A stretch of DNA of 64,000 bases from the NCBI GenBank assembly GCA_037367355.1, contig CM074705.1, forward strand, positions 248,001-312,000. The letters are read 5' to 3'. Below the pieces are notes generated by a model. It was not told the origin of the DNA. It saw only the letters and a program-made list of their open reading frames with translations, and did no database searches. Below, one piece after another: positions 1 through 64,000 of this stretch (within the stretch, counting starts at the first letter, position 1; the number at the start of each line of letters is the position of its first letter). The DNA is from Neoscytalidium dimidiatum. Taxonomy: Eukaryota > Ascomycota > Dothideomycetes > Botryosphaeriales > Botryosphaeriaceae. Both the position numbers and the translations under genes were made by a program.

Positions 1-197
1 CTTTGAAGTGGATTGGCGGCCTGCCCTCGGGCTGTGCGCAGCATATCAGACGCAAACTGGTCCTTATCAAGCAAGCATTGATAGCGGGCGACGATCCCAC
101 TCTTGGCTACTCCCGAGAGCTTGCTGAAACGACACTTCCCACTCTATCCCAGCACGACAAGCTCTGGAAACAGCTGAGCGTTGTCAAGATTGCTTAG
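1..197 (+). CDS. 3' end of an unidentified protein gene (partial)
   Basis: An open frame runs in from the window edge and stops at a TAG ending at 197, giving about 64 residues ending in QLSVVKIA. There is no ATG inside the window, so if real this is the last exon of a gene that begins upstream. The residues are mildly basic with no motif I recognise. The call rests only on an uninterrupted frame touching the edge and on the non-coding look of the following 700 bases. It could be a chance frame. Confidence 0.35.
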   Translation, partial: LKWIGGLPSGCAQHIRRKLVLIKQALIAGDDPTLGYSRELAETTLPTLSQHDKLWKQLSVVKIA

Positions 198-922
198 TCG
201 CGCTTGAGTCACTTAGACTGACGATTTATTGCCACTCAGCATGCCGACTACAGGATGGCTCTCATGGCGTCTTCTCGACTTTCAACATCTCCGCTTCTCC
301 AGGTTCCACAATAACGTCGTTCTGTGATGGTCTTTTTATCCGTTGCTCCACGTGCTGATCGCGTTCCTGTCCCGATAGTGCTGTTCCCTCATGCAATCAT
401 GCCATTGTCAGGCAGGGATTCTCCTCTCCGAGGAAACTAACTCACCAGCGCATGTACCTAAGTCGCCGACCCCGTCTATCTTCGCATGTCTCTTACTCGC
501 TTATCTCGCCACTGTTAGCAGCATATCTTAACGCTCTTGACGCTCGCCACCGCAAATGGAGATATCGATGTCCCTTTCCACGGACGTTCGCTTTAGCTCA
601 TCCCGCCCGACTTCGTTTAGGCGTAGTAGATACCAGAAACCGGGAAGAAGGGGGGTCATCGTTCGGGTCGAGAGCCCGGCCATACCTTCTCTCTGCGCCC
701 TGCGGGGATTTAATGGATCGACGTCTGTCCTGCACATACATGTAGTCATCGCGTGCCTGCTTGTCCGTCCCGCCACCGTTGTCAGTGATCTCTGCGTCGA
801 CTACCCACCTCGCTTCCTTTTCGTGCCAACACCACCACCACAACTTTCCAACAACCCATCTCCGTCTTCTTCCTCCTCGGCTTCCATCCACTACTATACT
901 GCTGTAGGAGCGCGATACAACG
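198..922. other. Intergenic stretch, probable promoter and 5' UTR of the DUR3-like gene
   Basis: No convincing coding frame is seen on either strand. The last 150 bases before the DUR3-like ATG at 923 are pyrimidine- and CA-rich (CACCACCACCAC near 829-840, then TCTTCTTCCTCCTC), typical of fungal 5' UTRs. Confidence 0.5.
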
Positions 923-3900
923 ATGGCCGCATCCCCGCCCTTCTTCGACGCCTCCGTCGGATACGGGCTCGTGATCGGCCTCGGCGCGGCCTTCGCCATC
1001 GGCATGAGCTTCCTCTCCTGGGGCCTGTCGCGGTACCTCGCCGAGGTGCAGACGAGCGAGATGTACATGACGGCCAAGCATTCGGTGAAGACAGGTCTCG
1101 TGGCGACGGCCGTGGTGTCCTCGTGGACGATCGCTGCGACGTTGTTGAGTAGTACTACTGGTGGGTGTGCCTTTTTTTTCCCCCGTTCTCTCTCCCCTCT
1201 CACTCTTTCCTTTTTTTCCCCCCCCCCTCATATGTCTGTCATTTTTCTCGTCGCAGAATATCTGGGTTTGACGGCGTTGATTCTGGAAGAAAAATAAGAA
1301 GGATATCACAGAAGGATGGTGAAGGGTGTGGCTCTGGATTGCTTGGACTGACTTAATCGCAGATGGATACTTATACGGCGTCAGCGGTCCGTTTTGGTAC
1401 GGGGCAGGCGCGACTTTTCAGATCTTCATGTTCGCACTGGCTGGTAAGTGTTCATGAGCAAACAAAACATACAGCATACCAGTGGGTGATATGAACACCT
1501 CTAACCCAACGCCCCACATGCTTTGTATATCTGCATCAACAAACTCACAGCTCCGCAGCCATCGAACTCAAGCGCAAAGCCCCCCGCGCGCACACCTTCC
1601 TCGAAGTCGTCAAGAAACGGTACGGGCCGGCGGGCCACATCACGCTCATGTGCTACAGCTTGATCTTCCAAATCTTCACGACGGTCAACCTGCTGGTCGG
1701 CGGCAGCACGCTCTACTCATCCATGACTGGCATGAACCGCGACGCCGCGTGCTTCCTGTTTCCCATCGGCGTGCTGATCTATACGCTGTTCGGAGGTACG
1801 TTCCACTCCCCGTTCTCGTCCGCGCGGGTTACACTTCTTGTCCTTACCCGCCCCCGCGGTTCCGTGTTTCGCCCCACCCAACGCGTGCGAGCGTCGTGTG
1901 TCGCGCATACGTCTTGGTCGCAGCGGGTTCCACTTTTTAATCTTTCCTTCCGTGTGGGGTACGCCGAGAAGGCTGATGGCGGCGGTGCGCGTCCGCACTG
2001 GAAACAACAGGTATCAAGGCGACGTTTCTGACCGATTGGGTGAGTGCCTCCGCCGCGTCGCGAAACGCTTGAAGCGGCAAGAAGAGTGGAGAACTAACCC
2101 CGACTCCAACGACGCGTGTGCGTAGGCGCATACGGTTATCATCTACATCGTCATGCTCACGACGCTGTTCATGGTGTACACCACGTCGTCGGCAATCGGC
2201 TCGCCGGATCGCATGTGGGAGCTGCTGCGCGAGGCGGCGGCGCTGCATCCCGTCGATGGAAACAAGGATGGAAGTTACGTGACCATGAAGAGCCCCGGTG
2301 GTGGGTATATCGGGTTGATTTTCATGGGCGCGTCGTTTGCGAGCTGCGTCGATTCGCAACTGTGAGTGGTTTTTCTTCGCATCTTTGACATATGCTCTAA
2401 GACCCACCTGATATTTGTGAGAAGAGGACGTGACAAGCCGGGATGGAAGAGGAAATCGGATATCCGGGTACTTCTCTTCTTGTGGCGTTTACTCACTACG
2501 GTTTCCACAGTTTCCAGAAGGCCATCGCGGCCGACCCGTCGGCCACGTATCCTGGTTACATGTTGGGCGGCCTCTGCTGGTTCACTATACCGTTCGTGCT
2601 GGCGTCGACTTTCGGCCTGGCCGCAGCTGCTACCGAGCACCTCCCCATTTTCCCGACGTATCCGAACCGCATGACTGAGAGCGAAGTATCTGCAGGTATG
2701 GCCATGCCGTATGCAGCTTACGCGGTCATGGGTAAAGGAGGCGTCGTGGCGGTGTTGTTGATGGGCTTCATGGCTGTAACGAGTGCGGTGAGTTTATTTG
2801 AGTTCTATTTCTCCTTCACCATCATTCCGTTTGGATTTTGGGTCCATATAAAAAAAGGTTGAAGCGGTGTGAAGCAAGATAGTGAAGAAGATGGACACAC
2901 AAGAGAAAAGACATGAGAAGATGGTCTATCTGGATGTATGGGGAAACGTGACTGAAACTCTGGATGATATCTTTCACTTCGTTCTTCTCGGCAGGCCATG
3001 AGAAGACAGAATAAAAGTATCCAAGGAGGCACCGCTTACTCACGATCCTGGACAGATGTCTTCCGAAACCGTCGCCACCGCTGCTCTCGGCACATACGAC
3101 ATCTACAAGGCATACATCAACCCTTCAGCCAATTCCGCCCAGCTCGTACGCGTCTCGCACATGATCGTCATCGTCTTCGGCGTTGTCGTGGCGGCCATCA
3201 GCGTCGCCTTCAACCACGCAGGGTACGCCACCACCCCATCCCCTATGCATCCAAGAGAAAGCGGTACTGACGCCTCCGGGAAACGAACAGCTTCAGCGTC
3301 AACTACCTGATCACGTCGATCGGCATCTTCGTCGACTCGGCCATCGTCCCCATGGCCTGCACCATCATGTGGCGGAAGCAATCTCTCGCCGCCGTCATCA
3401 TCTCGCCGCTCTGTTCGACGCTCGCGGCCGCCGTGGCCTGGTTCTGCACCGCGTACACGCACTACGGCGCCGTGACGATCTCGACGACGAGCCAACCGCT
3501 GCCGTTGGTGGCTGGAAATATGTGAGTAATGCAGTCGATGATTCTTTTCTCGTTGGGAGTAGACTTTCCTTCGAAGAACTCCCGCGTAGTGGCACCTTTA
3601 GTGGTCGAGAAAAAGATTACGATTAGCTAATGAAGCCACCTCAGGATGTCCATCTGCGGCCCTATGGTCCTCACGCCGCTCATCACGTACATCAAGCCCG
3701 ATAACTTCGACTGGGAGATCTTCAAGCAGATCAAATCCGACGTCGGCACGCTGGAGGATCTGCAATCACGGCAAAAGCTCCGCAAGCAGCAACCCGACAA
3801 CGAGGAGAAGAACGACACCAGCGTCGCAACAGCAACAGCGACAGCCGCCGAAGAAGAAGAAGAAGAAGAAGAAGAAGCGGAAAAAGCAGCAGAGGAGCAG

Positions 3901-4921
3901 CACGACCGTGAAATCAACGCGCGGCTGCTCGTCGCGCGCAAGAAAGCCGCCATCTGCTGCGTGCTGCTCTGCCTCTCCTTCTGCATCCTCTGGCCGATCC
4001 CCATGTACGCCACCGACTACGGTAAGTTTCCTCTTTCCCCCACTATTCCCTGCTTTTTTGGCCGTTTTCCGCGGCCGTTCTCGTCCCCATACGAGCATCG
4101 CATTTCGTACACACCGAATCCCTGTCTCTTTCTCTTTACCCTACCCCTAATGCCGAACGACCCTGACAATGAGAAAAACGCCTCTCTCCCTACCCGAAAC
4201 TGTGGATCACGTTAGCCGCGAGCCTTGCGGAGCTTGGTAGTCGTCATTGATTGTCCGGGCTCTCGCAAGTTATGCTTGATCAGAATTGCATGATGCGGCC
4301 CCGGCAGGGATGTTGTCTTGGGGGTGTTCCGGAAGCGTGAGGGAAGAAGGTCGTTCCCGCGCTGCCAACACCGCTGCCAACACACCCGAGCATCTTGGGA
4401 GAGAGAAGGAAAGAAGGGCGCGAAAAAAAAAACCCCCCTCGCCATGCCATCCTCGTCCAATGCAACCCCTTTCCAAGCGCAAAGAATCACCCGTTACTTG
4501 CTTCTCCTGAAACAAGCCCTCTCTCTTGGGCATTTTCGTCCCCGCCATCAACCCTGTTTTTCCCTCTTCTTCCTTTTATGCTGATGCGAGTCGTACCGCA
4601 GTATTCTCGAAGCCTTTCTTCCGCGGTTGGATCGTCGTCGTCTTCCTCTGGGGCTTCTTCGCCGCCATAACGATAACCATCTACCCCGTTTGGGAAGGAC
4701 GAGCGTCCATCGCGCGCTTCTTCCGCTACGCCACGGGCCGGTCGGCCATCGCCGCGACTACCACCACCACCGCTGCTACTGCTAATACGAGTGCGGCGCC
4801 ATCGTCATCTATAATTGAGGGAATAGTCGTCCAGCAGCGCCACAGCGCTGGTGGCAGCAGCCACGAAGAAGGCCGCGAGGACGTCAAGTACGAGACCGCG
4901 GTGCCCGGGAAGATCGGCTAA
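923..4921 (+). CDS. dur3: DUR3-like urea/polyamine active transporter (sodium:solute symporter family)
   Basis: Plasma-membrane symporter expected to take up urea or polyamines. The model has ten exons: 923-1160, 1363-1443, 1559-1795, 2011-2039, 2126-2361, 2511-2787, 3056-3222, 3291-3521, 3645-4021 and 4602-4921. Every junction is GT/AG, all phases match, and the total of 2193 nt gives 730 residues. DUR3 hallmarks include SFLSWGLSRYLAEVQTSEMY near the start, then YGVSGPFWYGAGAT, AIELKRKAPRAHTFLEVV and QKAIAADPSATYPGYMLGG. Many hydrophobic segments fit a transporter of about 14-15 membrane helices. A hydrophilic loop near residues 560-580 carries a run of glutamates encoded by GAA/GAG repeats. 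The last intron is 580 nt, far longer than the other introns here. Family assignment is firm; the substrate is inferred from the family. Confidence 0.93.
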
Positions 4922-5708
4922 GCGCGTATGCGTGCTCGCATCCGGACGGGAGTACGAGCGATGGTGTTAGATGGCGGGGAGGCTTAGGTGTACGTAGTAG
5001 CAACGAGGCATAGGGCAAGAAACAGACAGAGCGTTGCGTTTCGTTTCGGGCGGCCGCGGGCGATCTGGTGTCTGCTCTCCCTCTATTTTTCGAAGCCGGA
5101 TCTAACCAAAAAAAAAAAAAAAAGTTCTTGGTTGCTAAGTATCTAGGGGAGGGCAGCCTTGAGGCAAAGGCGCGGCGTAGCCCCCAAACCCGTATCCTCT
5201 GATACCGTTCTAGCCCGTTGCAGTAAAGCGCATTCGCCTACCGATGAATTATCCGGAACCGCCTGCGTGATAGGCCCTCGTGATTGGCTGAGGGAGCTGC
5301 ACAAGCTTTTTTAGCGGACATCTGGAATGCATGTCAAATGATCTGGTCCAGACAACGATCTCAATCGAGCTGTGTTAGGGCAGTCAGCACGGGCTCCAGC
5401 CACGCACTCAGTACCAGTAGCTTGGAGGTTTTCGCCTGGGGAAGCCCGCAGAAGTAGTGGAGATAGCACGTAGGGATGCCAAGGCTTAGGCAAACGTTGA
5501 GGCGCCGATGGTTCCGCCGAACTCGTCAAGGTAACAGCAGCACGCCGAGAAACTGGGCAAACGCCGGCACGGCGAATTTCAGGCCATCATGATTCGAGTA
5601 GATAATTATTGATTGTCGAAGAGAGAAGCTACTGCCCCGCGCATCGGCCACCTGCCGCATCCATGAAGTCTATGCTGGCATCATCGTCGTCACGTTCGTC
5701 ATTAGCGT
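4922..5708. other. Convergent intergenic region with a poly(A) tract
   Basis: This lies between the 3' ends of the DUR3-like gene and the reverse-strand coiled-coil gene. It contains an A-homopolymer near 5108-5123 and no coding frame I can support. It presumably holds both 3' UTRs. Confidence 0.5.
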
Positions 5709-7208
5709 TCACCCAAGATTCTCGTCGTCATCCGTATCCTGGTGTGATATGAGTAACTCCGGGTCTGGCTCGTCCTCATCCGTGCTGTGGTTGTACTCGC
5801 GTCTGCCCTGCCGAGTCGGTGCTTGTTTCGCGCCCGCGGACCTGGCCGACTGACTGTTCTGAAGGGTCTGGCTGTTTGCCAAGCTGCTCGGTTGGAACTC
5901 GACGTCGACGTCCCCCAATAGCTTCTCACGCTCTATCGTGGGGGAGACATGTCCGGCAGCTTGCAGCATCGCCTCCAGCAGCCGGCGCCCCTCGTGCAGA
6001 GCGCTGAGCTCGGCGCCTATGCAGGCCACGAGAAGCTTCCAGTCCCTTTCCTCCGCTAGCTCGATTTGCGATTCAATGTGGTTTATTGTTTCGTCCAGAT
6101 GGGCGATCAGATCCTTGGCTTCGGCTGTGGGATCTGCACTGGAGTCCTGATGCCGCGTCGCTTCTGCAATGTGCTTCTCGAAGTCCGTGATCTTGTGCAC
6201 GACGTCGCTCCACATCACAACCCCCTGCTCCAAGGCTTGGCGTTCCGTTTCACTTTCCTTCCGCATCTTATCGATGTTGGCCTGTTCCTCCTCAAAGTGA
6301 TCCTTGGCCAGCTCCAGTGTCCTGCGTTTTGGAGGGAGCCTGAAGAAAGGAGCCTCCCGGGCCTGGCGATCAGGCGGAGGGCTTCTCAGGAACGCTTGAA
6401 TATCGGCGTCTAGGATTGACAGCGAAGCCTTGTAGGAGGACAGCTTGGACTGCACGGAGTTCTCGACTTCTGCTATGTCCGAGAGCATTTTCCGATGCCG
6501 AGCCTTCATGGCACGCAGCTTCTCCTCCACCTCTCGGATTTCGCCTTCGAGTACGAGAGCCTCGTTCCTCAGCGACCGCGCCCTAGCGCCTTCATCGCCC
6601 TGCTCAGTCTCGCGGATGTGTCTCGCGAGAGCCTCCCTCTGCTCCGCCCAGCCGGCAAGCTTCTGGAGCACGTCGCCGCTCCCGGTGCGCACGTGGTCCA
6701 AGAAACGTGTCTCCTCAGCTTTGACAGCGGCAAGCTGACGCATGGCAGAGCGGATAGACTTCCTCGTGTTTCCAGCGCCAACATTGGGGCGACGCTGGCT
6801 GCCGGGCGATCGCGTTTCACCTGCCAAGGTGTGCACGGTGGGGGTTGTGCTCCCGCTGAGGCCAGCATCGTCCGTGCCCTGAGCAGCCGCACGCAGAGCC
6901 TCATCCTGCTGGTAGAGCAGGAGCTGCAGGTCGTCGTGCAGCTGCTTCTCACGGCGGCGCAGCACGACCAGGTGGTCGGGCAGAGCTCTGTTCTGCCTCA
7001 GGCGGGCGGTGGAGGCGTGGATGCTCGCGGCCACGGGGGGCGGCGGGAGGACGGGCGGTGGGGGCGAGGGCGAGGCAGACCCCGGAGAAGCCATCTGGGC
7101 TACACGATCGTGGCGCCAGAGGGGTAGTTCATGCTCGTCTTCGGGTTCGCCGTCGAGGAAAGCGGCGGTTGCGAGCTGCCAGCGGGACCACGAGCTAAGC
7201 AGCGACAT
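5709..7208 (-). CDS. Coiled-coil protein of unknown function, 499 aa
   Basis: A single uninterrupted frame from ATG at 7208-7206 to a stop at 5709. The N-terminus (MSLLSSWSRWQ, then EPEDEHELPLW) is followed by a Pro/Ser-rich linker with PPPP runs near residues 48-60. From about residue 75 (LPDHLVVLRRREKQLHDDLQ) to residue 410 the sequence is dominated by charged heptad-like segments (for example EIREVEEKLRAMKARHRKML), so long coiled coils are likely. The C-terminal 80 residues are acidic and low in complexity, ending DTDDDENLG. I recall no firm family. Fungal coiled-coil autophagy or spindle-pole proteins (for example Atg28-type) are possible relatives, but I cannot verify this. Length, coiled coil and codon use support a real gene. 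Confidence 0.8.
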   Translation of the reverse strand: MSLLSSWSRWQLATAAFLDGEPEDEHELPLWRHDRVAQMASPGSASPSPPPPVLPPPPVAASIHASTARLRQNRALPDHLVVLRRREKQLHDDLQLLLYQQDEALRAAAQGTDDAGLSGSTTPTVHTLAGETRSPGSQRRPNVGAGNTRKSIRSAMRQLAAVKAEETRFLDHVRTGSGDVLQKLAGWAEQREALARHIRETEQGDEGARARSLRNEALVLEGEIREVEEKLRAMKARHRKMLSDIAEVENSVQSKLSSYKASLSILDADIQAFLRSPPPDRQAREAPFFRLPPKRRTLELAKDHFEEEQANIDKMRKESETERQALEQGVVMWSDVVHKITDFEKHIAEATRHQDSSADPTAEAKDLIAHLDETINHIESQIELAEERDWKLLVACIGAELSALHEGRRLLEAMLQAAGHVSPTIEREKLLGDVDVEFQPSSLANSQTLQNSQSARSAGAKQAPTRQGRREYNHSTDEDEPDPELLISHQDTDDDENLG

Positions 7209-8941
7209 GTTTGTTAGACACAGGAGGAGGGCAGTGCGCGGGTGGCAGCTTCGGACAGCAGCTTACCTTACGGGCGAAGGTCACGATGGCAGGCGCTGGC
7301 AGGCGGATGGCGCGCGTTAGAGGGTTTGGTGGCGGGTGACCAGCTGGGTCGACAGGTTGGTTGTGCCCTTGGTTCAGCAGGCCGGGGGCTCGTAGGGCTT
7401 AGTTGGCGGGGGAGGGCTTGGACGCGGGCGGCAGCCAATCAGGCGGCGGGCGTTGCGAGAACACCACGCGCGGGCTCCGCGTCTGTAACGCACCGGCGTC
7501 GAGTCAAAAAAAGGCTTGTTCTCACGCCCGTGCCCGTCACCTCTCGCCTGGACCCTGCTGGCCTTCCCGTCTTGCAACGGCCGCGACTAATGCTCCGACC
7601 GATGGGATGACGAGTCGACTCAGCGCCTGGCCTCAGCGCCGCAGTCGCAGATAGCCGTCCTGTTCGCGCGCTACGCCGAGCCACTGCCTCTGACTCTGCA
7701 CACGAGCCCAGCAGCGACGCCTGAGCCCTGCGCAAGGCCATCTCCGCGCCGACGACGCATCTGTCTTCATCTCTTGTGTCTTCAAACGCCCCCTTTCGCC
7801 ACGGCGCGAGCTCGACGAACTGTGTGTCTGTGTCCGGGCGTCGGTTCGAGCGCGCTGCAGCCGGGCCTGCTGGACATGCAACTGCGCCGTATGCTGCTCT
7901 CATGGGGCTGAAACTCGACCCGACCACTCCCCCCGCGTCGCCGCCTGCTCCCAGCGCGCCCACTTGCCTCTCCCGGACGGCTCTTTAGCCGCGCGTGGCC
8001 TGATGACTGCCGCTGCCAAGCCGTCAACGTTCGAATCCTCAACCGACCGCCGCAGCCTGACCACTGCCCCTGTCGCCTTTCCGCTTCCCGGAATCGCCAA
8101 GAGTCCTCCTGCCTGGGGCCCGTGTGGGAATACGTGAGCAGGAGGACCCGGACCCGGGCCCCCCCAGTGATCGCTCCTTCATCACAGATTGCTCTTTTTC
8201 CGCTCCCCTCGGCCAAATCACCGCCCTCCCCGGCGCGCCTGAACAGGGCCTCTCTTGCGCTGAGGCTCGTAGAGATCGCGGACGGCACATCAATCAGACC
8301 ACTTTTGCTACCGTGACGGCTCTGCCCAGGGTCGTGAATCTTTGAATATAAGTTTGAAGCCTTTCCTGCTTCTGGGCGCCCGCTCCGCGGACGTCACCTC
8401 CCCCACAAGCTTGGCTCCGTCAGAAAGCCTGGTCCTCTGTCGCTTCAAGCGAAGGGCCGCGCATTGCTCTAGCCCGCATCATTGCCAAGCCCGGCTGACC
8501 AGCCAAGTCAGACCGAGGTGCTCGCCATAGCGCAGTCAGCCTGCGCCTGCCTTTCCTCATACCCTCTGCCACGCTAGAATGCTCGTGGCGGCATTGCCTC
8601 CGCCAAGTCCCAGCGCTGCCGCACGCCCAGTCAAACCAAGATGAGGACGCCCCAGGCCAGGCGCCGCCGTCCCAGGCACCGTTGGAGGCCTTCCGTGATC
8701 ACCGCCGGCGCTTTGTGCTCAACGCAAGCCCGTCATGTAATTTGCCTCCTATATAAGAGGCGCATGTGGAGACCCGTTCTACCCAATCAGTCATACCATC
8801 TCCATTCATTCTTAAGTCGCAGAGTTCCGCTCATTCTTCCGGTGTTGATACCTACCGCGCCTTGATCGCTTCCATTCATTCATTCATTTACTCTTCAGTA
8901 TCTGCTTACCGTCCGTGACGCAATCTTACAATACCGCCAAC
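7209..8941. other. Long divergent intergenic region
   Basis: About 1.7 kb separates the divergent coiled-coil gene and the carbonic anhydrase gene. Open frames here overlap on both strands, have biased composition and lack conserved motifs, so I take them as chance frames in GC-rich DNA. The distal end holds the carbonic anhydrase promoter, with a TATA box and a CATT repeat near 8872-8888. Confidence 0.5.
8750..8757 (+). promoter_or_regulatory. TATA box of the carbonic anhydrase gene
   Basis: TATATAAG lies about 190 bases before the ATG at 8942, in a context reading CCTCCTATATAAGAGG. It is followed by a pyrimidine-rich stretch suited to a transcription start. A clear TATA fits a strongly expressed or induced secreted enzyme. 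Confidence 0.6.
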
Positions 8942-10026
8942 ATGCTTCAGAACCTTCTCGCCGTTGCCCTCATGCTCTCCTCGGCCAGCGCAAGCTGCCT
9001 TCATGGCACTTCGCTGATGCCTCGCCAGCTGACCAAGCGCGCCGGCCAGGTCGAGGTCAGCACCTTCGGCTACACTGGTGCTAAGGGCCCCCTCAACTGG
9101 CACAACCTCGATGCCGCAAACACGGCGTGCAACACTGGCAAGATCCAGTCGCCCATCAACATAGGTATGGATCTTCCCCCGCCCCGCATACACCCCGGTC
9201 TCCCCACACCACAACACTTCAACTTCGCTCCGTTATTCCCCGACCCGGCCCACTTTTTGATATCACAAACGATCCAACTGACCCCATTCTAGACAGCAGC
9301 ATCAAGACCGCTTCGGCCGCGCCGAAGATCGATTTCCCCAATGTCCAGTCTGCCGAGTTTGAGAACCTTGGCAGCACCCTCGAGGTCGTTGTTAACGGCA
9401 CCACCACTATCGACGGCACTGCCTTCAACTTGGCTCAGTTCCACCTGCACACTCCCTCTGAGCACCGCATCGACGAGGAGTACTATCCTCTTGAGATGCA
9501 CATGGTGCACGAGGCCGCCGACGGCTCTGGCTTCGCCGTCCTGGCTCTTCTCTTCGAGCTGACCGAGGATGGTAGCACCACTGAGCTTCTGACCGCCACT
9601 ACTAAGAACCTCGCCGAGGTCGAGACCCCCGGCACCGTCACTGAGACCGGTGCCCTTAACTTCGAGCCTCTCGTGTCGCACCTGACCTCGAACCCCCTCC
9701 TCAGCTACACCGGCTCCCTCACGACTCCCCCCTGCTCTGAGGGCATCAACTTCCTGATCAGCCAGAAGCCGCTCCCCATCAGCGTCGCCACTTTCAACGC
9801 GCTCAAGGGCGTCATAAAGTTCAACAGCCGCTTCACCCAGAACACCCTCGGCCAGGCCAACCTGCTCGACCAGCAGGCCATGGCCAACGTTGCTAGTAAG
9901 TCCGCTGTGAATGCGACCGCTGTGAACGAGACTTCCAGCCATGTCGCCACAACTGCAGAGCAGCTCTATGCGCTGCGCAGCATGCTGCAATCAGTCGACT
10001 CCGCCATCAATGAGATCATCGGCTGA
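8942..10026 (+). CDS. Secreted alpha-class carbonic anhydrase
   Basis: Catalyses reversible hydration of CO2 to bicarbonate, probably outside the cell or in the wall. Two exons, 8942-9164 and 9293-10026, give 957 nt and 318 residues; the intron joins a split Asp codon after SPINI. The N-terminus MLQNLLAVALMLSSASAS is a signal peptide. Alpha-CA hallmarks are the zinc-binding pair in QFHLHTPSEH, the third ligand in LEMHMVHEA, and the substrate-pocket motif SLTTPPCSEGI. Several N-glycosylation sequons are present (NGT, NAT, NET). The gene ends in a hydrophilic tail without a clear GPI signal. All three zinc histidines are present, so activity is expected. Confidence 0.95.
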
Positions 10027-12481
10027 CAGAATAATTTTTCTTTTTTTTTTTTGGAACAATAGTCTAAGCACCAGTGATTTGATATCCTGTGCTTCGTGCA
10101 ATTTTCCTACAACAGATAATGTCTCTCCTATCTCTCCTAAGACTTTTTTCAAGACAAAAAAAAAAATCTCCTACCGTCATGTCTCTCCTACCGTCTTAAT
10201 ACTTTTTCTCTTATCTATCGGGAAAAAAAATGCCCGCTACTCGAGCCCGCGACGCTTCGTACCACCGCCGCCGATGCAGAGTAGCCTTCTGTCCGCCGCC
10301 AGGGAAGAAGAGGACGCCGACGACGACGCCGCCGCCGCCGCCGACGACGATCATGCCTTCCGACGACGAAGAAAGCCAGAAGGGTAAGGTGGAGGGAAAA
10401 GAGGAGGAAAACTCGGGTTTTGATTGCTGAGTACGAGTCACTGGTCTAATGGAAAGATAGCATTGTTGTGTGGAAACACGAGTACAGAGGTATCATGTCA
10501 TGCGCATTTTGTTTTTTTTTTTCCTGTCGTTTGATCGTCCTTTGGATTTCTGTCCATTTCGATGTTTTCACAATTATTTGGCTTTTCTTTGACTCGCTGC
10601 ATTCATTGTTCACGCATCTTTGGGAGTTGTAAAGCAGCAGCCATTGTACGACGATGGGCACGAACGCAAAGAAACACACCAATGCTCTTTTTAGAGAGCT
10701 TGTCATGTGTATGGTGTTGTTGGCGTAGAAAGGAGTGAGGGCAGAGAGAGAGATACCATGCATAGAGTACCCTGTAGAGAGCAGCTTTTCCAACAACTTT
10801 TTCTTCTAACAACCGAGTCTCTCTTAGAATTGTGAAACGGCATGCAATCCGTGAAGTTCCGAGCGCCCTCGTGTTCGCCAAAGGGAAGGAAAAGAAAACA
10901 CTAAAGTCGTCAAATTGAACGGTCAAGCTGAGGCTCAGACAGTCTCACGTTATTTCAAATGCCAATCCCTGGTTTGTATGCCGGGTGGCGTGGTGTTGTT
11001 GTGCCTCTGTTGGCGACGCGTCAACCCAGCCTTGTACTAAAATCTCAAGTAAGGCGTACCGTAAGGCTTCCCCCCTAGCCCTTTCTCGCCCCAATGCCAA
11101 CGTCCCGTCTGACTACCACCGACATCGCGCCTCTTCCTTTCTTACGTACTGTTTGCGCAGTTGCTCTGCGGCGCATGTCTGTTGTTCGAATAAAGTTGAT
11201 GTGGTACAGGAGGAAAAAAAAAAAAAAGCGCGACCGCACATGCGTGAGATCTGCATAGCTTGGTTCTTCGCGTCTGCTGTACCACCCTTGGCACCCGTTG
11301 CTTCGCGCGACGACAAGAAAAAGCTAAACGGCTGCCTGGGAACCGTGGGATCAGGCGGTGCGCTGCGCTGGTGCGTGCTAAGGGGTGAGGGGGTGAGGGG
11401 GATCAACGTTTCCGGCATGTCGGTACCCTGAGGTATGGTAGCTTTTCCCCCCAGACCCCTTGTCTTGGCCAACCACGCGACAGAGCGCTACTATTACTAC
11501 ACACACCACGCAACCTGCTGGCAGGCAAATCACTAAATCCGCGACCATCGGCGTAAGTTTCGCGGGCAAAAAAAAAAAAAAAGCTCAAGCTCATACAAGC
11601 AATAAAAAAAAATAAGGCCAAATAAAGTAGCCGATCGTTGATGACTTGCCCCGGAGGTACGGACACCGCGCCCGGCTCGCGCGGCATGGCGACTGGAGTG
11701 TGGGCTGCCTTCTCCCATGCGAACTCGAAGTCCACCAAACCAGACGCGAACGGCACGCCAAAAGGAATCGCAGCGAACAGCCCGGCCGTGCTCCATCTGG
11801 CCGACCTGCTTGTGCGAACGCACCGCCAACCTCCGCATGCCTTAAGTTTACGGCAGCCATGCGGCATCTGGCGCACATACGACCCACCACCGCCCTCCTC
11901 CAGCCTTGGCAAAAAGAACACAACAACACCAACACCAACACCAACGTCGAAATAACCTTACAAAACACGCCACGAGCCCGAGCGGGCAGGAAGCGCACGG
12001 GAGGCCGGGCCCGCGCTCGCCATCCGCCACAACCGCTCTTGCGCGAACGGGGATCGATCACGCAAGCCGATCATCTCGCGTCCCGCCGAAGGGAGGAGGA
12101 GGAGGAAAAGATGGTCTAAGAGGCGGCGTGTGGAGCTTGTGCGCCGTGGCGGTCAAGAAACTTTCCACCAACATGCCTTTCCGTCCGGGAGGGGGAAACA
12201 AAAGGTGGCCTGACTCTCGGATTGGGGCGGATCACGGTTGTGCGATGGGATGGCAGTCTCTCCCATCGAAGCCGAGAAAAGCGGCCACGACTTCGGTCCC
12301 GTTGCGAGGGGAACGACCCGACGCGATCGTACTCGTGACCCTCGACCCTCCCCTATCTATACCTTTTATTTTTTTTTCCCCTCTTCCCCCATATAGCCTA
12401 TACACCCGCCATGACTCTCCCCAAATCTCCGGCTATCCCGCGCCGGCCGGGTAGAAATAAATACACGACGCACCCTCCTCC
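10027..12481. other. Convergent low-complexity intergenic region
   Basis: About 2.4 kb between the carbonic anhydrase stop and the TRM734 stop. It contains A and T homopolymers (10037-10052, 11214-11227, 11570-11583), a GAC/GCC triplet-repeat patch near 10317-10351, and a G-rich patch near 11383-11402. No frame shows conserved protein features. Confidence 0.5.
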
Positions 12482-15400
12482 CTACGCATTTGTCCTCAAA
12501 ACCCCCCACGCCTCCATCCCCACGCCCACAACCACAACGGTTCTGCTGCTGCTGCTGCCACCAGCCAGCACCACCACGTCCGCCACGTCCGCCACCGCCG
12601 TCCCCTCGTCCGCCACCTTCCGCACGTCCAGCCCGTCGACGCTGCCGCCGCCGCCGCCGCCGCCACCGCGCCCCTCGGCGTCGACGACTATCTCCCACAG
12701 CTTGACGCGCTGATCGCTCCCGGCCGTGACGGCGCGCAGTCGGATCGCATCGTCATCTTCCTTCCCGTGGCCGACGAATGCCGCGGCGGTGACCGTCGCT
12801 GCGTGCGCGCGGGGGATGAGGAGGGTGGCGGTTTGAGGGGGGGGGGTCGCCGAGGGTTCGGCGGGATGATGCAGGAGGGTGAAGGCGATGGCGTTGTCGT
12901 CGCCGGCGGTGAGGAGGAGGGTCGTGGAAGGGGAGAGGCGGGCGGTGGCGAGGGATTTGATTGTGCTTTGGTGGATGGGGGTGCGGGCGGTGAAGGCGAG
13001 GAGGAGGGGGTCGTCGATGGTGGTGGAGGAGGAGGAGCGGGTGCCGGGTGCTGGTGGGGATGAGGAAGGGTTCGGGAGAGGCCAGAAGGCGATGTGGCCG
13101 TCCGTGCCGGCGGTGAGGAGGAGGGACGAGGTCAGGTGCGTTGTGTTGGTTAGGCAGGACGTGAGGTATGTGCCGACGTGGAGGAGGGTGAAGGTCTTGG
13201 CGGTCGGAGTGGAGGTGTACGAGTAGGTCTGTGGAAGGGGGTGGAGGTTAGTGTTTGTGGTGGTAAGATGGGGGAAGGGGGTGTAACGTACCCGGATGGT
13301 CGAGTCTGAGTATACGAGGGTGATGACGAAGTCCCCTTCACTGTTTTCGCCGGAAGACCGGGTTTCCTGGGCAGAAAAGCTCATTATCCGCAGGTCAGGC
13401 AGCTCGCTCTCGGGAGGGCAGACTGCCTCGCATACAACGCCAAGGCCAATTACCGGAAGCCGCCGTATCCTCCAGACGAAGAACTCCTCGTAGCCGCCGC
13501 TGCTGAACAGGTACCTCCCGTCCTCGGACCATGCCAGATGTTGTATACCCGTGACGTGCTTCCGCAGTATTCTCACGCATCTGAAGTCCGATTGCCGCCC
13601 ATCAACATACTCGAAGATACGAACTGTAGTATCTTCCGCTCCAGTTGCAAATATGCGCGGGTCCCTCGGACAAGCAGCAGCAGCCTTGATCTCCCTACCA
13701 TGACCGCCGCGCCGGATGATGTGATGCGATAACGCATTGGTGGAATAGAGCTTCAAGGTGGAGGCTTGATTCCACACAAAGGTTCCACCCTCGCCTGTGC
13801 TCGACGGACAATAGCTCCATATGCGGTGGGCACCGCCGCACTCGACAGAGAAGATCTCTTGCTCAGTTGATGTATCGACTACGACGAAGCGCTTGCCGCG
13901 AAATCCGTAGACTATGAAGGCATCCTTGTCAACAAAGCACCCTTCGGCATTGGGACCAAACGGTAAGCTGAGTCGGTGGGCAACAACAGGAGCCTTGTCG
14001 GAAAATATCTCCGTAGCGGCGTAACGCCCGTCGCGCCCAACGGATAGCAAATGGCCGAGGGTAGTCGACGCCTGCAGTGATTTGGAAGGGACCCAGGTAA
14101 GGGATGTCACTGTCTCTGGTGCATGAAGCTCAAAAATGGCGCTGGGCTCGAAGACGCTGTCTGTCGGATTTTCCGCTAGGATCTGGTTTGGAAAAATTGC
14201 CACCGAGCCACTCCTGGCGCCTAGGAAGATCAGAGCTTGATCTGAAGTGGGAGTGAACAGCGCACTCGTAACGACGAATGAATTCGGCAGCTGAAGCGCC
14301 GTCCGCTGCATTAATTCCAGAGAACCATGAATCCACGAGAAAAGAAAGCATTCGGCCGTCTTGGCGCCGACAGTTGTGACAACGAGGCTGATGACCCTTG
14401 TGCCATTCGGCTTTGACGAGTGACAAGCGAATAGTCCCGAGACTTTCCCGCTCAAATGGGCAATGATCGGGCACTCGCGGGTGTTATCCTGGTAACAGTA
14501 GATATTTCCGCTGCTGCCGGCCAGAAATGCAAGGCCGAATTGCGGCAAGCCAGCTGAGACCGAGTACCCCTTGAGATCGTGAATTTGGTTCACAGCTTCC
14601 CATACGAAACTGTCGTTCTTCTTCCTACCCCGTATAAGCTTGCCGCTGTTGGTCGCGGAGATGACCAGCTCGTCAGAGACGAAGCCACAGCACCTGTGGG
14701 CGTCTGTTGTGGGCTGAGGCGACACTGACTCGAGCGGTGCCAAGGGCCAGTGTTGACTGACGACGGCACTGTCTGCGGCACCCGTAACGGTTTCGAAGCT
14801 AGTGGAATCCGGGGAACATGCCAAGTCCATGGCCCAGATGTTCTTCCCCGCGTGAAAGGCTCGCGTGTCCAGGAGGCGCGCATTAACTCTCAAGCACGGT
14901 CGTTGGTCCTGTCCAGATGACCTGCAGTCGAGAGCCCAGACGCGACTTGTTGCATCCTCGCCGAAAGACACTAAGCGAATGCCCTCGTAAGCTGAGGAGT
15001 AGCCGACAAAGCGAACAGCCCACACGCGTGAAATATGGCCCCATGCAACGGCAAGGCAGCTCTCCTGGTTTGAGGTGACGTTGGCGCCGAAACCCGTTTC
15101 TCGGTCCTGCACCAATCCTAAGGCATCATCGGAAGTTGAGAGGTCCCCTCCGGCAGGAAGATGGGAGATGTCCCAGATTCGCAACGTTCGATCATCGCTA
15201 CAGCTGGCCAGCAACTGGCGAGAGTCTTCGTCTCCTGGCAGGGTGAACTTGGGCGATATCTGGACACCAAAGATAGAGCCCTCATGGCCTGTGAAAAAGT
15301 GGTGAACGATCGACCGGGGGTTCGCGAGGTCAGCAAAATCGCAGGACCATACCAGGATTTCACCGAAGGCGGTTCCTGAGGCGACAAGAACCTTGGCTGC

Positions 15401-15958
15401 GGAGAGCCAAGAGAGATTTGCCGAGTAGAGGATGCAACGGGAGCTGACGGTAAGGTCGGAGACAGTCAAGAGGGGCGCAGTGGGGATACAAGTACTTGGC
15501 GAGGTGCTTGTCCAGCAAAGTCGTACGATGTGATTGTGCGCCGTGACAGCCACAGTAGTCGTGGCAGGAGGATCACTGGCATGGGGACGAGAGCTTGGGG
15601 GGTGGTCAAGCTCATAAAAAGGGTGGGCGAGATCTAAAACCCAGTCTGAAACCCGAGCGACAGGACCCTGGTCCAGGACGAATGTACGCGCAACTTCATC
15701 ATGCGCGAGCGTCAGGCAGCGGACAAGGTGACCGCCGTAGGCGATGAATGATGAATAATCCGGGTGGCGGTCGTCAATAACTACAAGTCCGTGGACGGCT
15801 TGGTTCTTAAAGACCTTCTCGGTGAAGAGGCACCCAGAGCCATTTCTCGGGAAAACGCGCAAAAATGGGCCTTCAGAGGCCAGGATGTATCGCCCGGCGA
15901 AAGCCAGCGCGGTCACCGGAGTGCGTGTGCATGCATGCTGACACGGGATGAGTACCAA
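12482..15958 (-). CDS. trm734: TRM734/WDR6-type WD40 protein, tRNA wobble 2'-O-methylation partner
   Basis: Large WD40 protein of the WDR6/Rtt10 family. In yeast Trm734 partners the methyltransferase Trm7 for 2'-O-methylation at tRNA position 34. Translation starts at ATG 15958. WD-like repeats occur along the chain, for example the segment with SCSDDRTLRIWDIS, then SFGEDATSRVWALD, ATGAEDTTVRIFEY, SSGGYEEFFVWRIR and TAGSDQRVKLWEIV. The continuous frame hides a probable intron at 13229-13291: 63 nt, a multiple of three, with donor GTACGT and acceptor CCACAG. Removing it gives about 1137 residues instead of 1158. A Gly run and a GCC-repeat patch lie near the C-terminus. The gene is divergent from SPT5. 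Confidence 0.85.
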   Translation of the reverse strand: MVLIPCQHACTRTPVTALAFAGRYILASEGPFLRVFPRNGSGCLFTEKVFKNQAVHGLVVIDDRHPDYSSFIAYGGHLVRCLTLAHDEVARTFVLDQGPVARVSDWVLDLAHPFYELDHPPSSRPHASDPPATTTVAVTAHNHIVRLCWTSTSPSTCIPTAPLLTVSDLTVSSRCILYSANLSWLSAAKVLVASGTAFGEILVWSCDFADLANPRSIVHHFFTGHEGSIFGVQISPKFTLPGDEDSRQLLASCSDDRTLRIWDISHLPAGGDLSTSDDALGLVQDRETGFGANVTSNQESCLAVAWGHISRVWAVRFVGYSSAYEGIRLVSFGEDATSRVWALDCRSSGQDQRPCLRVNARLLDTRAFHAGKNIWAMDLACSPDSTSFETVTGAADSAVVSQHWPLAPLESVSPQPTTDAHRCCGFVSDELVISATNSGKLIRGRKKNDSFVWEAVNQIHDLKGYSVSAGLPQFGLAFLAGSSGNIYCYQDNTRECPIIAHLSGKVSGLFACHSSKPNGTRVISLVVTTVGAKTAECFLFSWIHGSLELMQRTALQLPNSFVVTSALFTPTSDQALIFLGARSGSVAIFPNQILAENPTDSVFEPSAIFELHAPETVTSLTWVPSKSLQASTTLGHLLSVGRDGRYAATEIFSDKAPVVAHRLSLPFGPNAEGCFVDKDAFIVYGFRGKRFVVVDTSTEQEIFSVECGGAHRIWSYCPSSTGEGGTFVWNQASTLKLYSTNALSHHIIRRGGHGREIKAAAACPRDPRIFATGAEDTTVRIFEYVDGRQSDFRCVRILRKHVTGIQHLAWSEDGRYLFSSGGYEEFFVWRIRRLPVIGLGVVCEAVCPPESELPDLRIMSFSAQETRSSGENSEGDFVITLVYSDSTIRVRYTPFPHLTTTNTNLHPLPQTYSYTSTPTAKTFTLLHVGTYLTSCLTNTTHLTSSLLLTAGTDGHIAFWPLPNPSSSPPAPGTRSSSSTTIDDPLLLAFTARTPIHQSTIKSLATARLSPSTTLLLTAGDDNAIAFTLLHHPAEPSATPPPQTATLLIPRAHAATVTAAAFVGHGKEDDDAIRLRAVTAGSDQRVKLWEIVVDAEGRGGGGGGGGSVDGLDVRKVADEGTAVADVADVVVLAGGSSSSRTVVVVGVGMEAWGVLRTNA

Positions 15959-16373
15959 TGAGCAGGTGAATGAGTGAAGGGCAGCTCACATGCAGCGGAG
16001 TGGACATCAGGATAGCTTAGGTGAATAGCATGGTGGTGAAGGCGTGAAAAGTAGTGATGCGAGGAAATGCCGGGGTTCAGCCGAAGCGGCGGCGGCGGCG
16101 GCGGCGGAACTCGCCCCCGTGCTGCCGTGCTGCCGTCCAGATTCCTGCCTGCCTGCCTGTCACCTTAACACCCGCTAGCGCGCGGAGCTGCATCAACACC
16201 TCCGCCGTCACCACAAAGAAACATCCTCCACCTCACTCCATCCTCGACCTCAACCCCTGCTTCCGCTCCTGCTGCCTGCGTTCTTGCCACCCGCCAGCCC
16301 TTACGCACTGCCTCGCACTGCCGCGCACAGCCCTGGTCGCCACTGTCACTCCGCGCATCCGCTGAACCTCGCC
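15959..16373. promoter_or_regulatory. Shared divergent promoter of TRM734 and SPT5
   Basis: The two start codons are 415 bases apart and point away from each other, so this segment must hold both promoters. It has a GGC-repeat patch near 16086-16107 and a long pyrimidine/CA-rich leader before the SPT5 ATG. No TATA box is evident. Confidence 0.6.
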
Positions 16374-19300
16374 ATGGCGTCCATCCGCGATGCTGACCTG
16401 GCTGGCTCCGAATCCGACGATGAGCCTTTCAACTACGAACCTCCTGTCGGCTCCGACAACGAGGACGGAGGCGCCCACGATGACGACCAGAACGATGACA
16501 ATGACGATGAAGATGAAGTGAGACAGAGCAGACCAGGTTCGAAGAAGCCCAGCAGGCACCAGAGCCCCGACGAAGATGAAGGTGGCGCAGCTGAGGAAGA
16601 GGAAGGCGGTGAAGACGAGGAGGGTGGTGAGGAGGAGGAAGAGGATGAAGATGAGGAGGAAGATGAGGAAGATGAGGATGAGGAGGAAGTCGTAGTCAGT
16701 CCCCGTCGCGCGCACCCCCCAGTGCGCGCTCCGCCAAGTATCAGGTTAGCTGACATTTTCACAGGGCCACCACCGCAAGCGCCGCAAGCGCGATGCCCGC
16801 CTACAATTCATCGATGTCGAAGCCGAAGTTGACGAGGAAGACGAAGAGGAGTTGGACGAAGATGATGAGCTTCCCGAAGATACCCACCCTGATGATCTCC
16901 TGGACATGCCCGCCGGCGCCGAGAACGACGACCGCCGCCACAGGGAACTGGATAGACAGCGCGAGCTTGAGGCAAGCATGGATGCGGAGAAGCAGGCTGC
17001 TGCCCTCAAAGAGCGTTATGGACGCAACCGCGCTTCGGCCGTACATTCAGATGTCCTCCCGCAGAGGCTGCTGCTACCGAGCGTCGACGACCCCACCATT
17101 TGGGGTGTCAAGTGCAAGCCTGGCAAGGAGAGGGAAGTTGTTTTTGATATTATGAAGAGGTTCGAGGACCGCCTGGGAACCCGTGAGCCCCTGGAAATCT
17201 GCTCCATCTTCGAGCGCGGCAGCGTCATGTCCGGCTACATCTACGTTGAGGCTCGCAAGCAGGCTGCTGCCATGGCTGCCTGTGAGAACATCTCCTTCTG
17301 TTACCCGCGCAGCAAGATGATCCTGGTGCCGCTGAAGGAAATGCCCGATCTGCTCCGCGTGAAGAAGTCCAAGGAGCTCCAGGAGGGCATGTACGTCCGT
17401 ATCAAGGGTTCCGGTCTCTATACTGGCGACTTGGCCCAGGTTTCCGAGGTGGAGGCCAATGGCAACGAGGTCACAGTCCGTTTGATTCCTCGCCTCGATT
17501 ACGGTTTGAACGAGGACCCGAACGCTCTGCCCGATCCCAACAAGCGTAAGCGCCCCGGTACTATGATGAGCCGGCCTCCGCAAAGGCTTTTCAGCGATAC
17601 AGAGGCCAAGAAGAAGCACATCAAGTTTTTGACGCAGGAAAACTCTTTGGCCGGCCATAAGATCTGGATCTACAAGAAGGATCGCTATGTTGATGGATTC
17701 CTTGAGAAGACGGTCAAACTCTCTCAGCTCCAGACTGAAAATGTCAACCCTCGCCTGGAAGAAGTCACTAAGTTCGCGGCTGGCGGAGAAGACGGCACAG
17801 AGAACCTGGATCTCGCCGCGCTTGCGGCGACCTTGAAGCAGGCATCAACTGGCGCCGATTACATGCCGGGTGATATGGTGGAGATCTACCAGGGCGAACA
17901 GCAAGGTGTTTCCGGCAAGGCTATCTCCGTGCACAATGACATCGTCACTCTTCGAGTGCAAGAGGGCGACTTGAAGGGACAGATGGTTGAAGCCCCAGTT
18001 AAGTCTTTACGGAAGCTTTTCCGGGAAGGTGACCACGTCAAGGTCGTCGGCGGGAGTAAATACCACGACGAAGTCGGTATGGTCATCAAGATTAGGGATG
18101 ACCGCGTCACTCTCCTCACGGATTCCACCAACCAGGAAATCACCGTCTTCAGCCGTGATCTTCGCGTAGCTTCCGACAGCGGTGGTATGCAGGGTGCTTC
18201 GAAGTACGATCTCTTCGAACTGGTCCAGCTGGATGCTTCTACCGTCGCTTGTGTAATCAAGGTGGACCGCGAGAGTCTTCGTGTACTTGACCAGAACGGC
18301 TCCGTGCGTACTCTCCTCCCGTCGAACATCTCCAACAAGGTCGACCGACGCAAGAACGCTGTCGCAACCGACCGCGATGGCTCTGAAATTCGCACGGAGG
18401 ATACTGTGAAGGAATACGGCGGAGAGCAGCGTCAAGGCCGTGTCCTCCACATCCACCGCAGTTTCCTCTTCGTTCAGAATACGAACCGCGCGGAGAATGC
18501 GGGTGTCTTTGTCGTCCGCTCTGGAAACGTCACAACGGTCGCTGCCAAGAGTGGCAAAGTCAGCAGTGCCGGCCCTGACTTATCAAAGATGAACCCGCTC
18601 CTGCAGAGACAAGACCTACGGCAAGGACCCAATGGCTCCGGCTCTATGCCTCCGCCTAGAACTATGGGCCGTGACAGGATGATCGGCAAGACCGTCATCA
18701 TTCGGAAAGGTGGTCATAAGGGTCTGCTCGGCATTGTCAAGGACACTACCGATCTCGAGGCTCGCGTTGAGCTGCATACTAAGAACAAGACGGTCACCGT
18801 TCCTAAGGATATCTTAACTATCAAGGACCCAGTCACTGGAGCCACTATTGGGCCTGGTGCTGGCCGCGGTCGCGGGGGGTCTGGTCAGGGTGGCTTCGGT
18901 AGCTCAACTCCTGGCTCGCGCGTCCCTGGAGGTTGGGGTCAGGCTGGAGGCAGAACACCCATCGCTGCGCAGTCCGGTGCAAGGACGCCAGCTTGGGGCG
19001 GTGGACCTGCTCGCACGCCGGCATGGCAGCAGAACGGTTCTTCTACTTCGTATGGAGGTGCTGGTGGCCGCACCCCCGCCTGGAACAGCTCTGGTTCGAG
19101 CCGCACTCCTGCTTGGGCTAGCGGTAATGATGGCAGCAGGACGGCTTATGGTGGAGATGGTAGCCGCACCGCCTATGGTGGCAGTACTTCATATGGTGGT
19201 AGCACGGCATACGGCGGTAGCACTGCCTATGGTGGTAACGAATCTGTAAGTCTGACCCCCGTTACGCTCATATCAAGTCTCGGAGAACCACGATGATTAA

Positions 19301-19746
19301 CGCAGCCGCTCTTCGTTCCGATGCACCAACAGTCCCGCAATTCGACCTGGTCTGCGTCATCCCGCACACCTTACGGCGCTGGTTCCACGTCATGGGGCAG
19401 CTCCGGCAACAATGATGGCGGCAGAACCCCCGCCTGGGGCGCCAGCGGCGGCCGCACTCCCGCCTATCAGCCCAACGCTTCCGGAAAGGACTCCCAACCC
19501 ACCCCCGGCTCATGGGCTCACCCTACGCCCGGCGCTTTTGACGCACCTACCCCTGGCTTCAGCGCTCCGACACCCGCGGCTGATCAGCCGACGCCGAGAT
19601 ATGGTGCTTATGGCGGCGGTTATGGTGGTTACGGCGCCACGCCTGCGGCTGCCCCGACTCCCGGCGGCTACCCCGAAACTCCTGCTGGGTATGGTCCGCC
19701 TGAGACGCCGGCAGCTGCGGGTGGTGATGATGATGGGTACGCGTAA
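16374..19746 (+). CDS. spt5: Transcription elongation factor SPT5
   Basis: Large subunit of DSIF (Spt4-Spt5), which rides on RNA polymerase II and promotes processive elongation. Exons 16374-16694, 16765-19245 and 19333-19746 give 3216 nt and 1071 residues, with matching phases. The N-terminus is strongly acidic (Glu/Asp runs to about residue 105), followed by a basic patch ([15 protein letters not shown]). An NGN domain follows around residues 180-270 ([21 protein letters not shown], then [11 protein letters not shown]). A series of KOW segments comes next ([50 protein letters not shown]). The C-terminal third is a repeat region rich in GGRTPAW-type units and TP dipeptides, the fungal CTR expected to be phosphorylated. 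Confidence 0.96.
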
Positions 19747-22700
19747 TCGACTCGAGCTTGTCGTGTAGTGGGTTTCCTGGGGAGCGAGATGCATTGCATT
19801 ACTTTTATGGCGTTCTCTTGTATGATATTTTCGGAATGGGATGGTTTGGGTGAGGAACGTTTCCGTTACAGATGCAATGGTTCGGTATAGCCGACCTGAG
19901 TCTCTGTTTTCTCTGGACTGTTACGCATGTAACAGGACTTTTGATTCCCTCCTAATTCAGGGGAGGGTATGCGCTGATTTGACTTTTTGACCGAGTGGAA
20001 CGGGCAGGTTGATCGCAAAAAGCTTCTGATAAGAACGGACTTGGGTATAAAAGTGCACGTAGTCAGTTAGAATAATGAGGACAAGGTGATCATCAAAGTC
20101 ATTATCTTACCAGCTGGTAGTTTCTCCTTTCGCCACGTTTGCTTCCTACAGTAAACATATTGCTTAGGAGGGGAGATTTGACATCGCTAGTCCTACTAAA
20201 CTACATTATCCTTTAGGAGCTTACCATTATGCCACCCCTGACGTCACCTCACGTGCTTACTTCAAGACTTATCGCATGCTGTCTTATACCAACAAAGAAG
20301 GTCGTGAGGACGAAGGCGGAGAGAGCGCTGGTGGCGGCGCTAGAGTTGTGCGAGGAGGCGTGGGTGAGGAAGGTGGGGGAAGGGGCGCGGGTTGAACAGC
20401 AGGATGACGATAATTCTATTGATACGGTGGCTTCGGAGGGAGGAGAAGGTGGTGGAGAATTCGATGGTCGGTTGTCGGACGAGGGCCTCGATAAATTTCG
20501 GATTTTTGATTCCATTTTTGTAAGCGAGGCCTGTGCCATCTCTTGATTAAGTGGCTTTGAAGTCAATAGCGGGAATATCAGAAAAGCTAATACGTTCTTC
20601 CAGGACCCAGAGTTTAATACGGCAGTGCTGGTGTAGGGTTGACGGCCGGGTTCTGGGACAAAGGGGTACGATCAGATATTGAAGCTTTCCCTTGTTTTCA
20701 TTATCAGACATCGTCTATCTGATTGCTCAGCTTTTTGGTAAATAAGACATGGTGTTGAGTAAGAAAACGCTTGTTTATTCTCCACTTAAAAGACACATCG
20801 AACCTATAGAAAGAAGGAAATATATAGAAAATGCACCAAGCGCTACTCGAAGTCTTCCCATTCAAAGCTCTTCCAGTGTCATCTATACTATTCCTTCAGA
20901 TATCGTCGAACTCAGTTTAGTCGAGCTCCTCTGGAGGTTGCAAAGCTCTTGGCGTCTACTGACAAGTCCAAGGGCCATTCGCAACACCGAGAAAGAGTGG
21001 TTTTCTCAGAGCGTTGTAGAAACATGTACCATATGCACCTACATTATTTGGAACCTACTCTAACGTAGCGCGGCATGCGCAATGCAGTGCCAGAACCAGT
21101 CGTGGTTCCGTGCTCACTAAAGCAAACAAGCGGCGTCAATGCTTATTCTTGAGAAACTGGCTTTCTACAGAATGCCATATGCGTGACAAGTCGGCCGCGT
21201 GTGTACTTTCAGCTCGGCTGATGTATTTTGAAGTCACTTATCTTGTCATGCTTCAACGACTTGTTTGTTCTTTCGAACACTGAGACATTATGGGGCCATA
21301 ACATCTCGTATTGCTATTTAGATCGACAGAGACTTCGTGCTGTACCTAGCTGGAGTAGATCTTCGCTAAGTGCCATATAGGATTTTCGAAGCATTTTCCC
21401 CCGTCCGAATAGCAATCGGTGGCCTTGCGGTAGATCCGTCGCCAGGAAACAGCCTCACCCGCACAGATAGAGTTAAGTTTGGCGCAGAAGCTGGGAGGCG
21501 GGTTGCGAACAAAACGTACATAACAGAGAAATTCCCAACGACTGACGAGAGCATCTCACGCCCAATGCAATCTCAGCTCTCTACCACAATGGCGAAGCTG
21601 GCGGGCTGAGGTCTCCTAATCATCCACACAATCCCGCGCGTACATAGCCGTAGTGCTGCAGTGTACATACCACCGTCGCATCCATGTCTCTCGTCTACGG
21701 ACGATCCTCCGGGAGGCCTCAAAACTTTGCAGCATGAGAAGGCAAAGATGCCAAATTCCTCCCACCTCGGCTCAGCAGCATAGTGCGGGAGTGAGCCGGC
21801 AACCGCATTTTTACAGCGGAGATAGCAACAGCAGATATTTGACCTATTCGAACAAATCACGCGCAAACTAATAGAAGCTAAGTCATCATTTCATTCGTGG
21901 GGACTCAGCCCTGACCAGCTGCCTCGGCCATCCAGGCCTCCAACTACTACGCAATTATCACCAATGTTTGCCCGCAGCTCTTTCCTTCATATGAACACGG
22001 TCGATACCGCGGGTTAGCACTAATGCTTCTCCGTCCGGACTATTACCTCCATTGAGTGGATCTGCTCCAAGGAGCAGCGCGTTCCCGGGCTTGCCGAGAG
22101 GAGTATCAGATAGATTAAGCAGAAGACTTTATAGCTTGCTAGAAGAGACTGTGGCAATCCCAAGTACATGTCGGCGGAAAAGAAATTCAAGAGGACGGAG
22201 GGGCTAATTTCAGGTATTGAGGATGTTGAATCAATAGTGCAGTAATGCTGCTACCGTAGCGTGAGAGTTGGTGAAGCAGCGGTGCCCAGCTTATGCATCC
22301 AAAATTCCATACACGAAAATTGCCAATAGCAATGCGGGGTCCGGGAAAACCCTACTTAATGGCTCTGCGTCCGGACGGATGAAAACTTGAAGGAAAGAGA
22401 TTCGTCTACTTCACTGCTTGTAAAAGGCCACATGGGCGCAAGGTTAACGAAGGAGACGTCTGGCGGAAAGCGAATTCCCACCATATCAAAAAGAAAAGAA
22501 AAGTAGCCACCTTCATTTTCCAATGATGTTGGCAGAAGATCATACGTAATAGATAGCCTATTACTTAATTCACAATGGGCTAAAGCCAATAATTCATTCA
22601 GGTTATGGACACCGCTTCTGCGCAATTCTTAGCTCACTACCCAGGCCCTAAGAAGCTAACAAGAAAAGAAGAAGCTAAAACCCAATCAGCATAACCCTAA

Positions 22701-22755
22701 CCCAAGCGGTTTCAGTCCAGTAACGACGTGTGAGTGCTCCAAGGCCCTGCCCCAA
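19747..22755. other. Three-kilobase AT-richer gene-poor block
   Basis: No gene can be supported. Composition shifts to lower GC after the SPT5 stop. A small island near 20290-20480 is more GC-rich and open on both strands: 105 aa forward at 20229-20546 and 105 aa reverse at 20249-20566. Neither has recognisable motifs. A telomere-like TAACCCTAACCC occurs once near 22691-22704. The block could hold decayed repeats, but I found no terminal repeats. Confidence 0.45.
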
Positions 22756-25059
22756 TTAACGCCTTACATGACACCTCTCTTTCCTCAAATCGCCTAACGC
22801 TCTTTCAACACCATTAATGAACGCAGCACGCAGCCCCTCCTCCTCGTCATCGTCCAGCACAATCAGTGCGTTTCCAGATCGTGCTTCAGCGTCTCTAAAA
22901 CCAAGGAGAAACTCCTCCGCCATTCTCCATACATCGGTCGCACCAAGAACCCAGCCTTGAATAACATCGTATACAAACTGTTCGACGATCGGAGTTGGTG
23001 TAGTCAATTTCAGGCCGAACAAGGAGACAAGCCGTCCAATAGTGTTCCCAGCGGATCCATCGAGAACGACCTCCTGGCGTAGCAGCGACCGGCGGATACC
23101 AGCTATGCTGATCTCCGGCGTAGGATCGATATCGTCAAGACCAAGCAAGTCGGCAACTCCAATATCAGTGGTAGTCAAAGAGCGTAGCAAGTGGAACGGA
23201 AGGTCGTTGAGGATAGACTCCTGGGTGATTTCTCCCCACACGAGGTATTCACGGAATCCTTTGTACCGCATCCCGGGCACTAAGCCGCGCCTTCGAGCAT
23301 CCGCGACGAGCGGACCAGCAAGGAACCCGAGCCCTTCTGCCATAGCACTGGTGCCATCAATGACGGATAGGTGGGGATGCAAACCATCCTCCTCAGCTTG
23401 TCTGGCCTTATGAACGGCCATAATCAACGAATCGGTACAGGAAATGAAAGGAGAAGAAATGCTATGGTGCCAAAGGTGCCAGGAAACGAACACAGGCAAG
23501 ATATTCTGACCTGCTGGAGGAGGTTCCAGGCTTTGGCCTGGGATATTGAATAAACCCGCACGGAATTGAGATGGTGAGTTGAGGCCTCCGCTGTTATCAT
23601 GGTAAACACGATAAAGCAGAGCGGGCTTGCCATGGACAGGCGTGTGCGGCGAGCAGACTGGCGCGTAACCCAGAGTAGTTTGCGGAGGCCTGTATGGGGA
23701 TGGCTTTGGGATGTCATCATTGCCATCATCTTCCTCGTTCTTGTAATATGGGCTGTCTTTGGCTTCAGCTCGGTTATGTGCTGTTTCCGGTAGCGAAGAC
23801 AGGCCGTTCGACTGAGCAGCTTCTAGGAGCTGGTGAGCGAGACTATGATTCATAGCGCTATGGGGGAGCGGAGTCGGGGACTCGGGCATATCCGGAAGCG
23901 TAGTGTAATTGTTATTCCTGAGCTTTAGCAAGCTTCCCAAGAGCCAGGCGTCTTGCGCTGCTACAAGCTCGGCGGTCTTCACGTTCTTCGGACTCAATGT
24001 TTTGACATTAAGCTCGGTCGTCCGCGGCGTTAGTAAAATACCTACACGTGTAGCAGCTCCTCTAAAAGCCGCGGATCTTTGTACCCAACGCTCCTTCGGG
24101 TCGTAGACCGCTCTTCTGCGGAATACATGTTGAGATACTGCCCATTGAGAATGCAGCTGTCTTGGTCGAAAGGGTGATTCAGTAGGATGGAAGAGCTCAT
24201 TCATGATTTTGGCAATATCTCTAAAGCCCGAATCAAGCTCACAGAATAGATGTAGCAAACATAAAGCCTCTCGCTCTGTGAAAGTCCATTCGTGGCGCTT
24301 GTGGTTCCTTGGTAACTTATCATAGTGTTCGCGGTAAAATTCCGCAGTCGCTGTGCCCTGACCGCCTCGTGGTGTAACCGAATTATCAACCATATCATGG
24401 CCGTGAGGCGTACCAGGCAGTGAAACGTGCCTAGTTGCGGAAGAAGATAGGTCCTGTACGCATGCCTTCTTTCGAGACAATTCTACATTATCACTTCCAG
24501 CAGAATTTCGCTTAACGCCAAACTTTGCCATAAGCCATGGTAGTCCTTCTCCGTCACTCGAACGGCTCTCTTCGTTTAATTGTGCCGGATGATTGCCATT
24601 AATACCCGGAGTTTGCTCTATTTCACCAGAGAGAAAGTCTGTGTCGACATAGTGCATCATTTGCGCAACTGCACTAGCCTCATTTCCCCATTGCGTGTTA
24701 TATCCTGAATCGCCGCCAGAAGTAAGATTGCTGAGTGAAGTAGTAGTAATTTCATCTTCAGGTTCCTCTTTGAATGGATCCTCAGCAGGCAATTCCACAA
24801 AGCATCGGGAAGAGCCACCCGAAGGTTCTGGTAATGCCTGGTTCTCTAAGGGGTTATGCAACACGCTCGTCGGCGTCTCCAGTTTGATGCGCTCTTTAGA
24901 AGCTGGAGGCAGCCGGTCTGGGGTACGTGGTGCCGCTCCCGCTTGTATTCCTGTCGTGGAAGGCTGGAAGAAGGATATCGTACAGTTTATAGCATTAAAA
25001 GTGACGCTTGATCTCCGCCATAGGTGCTCCGAGCCTTCCTTATCCCTGATTGCGGACAT
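22756..25059 (-). CDS. SANT-like plus DUF7587-like protein, 767 aa
   Basis: A single open frame from ATG 25059 to the stop at 22756. Residues 1-240 are low complexity and Ser-rich. Around residues 250-310 a Myb/SANT-like segment appears (HEWTFTEREALCLLHLFCEL, then DIAKIMNELF), followed by a basic stretch. From about residue 475 a second domain begins with ALLYRVYHDNSGG, continues through SWHLWHHSISSPFISCTDS near residue 530, and reaches FREYLVWGEI near residue 600. This matches my memory of the fungal family DUF7587. The R, S-T and E elements resemble the layout of ADP-ribosyltransferase folds, which is inference. The function is unknown; a nuclear role is plausible because of the SANT-like part. 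Confidence 0.75.
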   Translation of the reverse strand: MSAIRDKEGSEHLWRRSSVTFNAINCTISFFQPSTTGIQAGAAPRTPDRLPPASKERIKLETPTSVLHNPLENQALPEPSGGSSRCFVELPAEDPFKEEPEDEITTTSLSNLTSGGDSGYNTQWGNEASAVAQMMHYVDTDFLSGEIEQTPGINGNHPAQLNEESRSSDGEGLPWLMAKFGVKRNSAGSDNVELSRKKACVQDLSSSATRHVSLPGTPHGHDMVDNSVTPRGGQGTATAEFYREHYDKLPRNHKRHEWTFTEREALCLLHLFCELDSGFRDIAKIMNELFHPTESPFRPRQLHSQWAVSQHVFRRRAVYDPKERWVQRSAAFRGAATRVGILLTPRTTELNVKTLSPKNVKTAELVAAQDAWLLGSLLKLRNNNYTTLPDMPESPTPLPHSAMNHSLAHQLLEAAQSNGLSSLPETAHNRAEAKDSPYYKNEEDDGNDDIPKPSPYRPPQTTLGYAPVCSPHTPVHGKPALLYRVYHDNSGGLNSPSQFRAGLFNIPGQSLEPPPAGQNILPVFVSWHLWHHSISSPFISCTDSLIMAVHKARQAEEDGLHPHLSVIDGTSAMAEGLGFLAGPLVADARRRGLVPGMRYKGFREYLVWGEITQESILNDLPFHLLRSLTTTDIGVADLLGLDDIDPTPEISIAGIRRSLLRQEVVLDGSAGNTIGRLVSLFGLKLTTPTPIVEQFVYDVIQGWVLGATDVWRMAEEFLLGFRDAEARSGNALIVLDDDEEEGLRAAFINGVERALGDLRKERCHVRR

Positions 25060-26397
25060 CTTGAGGCCGGACGAGGCACGTTGCGCAGCGTGAAGATGGG
25101 TAAGCTGAGAGATGACGCGCTTAGAAGGCAGCGCGGCGAAGACAAAAAAGATAAGAACGTGAGCGCCAAGTTCTTCCTACGTGGATAGAGCGAGACTAAA
25201 GGTGTAATGGCGGCGCTTCGAGGTGGGCGGTGGTGATGCTCCAGACGGCGTTGAATGAAGAACGTTGAGAGACTTTGCCGACGAGATGAAGTTGAGCGAC
25301 CGCGTACGTGAGCACAGTGACGAATCCAAATCCGCTGTGTGAACGGTCCCCAGCGGCCAACGATAGCGAGACAGGTGAAAGGTACCAGTACTCTTGAAGG
25401 ACGAAGGATCAGTAAAAGGGTGCGTCTTGTGAGCGAGCTGGAGTAGCGACGGAAAGCTTGAGGCAACGACAGTCTGCCGGAAAAATGAGCGTGTGAGATC
25501 GAAAAGCGAAGTTGAAATAAAGGTGGGAAGCTCGGTTGCGAGTGGTTGGGGCGGAGGAGACCCTTATTCCGTTAAAAACAGATGGCTGCCGGATAAACTT
25601 CCGCCGAGCTTGGTTCCTCTGCAGTCTGAATATAATATCAAGTGAGAGTAGTGCTGAGTCGGGTCCTGTGGGAGAGTCTTAGCAAGGAATGAGTTTGGAT
25701 GTCGCTCATGTGCAGGTGAAAGAGGGCGACAGAAGCGATAGAAGCCTGCGCCGCGGACCGCAAGGCCGATGTACGGTCCGTGACATCGATAAGTGCATGA
25801 TAGCAGTGAGGCCTGGGAAATCAGTATAAGATGCCTCTCTGAGACGGTAAGGTATCAGAGAGGGAGCTGCGGCGGATGCGTGCCTTGCTAGCGTCCGTGC
25901 TTACCGTGTGTGGAAGTTACCTATGACGTCATAATGCAAAGGTAAACCTCGAAGCTCTGTATAAATAATATCTTTAGAAAAGACTTGTAAGCTATAGCAT
26001 ACGCATCGATACTACTTTTCTAGCCTCTACGTTCTTGTAAGGAAGAGTGGATTGGTGTGCTATGTTTTATCTGCACTAGAACCTAATATCTATATAGAAC
26101 TGCGACGAAAATCACGCCTTAAGCATCTATCCCCTCCGCAATATTAAATTTACTGCCATCGAAGAGTATGCTCCGGGTATCATGTGTACTGATCCCCGAC
26201 ACGTCTATCAAGCTCCCTCGTCCACCCCGTTCCGTGGCCCTCGCGGGGAATGTCGGCAGCAAGCCGTCTATGATCATGCAGTGTGCCACCAGTCTAATCC
26301 AACCGACCAACCAACCGACCGACCGACCGACCAAGACACGGTACCGCACCACCATACTATCCCATTCTATATGCATCTTCACACCATCTCCACCCCT
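25060..26397. other. Intergenic region upstream of the DUF7587-like gene
   Basis: About 1.3 kb between the DUF7587-like start (reverse) and the PAP2-type stop (reverse). It becomes AT-rich at 25960-26110. No coding frame with conserved features is seen. It includes a tetranucleotide repeat near 26301. Confidence 0.5.
26301..26334. repeat. ACCA/ACCG tetranucleotide microsatellite
   Basis: About eight tandem imperfect 4-base units alternating CCAA and CCGA/GACC. It lies less than 100 bases beyond the stop codon of the PAP2-type gene, so it is probably in its 3' UTR. Confidence 0.8.
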
Positions 26398-27647
26398 CTA
26401 AGCCATCGCATCAGCATCCTTGCACGGCTCCGGACTCGCTGCGCCACTGCTCGCCGGACTAACCCTCCTCTGCCCAAACACCTTCGCCCTCCCCCACGCA
26501 AACGGCTCCGGCTTCTCGGTCCTGCACGCCCAAAACGTCCACGCCTCGAGCGGCTCGAAGACGCAGACCATCCGATTGATCTTCCACCCGAGCAGCGGCA
26601 CGACCGATCCCACCAGCGCATCGCAGACGAAGTGGTTCGCCGTCGCCAGGATCGTCAGCAGCATGACAGCAGGCCAGAGGGGAGCCAGGACGCGGAGCAG
26701 GCGGTGCGGGGCGAAGCGCATCATGCAGACGGCGAGGAAGAGCGAGGTGCCGAAGTGCAGGGAGGGCATGGCAGCGATGGTGAGTTGGAAGCGGTTGTGG
26801 GTCCAGGCAGAGCCGGGGTCGGTGACGGAGGAGTGTAGGATGTCGATGAAGCCGTACTCGGGCGGTAAGAGGCGCGGCGGCATGCAGCGGTAGACTGAGA
26901 GGATGATAAAGGCGATGGCGTTATTGGCGGCGATGGTGCGCCGGATGGTGCGGAAGGTCGCAGTGGGGAGATACGTATAGCTGGTGGGCTTGTTAGTATG
27001 TAGTTCCAGAATGGATGCCAGTTTACAGAGAGACGTACGTGTACACCAGGAAGACAACGCCGACGGTTATGTGAGAGTAATAGATCTTAGCAAGGATAGT
27101 CATGAGCCATGGCTGGTGCTTGAGGATGAACTGCTGGATGGGCAGCTCGATGGCGATGTTGAGACGCGTCTCGAAGGACAGGATCGAGAGAGCATGCGCT
27201 TGCGCGCGGGCGAAGATGGCCTCATTGCCGCGGATGAGGGTCGCCGTCAGGGCTCGCGCCAGTTGGTATACCCTGGTTTAGGTTGGAAACACGTCTCCTA
27301 AGAATAGACAGGAGCACACACCAGTAGGTCAAGTTCCAGTACAAAATCTCTATAAGAAAAGGGAATTTTGCTAGAAAGCGAGAGGTAAGGTTATTCCGGA
27401 ATCGCGTGTTATCCGGATAAGTCGGGCGCGATGGGGAGGCTCCACGTGGGGAAGTGCTGCTGAGCAAGGGCGCGTGCAGCTCTCTGTCGCTGTCGCGGAT
27501 AGCACGGCGTCTGTTGATTAGGGCACCGGCGGTGAAGGCCAGCACAATAGCTATTTCCAATCAGGATCTCTGTGGCGCTGCGTTGTGTCACTTGGGGAGG
27601 GGGGAAGCCGTACAGCCGGGCTCGATCAGGTTCTTAAAGAGACCCAT
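26398..27647 (-). CDS. PAP2/inositolphosphotransferase-type integral membrane protein
   Basis: Multi-pass membrane protein of the PAP2 superfamily branch that includes Aur1-like inositol phosphorylceramide synthases and related lipid phosphotransferases. Four exons on the reverse strand (27647-27614, 27550-27322, 27272-27039, 26980-26398) sum to 1080 nt, 359 residues, with phases that agree. The N-terminus reads MGLFKNLIEPGS and then a hydrophobic helix. The catalytic signatures are IAAMPSLHFGTSLF (SLH motif) and ATANHFVCDALVG (H-x3-D motif), both intact and inside hydrophobic segments. The classic first PAP2 motif is not obvious, as is usual for this sub-branch. The substrate cannot be told from sequence. 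The C-terminal tail is soluble and Ser/Ala-rich. Confidence 0.88.
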
Positions 27648-28778
27648 CTCGTGTTTTCCATGCGGTAGGTAGCTGAACAGAGTCTGAAAGAGCGACTAGA
27701 AAAGGGAAAAGGCCAGGGGATGTATGAGAGAACACGGCACAGGAACAGCGAAAGAGCTGTGAAGGAGAGCGGGTTCAGGAGCAGGAACTCGAAAGCAACA
27801 GAAGGCACGCAGGACAGGACAGGGTAGGGCAGGGCAGGGAAGGAGTGAGACCAGGCATCACCAGACACCGCCCGGGCTGCCTGAGGAAATCACCAACAAC
27901 AGGGAGCCCGATCATCATGGTGACATGCTAGTCAGCGAGCACAGCTCTAAGCTTCGGAAGCCCGGCAAACGCGTAAGGCTGGGTGGTGCTTAACTGGCTG
28001 ACGCCCCCGTGGCCAACCCCGCTAAGCCCGAATGCTTGTGCGACACGGTCCCGAAGCGGCAGCATGGCACGCGGCCATGCGGGTCCTATATCCACAGCCA
28101 CAGGCCTGCGCAGCTAAGCGCGTGGCTATGGTTGCTGTCGTGCCTGCTTGGCGGGCGTTGGAGCTGGGCCCGACAGCGACGAAGAAGAGACAGCGAATTG
28201 CAACGTCACGGCCCAGTCCAATGCATCGCTGCCACGCATCAACTAATCATCTTCAGGCAGTCAGGGGCGGGCTTCAGCAGCGCGAGGGGAAATGTCCGAG
28301 CAGTCCGACGCGGAAGCAGCGTGTTGCGGGATCCGAGAGCTGGCGCGGCACGGCGGGCGGAGGTCGTGGTGCAGCAGCAGCAGCAGCGGCAACAGCAGTG
28401 TGGGACAGTGGGAGAAGGCAGCAGAAGCGCCGCGGGCCGGCCGGGAACGCACCCACGCACCCACGCAGGGGCCAGCGGCCAGTCAGCCATCGCATGACAG
28501 CACTCCGTCGTCGCCTTGTGCACGTATCGCAATAATTGCTGCTCCGGGAATGATGCAGACGAAGAAGAGGTATAAAATCGAGACCGTTTCGGTAATCTTA
28601 CCGCGGCCGAGCCATGCGCAAAAGACCGGTGCCGCCCGTGTCGCTACCTAACATGTTTTTGTCCTCCCATACTTTCCGCGCCGTCCCAAGCAAATCCTAA
28701 ATGAAAGAGGCCGGAATTTTCCTGACCGCCTGTTTGCTCAACAAGGCAAACTTCGTACGAGCCGCTTCACGCGTCGAT
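27648..28778. other. Intergenic region upstream of the PAP2-type gene
   Basis: About 1.1 kb with overlapping short frames on both strands, none showing conserved motifs. It contains CAG/CAA-type repeats near 28368-28400, a CACCCACGCA repeat near 28449-28466, and a G-quadruplex-type motif at 27822-27839. Confidence 0.45.
27822..27839 (+). other. Potential G-quadruplex motif
   Basis: Four GGG runs are separated by two-base loops (TA, CA, CA). It lies about 175 bases upstream of the PAP2-type start codon, on the strand opposite to that gene's coding strand. Confidence 0.6.
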
Positions 28779-29872
28779 TTAGTCATGCCCCTTCAGCGAG
28801 TCTACACCTCTTACAATCGCGTAACTCGTGGCCGCAGCTAGTGCTCCTACAAGCAGCGTCTGGAATGCGCTGTACCAGCACGTCTTCCTTGGGCAGCTGG
28901 TCGCGCTTGCCTTAACATACCCAAAGATGAGCAGTACGGCAACAGTGATGGCGATAGATGTGAACAGAGCATGGTGAATGTCGTTAAGGAAGAAGTAGGG
29001 CAGCATAGGCACAAGACCACCTGCAGTCGTCATTAGCTTTAGCTTAGGCAATGTTTTATTTTTCTTTCGAAATCTTCACGTGAGCTGCGAGACAGATTAA
29101 CTTACCAAGGAAGTAGGAAAGACCCATGACCAGCGCCGAGATCCATGCACGGTTGAGAGCTGGCTCCTCGAGCTTAAGCTCGAAGTCCATCATGAACTGC
29201 CACGATTAGTTGACGATCGGATCGGTTTGGTACAGGGAAGAAAGGACAAAGCCCACCTTGACCCACATATCCTTATCCTTCCTCAGCGTCTCCACAAGCG
29301 GACGGACCGTCTCGCGGGGGAGATTGTACTCATCGAAGATCTCGTAGATTTCCTCCTCTTCAGCCTCGGGCATCTCTTCAACCTCCCGTCTCTCCCGCGC
29401 CTCCTCGACCTCGTACGTCTTGGCTTCCGTCTTCGCAGCGAGGTATGCGCCAAGGCCCATACTTATCGCACCGCTGAAAAGCTCAGCCAGTCCACCGAGA
29501 ATGACTAAACGAGTTGAACCGATCCTGGAAAAATGTTAACTGATCTATTCGCTTTTGAGTATTTATCGGTACTTCTAGGGAAGTAACAAGGGGACGAAAG
29601 GGAATACTGTCATCCGGTGATGCCGGGCTTGGCAGGTCGCGACCGTCATGACCTTCAAGGGAAACGGGAAAAAAGGCGAAAGGTGACGCTTACGAGGACA
29701 AGCCCGCGGTCAGGGCGAAAGGGACAGTCAAGCCATCTGCGAAGCCAATGATTGTGTCGCGAATCACTGCGCCGTTGTCCGACGAGTGTTTCTCCGGATG
29801 CCGTTGCGACTCAGACGCGGGGAAAGTCAGGTAGACGCCGGGCTTAGGGAGAAGAGCTTCGCGATCAGACAT
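28779..29872 (-). CDS. ccc1: CCC1/VIT1-family vacuolar iron/manganese transporter
   Basis: Family members move Fe2+ or Mn2+ into the vacuole for storage and detoxification. Four reverse-strand exons (29872-29694, 29524-29257, 29196-29106, 29020-28779) sum to 780 nt, 259 residues. Conserved features are DTIIGFADGLTVPFALTAGL in the first helix, ELFSGAISMGLGAYLA in the second, then an acidic cytoplasmic segment (EVEEMPEAEEEEIYEIF) corresponding to the metal-binding domain. The later helices contain ALVMGLSYFLGGLVPMLPYF and the C-terminal ALAAATSYAIVRGVDSL. Key acidic and methionine residues of the pore are retained. Whether iron or manganese is preferred cannot be told. Confidence 0.93.
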
Positions 29873-30843
29873 GGTGATGTTGGTGGCGATTGCAATATTC
29901 GGGCCAAATTCGATGGAGGTAATGTGTCGAAAAGATATGTCGATCAGAACGGAGGTCTAGAAGATGGAGCTCAGTCGTTTCAACGTTGCAAGAGGCCTTG
30001 TTGACGTATGCCCTGCAAAAGCTGTATTATGCCGCTCCTGGGCCGCTTCGGTGGTGTTTCCGGCAGGTGTGAATCGCGCAGCGCGCAACAAAGAATTTCG
30101 ATGTGTGAGGATGAATGGCTGGTCCGTTTGGAAAGATCACCAGTCCGTTTTATAATAAAGAAAAAAAAAATGGCAGCTTTGCGCTCGGTCGCGTAGCTGC
30201 ACTCAAGTTCTAGAAATGCAGGAGCTACCTACGCAGCCAATCACACTGCGCTAATTTGTAAGTGTGGAGAGACGAGACCACGGCTGCCTCGGAGATGGTA
30301 GACTGCTCGGACTCGGCCTCGCCCAGGTTGGACACGCGTAAGATTCGCCCCTCCGAGTTCGTGGACGGTTGATCCGAGTTGATCGAAGCCAAACGGGCTA
30401 ACCGACCGTTCTCTGCCAGGCTGCCTCCACTCGGGGCCGACCCGTGGTTGGTGACTCGGCGATCGGCCCCGCGACATATTGCTGCGCCGTCATCGACTCC
30501 GACCTCAGATGACATCAACTCCCAGGACGATCTCGCATCACCATCGACTAACTCAACAACACTGAGGTAGCATCCATACTGAGCAGATCCTTTTGAATAC
30601 GGAAAGGCGGAACTCGAAGTTATTCGCAACCTCATGAAATACCATAAACGCTAAGATGATGAAGGTGGTAAATAACTTCGACCACACGAACACGAATAGA
30701 AAAAGCCACGTCTGTAAACATGATAAACTAGCCCCCACTCGACAGACCAGGCTCACAAGAACTCCTTTCCAGGTGTGACCCAAAATAAGCAGCGAACGCC
30801 AAGTCTTTCATAAAGTCGTTAGGTGATGATGCCAATCTCCCAA
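29873..30843. other. Intergenic region between CCC1 and SPC7
   Basis: A 136-residue frame on the reverse strand (30225-30635) is open but lacks recognisable motifs; part of it is made of short imperfect repeats around GACTCGG/CGAGTT. I do not call it a gene. The CCC1 promoter should lie just above 29872. Confidence 0.4.
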
Positions 30844-33800
30844 TCAATCAACCCTTCCGCCCTTCCTTCCCCTGGCAATCAACCGCTCCTTCAGGTCTCC
30901 CACCGCGTCACCCCAATTAGCAGGACCGCCAATAAGAACTTCTTTCCCAACGAACTCCTCCAAGAACTGCGCCATCTTCGCCTCCTTGTAAGACTCGCCG
31001 TACATGACCTTCGCGGTCGCGCTGACATCCGTCTTCCATTCCTCGTTAACGGCGCCGGCATCGATCGTGATGGCTACTTCGAACGAGATACGAACTTTCG
31101 ACTGGACCGAAGGTAGTAGCATGTTTGTCGAGACAGCCATGCACTCGTCAGAGAGGATGGATTCCTCGGTGATGTGAGCGAGCGAGAGGCGGCGCACGTT
31201 CTCGGCGACGGCGAGGCAAGTATCCCAGCCGCGAGCGATGTGGGCGAGCACGGCGCGGATGGACGTTGTTGATTGAGGCACGCAATGTAAATTAGCGCGC
31301 AGCACTTGGAGGAAGAAGCGCTTGGTGGTTGTGAGTGGGGTGGCATTTGTGGGTTTTCCATCACCAATGTATGCCAGACTGATGGGCGCATTGGAGGATG
31401 TGGTGGAAGGTGCGTGAGGGGCGAAGGCGCCAGGATGAAAGAAGAGCTGCAGGTCGTTGCGGTAACACATTGTTATCGTCTCAGGATCAGCGCTCGCCGA
31501 CGTGATGAGCCAGCCGTGCTCATTCTCCAAGGCAGAGACACGAGATTTCAAGGCTTTGACCTCATCGACAGACCAGCCGCGGCACTCTTCGCGGACGCGC
31601 TCTGCAGCCTTAATTTCCTCCACACATTCTATCTTGCGTTCCTTAGCAGCCTCGATGAGAGATTCCTTTTCGGCGAGTTCCTTCTGCAGAGCCTCTACCA
31701 TCCGCTTCTTCTCCTCAATAGCGGCTTCGGTCGAGATTATTTGTTCCCTTGTAGCATCCAGCTCCTCTCGGTCAGGGCCATTGAGCTCTTCTGCACGACG
31801 CTGTAGTTGTTTACAGTCAAGTGCCAAATTGTCATGGTACTCGGATAACGCGGGTAAAGTCGAATTGAGTATCTCATCTTGTTGCCTTAGCGCCAAGTCA
31901 TCCTCGTTGAAACTATCAGCAGTCTTTGTCAGGGCTGCTTTGATATCATGAAGGAGATTGCTCCGCCATCCGTACCAAGCTTCCTTGGTTCTGAGGCGCG
32001 CGTTTGTCTTCATGTTTTTGAACTGATTGTCCATAACTTGGCGCTGGTCCGGTGGGGCAGATATGTACTCGCGGAACAAGGCTGGATTTTCTTCGTAAAC
32101 TTCCTCTTCAATCTGACGAACAAGATTCTTTCCCTCAGCGATGTACTTCTTGAGCTCGTGGCAGGCATGCTGGTACATGAGATACTCAGGCTCGATACAG
32201 GCGGCAGCTACAACGCAAGTCTCCAAGTCGTCCTTGCCCTCGATCTCAGCTGCACCAAGGCTGGCGCTCCTGCCCAAAGCGTTCTGAGCTCCGGGATAGC
32301 CTGTATGTCTTCGTTTCGTGGTCGTTAGATCCATAAAGCGAATGTTGGTCATCTCCAGAAACTCCTGGAGTTGTATCTGCTCAACCTGCTCCTCGTCCTC
32401 ATCAACAGTATTTTGCACGGAATCATGGTCCCCTGCGGCAGCCGGCAATGTTGTATTTTCGGCTTGATCGAACTGAACTTGCTTCCGAGGGGATGCCGAC
32501 TTCCTTGACGAAGGAGACCTCTTTGGGCTTGGAGATCTGTGAGGCGTTGGAACTTTAGGTGTCTCGGCAATAAGACGCTTCAGTGGGGACAGGAAAACCT
32601 GTTTACGTGGCGTAGAAAGAAGCTTGATGGAATCCATGAGCGAAGGCGGTACAGCTTTTGGTGCGGAATCTTCGGGGCGCGTGGCTTTAGGCTCTTTTGC
32701 AGGGGTGGAAACCTGCATCTCGACGTCTTGCACAGCATTGTCAATCTCAGGACCATTTAATCTGACGGACTTCTCTGGGCTTTGGAGTTGGGCCGTTTCC
32801 GCCACAGGAACTGGCTCGGGAGCCATAGCAGCGTTAACCTTCGTACCTCCAATGTTTTTCCGCGGCGACTTCCGGGGGGACTTCCGGGGCGATTTCCGTG
32901 GCGATTTCTTCGGTGCAGTATCTCTCAGGATGTCCAATACAGGAAGCGGACTCTCGGCATTCGCTAATACGGCATTGCTGACCTTCATTGGCGATGGGCT
33001 AGGAACTTCGGGATGATTATTTGTAAATCTGGCGGCGCTCCCTCGCTTGCTAGGGGGCGTTGCCGCAATGGTCTTTCTCGCTTCGGGAGTGGCTGGCGTG
33101 TCATCCTGCTGTCTGTTCTTGATGCCGCCCATGATAGCTGTAAATTCCATCGAAAGATCCTCATTATCATCCCTGCTAACGATGGTGTCGTCTACTGAGG
33201 GTTGCTCAGTCTCGTTGCTCTTAATGCTACCCATGACCATAGTGAAGTCCATCGTTGCATCGCCCCAGGACGAATTGATGCTTTCTCGATGCTTGTTCTT
33301 CTCTTGTTGTTGTTGCTGAGACGATTTAATTACCCCAATAGCAGTGGTGAGTTCCATTGTCCCATCCTCGAGAGACTCCTCATGTGCTCCTGATCTTCTC
33401 CTCCTGATGCTCATGCGCCGAGATGCCTGCCTTTTGGCAGGACTTCCCTGATCATCTGTTGTCGTCGGAAGAGCAGAAGATCGTCTTCGCTTGACCCCAG
33501 TGCGGTTGGATTGCCTGGAAGACTGAGCGCTCTGTATGCCACCGATGGCAGTAGTGAAATCCATTGTAACGTTCTCTGGCTCTGGGCTGTCCTCCTGTTC
33601 CTGCCTTCTCCGAGAAGGCACAATGCCACCAATTGCGCGAGTAATGTCCATGCTCATCTCCTCCCCTTCGCTGGCATCATCCTGATCGGGGCCTGGGAGC
33701 TTGAAGGCGAACGGTTCTGGGTGCACGTTCTCTTTGTCATCTGATGATAGGGTTCTCTGAGCCCACGGTTTGAACGCAGCAGTTATTTCATCGCCGGCTA

Positions 33801-34897
33801 TCTCCATGGATGCTTCTCCGTCATCGTCGTCTTCATCGTAGTGGAAGCGCGTGGTTCCCGCTTGTTCCGCAGCTTGTCGGAGGGCAGCATCTAGTCGCGC
33901 ACTCGATCCTGTGGAGTCATTCGATGCAACTGATGCTGAAGTATGGTCGTTATCATCCCCTGCATCCAGGCTCATCATCGTGCTGCCGTCATCATCATCC
34001 GATGCAACTTCGATGTCATCACTTCCCGGAGCTGAACTTCCACTGTAGGGGCTCGAGGAGAACTCATCGTCCGGGTTGTTGAAGTTCATCGGCGGGATAC
34101 CCGAGCTGCGTCGGCGCTTCTTCTGGTGTAAGTCGCGCTGCTTTCCGGGCGAAGATGAAGGGAGGTCGTCCTCAACCTGTTCGGGTGGTGTCGATGGTGG
34201 CTCTGCAGGATCGGAATCTGGTCCGGAAAAGCGGACACCGCGTTCGGGTGAGCTGGATTCCTGTGTGACATTGGAGGCGCGTCGCGTAGAGTTTGAGGAG
34301 GCAGATGAGGTTGTTGCGTCGCGCATATACTCAATCACATCCCATGTGTGAAGAGTGGCTTCTGGAGCAAACGAGACGCGTCGCTTGGCTGCGCGAGATG
34401 TAAGCTTGGTCGAAGGATGCATTCAACATCCATAGCATACCTAAAGATTTGCGGCGTTCTTCGCGTCTCTTGACTTCGTCCTCTCGGGAGAGGATTGATT
34501 TGACAGGCATAGTAGGCATAGCAGACTGGAGCTGTTAGTAGACGAACCTGGAGCGTCTAAGTCACTAAGTCAGCGAGAAACATACCTTTCTGCGGTTGCC
34601 ACCTGTCTCCTTAAGGGGCACATCGAGACCACCAGGTCCGATGCTCTTGCTGCGCGTCTTGCGACCACCGGACTTCTTCGGCGACAACGCGGTCGATTTG
34701 GCCACGGAGAGCCCCTCCGCAATGTTCTCCTTGTCGTGAGTCGCAGACATGGCTGCAGCTGCGGGATCGGCAGCGCAGCGACGGGCTGCAGTATAGTTTT
34801 TGTTGTTGGCAGAAAAAGGCGTGGTCCGCGGTGATGTTGCGGTGCGTCGGCGCTTGACGTCGCTTTGTTGTTCCTGCGTGTTTTGCTGCTTCCCCAT
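30844..34897 (-). CDS. spc7: Kinetochore scaffold SPC7/KNL1/Spc105
   Basis: Outer-kinetochore scaffold linking microtubules to the spindle checkpoint. Exons are 34897-34586, 34525-34441 and 34388-30844, giving 1313 residues; a start at 34750 (MSATHDKENIAEG) would give 1264. The N-terminus has KSKSIGPGGLD-like text and RRVSFAPEATLHTWD, the RVSF-type PP1-binding motif. Several MELT-like repeats follow (MSMDITRAIGG, MDFTTAIGG, MELTTAIGV, MDFTMVMGS, MEFTAIMGG), the expected Mps1 phosphosites that recruit Bub1/Bub3. A tandem KSPRK repeat lies near the middle. The C-terminal half has long coiled coil (EEKKRMVEALQKELAEKESL) and an RWD-type end. The ATG choice is uncertain because the gene is divergent from RPS11. 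Confidence 0.93.
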
Positions 34898-35078
34898 CGG
34901 GCCAGCGCCCGGACGCTTACCTAAGTCAGCGCATAAGCGAGCGAAGGTCTGTGCGCGGCGCCCACATCGGCGAGAATTCGAACGCAGTACTCGCGGGAGC
35001 TGACGACCTTTTTTCGACAACGACGACGACCTCGCTCACCACCCATCCACCCCGACAATCCGACCCGCCGCAGCAACC
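34898..35078. promoter_or_regulatory. Compact divergent promoter of SPC7 and RPS11
   Basis: Only 181 bases separate the upstream SPC7 ATG from the RPS11 ATG (328 if SPC7 starts at 34750). The segment is CT/CA-rich near RPS11, as usual for ribosomal protein genes. A GTAAGC donor-like site on the reverse strand just before the upstream ATG might reflect an SPC7 5' UTR intron. Confidence 0.5.
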
Positions 35079-35836
35079 ATGGCGACCGAGCTTACCGTCC
35101 AGAGCGAGCGCGCTTTCCAGAAGCAGCCTCACATCAACCTCGTCTCCAAGTCGGCCGGCAAGAACAAGCGTGTCGGCAAGGGTGGCAGGAGATGGTTCAA
35201 GGACGTCGGCCTGGGTTTCAGGACCCCCAAGACCGCCATTGAGGGCCACTACATCGGTATGTGGTATCTCCAGACGATCGCGGCTGCATGTGTTGGACGC
35301 GAGCGCGCAAGAGGCGGATTTTCAAAGGCGACGAATTTCGGCACACGGAAAAACTACAAAGCACGCTCGCCGTCGATCGCGCTGTGAAGCCATTAACGAG
35401 CGGCGCTGACGCAGAGAATCACAGACAAGAAGTGCCCCTTCACTGGTCTCATCTCCATCCGCGGTCGTATTCTTACCGGTACCGTTGTGTCGACCAAGAT
35501 GCACCGTACCCTGATCATCCGCCGCGAGTACCTCCACTTCGTCCCTAAGTACGCTCGTTACGAGAAGAGGCACAAGAACCTCGCTGCCCACGTCTCCCCC
35601 GCTTTCCGTGTTGAGGAGGGTGACCAGGTTACTGTTGGCCAGTGCAGGCCTCTCAGCAAGACTGTACGTTCCACAATTTGCCGAAGTTGCCAGACCACCG
35701 TGTACCGGCCTCCGAATAGATACTTCTATCAAAATATCTATGGTTATATACTGATCTCGGATGATAGGTCCGCTTCAACGTCCTCCGCGTGCTCCCCCGC
35801 ACCGGCAAGGCTGTCAAGAAGTTCAACAAGTTCTAA
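35079..35836 (+). CDS. rps11: 40S ribosomal protein S11 (uS17)
   Basis: Structural protein of the small ribosomal subunit. Exons 35079-35256, 35425-35663 and 35768-35836 give 486 nt, 161 residues, matching the usual length of about 155-160. Conserved blocks are [73 protein letters not shown] and the final [16 protein letters not shown]. Intron 1 (168 nt) was inspected for box C/D snoRNA features because ribosomal protein introns often host them; none was clear. Confidence 0.98.
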
Positions 35837-36505
35837 GCGGTTAAATCGGGTTGCATTTCTTCATGGGACAAAAAGGCTTGAGCTACGTGAAAAAGGGGCA
35901 TGTAGCCTAAGCTGGGTAGATCAAAAACTCTTGCACGACGACATGGTGTCACTGCCCGAACTCATTTGCGATTGGCAATGGTGGAATGTCCCGGGTACTG
36001 ATGCAGGCATTACTGCGGTGCGGGAATCGGCTTAGATATCCTCCCGAATCAATTGAATCGGTTCAAACACAAACGAGACGAAATCGGAGTTGCGAGCGTG
36101 GTGTCTGACGTAGGTCTTTGGGTACTATCTGTTTTTTTCTAAGTCGACTGTAAGGTTTGGAGGTGGTTATCCAACTCAGACATGAGAGGCATGTGGTGTC
36201 GGAATTGGCTGTCGTTGCACAGAACGGAAGACTGCATGCGCTGGGCGCGACGTGTTTCTGCCAAGTACTGGACGGACACGTCCATACGCCTGCGTTTGCA
36301 CACCCTGCTCTCACCTTCTTGAACTCTGAACGAATCTGCAAAAACACCATCATTCTAATTCTGACGCATATTGCTCTTCTAAGAAGTTGCCTGCACCAAA
36401 CTCGAATACAACAGGCCACTCTCGCGCTGAACCACCAGAAACTTAATTAAACTCACACAGCCCTCCCTTCACTCAGCGATTTCTACATTGCAGCTGCTGT
36501 TCGCC
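35837..36505. other. Intergenic region between RPS11 and KMT6
   Basis: About 670 bases in tandem orientation. It holds the RPS11 3' UTR and KMT6 promoter. No motif-bearing frame was found. Confidence 0.5.
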
Positions 36506-39500
36506 ATGCCTCGTGGTGCAATCGTCGACTTGACCGTTGAAGACGATGATGAGCCGGTTCATCTTATTCGCCGGCGCGATGGCCTGCCGGCAGATGATGG
36601 TCCTGCACAACCAGAAGCCAGCCACAGGATTCCACGCCTTCAGCCACGTCCATTTGTGACTCTGAACGCAGTCAAGAGACAGCTTCAAGCCACAATTGAC
36701 CTGACCGAGGAGAGCACGTCAGCCTCGAAGCAGCCTGGACAGCACGGGTCGGCAAATGAGGCAGGTTCAGCGTTGGCCAATGATTTGCAGCCTGACTCGC
36801 GGGCGCGGAATCAAAACACCAGTGCGCGAACTTCAGGAACGACGGTCGGAGCAAGCAGCAAGCCCCATGCTCGAATCTCAGGTGACACCAATCAATCCAG
36901 CGTTGTGCTCAGGCTTACTCGCGTACCGGCTAAAGCTCCGTTCGCAGCGCTAAATCCTGAGCATTCGCCGATGTCACCAGGCGGCATTGCGCATCGTCCA
37001 GGAAACCCATACGGAAGGCGATTCTTCCCGGGTACCGCCGCGTTCAGCACTCGCCCACCGCCGACGCCAGCCCAAGATGGCTCCACGCCTACGAGGCCGC
37101 ACGTTATAAGCTCTAGCGATGAAGAAGACGATGAATCTGACGACGACGACATTCAAATCGACGAAGAAAGATCAACGCCAGCCAACGCGAACAGACAAGC
37201 TCATCAGCCAAGAAGCGTTCAGGAGCACGTGAGCTCGCGAATTTCCATTGAGGTAAGTTGATTTTCAGAGCGTGTGTCGACACTATCTGATACCGGCTCC
37301 AGCACAGGCAAGGAAACACTCGAGATTTGGCTCGCGACTCCAGTTCCAGAGGGTATGCGGACAGGGATACCAACGCTGCAGAATTGGAAGACCAGCCTGC
37401 TCAGTTCAAACATCTGTCGGTCATCGAAGCTCAGAACGCCCGAGGCGTCAAGGGTTTCTGGGGGGTGTTCCCTTGGGAAGTTACGACGCGTAACCCACCG
37501 CGATTCTATGGGGATCTCGTGCAAAAATTCCATACCCTCGTCTTGGTTGGATGTTCGTTAGAAAGGGCGAGGCAGCTTGTCGAAGACCAGATTGCCCGTC
37601 GAACGGCTTTGTCACCCAGTGGCCCCAATTATCTGACTGCCGAGGACATTCGAAACGCTACGACCTTAGTTCTGGAGCAAAAAGTTGAAAAGGTACGTCC
37701 GTGCTCCCAGGAGATAGGGTTTTCGCTGATGGTATTCGACAGCCTGAGCGTTCTGCAGAGCCGAGTCTTTCTTCTCAAGTTCAAAGATCTATAGTGAGTG
37801 AATTATCTTAGACGTCCTAGTCTAGCCTAACCCTCTGGTAGGATAATAGTATTGTCGGCGCCCACCCCTCGCTACTGCCATTCCACCGCAGCTCGCTTCA
37901 GGCACCTTCAGTCTCTTTTCAACCTAGCCGCTCTGGACCTTCGGCGGTAGCAGAGAACCGCCACAGTCCGCTCACTACGGCTGCCTATCTCCCAGTCGCA
38001 AGCCGGCCAACAAGCCAAGAATCCACGGAACCCCGCCTATCTTTGCCCGCAATTCCCGGTCAAAAAAAGGCTAATCAAACTGCCGACCAACCTCGCGCAG
38101 AAACCTCTCAAGCTGCGGCCGGTACCTCGACTGAGCAGGTTATTGCCACCAACACGCAGCTACAGCCAGTTGTAAGCGAGGCAGGACCTGCGCAGAGCAC
38201 TGATTCTGTTCCTTATCCTGGTAAGCTCTCTCTGTTTCTTGTTGCGCACAGCCTATTTTACTCGGAGCTCGCCAAAATTGACGACTGATAGGTCAAGCTA
38301 TGGCGACAGCCGTAGACTTTCGTGACACATCACAGTCACTCCTAAGGTCGGACTCGCCTCAAGTCACATCTGGTGCCAAGGACGCCATACCAAACGTCCA
38401 GCGAGATATGGAAGATCCCGCCACATACAGCATTACTGAGCTAGAGGTTTTGCTCAAAGAACGTTTGAAGGAGATCCAGGAAGATCGAGAGTACTTTACC
38501 AAAGTGAGTCCTCTCACTAAGCACAGCTAGGATCCCCTCTAACACCTGACAGTTTCGCCTTGGTCGAGCTCGCAGAGCTCATCGATTGCCGGATGACGCT
38601 GCAACCGGAGAGTCTGCTAATGACTTTATTTCGGGTCCAAGCATCGTCCCACCACAATTCCAACAGCAAGCCTTTCCCTGGCCAAATGCTAAGCCAATTC
38701 AGACGCGAGGCCCCCTGAAGTCTGGAGTCGGAGGAACTAAGTCTACTGTTCAAAAGACTCAAGAGGTCTATTCGCAAAGCAGCAAAGCTATTCGCTCGAT
38801 TCTAAGTAATCCTATTGACTCCTATGCCACGGATGCTATACCGGTTCCACCATACACCAGCTACGTCAGTTTGAAGCAGAATATCCTCGCAGAGAATCAC
38901 AGGACGCTCATGATCTATCCATACTTTGACGACTTTCAAGATGAGGACCTTACGAAGAAGTCTCTTTGGGATGAGCTGAGGAGCCGATACAACATCGTTG
39001 CAGATGAGCTACGACGCAGGAGACTACTCCAAGCTGAACAGTGTTGGCAAGTTCGCTCATACGCCGAAAAGTTTCTTGAGGATTTCGGTTGTCCGATGAA
39101 AGACATTTTAAGATACTTTCTGTTATCACCAGAAGAACTGGTTCAGTGTCTGGTAAATGAAATGCAACCCCACGAAGCAGAATACCTACAGAGCAGACGA
39201 GAAGAGTCATGCAAGGAAGAGTTCAATAGGGAAAGAAAGAGATGGAGGTCGGTATTGACGGATCTGCCGCCGTCTCCGCCCGCAAAAGTGGCCTTTGCTG
39301 CTGTATTCTGTCCTGCCTGGCTTTCAGTCTTCGGCTTCAGCTTCTGGCACATGGTGAGGAGGACTCCCTTGGCCCAGCCAGTGGCTACTTCGGCTTCGTC
39401 CCAACTCGAAAACAGTGGAAGTTCCTCAGGGTTTGCGTATAGAGACTTCGCTTGCCGCGTATGTCACGTGCATAATTGCCCCTTCCACGGTGCAATTTTG

Positions 39501-40997
39501 GAACAGCCCGAGTTGAGCGATCACCCAGACAGTGATGAAGAGTCTAGCTCGGATGATGAAAGCTCTGGAAATGTTGCCAGAAGTCCGAGCAGCACCAAGT
39601 CAAACAGTTCTCGAAGATCGTCCATCTCTTCAACGGGCTCCCTCGTCAATTTCAAAAAGCTTGTCAACGCACAACCCCGTAAGCATCTGGATGAAGACGA
39701 CAGTGGTCCTCCACCCCGCCGAGACGCAAAATTCTGGGCGTCGAGATCTAGGACACATATTATGGAACGGCGACCGCCGTTTTTCCCCTGTAGTCATAAA
39801 GGAAGCTGTTCAGACGCAAAGTGCAGTTGCTTCAAGAACGGTATCACCTGCGAGAAAACATGCGCCTGCGCCGCCTCCTGCAAAAGACGATACAGAGGAT
39901 GCACCTGCGCGCAGGAAGGGGTCGTATGCTGGAAAAATAAGAAGTGCGACTGCTGGAACCTGAATCGCGAGTGCGATCCTGATCTATGTGCAACTTGCGG
40001 GGCTGCAGAGGTATTGGACCCGGTTAACAGATACAACGATTCCGCAATTCGTCGGAAATGTTGCAATGTCAATATTCAGCGCAACGTCCCCAAACGTACC
40101 CTTCTTGGAGAGTCGGAAGTACAGGGTTTCGGACTGTACATGGGCGAAAGGGCAAACGCTGGGGATTATATTGGGGAATACAAGGGCGAAATTGTGACCA
40201 AGGAGGAGGGTTCGAGAAGAGGTGCTGTTTACCAGCATCTCAGGACCAACTATCTATTTGATCTGAACAGAGGTAAGCACCTGATGCTATGGCACTGGGG
40301 CAATGGCTGACTACGAATGACAGCTCAAGAGGTCGACAGCACACGGGCGGGCAACAAGCTACGCTTCATCAACAATTCAGCCAGGGCGCCGAACTGCGAG
40401 CCTCGGGTGATGCTCTGCAATACCGTTGTCCGCATCGGCATGTTCGCAATTAAGGATATCAAGGCCGGCCAAGAGTTGTTCTTCAATTACAACTACCCGC
40501 ACGAAGTCACGAAGTATTTCTGGGAGAAGGGCGAGACGAAGCCTTCCGGCAATGCCTACGCTGTGAAATCAAAGAAGGGCGGCAAGCAGAAGACGAGAAT
40601 TGCGGGTTCTTCTCCATCTTCGGACAGCGAGTTGCCGTCAAAAGGCAAAAATGGAAAGAATGGGAAAGCTGGGTTGAGCCAGAAGGCGAAAGCGGGTCGC
40701 TCGAGATTGGGTCAGAGCACGCTCAAGGGCTCGAGCACGATCAACCAGTTCGCCTGGGGCACTTCGGGGAAGCGGCCAAGGCTGGGAACGCGCGAGAAGC
40801 AGAATACGTGGGCGGAGTTGAATGAGTACCTGGACGGCAAGGGCAAGAAGAAACGAACATTTAATGATTCTGAAGAGAGTGAGAGCGGCGCGGAGGTCCA
40901 GGATGAGGAGAGTTCTGATGATGACGACACGGGGGAGTCTCCGGACAGTGAGGAAGAAGAAAGGCCAAAGAAGAGGACCAGAAGCACGAGACTGTGA
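36506..40997 (+). CDS. kmt6: Histone H3K27 methyltransferase, PRC2 catalytic subunit (KMT6/EZH2-like)
   Basis: Catalytic subunit of Polycomb repressive complex 2, which trimethylates H3 lysine 27 and silences facultative heterochromatin, often including secondary-metabolite clusters in fungi. Seven exons (36506-37252, 37303-37692, 37743-37793, 37842-38220, 38292-38503, 38553-40272, 40324-40997) sum to 4173 nt, 1390 residues. The N-terminus has two VDLT/IDLT acidic motifs resembling SUMO-interaction motifs. Around residues 800-850 lie VCHVHNCPFHG-type cysteines. The CXC domain (SCSDAKCSCFKNGITCEKTC to CDCWNLNRECDPDLC) spans about residues 1005-1085. The SET domain follows, with EVQGFGLYMGERANAGDYIG, KLRFINNSARAPNC and ELFFNYNYPHEV. 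A basic, Ser-rich and acidic tail ends the protein. Confidence 0.95.
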
Positions 40998-41400
40998 TTC
41001 TCCTGGAGTCTTTTGGAGAGCGGAATTAAAGATGATTACAGTGGGGCGACTAAGGATCAGAGGCAGAGGAGGGCAGAATAATAAGCTGTACAGCTTACTG
41101 CTAGCACGGGGCATAGTTTGCGGAAATCTAGTTAACAATAGTAAATTCAGATACTGAGGTTTTCTTGCCGGAGTCTAGGAGATCCAAATTGAAGCCTTTC
41201 CTATTTTCTTTTTGTCTTACTCGAGCTGATGAGGGCGGCACATGATTACGCTTCGCTAGTCGATTACATCATCGCGTGGCGCGCCAGGCAGACGCGCTTC
41301 TCGTCTCTGATATTGATTAACCTCCACTGTATCATCCGTCGTCCTTCTTCTCGCACGCCTTTCTAATCCCCTCAATGGAACACGCATTTGGCATCCGACC
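40998..41400. other. Intergenic region between KMT6 and RAD2
   Basis: About 400 bases in tandem. It should contain the KMT6 terminator and RAD2 promoter. Nothing else is recognisable. Confidence 0.5.
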
Positions 41401-44400
41401 ATGGGTGTCACCGGCCTCTGGACCGTCGTGCAGCCGTGCGCGCGCCCGATCAAGATCGAAACGCTGAACAAGAAGCGGCTCGCGGTCGACGCATCCATCT
41501 GGATCTACCAGTTCCTGAAGGCCGTCCGCGACAAGGAAGGCAACGCACTGCGCAACAGCCACGTCGTCGGCTTCTTCCGCCGCATCTGCAAGCTGCTCTT
41601 CATCGGCATCAAGCCCGTCTTCGTCTTCGACGGCGGCGCCCCCGCCCTCAAGCGCCAAACCATCGCCGCCCGCAAGTCGCGCCGCGAAGGGCGCCGCGAG
41701 GATGCCGTTCGCACCGCGAGCAAGCTGCTCGCCGTGCAGATGCAGCGGCGCGCGGAGGAGGAGGAGCGCAAGCGCAAAGCCGCCACCGCCCGAAGCCACG
41801 CAGATGAGCCCGAAGAGCAGCTGCCCGAGCACCTGGTGTACGCGGAGGAGGTGACGATGTCGGCGCAGGAGCGGCAGCGCGCCCGCGGCGGCTTCAGGAA
41901 GCGCGACGCCTACCACCTGCCCGACCTGGACGTGTCGCTGTCCGAGATGGGCGCGCCCAACGACCCGCGCATCATGTCGCTCGAGGAGCTCGAGGCCTAC
42001 GCCCGCCAGTTCGAGCGCGGCGAGGACATCAACGTGTACGATTTCTCGAAGATCGACTTCGACTCGCCGTTCTTCGTGAGCCTGCCCGCGACCGATCGGT
42101 ACAACATCTTGAATGCGGCGAGACTGCGGAGCCGCCTGAGGATGGGGTATTCGAAGGATCAACTGGATAACATGTTCAAGGATCGTATGGCCTTTTCGAG
42201 GTTTCAGATTGAGCGCGTCAGAGAGCGGAATGAGCTCACGCAGCGGTTGATGAATATCAATAATGGGGATACGCTGTACGGCATGAACGCTGGAGGTCGC
42301 GTGGCCGGCGAGAAGAACAGGGAATACGTGCTCGTCAAGAACGATGGCGTGGAAGGTGGATGGGCGCTTGGGGTCGTAGACAAAGATGAAGGCAGGTACG
42401 ATAAGCCCATAGACGTGGATAGGAGTAGCCCTCCGAAGGAGGAGGATGATGAGTGGGAAGATGAGGACGACTTCGAAGATGTTCCCATTGAAGGCCTCAA
42501 TCGACTTCCTAAACAACAGCCCGCTCCGAACCCGAACAATGAATTGGCTGCCGAAATGGCAGAGCGACGGCAAACCCTCTATAAGTCCCGGCAGGCAGGA
42601 GCTTCCAAAAGACGCGGTCCGCCCAAGCCCCGGAATGTGGATCCAGATTCCTTATTTGTTGAGGCTGATGACGAGGATGAAGAGGGGGATTGGGAGAATG
42701 TGGACATTGACAACCAGCCTGGTCTGCATGGCCAAGGTACCGAGGAAGAAGATGAGGAACTCCAGCGAGCGATCGCCATGTCGCTAGAGCAAGATCAAGA
42801 CAAAACTCAAGAGGCGCAAGCGCAAGCAGATCAGATTGATGAGGACGACGATTTCCTGGAAGTCTTTCAACAGCGGGCAGAGGACTCAAGGCCTTTCACC
42901 AAAGGAAGCGGTCTCGCCATTGCACGTATGGCAAACAATCGCAGTGCCAGAATAGCCAAGCCAACTGCAGAGAGCGATAGCGAAGGTGACGAGATGAATC
43001 TACAAGCGGCGCTTGCAGAGTCAAGACAATCGAAGCACAGGCCTGCTCGTCCTGAACAGCCCCGCAAACTGCCAACTGCAGCGAAGCCCATATCAATGAA
43101 ACATTCAGCTGAGGGCCAGCCATCAAAACCTTCTGGTTTCAGTGGACCGCTGCCGTTTGAGAAGCTTGACCTAGGAAGCTCTCTCTTAGGGAAGAAGAAG
43201 ATGCAAAAGCTACAGGAAGACCAGGCTGGAGGCTTCGAACGACCTGAAGACGCGGAGCGCAAGCCGAAGCCATTACCTCCTTGGTTCGCCGAGAATCGCG
43301 ACGTTAGAGAGGACGTGGCGCAGCAGAAACAGCTGGAAGCCGAGCAGCGGGAACGAGATCGGAAGGCTTTAGAGAAGGAGTTTGACTTCCAAGAACCGCC
43401 ACGATTGATGAAGCACGATACGAACGAGGTCATTGACCTAGATGCGGAGTCACCGAAGGAGCAGGTAGTCATTGATATCCAGTCTTCGGATGACGAGGAT
43501 CTGGAGATGGAGGATGTGATGCCTGTTGATTCAACGATCAGGATGGCGGATATTGCAGAGAAAGTGAGAGCCGAGCCACCGTTACGGTCTCCATCTGCAC
43601 CCGCACGGCCAGAAATACCGGTACAGGAGGAAAAGCTCACGGCACAGGATAATCAAGCAGCCTCTCGGGTCGAGCAAAATGCAGATGAGTCTGAAGAAGA
43701 GATCATCGATTGGTCTGAAAGCGATACTGAGCAACGTAAGAAGGATCAACAAGAAGGACGAGGAGAGCACCAGACGACTGCTGAACCAGCCGGTGGCGAA
43801 GCTGAACCTCCAAGATCAAGGTCAACTTCACCTGAGTTCGAAATTGTTACTGGCACAGAGACCGTACCTGATCGACTGGTCAGACCCTCGCCACCACTTC
43901 CCGATGCTCCTGAGGGACGTGTTCCTATGTCTGGGACTGCTGATCAGGAGCTGGTAGATGAGGATCCAGATGACGAGTCTGTTTACTCAGATCCTGAGGA
44001 TGCAGAACTGTTCCGACAGCTTGCCAAGGAGGCTGAGGAGCACGCGCGTTTTGCCTCCACGCTCAACAACAAGTCACAGGAGGCCAACGCCATTGATTAC
44101 GAACGCGAACTCAAAGCGCTTCGCACCCAGCAAAAGAAGGACCGCCGCGACGCCGACGAGGTGACACAGACAATGATTGCCGAATGCCAACAGCTTCTTT
44201 CCCTTTTCGGCCTGCCCTACATCACGGCACCGATGGAAGCCGAAGCCCAGTGCGCGGAGCTTGTCCGCCTCGGCCTCGTCGACGGCATCGTCACCGACGA
44301 CAGCGACATCTTCCTCTTCGGCGGCACGCGCGTCTACAAGAACATGTTCAACCAGGCCAAATTCGTCGAGTGCTACCTCGCGCAGGACCTCGAGTCGGAA

Positions 44401-45330
44401 TTCGGCCTCACGCGCCAGAAGCTCATCGCCATCGCGCAGCTGCTCGGCTCCGACTACACCGAGGGCATCCCCGGCGTCGGCCCCGTCACGGCGCTGGAGA
44501 TCATGTCCGAGTTCGGCGACCTCGAGTCGTTCCGCGACTGGTGGAAGGACGTCCAGTCGGGCACGCGGCCGAAGGAGGCCGACAGCGCGGTGCCGTTCCG
44601 CCGCAAGTTCCGCAAGACGAACGCGGCCAAGCTGTTCTTGCCGCCGGGTTTCCCGGACCCGCGCGTCGAGGAGGCGTATTTGAAGCCGGAGGTCGATTCG
44701 GACGATACGGATTTCGTATGGGGCGTGCCGGATTTGGATGCGTTGAGGCGGTTTTTGATGAGCACGATCGGGTGGAGTAGCGAGCGGACGGACGAGGTGC
44801 TTGTCCCGGTCATCAGGGATATGAATAACAGGGAGAGGGAGGGCACGCAGAGTAACATCACGGCGTTTTTGGATAGGGGAAGCAGGGTCGGCGCTGGGCC
44901 TTGGGCTCCAAGGAGGAGGGATGGCGGTGGTGGAGCGGGGAGTGCTGATCCTGGCAGAGGAGGTGGCCAGGGGGCGGCGAGTGGGCGGTTGGTGAAAGCC
45001 TTGAGAGGCATTGGGGCGAAAGCGAGGGGGGAGAGACAGGCAGCGGAGGGCTTCGGGGTTGGTGAAGGGACGGAGGAAGCTCAGCAGACCGAGAAGGAGA
45101 CGCAGAAGGGGAGGAAGGCGAAGAGGGCGAAAAGGAAGACGGTTGTTGAGGATGATGATGATGAGGCTGAATACGGAGTAGATGGTGAGGATGCAGATGC
45201 TGCGTACGAGGAGGAGCCGAGGAAGAAGGCGAAGAAGAGCAGTGGCGCGAAGGCCACTCGTGGGAGGGGTCGTGGGAGAGGCAGTAGAGCGACGAACAAC
45301 TCAGAGTTCATCCAGGACGCGCTTGAGTAA
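41401..45330 (+). CDS. rad2: DNA repair endonuclease RAD2/XPG
   Basis: Structure-specific 3' endonuclease of nucleotide excision repair. A single 1309-residue exon begins with the invariant MGVTGLWTVVQPCARPI. The XPG N domain (residues 1-100) has LAVDASIWIYQFLKAVRDK and KPVFVFDGGAPALKR. The I domain begins near residue 935 with LPYITAPMEAEAQCAELVRL and VTDDSDIFLFG, then SDYTEGIPGVGPVTALEI (helix-hairpin-helix). The roughly 800-residue acidic spacer between them is typical of RAD2 rather than FEN1 and carries acidic motifs such as EVIDLDAES. After the nuclease core, QSNITAFLD near residue 1150 fits a PCNA-interacting (PIP) box. The basic tail (KGRKAKRAKRKT, RGRGRGRGSRA) suggests a nuclear localisation signal. 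Confidence 0.97.
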   Translation: MGVTGLWTVVQPCARPIKIETLNKKRLAVDASIWIYQFLKAVRDKEGNALRNSHVVGFFRRICKLLFIGIKPVFVFDGGAPALKRQTIAARKSRREGRREDAVRTASKLLAVQMQRRAEEEERKRKAATARSHADEPEEQLPEHLVYAEEVTMSAQERQRARGGFRKRDAYHLPDLDVSLSEMGAPNDPRIMSLEELEAYARQFERGEDINVYDFSKIDFDSPFFVSLPATDRYNILNAARLRSRLRMGYSKDQLDNMFKDRMAFSRFQIERVRERNELTQRLMNINNGDTLYGMNAGGRVAGEKNREYVLVKNDGVEGGWALGVVDKDEGRYDKPIDVDRSSPPKEEDDEWEDEDDFEDVPIEGLNRLPKQQPAPNPNNELAAEMAERRQTLYKSRQAGASKRRGPPKPRNVDPDSLFVEADDEDEEGDWENVDIDNQPGLHGQGTEEEDEELQRAIAMSLEQDQDKTQEAQAQADQIDEDDDFLEVFQQRAEDSRPFTKGSGLAIARMANNRSARIAKPTAESDSEGDEMNLQAALAESRQSKHRPARPEQPRKLPTAAKPISMKHSAEGQPSKPSGFSGPLPFEKLDLGSSLLGKKKMQKLQEDQAGGFERPEDAERKPKPLPPWFAENRDVREDVAQQKQLEAEQRERDRKALEKEFDFQEPPRLMKHDTNEVIDLDAESPKEQVVIDIQSSDDEDLEMEDVMPVDSTIRMADIAEKVRAEPPLRSPSAPARPEIPVQEEKLTAQDNQAASRVEQNADESEEEIIDWSESDTEQRKKDQQEGRGEHQTTAEPAGGEAEPPRSRSTSPEFEIVTGTETVPDRLVRPSPPLPDAPEGRVPMSGTADQELVDEDPDDESVYSDPEDAELFRQLAKEAEEHARFASTLNNKSQEANAIDYERELKALRTQQKKDRRDADEVTQTMIAECQQLLSLFGLPYITAPMEAEAQCAELVRLGLVDGIVTDDSDIFLFGGTRVYKNMFNQAKFVECYLAQDLESEFGLTRQKLIAIAQLLGSDYTEGIPGVGPVTALEIMSEFGDLESFRDWWKDVQSGTRPKEADSAVPFRRKFRKTNAAKLFLPPGFPDPRVEEAYLKPEVDSDDTDFVWGVPDLDALRRFLMSTIGWSSERTDEVLVPVIRDMNNREREGTQSNITAFLDRGSRVGAGPWAPRRRDGGGGAGSADPGRGGGQGAASGRLVKALRGIGAKARGERQAAEGFGVGEGTEEAQQTEKETQKGRKAKRAKRKTVVEDDDDEAEYGVDGEDADAAYEEEPRKKAKKSSGAKATRGRGRGRGSRATNNSEFIQDALE

Positions 45331-45948
45331 ACTTTGCGAGGCTACTCCTAGAAAATACACACCCATGCTGATATTGTCTTTGGTTCCTCGGAAATCCGTG
45401 TGATAGTGTAAGATACGCGAGCGGGCTGCCGTCGCACATCTCGATCCACGAGCTTTCGCCGGAAGCTCCAGACAGTAGGACGATGATCGTACCGTCCCTC
45501 ATTGTCATGCTTATTCAATATGGGCTCGGCAGCGTCCCTGGGCTCTCTATGGCGACTGGAGGGCCTTTTGGTAACATGCGCTGGATCTATGATGGCAGCG
45601 TTTCATGGCATGCTGCTGCAGTAGAAAGCCCCCGTCGAAGTCGGCGATGACGACGGCATGGTGGCATTGAGCAGGGGGCAGCGGGTCTCGGAGTGCCCTG
45701 ATCGTGAAAGGGATGACCGGCAGGGTCGATTCGCGTTATATGGCGAGCCCACGATGGAGCCGATTCTGGGGAGAGGGGTGAAAAAAAAAAAAGCGGGCTG
45801 TTCGTTCGACCCTGTGGGCGGGAGGATCCGCTGTCTGGTCGCGATAGCTCGCGCGTCATGACGTTCAACAAACTGCCGTTGGACTTTGTGTTTACGCGTC
45901 TAGTGTCCACCGTGCTGGCTCTAGGCTAGCTGTGACCCTTGGTATTCG
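45331..45948. other. Intergenic stretch downstream of RAD2
   Basis: No supportable gene. It has an A-homopolymer near 45781-45791 and short conflicting frames. Confidence 0.45.
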
Positions 45949-46458
45949 TTGCCGGCAATAAAGTCCAATACGTGGTATCTCCTGGTTGTGGAGATCTTAA
46001 GCACATTTCAGAATGCTTACAATGCCGGCCTCAGCTTGCATCCGGGAAAGCATATCATTCCGCTTGTCCTGAGGGATACAATAAAAGCGAGATATGTCAT
46101 GGATGCGCTCGAGGATCTGGAAGCCATTCTGGAACGGGATGGGTCTCTCGAGTTGATGCCGGGCTGCCCTCCTACATTACAGCCACTGCTCTCAGATTTC
46201 TTCCCAGAAGGACTCCGAGAGTCCGAAGCGGATTGGTGGATGGGTAACCGGCGCGAGTTTGACCTGAGGCGATTGAACGGGCCTAGGAGAGGGGAGCCCC
46301 GCAATCTCTCTTTTCGCAGGGACTATTTCAACGAGCTGGGACGTGTCACTGGCAAGCAGGCGCGGAAAATTGCTCCCTCTGGCGAAAGCCGTGCGAGGAC
46401 GAGAAATATAAAAGAATGGAAAGGCATAAACCTGCTTCGAATGCTTCAGGATATGTAA
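45949..46458 (+). CDS. Hypothetical 169-codon frame, possibly a 3' exon or gene remnant
   Basis: An open frame without an ATG at its beginning (TTG at 45949); the first in-frame ATG is near 46097 (VMDALEDLEAIL). The residues look protein-like, with amphipathic segments (VMDALEDLEAILERDGSLEL, then ADWWMGNRREFDLRRL) and a basic end (ARKIAPSGESRARTRNIKEW). I recognise no family. It may be the last exon of a gene whose upstream exons are hard to see or have decayed. Its orientation is convergent with NSA2. Confidence 0.35.
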   Translation: MPAIKSNTWYLLVVEILSTFQNAYNAGLSLHPGKHIIPLVLRDTIKARYVMDALEDLEAILERDGSLELMPGCPPTLQPLLSDFFPEGLRESEADWWMGNRREFDLRRLNGPRRGEPRNLSFRRDYFNELGRVTGKQARKIAPSGESRARTRNIKEWKGINLLRMLQDM

Positions 46459-46939
46459 TCGATCTAATAACATTATAAAGCTTGCAAACGGAATTCAGCT
46501 GAAAACAATGCAATAGCGTCGCAAGCAGATCAGCTGGTAAGACAGGCTGCAGGCCAAAGAGTCTCTAATGATACCTCACTCTTGTTCCAAGACACTTACC
46601 TACGGCAAATCCCAGAGAATGGCAGCCGATGTCAGAAAAGTAACTGGTCAATCAGTGCATAGTCACCCAAGACTGTTGCTGTTAGACAGACTTTGCATCC
46701 ACCGAGGTTTATTAAGTAATAACGATGGGTTGAGCAATCGAAAGAGGTAGAATTAAATCCACTGCGTGATATTTAATTCTAAAAAGACAGTCAAGACATT
46801 AGAAGGGAAATTTTTGGGGAAAAAGACCAGGGAATCCGCATTTTTCTATCCCACCAATCCAGAAAACGCCAAGTAAGCCAAGGAGCTTACTACTCCAGCC
46901 CAGCAACGAGTCCATTCATATTCCATCAAGAAATTCCGG
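46459..46939. other. AT-rich convergent spacer before NSA2
   Basis: About 480 AT-rich bases containing no coding signal. It presumably holds the NSA2 3' UTR. Confidence 0.5.
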
Positions 46940-47944
46940 TTAGACGAGAAGCACGCTTGGTCATATGGTCAGTCTGGTAATAGAGAGTGCAACTGATGTT
47001 TCCACTTACGCATTTAGACAGCCATCATTCTCGGGATTATCTGCTAGAGTCAGCTTATGTGTCTAAGAGCAAAATGGTGAACTTACTCGTGATCTGTGCC
47101 CACCTGCCCCAAACGACCTTACCGGTAGTGGTGGTAAGACCCAAGTCGCTCACGTTAACCTCGATGATAGTACCCTTTGTAAGAACGCCGAGCTGAGTGT
47201 AAAGTTGCGTCTGAGGATTCTTCTTGACTGAAATTATAGGAAGTTGAACCGTAACGCCAAGTTCGGGATGTGTAACATTGGCTTTCTTGTACCTTCTCTG
47301 CATTAGCTATACAGCAGTTTGAGGCAGGGGAAAAAAAATGGAAAGGCGTGGCGTACCGGAGACCCATAGGCCTGATGAAGCGCTCGAACTTGACGGGTCT
47401 CCTGGTGAAGTCGGGTCCGACAAAGGTCGGCTTCGTAATCATACGCTTCCAGCCCTTCTGCTTCCTCTTTCCTGAGTTCACGACGGAAAATACCTCCTCT
47501 TCTGCTATGCCTCGGACTTTAGGCAGTGGGACGCTGAAGCGTGCAGCCTTCTCGGAGCGCTTTTGCTTAATCTGCGACGATAGAGCCTTGGCGTTGTTCT
47601 CGGTAGAACGGTCGAGGAGGTACTGGGGTAGGGGCGTGGTGGATGGCTCCTGAGCATCGGCGGTCTTGACGTTGCGCTCTTCCTTGGCTCGAATGGCCTT
47701 CTTCATCTGAATCTTCTCCTTACGGCGCTTCTCCTGGTAGAGTTTGGCGCGTAGACCCCGCAGGTTCTGGGCATCTTTGGAGTTCTGGTGACGCTCTCGA
47801 GCAGCGCGCTTGCGGACGCGTTCGTCATGGTCGAATCTACCGACAATATTTGTCAGTGGGATGGAGTCGCGCCGCTGGAGTTGGTTGCTTGTACCTTTTG
47901 CCGTGCAGTTTCTGCCAGCGCTCGATATATTCGTGCTGAGGCAT
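46940..47944 (-). CDS. nsa2: Ribosome biogenesis protein NSA2
   Basis: Nucleolar factor needed for pre-60S maturation. Five reverse-strand exons (47944-47895, 47836-47357, 47292-47087, 47040-47010, 46955-46940) sum to 783 nt, 260 residues, as expected for NSA2. Conserved text includes [59 protein letters not shown], and the end [19 protein letters not shown] followed by VLLV. The last coding exon is only 16 nt. It was placed by requiring the conserved VLLV end; the acceptor AAG/CGTGC fits. Confidence 0.95.
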
Positions 47945-49200
47945 GGTTGCTAAAGAATTGCGAAGGTGAGGGCGGTTGGTGAGGATGCGCCACTAAGCTT
48001 GGTTGTGAGGCACAGGTTCGAAGATTTCGACGGAGAAACCATTCCTCCGGCAGCTTATCTTATCAGCTGCCTCCGCCCCGGGGGCCTGTCCACGCCGCCA
48101 TCTGCATTTCGTTTGGCGGTTATACAACGGATTAATGAGTGCAATTCCTCGAATTTGAATCCAAACTCAGGGTTGAAAGCTGAAAGCGCTTTCGAAGGAC
48201 CTTTGGCCCAGACTGTGCTCGCCAAGTTGAAATAAATTACCATCTTCTCCAGATACTTAACTTGATCTAATGCCGACCTCCGTTTTCCTCTCTACGCTCT
48301 TCCATTACTCATCATCAACCAGCCAAGCCGCGCATAACCGATAATTTCCACAACTCTACGGATAGCGGGGATGAGATCATTAGCCAAAATTCGACGACGC
48401 CTCAAGAAGTAGGGTGCTGGCTCATCAATCGAGAAACAGCCTTGGTAGATACGTCGCATTCACTGCTTTACCCATCGAACACCCCCCCTCTTCTCCCTCC
48501 AAGCCATCCAGAACGCCCTCCCATCCTTCAAGCATACCCAAATTCGCAAACCCATTGCTGAGAAGACACATTCCTCTTGTTAAGATGTCTTTTTCTTCGA
48601 TGAGGCTATGGCATCTCCGATCGTGATTAGTGGATTGTTTTCAATGGTCAAGAGTGTTGCGGAAATGGCAGTGACTTTGACTACGTTGAAGGCCATCAGC
48701 ACGAAGAGAAGGCTGGTCGTGACATTAAGCCTGCACTGTCCAGGTAGCTTGTAATGCGGCGTAGCAGAGCAGCAGCGCTTCCTACGCCAATATCATTGGG
48801 CTGTTTCCGCAGACAATTGGGTACGGAGAATGAAACTATTTGTATCCATTGATTAATGAGGCTTCGCCCTGATACTAAACTAGGACTTTCTCGACTAGAG
48901 AACCTACGAGCTGGAGCAATAGACGCAAGATCCAATGCGAGCTCTTACAGCTAGGCGCATGCGACAACCATTTTGAAAGGTTGATCACACACTGTTCTCC
49001 TACACGACTGTAAGAAATACAGGCACCATGTCCAAGGAAACGAAAAGAGGAGCACACAAAAGCTAGACTCAGACGACAAAGACTTTTCTGTGGCATAAGG
49101 AGTTGATAATATACGACGGTCCAACAAGAGCGATTTGTTAACTCACTATTTTGAAGAAACACGCCCAGCAACGCGCATCTACAGATGGATCAGCTTCTCT
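47945..49200. other. Intergenic region with a possible small basic-protein gene
   Basis: About 1.25 kb between the NSA2 start (reverse) and the DHCR24-like stop (reverse). No strong gene. A two-exon frame at 48371-48626 is listed separately as a weak candidate. Confidence 0.4.
48371..48626 (+). CDS. Candidate 71-residue basic protein (weak)
   Basis: Joining 48371-48408 to 48449-48626 across a GTAGGG...GGTAG intron of 40 nt gives an ATG-started, phase-consistent frame. It begins MRSLAKIRRRLKKYVAF, has a Ser/Pro-rich middle (SSPSKPSRTPSHPSS) and a basic end. The intron is short and its branch site is poor. No homologue is recognised. It might be chance. Confidence 0.22.
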
Positions 49201-51043
49201 CTACTTCTCAGCGTGTTTATTCCACGTCGCATTCCGATGTTTCCAATACAACCCACTCTGAATCGCCTTCCTGATCGCATACACGCCACCCACCGGCCAA
49301 TAATCCAGCACCCTCCTCCCCCACCCGCCCTCCTCCTTGATCCTCTTCTCCGCCTCCACATCCACCTTCACCTTTTCGTACACGCTCGGCAAACCCTCCG
49401 CGCCGTACTTCTTCCGCAACGCCTCGTACCACTCGCGATTGTTGTACGTCCGCCAAAACTCGTCTTCGGTGTAGTACGTATGCGCGTAAAGCCACTTCAT
49501 GCCGCCCAGCTCGCGCAGCTTCGCCTCCAAATCGCGATTCAGATCCGCAAAGGCGTCGAAATCGTTCTGCGCGTGCTTCGGCGCCCAGCCCCACAGACCG
49601 ATGTTCAAGAGCGGCTTGAGCCGCGTCTCGGTCGTGCCGGCCTCCATGTTCGCGACCTCTTCGATCTCGTTCGGGTTGTTAGGGTGCATGGTGGGGAGGG
49701 GGCTCTGCTTGAGGGGGCAGAGCCAGAGGGGCCAGATGCCGAACTTGTCGGCCGTGTAGTCGACGAATTTCTCAGCCGTCGGGAAGGGCAGGGCCAGGTC
49801 CTGGACGACGTAGCGCTTGGCCTGGCCGCTGGCGTGCAGGGCGGCGTACAGCATGCGCGTGTGCAGGAAGTCGTCGAGCCACCAGCGCGTGAAGCTGTTG
49901 AAAGGGAAACGGAAGTACTCGAAGGCGGAGCGGCCGACCCAGAAGCCGCCGCGGTCGTAGCGGAAAAGGTATTCGGCGAGCGGGACGGCTTCGGTCTTCT
50001 TGCGGCCGGCCTTGATCTGGTCTTGGACGTGGAGGTAGAACCAGGGGTCTTTGGCGGAGCTAAATGTTTGGACGGGAGAGGTTGGTGATGGCTTGTTGGT
50101 AGCGCGACCTGTGATGATGGCGCCCTCGGTCTTGGAGAACAGGATACCGTCAACGTAGTCGTAGGTATCGGGGTCTTTGATCAACTGCTCGGACAGTTCG
50201 ACCGCCTCAGCCACGCTCGAGACTGGATGATAAGTCGTTTCAACGAACTTTTTGGCTTCCTTGAGCTGCAGCTCTACAAGTGTTGTCACACCGAACGTGC
50301 CAACAGCGCCAGCGGCACCGTGGAATAGATCTGGCATCTCAGTCGGCGAACATCTGACGACCTCTCCGTTGGCAAGGACCATTTCGACCCAGTTAATGGT
50401 CCTGTCGAAATAGCCGTACTTGAACGAGCTGCTTTCGCCAGAAGTACCAGAATACCCGCCACCAACAGTGATACCAGGGAACTCCATGATGACAGGAGGG
50501 ATTAGGCCGTACTTCATCGTCTCCTCAGCAAGGCGATCCATTGGAACATTTGGCTGAACTAGGGCAGTTCGGGACTCGACATCAACCTTGAGCACGTGCG
50601 AGAGACCACTGGTATCAATGAAGTTGGTCTTGCGTCTAGTGGCGGATTGGCGAGTACTGTTAGTTGAGCCGTGGGAAATACGGAACTTCTCTCCTCTTTC
50701 ATGGAAGTTGCGGACATCGGCGGAGATCTTTGCAACAGCCTTTGCGTGATCCTCTAACGATGGGGTTGATGTTGTTGAAGCTTCCAAAGATGAACGCGGA
50801 TATTGAGAGAAGTGGCGAGCATTTTGGCTAGCATTGCCATCTTGGGAAACACGTGCCGGCGGTGCAGGTCTTGGAAAGGTAGGTTGTAGCGGCAACTGCC
50901 TGAGGCTCGATCCAGCGCGTACTTCGCTTCAAGGTCAGTTTGCAGTAATTGGATTCTTGATGGATGCGATGAAGCATACGGGCCGATATCGGACGGAGAC
51001 CAGTGCGCGCAGAGCGTGCGCGCAAGGCAATTGGACTTGACAT
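49201..51043 (-). CDS. DHCR24-like FAD-dependent oxidoreductase (Delta24-sterol reductase family)
   Basis: FAD-binding PCMH-type protein related to DIMINUTO/DHCR24, which reduces sterol side-chain double bonds. The conserved core is on one long exon (50753-49201): FRISHGSTNSTRQS, NVPMDRLAEETMKYGLIPPV, then EFPGITVGGGYSGTSGESSS and KYGYFDRTINWVEMVLANGE. The last three segments match the flavin-binding region of DHCR24. The long open frame continues 5' of this but has no ATG there. A phase-consistent first exon 51043-50923 (MSSPIALRARSARTG) joined over a 169-nt intron gives 557 residues; this 5' end is tentative. Fungal ergosterol synthesis does not need a classic DHCR24, so the true substrate is open. 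Confidence 0.85.
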
Positions 51044-51614
51044 TTTTGCCCCGGTCGAGAAGGCGGAGAAGCTGCTGCGCGCTTCGAGAAATTCCCAGCC
51101 GAAGCTTGCGCTCAGACCAACCGGCTGACGTAATATTTTCCTTCGCCTGAGGCAACAAAGTAACAGCACCTGTGATTCGAAAAACTGGCGATTTCCACTG
51201 GAAAGAGGTCGTAGAGTGAATGAATCAGAGATCGTGCAAAATTATTGCCTTGGCCACTCACGACAGAACCTTACCCTTCAATGAAGGAAAGTAGCAGCGA
51301 CCTTGACGGATGCGTCACCTTCAAGGATCCACCAGTAACAGCACGCTGATATACAGACCTCTCCTCCCTTTCTGCGAATGCAACTGCCTCTCTGATCAAG
51401 GTCGTTCACAGAGTCGTTCCCTCGGCGAGTTGAGACCCGCTCATCAGAGCGCTAGAAGTTCGACGTCGACAGTCAAAGGCGAGTCCTTCCAACAAGGGAG
51501 AAACCATTCTACAGCAACTTCAACCACCACTCAAGACCGGGGATTGTGGGGTCGTCATGAGGCCTAGATCTCTGTGGGTTGTGCAAGCACCTGTCGCGTG
51601 ATGAGCCGAGCGCT
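51044..51614. other. Spacer between the DHCR24-like and NAA40 genes
   Basis: About 570 bases in tandem (reverse) orientation, containing the DHCR24-like promoter. No other feature is seen. Confidence 0.5.
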
Positions 51615-52340
51615 TCATCCCACGCTCTTGCTCATTATCATGTAAGATGGGACTTTGACCTTCCCGCCCCTCAACCTCTTAGGTGGCGGACTGAATTCAT
51701 CTTCACCGAAGCCGAGTTTTGTGTAGAAGGCCATTGCGGCGGTATTGCTTCTGAAACAGGTGAGCATGACCTTGTCCACGGCACCTTCAGAAGCGCAGTG
51801 TTCCACAACACGTATCAAGTGCGTCCCTAGCCCGCTGCCTCGATGCGCCTCAGCGAGATGGATCTCGTATATGTATATGACCGGGTAGTCGTCTTCGATG
51901 GTGAACATGAAAGAGACAAAAGCGACGATGTCTTCTTCGACGTCTTTCTCCTGCGGCCTAGATGGGTTTCCGTTGCGCGGATTTTCAGCATCTTTGACAG
52001 AGTCCATTTCGGACGTGCGATGTTTCCGAACAAGCAGGTACTGCATGTGGTCCTCTTTCATTTCGCGCTGCTTGTCTTTCGGATGCCAGCCTCGGGACGA
52101 GTTCTTGTAGTCAGCAGCGGACGTGGACTCGAGGAGCCTGAAGCAGGTCATGAGTTCGTCATCATTAAGAGCAGTGACAGGCTTGAGCGAGATTTCGTAG
52201 TCGCGATGTTGGAGCAGCGAGGACGAGGATGGGAAGAATCGGTCGGCGAAGGCAGCGGGCGAAAGAGCGTTGATCCTGTCGATGAGCTCCTCAGGTTGGG
52301 ATTTCGACCGCTTTAGCCTCTTCAGCAAGCCGCCAGGCAT
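51615..52340 (-). CDS. naa40: N-alpha-acetyltransferase 40 (NAA40/NAT4), histone H2A/H4 N-terminal acetyltransferase
   Basis: GNAT-fold enzyme that acetylates the N-terminal serine of histones H4 and H2A. I start it at MPGGLLKRLKRSK (ATG 52340), giving 241 residues. The frame is open further upstream to 52541, but that would run into the promoter shared with the LYRM2-like gene. The acetyl-CoA motif is AHRGSGLGTHLIRVVEH, preceded by the beta strand PVIYIYEIHLAE. Late conserved text is CFRSNTAAMAFYTKLGF. The segment DYKNSSRGWHPKDKQREMKE is characteristic of NAT4 proteins. It is a likely single-exon gene. Confidence 0.92.
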   Translation of the reverse strand: MPGGLLKRLKRSKSQPEELIDRINALSPAAFADRFFPSSSSLLQHRDYEISLKPVTALNDDELMTCFRLLESTSAADYKNSSRGWHPKDKQREMKEDHMQYLLVRKHRTSEMDSVKDAENPRNGNPSRPQEKDVEEDIVAFVSFMFTIEDDYPVIYIYEIHLAEAHRGSGLGTHLIRVVEHCASEGAVDKVMLTCFRSNTAAMAFYTKLGFGEDEFSPPPKRLRGGKVKVPSYMIMSKSVG

Positions 52341-52542
52341 GATGGCAGCGGCAACGGCAACGGCAGCGAAGCGTACGGGACAGGATCGGGGCGAGTGAAT
52401 AGACACGGTGGACGCGAAGACGCGTCGACGCGTGGTGGTGGGGAGGGCGGCCAAGCTCGACGGAGGTGCACGGACCTCGACGATGACGAGATGGACTTTG
52501 AAGCTTCCATACACTCCGTCTCTCGCTCTTCTTCCTACCATT
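52341..52542. promoter_or_regulatory. Divergent promoter of NAA40 and the LYRM2-like gene
   Basis: About 200 bases separate the two divergent ATGs. The region is GC-rich with no TATA box. Confidence 0.5.
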
Positions 52543-53078
52543 ATGCTCGTGTCCCGCCGCGGACTTTCCGTTCTGCAAATACGTAGCTATGCTGCCGCCG
52601 CTTCGAGGCCATCCAGGCTTGGTGGCCGGGTAAAGGGCCCTGCAATTGGCCTTGACCATGTAAATCGCATCGTTGCTGATCCGCAACGAGACTTACTAAA
52701 CTCCTACAGTTCATTCAGAGACAACGCGTGTTATCATTATGGAGAGACATAGTCAGAGCTCTCAACAGTACGTCTGACTTCTCAGTAGTGTCCGTGCTCT
52801 GGCTCACCCGCAAAGAAATCCCTCCTTCGCCGACTCGAGACGACCTACACCGCTACGCGAGATCTGAATTCGAGAGGAATCGAAACGTGTCGGATCTCGT
52901 AAGTTTCCTTGATTTCTCTGGGCGCACAATTGCTAATATCGGCCAAGACTCACATACGATACCTCATATCGGTATGCTTGCATGCCGCGCTCCTACAATC
53001 TTGAAAACTGATGACAAGCAGACCGGCAAGACCGAGTTTGACTCCATGAAGCGGTACATAGAAGAGCAGGCAGCATGA
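52543..53078 (+). CDS. LYRM2-like mitochondrial LYR-motif protein
   Basis: Small matrix LYR protein; relatives assist respiratory complex assembly through the acyl carrier protein. Five exons (52543-52659, 52710-52767, 52816-52898, 52948-52971, 53022-53078) sum to 339 nt, 112 residues. The N-terminus MLVSRRGLSVLQIRSYAAAA is a mitochondrial targeting signal. The LYR-type core is FIQRQRVLSLWRDIVRALN, where the motif reads LWR. It continues with RYARSEFERNRNVSDLTHIR and ends STGKTEFDSMKRYIEEQAA. Exon 4 is a 24-nt microexon. The intron before exon 2 has a TTACTAAAC branch-like site. The match to LYRM2 is by motif order and length. Confidence 0.88.
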
Positions 53079-54460
53079 TCCTCGTTCAATATAAAAAGAA
53101 AAGGTTCATGAAGCCATGCTGTTCCCCATCGCAAAGCTAAGACTGTATCAATGTACGGAGGAGGTACGATTTAATATAGAAACTAGTAGTCAAGCAATCA
53201 AAGAGCTTACCGAGCCTTCGGATAGTGCAAAACACGCCTATTCGATGGAAAATATGACTAATCAATATATGACACTTCACCTCTATCGTCCTAGAAACCT
53301 ACTTCCAGTCTTCCCGGCCTTCTCATCTCTGAAGCACGAACAAAATATGCTCTCTGCCTCTCATCGATTTGCTCTGTTCAAAGGTTAAGATACTAGTGTA
53401 GTTGTTAAGCAATATGTTACTTTAAATGTGATATCAGTTTGTTTATACCATTCCTTACCATCTTGGCAAGCTCCGATCTCCTGAAATGAAAATAAGGCGG
53501 CAATGCTCGACAGCAGACCACTCACCAAGACGTTTCCACACCAACGTAATGATCCTGGCACAGACATTACTGTCTGTGCTCACCATAGGTGTCTATCAGG
53601 AGACATAAGGTCCGGTAGATACCGTCGCTTTCCGGAGATGCCTATAGCGCCATGGAAACCTCCAGGATATCAAACCAGTGCCCACGACGTCTTACGAGGA
53701 AAGCCAAGGCACGAACTCCCAATTAGAAAGTTATGAAAAATTTTTATTGGCGTACATTTTACTGTAGACGGCGTACGCCGCTGCGGTCAAATCACGCGGT
53801 CAGGCGATACTAGGTGGTCGGTCCCGAGTCGGGTTAGCTTTAATACATCTTTTGGCTTTCATTGGTCAATAGGCCCATTGACTGTCTGTACTGTGTAGTC
53901 CTCGGTCGAATTCCTCATTTTTCTACATCTACGTCACGAACTTGTTCTCAGTCAATTTCCCCTCCTATAACCCAGGGGACTCACAGTAAGCATTACAGCT
54001 GCCTGATTTATCGTAGAAACCAAGTCGGTCCCACGTCTGCTTAACTGTTCTGAGTGGCCGGAGATCGATAACTTCTGTTGCATTGGCCAGCTTCTGTATG
54101 TCCTTCTCACTATACCTAATGTCTCGTTTTATGCGAAACAGGCGGCATTGGAGATTAATCCACGTCGAGTGCGGCCTATGCACACGTCCACCATAAGTCA
54201 TGGTTACATTTCCGCCACCACAGATTCTCGCAAGGATTCACCGATATGGTAAGACTAGTTCCCAAATGGTCCGTGTTGTCTTCAAGACCAACTAACGACG
54301 TAGAGATACGGGTACAACCGGTTCACTACGGAGTATGCAATCGTCCTTCCATACTAGGAATACACCTTTAAGAACCATAGGTTGAGGTGATTATTTGAAT
54401 TGGTACCACTTGTCAGATATCCAGCCAGTTCTGCACAGCGGGCCTCGGAAATCCGCCAAA
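53079..54460. other. AT-richer intergenic region
   Basis: About 1.4 kb with only short unsupported frames. It includes a 12-base perfect palindrome CGGCGTACGCCG at 53769-53780. Confidence 0.45.
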
Positions 54461-55571
54461 ATGAGACTTAGCAGTGTTTTCTCACTTTTCTCTGCCGCAG
54501 TTGTATGCGATGCATACAGGTTCCAAGCTGAGAACCTAACTGTTGCTGAACCAGTGAGCAACGTCTTTTTCATTCCCTTCTCAAAAGGCTGACGTAGACG
54601 TACCAGACAAACCTGCCAATCTTCTACACCTCTCCTCCTCGCAGATCCAGCGGCCACAAGGAAGCTCCTCGTTTTACTCGAGCTCCTTCCTGACCACGAC
54701 GGACGGACGGCAGTACATGGTCCTCTCGCACGTCCTTGTCACGTCCGCGCCCGAATCCTACGCCAGGAGCTCCATAATCGAGATCACCAACCCCACAAAC
54801 TACTGGTCGCACCTCGAATACCACCCCACCCCGACCACCCTGGCCTCCTCCACCGGCCAGCTCAACATCTCCTTCTCCAACTACGAATTCCGCGCCCTCT
54901 CCGACGACGGCTTCTCCCTCCTCCGCACCTCCACCACGACGCCCGCCTTCGCCTTCAACATCACCTTCGCCGCGACCTCGCCCCTCCTCCTCAACGCCGG
55001 CATCGGCACCTTCAGCTTCGGCACGAACGCGACCAACCAATGGAGCCTCCCCGCAGGCCGCACGGCCGGCACGCTCACGCTGAACGGCACGCAGCACGCG
55101 ATCGACGCGCGCAACTCGCTGACCTGGTACGACCGGCAGTGGGGCGCGGGCGCGCTGGCCGCCGGCAACTGGACGTGGCTGGAGCTGCACTTCGACGACT
55201 CGGACATCAAGGCCAGCGTGTGGGCCATCGACCAGCACCCGGGCGCCGGCGGCGTCGCCCCCTGGCGCTTCGCGACCATCCGCCACGGCGAAGACGCCCG
55301 CAACAGCGTCGTTGCGCACGCGCTGCTGCTGGACGCCGCGTCGACGTGGACGTCGCCGCGCTCGGGCATCGCGTATTCGACGAGGTGGACCCTGGACTTC
55401 GGGAACGGCGATGTCGTTGAGGTGGCGAGCGTGCGGGAGGATCAGGAGATTTATAGCGAGGAGGTGGTCTCGGACAGTGCGTACCAGGGCTTCGTTACCG
55501 TGGAGGGGACGTTCTTGGGGAAGCACAGGAAGGGGTTCGGCCTGGTGGAGCAGGTTGACACTCGGACGTAA
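54461..55571 (+). CDS. Secreted AttH/CrtC-type lipocalin-like protein (kievitone hydratase family)
   Basis: Two exons, 54461-54553 and 54645-55571, give 1020 nt, 339 residues. MRLSSVFSLFSAAVVCDA is a signal peptide. The family signature is SLTWYDRQWGAGALAAGNWT followed by WLELHFDD, seen in AttH/hydroxyneurosporene-synthase-like proteins, secreted kievitone hydratases and lipocalin-like pericyclases of fungal pathways. Other conserved text is GSSSFYSSSFLTTTDGRQY and YSTRWTLDFGNGDVVEV. Many N-glycosylation sequons (NIS, NIT, NAT, NGT, NWT) support secretion. Whether it hydrates, cyclises or binds a small molecule is unknown. The second exon is very GC-rich compared with its flanks. Confidence 0.85.
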
Positions 55572-56094
55572 GTTGTGGAAAGTCCGTTCATTTTCCTGAG
55601 GGCCACTGTGAGGGGAGCGCTGTGCCTTTTCGTATTGTGGCAAGCAGCTTTCGATTGTTCTCTATGACCGAGTAAGCATTCGGGAGTTGGAGCCACTTTG
55701 CACGTGGCGGATTATGCGCGGTGCGGCTCAATTCAACATCGGATTGTGGCACGTCGAGGAGTTCAACACTTCGTCTACTCTTTATTCTGTATTTATTCTG
55801 CCACAAAGCTTTTGAACTATATTTTTACATTATTTGTTCTTAAATATCACAGACTGTAGAGGCTAGTATTAAGTGAATATCATAAAAGGCTATAGGGATC
55901 GGCTGGAAGTGCGTCCACAAAGAGACAGAAGCTGAGTCAATAATAACGGAGGCGTCTCCCTTCGAATATTACCTTTAGATATGTGTATCAAAGACCTAGG
56001 AACACCAGGCCGTAAAGATACTCAGTGTAGTGTCTGAGTGCATACAAACTTGCATATATAAATTTTTAGGGTGAGTTTTGCCTCAACAATCACA
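55572..56094. other. AT-rich spacer upstream of tRNA-Pro
   Basis: No coding frame. Near its end TATATAAA (about 56055-56062) sits roughly 33-40 bases before the tRNA 5' end, where fungal Pol III genes often have a TATA-like element. A CAACAA stretch near 56083-56088 suits a Pol III start. Confidence 0.55.
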
Positions 56095-56246
56095 GGTCTT
56101 GTGGTCTAGTGGTATGGTAAGTTTGACCTTAAAATTCAAGTGAGAACCTCGAAACATCATTACTAACAATAATGCAATAGATTCTCGCTTAGGGCTTACC
56201 CTGAGTAGCTTGCGAGAGGCCCCGCGTTCGATCCGCGGCAAGACCC
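56095..56246 (+). tRNA. tRNA-Pro(AGG) with a D-arm insert and a standard anticodon-loop intron
   Basis: Acceptor stem GGTCTTG (56095-56101) pairs perfectly with CAAGACC (56239-56245). The anticodon arm is CTCGC / loop TTAGGGT / GCGAG, with anticodon AGG at 56191-56193. The T arm is CCGCG / TTCGATC / CGCGG. A standard tRNA intron of 16 nt lies at 56195-56210, right after the base 3' of the anticodon; its CCCT can pair with AGGG of the anticodon loop. A 64-nt insert interrupts the D arm at 56117-56180. With both removed the tRNA is 72 nt and well formed. The A box (TGGTCTAGTGG) and B box (GTTCGATCC) are intact. It decodes CCU and, with inosine, other CCN codons. Confidence 0.93.
56117..56180 (+). 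other. Spliceosomal-intron-like insert within the tRNA-Pro D arm
   Basis: The insert begins GTAAGTTT, contains TACTAAC at 56161-56167 and ends GCAATAG, so it has the textbook 5' splice site, branch site and 3' splice site with a 13-nt branch-to-acceptor spacing. It sits between the last G of the D loop/stem (56116) and ATTCTCGC. Exact excision restores a normal tRNA-Pro D arm. It is AT-rich, unlike the tRNA. Confidence 0.85.
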
Positions 56247-56250
56247 GTTC

Positions 56251-56255
56251 TTTTT
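56251..56255 (+). terminator. Pol III terminator of tRNA-Pro
   Basis: A run of five T residues begins four bases after the discriminator base. This is the expected termination signal for RNA polymerase III. Confidence 0.8.
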
Positions 56256-56670
56256 GCTTTTGCTAGTCTTGTGCAAGAGGACTGCGTTGTTGAGGTTTTG
56301 TAATGGGGAAATTTTTTTGTGGCGCGCTCGGGCCGTGCCTCAGGGGTTGCCGAGGTCAGGCTGTGTGTCGGCTAGTACGTGGGGAGCTCGGGATGTGTAG
56401 TGAGAAGAGAAAGGTCAGCTGCGGGAATGAAGAAACTTAGGAGATCATTCATAGACGACGGTGTGTATGGGAAAATATAATCGATTCAGTTACACTAATG
56501 GCAGGCAACATGGCGCTGTTTATAAGCACGACGTGCAACGAACCCAGAGCCTTTGCCAACACGCCGACTCTACCCATGCAAGTGCGCTTGAATAAATCCA
56601 CGCTGCCCTCTTTAAAGATATAATGTAAAGATGCTGTGGTCTGTATTGTGCATTGTTTTCCCCATCAAGC
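56256..56670. other. Spacer between tRNA-Pro and the epoxide hydrolase pseudogene
   Basis: About 400 bases with no coding feature. It includes the 3' flank of the broken hydrolase. Confidence 0.5.
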
Positions 56671-58115
56671 TTAAGAGTCAATCCTGTTACGAACAGTGTG
56701 GAAGAAGGATTCCAAGTGTAAATTCACCTCTCGTGCCGCCAAGGTGTGGACGAAATGGCCCGAGTCAACCGACCTCACTTGCAAATGGGTAGCATAAGGC
56801 ACTGTGCCATTCAACTGCACACTTGGAACACCGACCGGATCCTTGTCTGCAAGGACAAGAAGGAGCTGCTGGTCGATCGCTGCTGGTGCCCCCCGATTCT
56901 CTGCAGCGCTGTTAGAATCGGCGTAGGAAAGGGGTTTGAAAGTATGCTTACCTTCCTCATCTGGCGTATTAATGCCGCTGAACATGGCTCGGTACCATTT
57001 CAGATTTCCATCAAGTCCGCCCTGAGCCCGAGCGATAGACTTCCATTGCTCCTGTGTGACTCTGCTGACATATTCAATGCCGATCGGTGCATTTCGGTCG
57101 CCCAATAGCCATTTCTCGAATCCACCAGCATTCGCAAAATTCTCCTTGAAGTACGATGTGTTGTATGTGAAAGCGAGAGTATACACAGAGTCCAGCTTTT
57201 CAATCCTATCAGCTTATGCCAATGGCAAGAGGGGTTTGATCAGCATACATGGGCATCGGGTACTGAAGCTGCGCGTTCTTGGCTCGTAAACAGCCAATAT
57301 CCATAGATGGGGTAGCCAAACATCGCCGTGGTAGCATTGTTGAGAGCGTAGATCGTTTGCGCATTAAGATCTGTTCCAGGGGCCAAGTATCCTATATCAA
57401 GGAAAGCAAGGGCAATAAAAGGGTCCGCCTGATAGGTATGCATCCGAGGCAGTAAGAGAGATCCATTGTATACTCTGACATTAGCGTTAATCCCATTGAG
57501 TAGCCTGAGCATGTGTTCGGGAATAGGCTGAACTGACAAGTCATGCCCAACACCAATAACTTGCTTACGCCTTCGCAATCAAGCAGCTCGCCAATTTCCT
57601 TAACCATGTTCTTGTAACTGAATAACTGCAAGTCATTCGGGTTGTCTGTGCCACCAACCCCAAGTAGATCTGGTGCAATGACACCGTAGCCTTGCCGGGT
57701 GAAGTAGTCGATTTGATTAACCCAGCTGTATGAAGACTCGGGAAATCCATGCAGGAAAAGAAGATATGGCTTTTCAGGTTCGAACGGGCGAGAAAAGACG
57801 TATCGATACGTTGTTCCTGAGGGAATTGTGGCGCTCTTCACCCACTGCACGTAGCTCGTGTTGGCAATATCGGACTGCGGTCATCAATGATTTCTTCGAG
57901 TGATGAAACGTGTTGTCAAACGACATACTGTGTCTGGATTCAAATTGATTCGGCATGATGAGCCCTAATGTAGAATGAGCAGAGAGATATTTATTGAAAC
58001 CCATGGCTAAGAGGCATACTTCTGTAGGATTAGGCCGCGCCAGAGCGAGCCAGCAGTTGCTGGTCACAAATGCAGTAGAGGAGATAGCTTTTAGTCAAAG
58101 AAAAACCTTATGCAT
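56671..58115 (-). pseudogene. Broken epoxide hydrolase-like alpha/beta hydrolase
   Basis: The gene layout (58115-58020, 57964-57929, 57874-57538, 57474-57249, 57195-56671) is clearly that of a secreted epoxide-hydrolase-like enzyme: LFLHGFPESSYSWVNQIDYF (HGxP), GVIAPDLLGVGGTDNP, then the nucleophile region, FLDIGYLAPGTDL, LLLVLADKDPVG (acid) and DSGHFVHTLAAREV (catalytic His). Two breaks are seen. An in-frame TGA at 58097-58095 lies inside the signal-peptide exon. A one-base deletion near 57560 shifts the frame just before the nucleophile (EGVSK | VIGVGHD). The usual GHDWG reads GHDL, so the oxyanion environment also looks altered. Sequencing errors could explain single breaks, but three defects together favour decay. 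Confidence 0.75.
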
Positions 58116-60121
58116 GAGAAGCTCAAAGTCTACGATGACAGGATAAGCTCACCTTTTATATCTTTCTGCTCTGTGTCGGCTTCTCCTTTTCAGTCCTGGT
58201 ACATGTTCGTTCGATTTGTCAGTTACCGCACTTTTTTCTAGACCAATGTCATTGCAGTCTAATTATTAATCAACAGTATGATGCTGAATAAATTGTCAAC
58301 GTGGACCTTGCCTGCTTGAGATGAGGGACAGGAGTATCTCCCAGTTCTCACGCTCGATTGATGTACGAGCAAAAGGCACATTGGAGAAGTGCTCAAGCAG
58401 TAGAGCGTCGATTAACGTCTTCTGTATAACTTTCTTTGCTGGCAGTTCGGCGTTACTGACAATTAACACCTGGATATGTCCTCCGGGTGTGTCTTCCTGA
58501 CGCCATTACTGAATAGATTTTGGAATAGTCCGTGTACACTGCTCGGCTTTAATATAGGGCCTTGGCATGTATTCAACACGGCCGTCCATCACTAATCATG
58601 CCATGAGCGGACCACGAACACGTAGAAAACGTGTCCGTCGCCACGAGCGGCATTTCCGCCAGGTTCCGCGTCCCTGATCTTCATCTCCTTCGATTTCCGC
58701 TTTCAGCGCGTGGGAATATATAGCCTCATAGGCAGTTTCGTGGCGCAGCTTTTCCCGAAGCTCAACCCAGCTGCGGACACCGAATCTGTTATGGCAGGTA
58801 CGCTTAGCGCGGCGCTAGCGCCGCTGGGTAGTTTAGCTCCTTCGCTCTCTTCCAAACGGAGACAACAACAACAACGAATACAGATGCATACAAGTTTTTG
58901 CTCCAACAGAATCCACTCCAGTCTTCTCCAAGCAGGCCTTTAACATTCCAAATTTCTAAAGAACGTAACCAAAAAGCCGTTCATACAGCAAGCAGATTGT
59001 GCAGAGGTCTCGATATCTGTGTGATACGATTATTAAACATCACAACCACCGCGGTTGGAGCAATTCCCAAACCATCGGCGACCAATCAAACACTGAGCCC
59101 CTTTCCGTTCAGGCGACTACCTACTTCAACCAAGCATTTCGAGAAGAACGTGCGCAACAATTCTGACCATTTCCATTATTCACGGACTGTCCGCCGTCAA
59201 TTCGACCTTCCGCCAACACTCCCGCTGATGCCCCTCTGCACTTGCAGAGCCCCGCCAGTATCAACCGAGGCTGCTCCGGCACCATTGGACGGGTTTTAAT
59301 ATATAAAGTCTCGCATGTCTTCCCTCCCATTGAACGTAGGAGGTGCGATGCTGCGGGTTCCGTTACCTCCCACTTGCGCGTAGCTGTATGCGATGAGGGG
59401 CTGAACGTCTGCAGATTTGAACATGCGCTTGAGCGACTCTTCGAGGGTCAATCTCGAGTCTGTGAGGGTCTCAGAAGTATCAGGAAATTGGATCGTTGAG
59501 GAGGAGGATTGAGATTGAGCGTTGGGATGAAAAACAGCGTGGGCAATGTGGTCTCATGGGTGGGAAAAGGGGGGGAAAAAAAAAGGATGAGGTTCGCAAG
59601 CCGGTAATGTCACGCAGGAGTGGAGCATTGTAGAAGGGATAAAAATGGACGGCCACTAGTGGGGACTAGAACTCTTGCGTCGATTTGCTGTCTTTTCGAT
59701 AGATGGAAGGTGGTCGGCGTCTTTGTTATTGTGGAAGCCCCGCAACAACGCTGTATGAGCTAAGGAGACAAAAGAGTGTGGGAGCACAAATCATCGATAC
59801 TAGGCTGATTCCGAAGGTATTGCAAGGGGAGGATCACGACACAAGCAGCTGAGGCTTTGTCCGAATTTAAATGAAGGATACTAGTTACATCCTATCCGGA
59901 TATCCTACTTCCATTGTCTTTACGCGCCTTTGCTTACTATTGCAAGACTTCTGAACTCTGATTTATAGATTGACTTCCAATGAGTCCATTTGCCAGTACC
60001 GGACACGGTTGATTGAGTCAAGGAAGTGCTACGTGGTATAATACACTCATTTACGTCTAGACGGCTGCTTGACTGACCTTACAACATCGCAACTTCGCAA
60101 TACAGGCAGTCAGTCTCTTTC
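58116..60121. other. Intergenic region, no supported gene
   Basis: Two kilobases with many short frames. One GTG-started frame at 58710 (MGIYSLIGSFVAQLFPKL) looks peptide-like but is isolated. G- and A-homopolymers occur near 59567-59583. I see nothing else. Confidence 0.4.
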
Positions 60122-62445
60122 TTAGACATATGCATCACGCATCAAACAGGTCGCCACCGTACAACGATCCGAGATGTCCCCACTGAAGAAGTATTCCATA
60201 CCCTCAAACAGATCAGCTCCGGTGCCCAACCGTCCGAGCATCGCATCCGCAAAATCGGTCTGTTGATTCTCTACCGCTGGATCTGCGGATTCGAGTCCTC
60301 CAGGGCCCGCTGAGTTCTCCCCACCAGAAGAGGAATCGCCCGTGGGCCCCGCCCGCGGGGGATGGTCTTCCTCGTCCGAGCTCGCAGCATCTCTGCTGTA
60401 GCAGCCAACGCTCGCGCGGACCTTCCTCAGTGCCCTCTCCAAGCTGAACTGCATTGCTGTTGGCGTCGGCTGAGACCCGCCGTACCTCCTCTCCACCGAT
60501 TCCAGGAGTTTGATGATCTCGTGGCCGGACAAATTCGACGGCGTCAGCTCGTACTTGGACAGGACCAACATGGCGTATGACACGCAGAGGAGATAGAAGT
60601 CCGGTAGGTCTGTGCCCCACGACTCTGGGACTCGGAGGAATGCGGTGATGACCTGGACGGCAGACTCGCAGACGAGCACCCGCATTACTTGAGATGGCGC
60701 TTCGCATGAGCACTTCTCCTCAGCATGGTCGGTTGGAGTAAGCGGTGAGTGGGTTTCGTTGTGCAAATGCCCAAGGGACCGCCTGGCCAAGATGAGCCAC
60801 GCGATGCCGTAGCTGAGATTCAATACGAGGGACGTAGGTAGCTCTTCCAGACGTGTATGTCAGTCATGCAGACCGTGGCTAGCACAGAAAACTCCCCTTC
60901 CAATCAACTCACCAAGTAGGTGGCTCCACTTCCGCTTCCACTGCAACAGCTCCTCGCAAGTTCCGTCGCTATTCAGGTATGACTCGCGAGAGAGTTTCTG
61001 CTCGACGGCCGAGTAAAGCGTGATCTCGGCGTACAGCATGCCATCACGCATCGTCGCAAGCTCGAAATCGAGCAAAGCTCTGCATTGCATAAGGTAAGAA
61101 ATAGGCAAAGTGGACGGCCGCCCGGTCGTGGCTGCCCAACTAAACAGTACGTCCTCGTCAGAATTGAGACTCTTTGCAACGGTGGAGAGCTACTCACTGA
61201 AGATGAACCAGGCATATGTTCGCCCAGACCCGTATAGCTCTCTGATCGGCCACGGGCGAAGTTCCACGGCTCGTGCTTACAAATATTTCCGAAAATTTGA
61301 TGCTAAGCATGGCTTGCTGCGCGCAATGACCACTCAGCAGCCAGCTGTCCAAGTATTCGGACCCACGCTGGCACGAAGTAAGCCATACGCACTAGTAACT
61401 GCAAAAGGGTTCTTGTAATATCGTTTGCGAGAGACATTGAGTGGGAGTCTTACCGATGGCGATGCTCCGGAGAGCGCCATGATGAGAACACCGGTAAGCT
61501 CCTCGAAAGGCAGGGGGCTTGCAACCATCACCTCTCCAAGCATCCTACGGACGTGCTCGAAAACTTTTCTGTGTTGCACCAAGCCGTCGCTGTTCCGCTG
61601 GGTAAATCTCATTTCCTGGAGGCAGCAAACGGCGTGCAGAAAGGGTGAAGTACGTCGAAGATCCCCTCCGGATGTCAGGTCGCTCTCATCATGAATCGGA
61701 AGAAAGCGTCCCCGGCGAGCGATGAACCTGCGTCCATTAGGAAGCTCCCCCTAGGAATTTGAAACAGAACATTCATATACTCACTGTCTTACTAGATGGT
61801 CAGCCGTCTGAGCGTCCAGAATGTTGAGTGAAACGAGGTCGAGCTGGGCATCGAATGTCCTTCGAAACCCGCCATCCAACTGGCTTCCCACTTTCCTCAT
61901 CACCTCTGCAGGAGAGCCGCTGACGCCTTGATCCGCCGGTGTAACGATCTGTGTGACATCACGGTCTCTTCCCTGTGCGCCACCGGCACGAATGGTGATG
62001 ATTGGGACGGAGCCTTCCTTAGACCGGATGCCTTCTCGCTGCCCGAGCAGAGCTTGTACCATTGATTTAATTTCGGACATCGATTGCTCCAGGTCAGAAA
62101 GCCTTTCACTGTTCAGTCTCGCTCTCGGATCGCGTTAGCATATGGTGGGCTTTACCTTTTCTCAACCTCGGAGCGCGGCTGCGATTCCTGATGTCGCAAT
62201 GGAGAGGCTTGGCCGCCGCCTTTCTTACATGATAGTCTGTGTTGATTCCCGGAATGAGCTTCGATTTCGGAGGAAGAGAGCAGCACGGTCTTTCTCAAAC
62301 GAGCTGGGCTACCTGAGTGTGCGACACCGCGTGCAGGCGTCCGAACCGTCGTCGAACTCACAGCGGCATTTCAGCCTTCGACATGTGTCGCAAGATAAGA
62401 TAAGACGTCTTCTCTTCCTTGTTGCTCCATCTGCATCTACAACCA
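60122..62445 (-). CDS. Zn2Cys6 fungal transcription factor with MHR domain
   Basis: Reverse-strand exons, from the 5' side: an exon ending 62313 (5' start unresolved), 62236-62156, 62108-61793, 61750-61454, 61391-61198, 61139-60913 and 60843-60122; the internal junctions all keep frame. The binuclear zinc cluster is split by an intron: CDTCRRLKCRC...CTRCRTLR joined to LSCKKGG gives six cysteines in Zn2Cys6 order. A basic patch (RKRRR) precedes it and a linker/coiled coil follows (SERLSDLEQSMSEIKSM). The MHR region shows LHAVCCLQEMRF, YLDSWLLSGHCAQQAMLSIK and LLDFELATMRDGMLYAEITL. Start codon not found: the frame upstream of the finger hits a TGA, so another short exon or non-coding leader is likely. 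Neighbours suggest a pathway regulator. Confidence 0.82.
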
Positions 62446-62898
62446 CTATTCAATGGCTTTGAGGCTTTGGCATCCAGCTTGCTCGGATCCTCTCGTCGGC
62501 GGAGGAGCCAGGTAATTGCTTCTTGTCAGAATTCCTCGAAGAAGGTCTTCTGCGGTGATCGAGTTGAGAGAACAGTAAGGGTAGGGCCAGATAATTTCGA
62601 AAACGTGATGGTCGATCAATGAGAGGCCGCCGGAGACCGATGGAAACCGCTTTATCTTATGAGTCGTGGTGGGGCACGCTAAGACACCGGAGCCGGCTCG
62701 CCGTCGGAGACCGCAGGAGATAGCCGGACGCCGGTGGCGGACGGACCGAGTAACCGCCCTTCCGAATGCGCGGAATTGTCCTTTGGGTGATATTCAGTCC
62801 TGTGATTCTCGTGAACCGTTTCGTATAAATATTCAACAAGCTTTTCTCCACATACGCACAGGTCAGACTCCACCGGTCCCGTAGAAAACAACACTATC
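62446..62898. promoter_or_regulatory. Divergent promoter region of the Zn2Cys6 factor and the oxygenase
   Basis: The two genes are divergent across about 450 bases, so they may share control. The segment contains two CGGAG/CCGGAG motifs near 62631-62702 and a CCGCAGG-type site. Zn2Cys6 factors often bind CGG triplets, so autoregulation or oxygenase control is possible. TATAAAT near 62823-62829 may be the oxygenase TATA box. Confidence 0.4.
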
Positions 62899-64000
62899 AT
62901 GGCTACGAGCATCAACCCGGAGACCGCAGCGCCCGCCGGCTTCACCCAAATACCCATAAGGAGCTATGAAGGAGTATCGTACAGGCGCGTATCCACGAAT
63001 CCACCGCGCGACTGCACGCCAGAGGAAATCCCCATCATCGATCTGAACGGAATCTTCAATGACGATCTCGAAGCGCGCACAGCGGTGGCCCGCGAAATGC
63101 TCCATGCGGCCGAGTCCTCTGGTTTCTTCTACATCAAAAACCACGGGATCCCCGAGGACGTGATCGCGAACGCCCTGGAAAAGAGCAAGGAGTGCGTGCT
63201 ATCACCTGTTCCCCAACGCGATCCACTAAACCGCCGCCAGATTCTTCCGCCTCCCGGTCGAAGAAAAGCGCAAAGTAGCATCTCCCAACACCTCCTACGG
63301 CTACCACGGCCTGCGCGAAGGCCGCGCCAACCCGTTCAGCTCGGCAGGTACGTACGCACTCCATCCAACACTTCCCCCTCCACTCCCCAAACCTACATCG
63401 CAAAAAAAGAAAAAAAAAGAAGAAAAAAAAGGAGAATTGACCGCTCTCTCTCTCTCCCCCTCGCAACAGACGTCAAAGAATCCTCCACCTTCCACTACCA
63501 CCCCTCCTTCGACCCGCTCCACCGCTCCAGCCCGACCCCGACCCCGATCCCGCCCAAAGTCCTCGCCCACCTGCCCCAGGACGACGCGCACATCTGGCCG
63601 GCCCTCCAGCCCGCCGACTGCCGGCGCGCGCTGACGACGCACTGGGCGCACGCGCTCGCGCTGGCGCGGCGCCTGATCCGCGTGCTCGCGCTGGGCCTGG
63701 GGCTGCGCGAGGACCACTTCGACGGCGCGACGGCGTACCCGGGGGCGGACATGGCGGTGAACCACTACCCGGGCGGCCGGCTCGGAGAGGCGGAGGAGGA
63801 GGAGGAGGAGGAGGAGGAGGAGGAGATCAACGGGCTCGGCGCGCATACGGACCTGCAGATCCTGACGCTGCTGTGGCAGCAGCGCGACGGGCTGCAGGTG
63901 CTGAACGCGCGCGACGAGTGGGTGCGCGCGCCGCCGGTGCCGGGGACGCTCGTCGTCAACGTGGGCGATTTCCTGATGAGGCTGACGAACGACCGGCTGA
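62899..64000 (+). CDS. 2-oxoglutarate/Fe(II) oxygenase, isopenicillin N synthase-like (partial)
   Basis: Exons 62899-63191, 63241-63347 and 63470 onward; the 3' end lies beyond the window. The N-terminal DIOX_N region reads IPIIDLNGIF, AAESSGFFYIKNHGIPEDVI and EFFRLPVEEKRKVAS. The catalytic domain carries GLGAHTDLQILTLLWQQ, giving the first iron ligands His and Asp of the H-x-D motif. Further on is GTLVVNVGDFLMRLTNDRL; the distal His and the Arg-x-Ser 2OG-binding motif are past the edge. A run of eleven Glu encoded by a GAG microsatellite (about 63788-63826) lies only about five residues before HTD. The substrate is unknown; family members act in secondary metabolism and hormone turnover. Confidence 0.9.
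   Translation, partial: MATSINPETAAPAGFTQIPIRSYEGVSYRRVSTNPPRDCTPEEIPIIDLNGIFNDDLEARTAVAREMLHAAESSGFFYIKNHGIPEDVIANALEKSKECVLSPVPQRDPLNRRQILPPPGRRKAQSSISQHLLRLPRPARRPRQPVQLGRYVRTPSNTSPSTPQTYIAKKEKKRRKKRRIDRSLSLPLATDVKESSTFHYHPSFDPLHRSSPTPTPIPPKVLAHLPQDDAHIWPALQPADCRRALTTHWAHALALARRLIRVLALGLGLREDHFDGATAYPGADMAVNHYPGGRLGEAEEEEEEEEEEEINGLGAHTDLQILTLLWQQRDGLQVLNARDEWVRAPPVPGTLVVNVGDFLMRLTNDRL

Follow-up and report, generated by a model that had tools for sequence, protein, structure and literature searches.

Introduction

Textbooks keep the introns of tRNA genes apart from spliceosomal introns, since the two kinds are removed by different enzymes and belong to the transcripts of different polymerases. 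Among the described systems that come near this divide is the U6 snRNA gene of Schizosaccharomyces pombe, in which Tani and Ohshima reportedly found an mRNA-type intron (work of 1989 and 1991). By its title, a 1990 report by Frendewey et al. is said to concern U6 introns that hold sequence matching the tRNA B box. In another account, the S. pombe U6 intron is described as mRNA-type, and U6 is singled out as the sole Pol III product among the spliceosomal RNAs (PMC10484740). Fission-yeast U6 is the nearest precedent for the genes considered here, as a case in which the spliceosome is known to act on a Pol III transcript. The likeness lies in a spliceosomal intron within a Pol III gene and in a B-box match inside that intron. 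However, the fission-yeast host is itself a spliceosomal RNA with its intron near the U6 catalytic nucleotides, whereas in Neoscytalidium dimidiatum the candidate hosts are tRNAs for four different amino acids. The majority of these tRNA genes carry a canonical intron in addition, and the U6 of this fungus is uninterrupted.

In 1993, Rogers et al. reportedly described messenger-RNA-type introns in fungal nuclear rDNA. These, too, are spliceosomal-type introns in a structural RNA gene outside Pol II, but their host is a Pol I rRNA rather than a tRNA, and it has no internal promoter box that needs rescue. The spliceosomal introns of fungal protein genes have the same kinds of donor, branch motif and acceptor as the inserts described below, and these also occur at several non-tRNA loci that match GTTCGGTRAGT. 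Here, in contrast, the host is a 72-nt tRNA with exons down to 14-23 nt.

Canonical eukaryotic tRNA introns are described as sitting at position 37/38 (PMC4090602). They differ from the inserts reported here in their position and in that no spliceosomal donor, branch motif or acceptor is required. Ectopic tRNA introns in Cyanidioschyzon merolae and Crenarchaeota are described in one account as BHB introns that are cut by the tRNA endonuclease (PMC3978253). As in N. dimidiatum, these introns lie in the D and T arms, sometimes several per gene, and split the internal promoter boxes. However, the N. dimidiatum inserts carry donor, branch and AG signals, and a split B box appears to be replaced within the intron, whereas C. 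merolae is thought, according to that same account, to transcribe without TFIIIC (PMC3978253). Searches of the open-access literature with exact phrasings for spliceosomal introns in nuclear tRNA genes found none, and such introns are reported in no title or abstract start among the matches listed.

A tRNA-Pro gene with two intervening sequences

The stretch of DNA analyzed here (the window) comprises 64,000 nucleotides, C11:248001-312000 of the 43.76-Mb N. dimidiatum genome, and feature coordinates are given as window positions. A preliminary description, made from the letters of the window, had recognized a tRNA-Pro gene at 56095-56246 that is interrupted twice, and our analysis confirms these coordinates. 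The smaller insert had been called an ordinary tRNA intron of 16 nt, and we agree that it occupies the canonical 37/38 position. The larger one had been likened to a spliceosomal intron, and its length of 64 nt and its signals (GTAAGT, then TACTAAC, 13 nt and a final TAG) are borne out, as are the A box, the B box, an upstream TATATA and a T5 terminator. The features of the gene are as follows.

56055..56060, + strand: TATATA element, 40 bp upstream of the tRNA-Pro(AGG) gene
56095..56116, + strand: tRNA-Pro(AGG) exon 1, positions 1-23, which holds the A box TGGTCTAGTGG
56117..56180, + strand: spliceosomal-type intron of 64 nt at D-stem site 23/24, GTAAGT ... TAG
56161..56167, + strand: branch-site motif TACTAAC, 13 nt from the insert end
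56181..56194, + strand: tRNA-Pro exon 2, with anticodon AGG
56195..56210, + strand: canonical tRNA intron of 16 nt at 37/38, identical in the paralogue at C11:416137-416290
56211..56246, + strand: tRNA-Pro exon 3, with an intact exonic B box (CGTTCGATCCG)
56251..56255, + strand: T5 run, the putative Pol III terminator

The tRNA position numbers and the A-box and B-box consensus sequences used throughout are those that we take to be standard. Because exon 1 and the insert both end in G, the border of the insert can be slid by one base. ARAGORN at default settings reports no tRNA in the window, and a scan of the window with Rfam at gathering cut-offs gave zero matches. The uncut gene is called as Pro(AGG), but with a 68-nt intron in the wrong place, when ARAGORN is permitted introns of 0-200 nt. 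Exact removal of the 64-nt insert restores the D arm, just as had been proposed, and ARAGORN then recognizes tRNA-Pro(AGG) whether or not the 16-nt intron is removed too. When the bases of the 64-nt insert are shuffled 20,000 times, the full donor, branch and AG signal arises once.

Elsewhere in the window, on the - strand, a Delta(24)-sterol-reductase-like FAD protein adjoins a GNAT acetyltransferase (49201-50895 and 51615-52541). In a Diplodia corticola record, Delta(24)-sterol-reductase-like FAD and GNAT domains are fused in a single protein. Two proteins encoded in the window have their best matches in Botryosphaeriales, one at 47% identity to Botryosphaeria dothidea and the other at 86% to Diplodia seriata, a member of the Botryosphaeriaceae.

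Interrupted tRNA genes across the genome

Across the genome, pattern and BLAST searches brought up 12 GT-AG inserts of 51-64 nt, which are distributed over 11 tRNA genes that look intact. Seven of the inserts lie in the D arm, at 18/19, 23/24 or 24/25, and five in the T loop, at 57/58. At least 12 such introns in 11 tRNA genes appear to form one set in this species. An assembly error that made 12 different inserts, each with splice signals, does not seem credible.

The interrupted genes include all four Pro(AGG) genes found, both Pro(CGG) genes, three intact initiator Met genes, the sole Gly(TCC) gene found and one of five Asp(GTC) genes. Six places in the genome match the pattern of the Pro anticodon arm, GATTSTCGCTTNGGG, exactly. 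They are the four genes for Pro(AGG) and the two for Pro(CGG), all interrupted. Three of the Pro(AGG) genes hold inserts at the same D-stem site (23/24). The remaining one, at C7:504189, holds two, of which the first separates G18 from G19 and the other lies in the T loop. T-loop inserts are also present in both Pro(CGG) genes, together with a 50-nt canonical intron, in the Gly(TCC) gene (C11:1798854) and in the Asp(GTC) gene at C6:3301848. The initiator tRNA-Met arm, GGGCTCATAACCC, gives exact matches at four places, all of which are interrupted between 24 and 25, and BLAST alignments of these loci break at the identical base in four of four. Three of the initiator Met copies look intact, and the fourth, on C12, is decayed. 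Eight of the 11 interrupted genes have a canonical 37/38 intron as well.

Removal of the inserts leads ARAGORN to read the expected tRNA at all 12 loci (the 11 intact-looking genes and the decayed one). When the same loci are left uncut and introns are allowed, the program returns nothing in seven, a misplaced intron in two and the wrong isotype in three.

The interrupted genes might instead be disabled tRNA copies that were hit by insertions, with intact copies elsewhere doing the work. The preliminary description had named clean Pro(AGG) copies elsewhere as one sign of this, and all four Pro(AGG) loci found are interrupted. The decay of the C12 initiator Met copy and the four uninterrupted paralogues of the interrupted Asp gene would fit such a history. 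However, exact arm patterns and BLAST found no uninterrupted gene for Pro(AGG), Pro(CGG), initiator Met or Gly(TCC), and because these four tRNA species have no uninterrupted copy among the loci found, we judge the disabled-copy explanation to be very improbable. It also fits poorly with exons that are identical between paralogues or that carry paired changes, as in the intact-looking iMet_3 (C3:1838956), where both strands of the acceptor stem have changed together (AGCTGAA/TTCAGCT), and with the persistence of splice signals and B-box-like sequences while the remaining insert sequence diverges. When broken stems or a lost promoter, with intact copies elsewhere, are taken as the marks of a tRNA pseudogene, only iMet_4 on C12 qualifies.

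These counts depend on the reach of the searches. A genome search with RF00005 gave 63 matches, 24 of them on C40, and missed Ile, Phe and other tRNAs that were found later; because so many loci were missed, absence from that list is uninformative. BLAST with approximate fungal tRNA queries matched only initiator Met, Ile and Phe. BLAST with exon-joined queries returned a single locus for Gly(TCC) and five for Asp, of which four are uninterrupted, and missed the fourth Pro(AGG) gene, whose exons are short. Therefore, that search is not exhaustive, and the count of one for Gly(TCC) is a minimum. Pro(TGG) was not located in this incomplete tRNA inventory.

A search for further T-loop introns with GTTCGGTRAGT gave 27 places (79 for the reversed control), of which five are the tRNA sites, and inspection of the remaining 22 by eye found no tRNA. 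An AGAGCG search for D-arm inserts gave 71 places, and none of the 20 inspected, all with GTAAG, was judged to be a tRNA. Each of the 51 other nuclear tRNA loci returns a match when ARAGORN is run with introns allowed. That run alone cannot exclude more inserts among them, because five of the 12 uncut interrupted loci also match, and the isotypes that it names cannot be relied on, since ARAGORN shifts the position of the intron. Read letter by letter, these 51 loci have at most an anticodon-loop intron (C9:745855, the 39th nuclear RF00005 match, lies outside the set). The ratio of 11 interrupted to 51 other loci is biased because the family search favors uninterrupted genes.

Contig C40, which lies outside the window, carries mitochondrial-type tRNAs twice, with 12 pairs 176.84-176.91 kb apart, which looks like the double assembly of a circular mitochondrial genome of ~177 kb.

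Splice signals of the inserts

All 12 inserts in the intact-looking genes have a GTRNGY donor, CTAAY 8-13 nt from their end and a terminal AG. The donors are GTAAGT in nine cases and GTAAGC, GTGAGT and GTATGT in one each. As in U2-type introns, a GT donor with extended consensus and an AG stand at the exact exon borders in 12 of 12, and the fungal branch motif CTRAY lies at the proper distance in the same number. GTRNGY, CTAAY and AG occur together in only 0-2 of 20,000 base-shuffles per insert. We therefore consider it very likely that the window gene is a tRNA gene transcribed by Pol III, that its 64-nt insert is a true spliceosomal intron of the U2 type, and that this intron is one of a set. 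The earlier view of a spliceosomal-type D-arm intron in an undecayed tRNA-Pro gene is supported and gains strength from the other members of this set. Group I or group II introns were considered and rejected, since the inserts measure 51-64 nt and a catalytic core some hundreds of nucleotides, and the window yielded nothing at Rfam gathering cut-offs.

The serious rival to a spliceosomal origin is that the inserts are ectopic BHB-type tRNA introns, which the tRNA splicing endonuclease would remove at non-canonical sites. D-loop and T-loop tRNA introns are described in the red alga C. merolae (PMC3978253). Moreover, a 4-bp central helix is possible in four of the 12 inserts (three of five in the T loop, two of these being paralogues, and one of seven in the D arm) versus 10% of shuffles. 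The central helix and the full flanking helix can both form in three of the 12, all in the T loop and two of them paralogues, and this capacity for BHB-like exon pairing counts against the spliceosomal reading. The test is a weak one, given that the canonical introns of the same genes have the central helix in three of eight cases and the flanking helix as well in two of eight (paralogues). However, a BHB origin leaves GTRNGY, CTAAY and AG in 12 of 12 inserts unexplained, the central helix is absent in eight of 12, and sites 18/19, 23/24, 24/25 and 57/58 differ from 37/38, the usual site in eukaryotes. On balance, endonuclease-cut introns seem to us a distinctly unlikely explanation.

Promoter elements and intronic B-box-like sequences

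All 11 genes keep an intact A box, and in each a run of at least four T begins no more than 20 nt downstream. An upstream TATA-like element is present in only four of the 11. D-arm inserts keep the B box whole, and T-loop inserts break it between TTCG and A, such that the B box is exonic in six genes and a B-box-like sequence is intronic in five. For scoring, a B-box weight matrix was built from 42 of 50 other nuclear tRNA loci, the other eight having been dropped for their poor fit to a loose consensus. The reference B boxes, which were chosen by their likeness to the consensus, score 13.2-17.9 on this matrix of their own, and the split junctions of the T-loop inserts score -6.9 to -13.0.

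A B-box-like sequence on the sense strand is found at intron nucleotides 11-15 in five of five T-loop inserts, with scores of 13.2, 13.2, 11.6, 8.5 and 8.3 (both values of 13.2 come from paralogues) and a chance expectation of 0.001-0.010 per insert. None of the seven D-arm inserts reaches a score of 4 (best 3.9). Because the T-loop inserts are mostly unlike one another outside the signals and TTCGA, the intronic B box looks as though it has been kept by selection. The weak intronic B boxes of Gly(TCC) and Pro(AGG)_4 (8.3 and 8.5, respectively) speak against the interpretation of these genes as spliceosome-dependent Pol III genes, as does a TTTT within the T-loop insert of Gly(TCC); five consecutive T occur in no GT-AG insert.

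Spliceosomal introns normally belong to Pol II transcripts, and it could be argued that these loci yield spliced non-coding RNAs with tRNA-like sequence or tRNA precursors made by Pol II. However, every one of the 11 genes has an A box and ends in a T-run terminator, and each of the five T-loop inserts holds a B-box-like sequence. These features point to Pol III, and we find transcription by Pol II most unlikely.

Paralogues, probable intron gain and decay

Three Pro(AGG) genes share identical exons (72 of 72 positions), and two initiator Met genes likewise have identical exons. Between the GT-AG introns of such identical-exon paralogues, 10-13 of 14 signal positions agree, an agreement that arises partly by construction because the positions were chosen by motif. 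The rest of these introns agree at 50-62% of positions, compared with a mean of 57% for aligned shuffles of one pair. Two of the Pro(AGG) genes with D-stem inserts (L043 and L044) have identical exons and identical canonical introns, and their GT-AG introns differ. This contrast implies that the two kinds of intron differ in evolutionary rate or that the gene was only partly converted.

The Asp genes on C6 and C5 offer a filled and an empty site. Their exons are identical, their canonical introns agree at 35 of 36 positions, and a 51-nt GT-AG insert in one corresponds to a clean empty site in the other.

L055, C6:3301776-3301934: Asp filled site, with the 51-nt insert
L120, C5:3361444-3361551: Asp empty site, uninterrupted

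The empty-site paralogue confirms one border of the insert, and no target-site duplication was found at this pair. Intron gain is the simpler reading because four of the five Asp genes are without the insert, and the pair would make a good natural case of intron gain without target duplication. Transposon insertion was rejected as a source of the inserts, given the lack of target duplication at this one filled/empty pair and the single-copy state of the window insert, the only insert for which a second copy was sought in the genome. The decayed initiator Met locus (L087, C12:1574909-1574958) has GC in place of the GT donor, and CTRAY is absent.

The T-loop introns were also compared as a possible single homologous family. 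When the signals and TTCGA are removed, one of six pairs of T-loop introns gives p<0.05 (p of 0.003), compared with five of 49 other pairs. Two 3' tails of T-loop introns give p values of 0.013 and 0.037. The T-loop introns of L039, L040, L055, L057 and L049 have GAA within their last 7 nt, which could pair with the exonic TTC before the donor. Such pairing is possibly structural or BHB-like.

Discussion

We infer the following order of events, in which the use of Pol III, splicing by the spliceosome and the sequence of steps are all proposals. TFIIIC would bind two elements, namely the A box, which is not disrupted by D-arm introns, and a B box that lies in the exon or, in genes whose exonic box is split by a T-loop intron, within that intron. 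Pol III would then transcribe to the T run. In the nucleus, the spliceosome would excise the GT-AG intron and thereby restore the tRNA elbow, and only afterward would the tRNA splicing endonuclease cut the 37/38 intron, where present. Our reason for placing the spliceosome first is that the tRNA endonuclease is thought to make its contacts with the folded body of the tRNA; Sen54 and the D arm are singled out in the accounts available (PMC3978253, PMC4090602).

Some observations count against a role for the spliceosome. U6, the known host of such introns, has a single match in this genome, which is uninterrupted. In addition, the terminal exons of the interrupted tRNA genes are very short, at 16-23 nt.

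Initiator Met allows no substitution through wobble. Because every initiator Met, Pro(AGG) and Pro(CGG) gene found is interrupted, essential tRNAs should need both the spliceosome and the tRNA-splicing enzyme. It is likely, in our view, that spliceosomal introns have spread through the tRNA genes of a fungal lineage, so that initiation depends on the spliceosome and two unrelated splicing machines act in sequence. The same proposal holds that T-loop introns sit in the B box with a replacement promoter box inside them, and that reverse splicing or gene conversion perhaps carries them from one T loop to another.

Standard tRNA finders can miss or misread tRNA genes that are split in this way, which should serve as a warning. 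If our interpretation is true, the divide between tRNA introns and spliceosomal introns would be broken, and the capacity for translation would be tied to the spliceosome. Intron gain, reverse splicing and the splicing of uncapped Pol III transcripts would then become directly testable.
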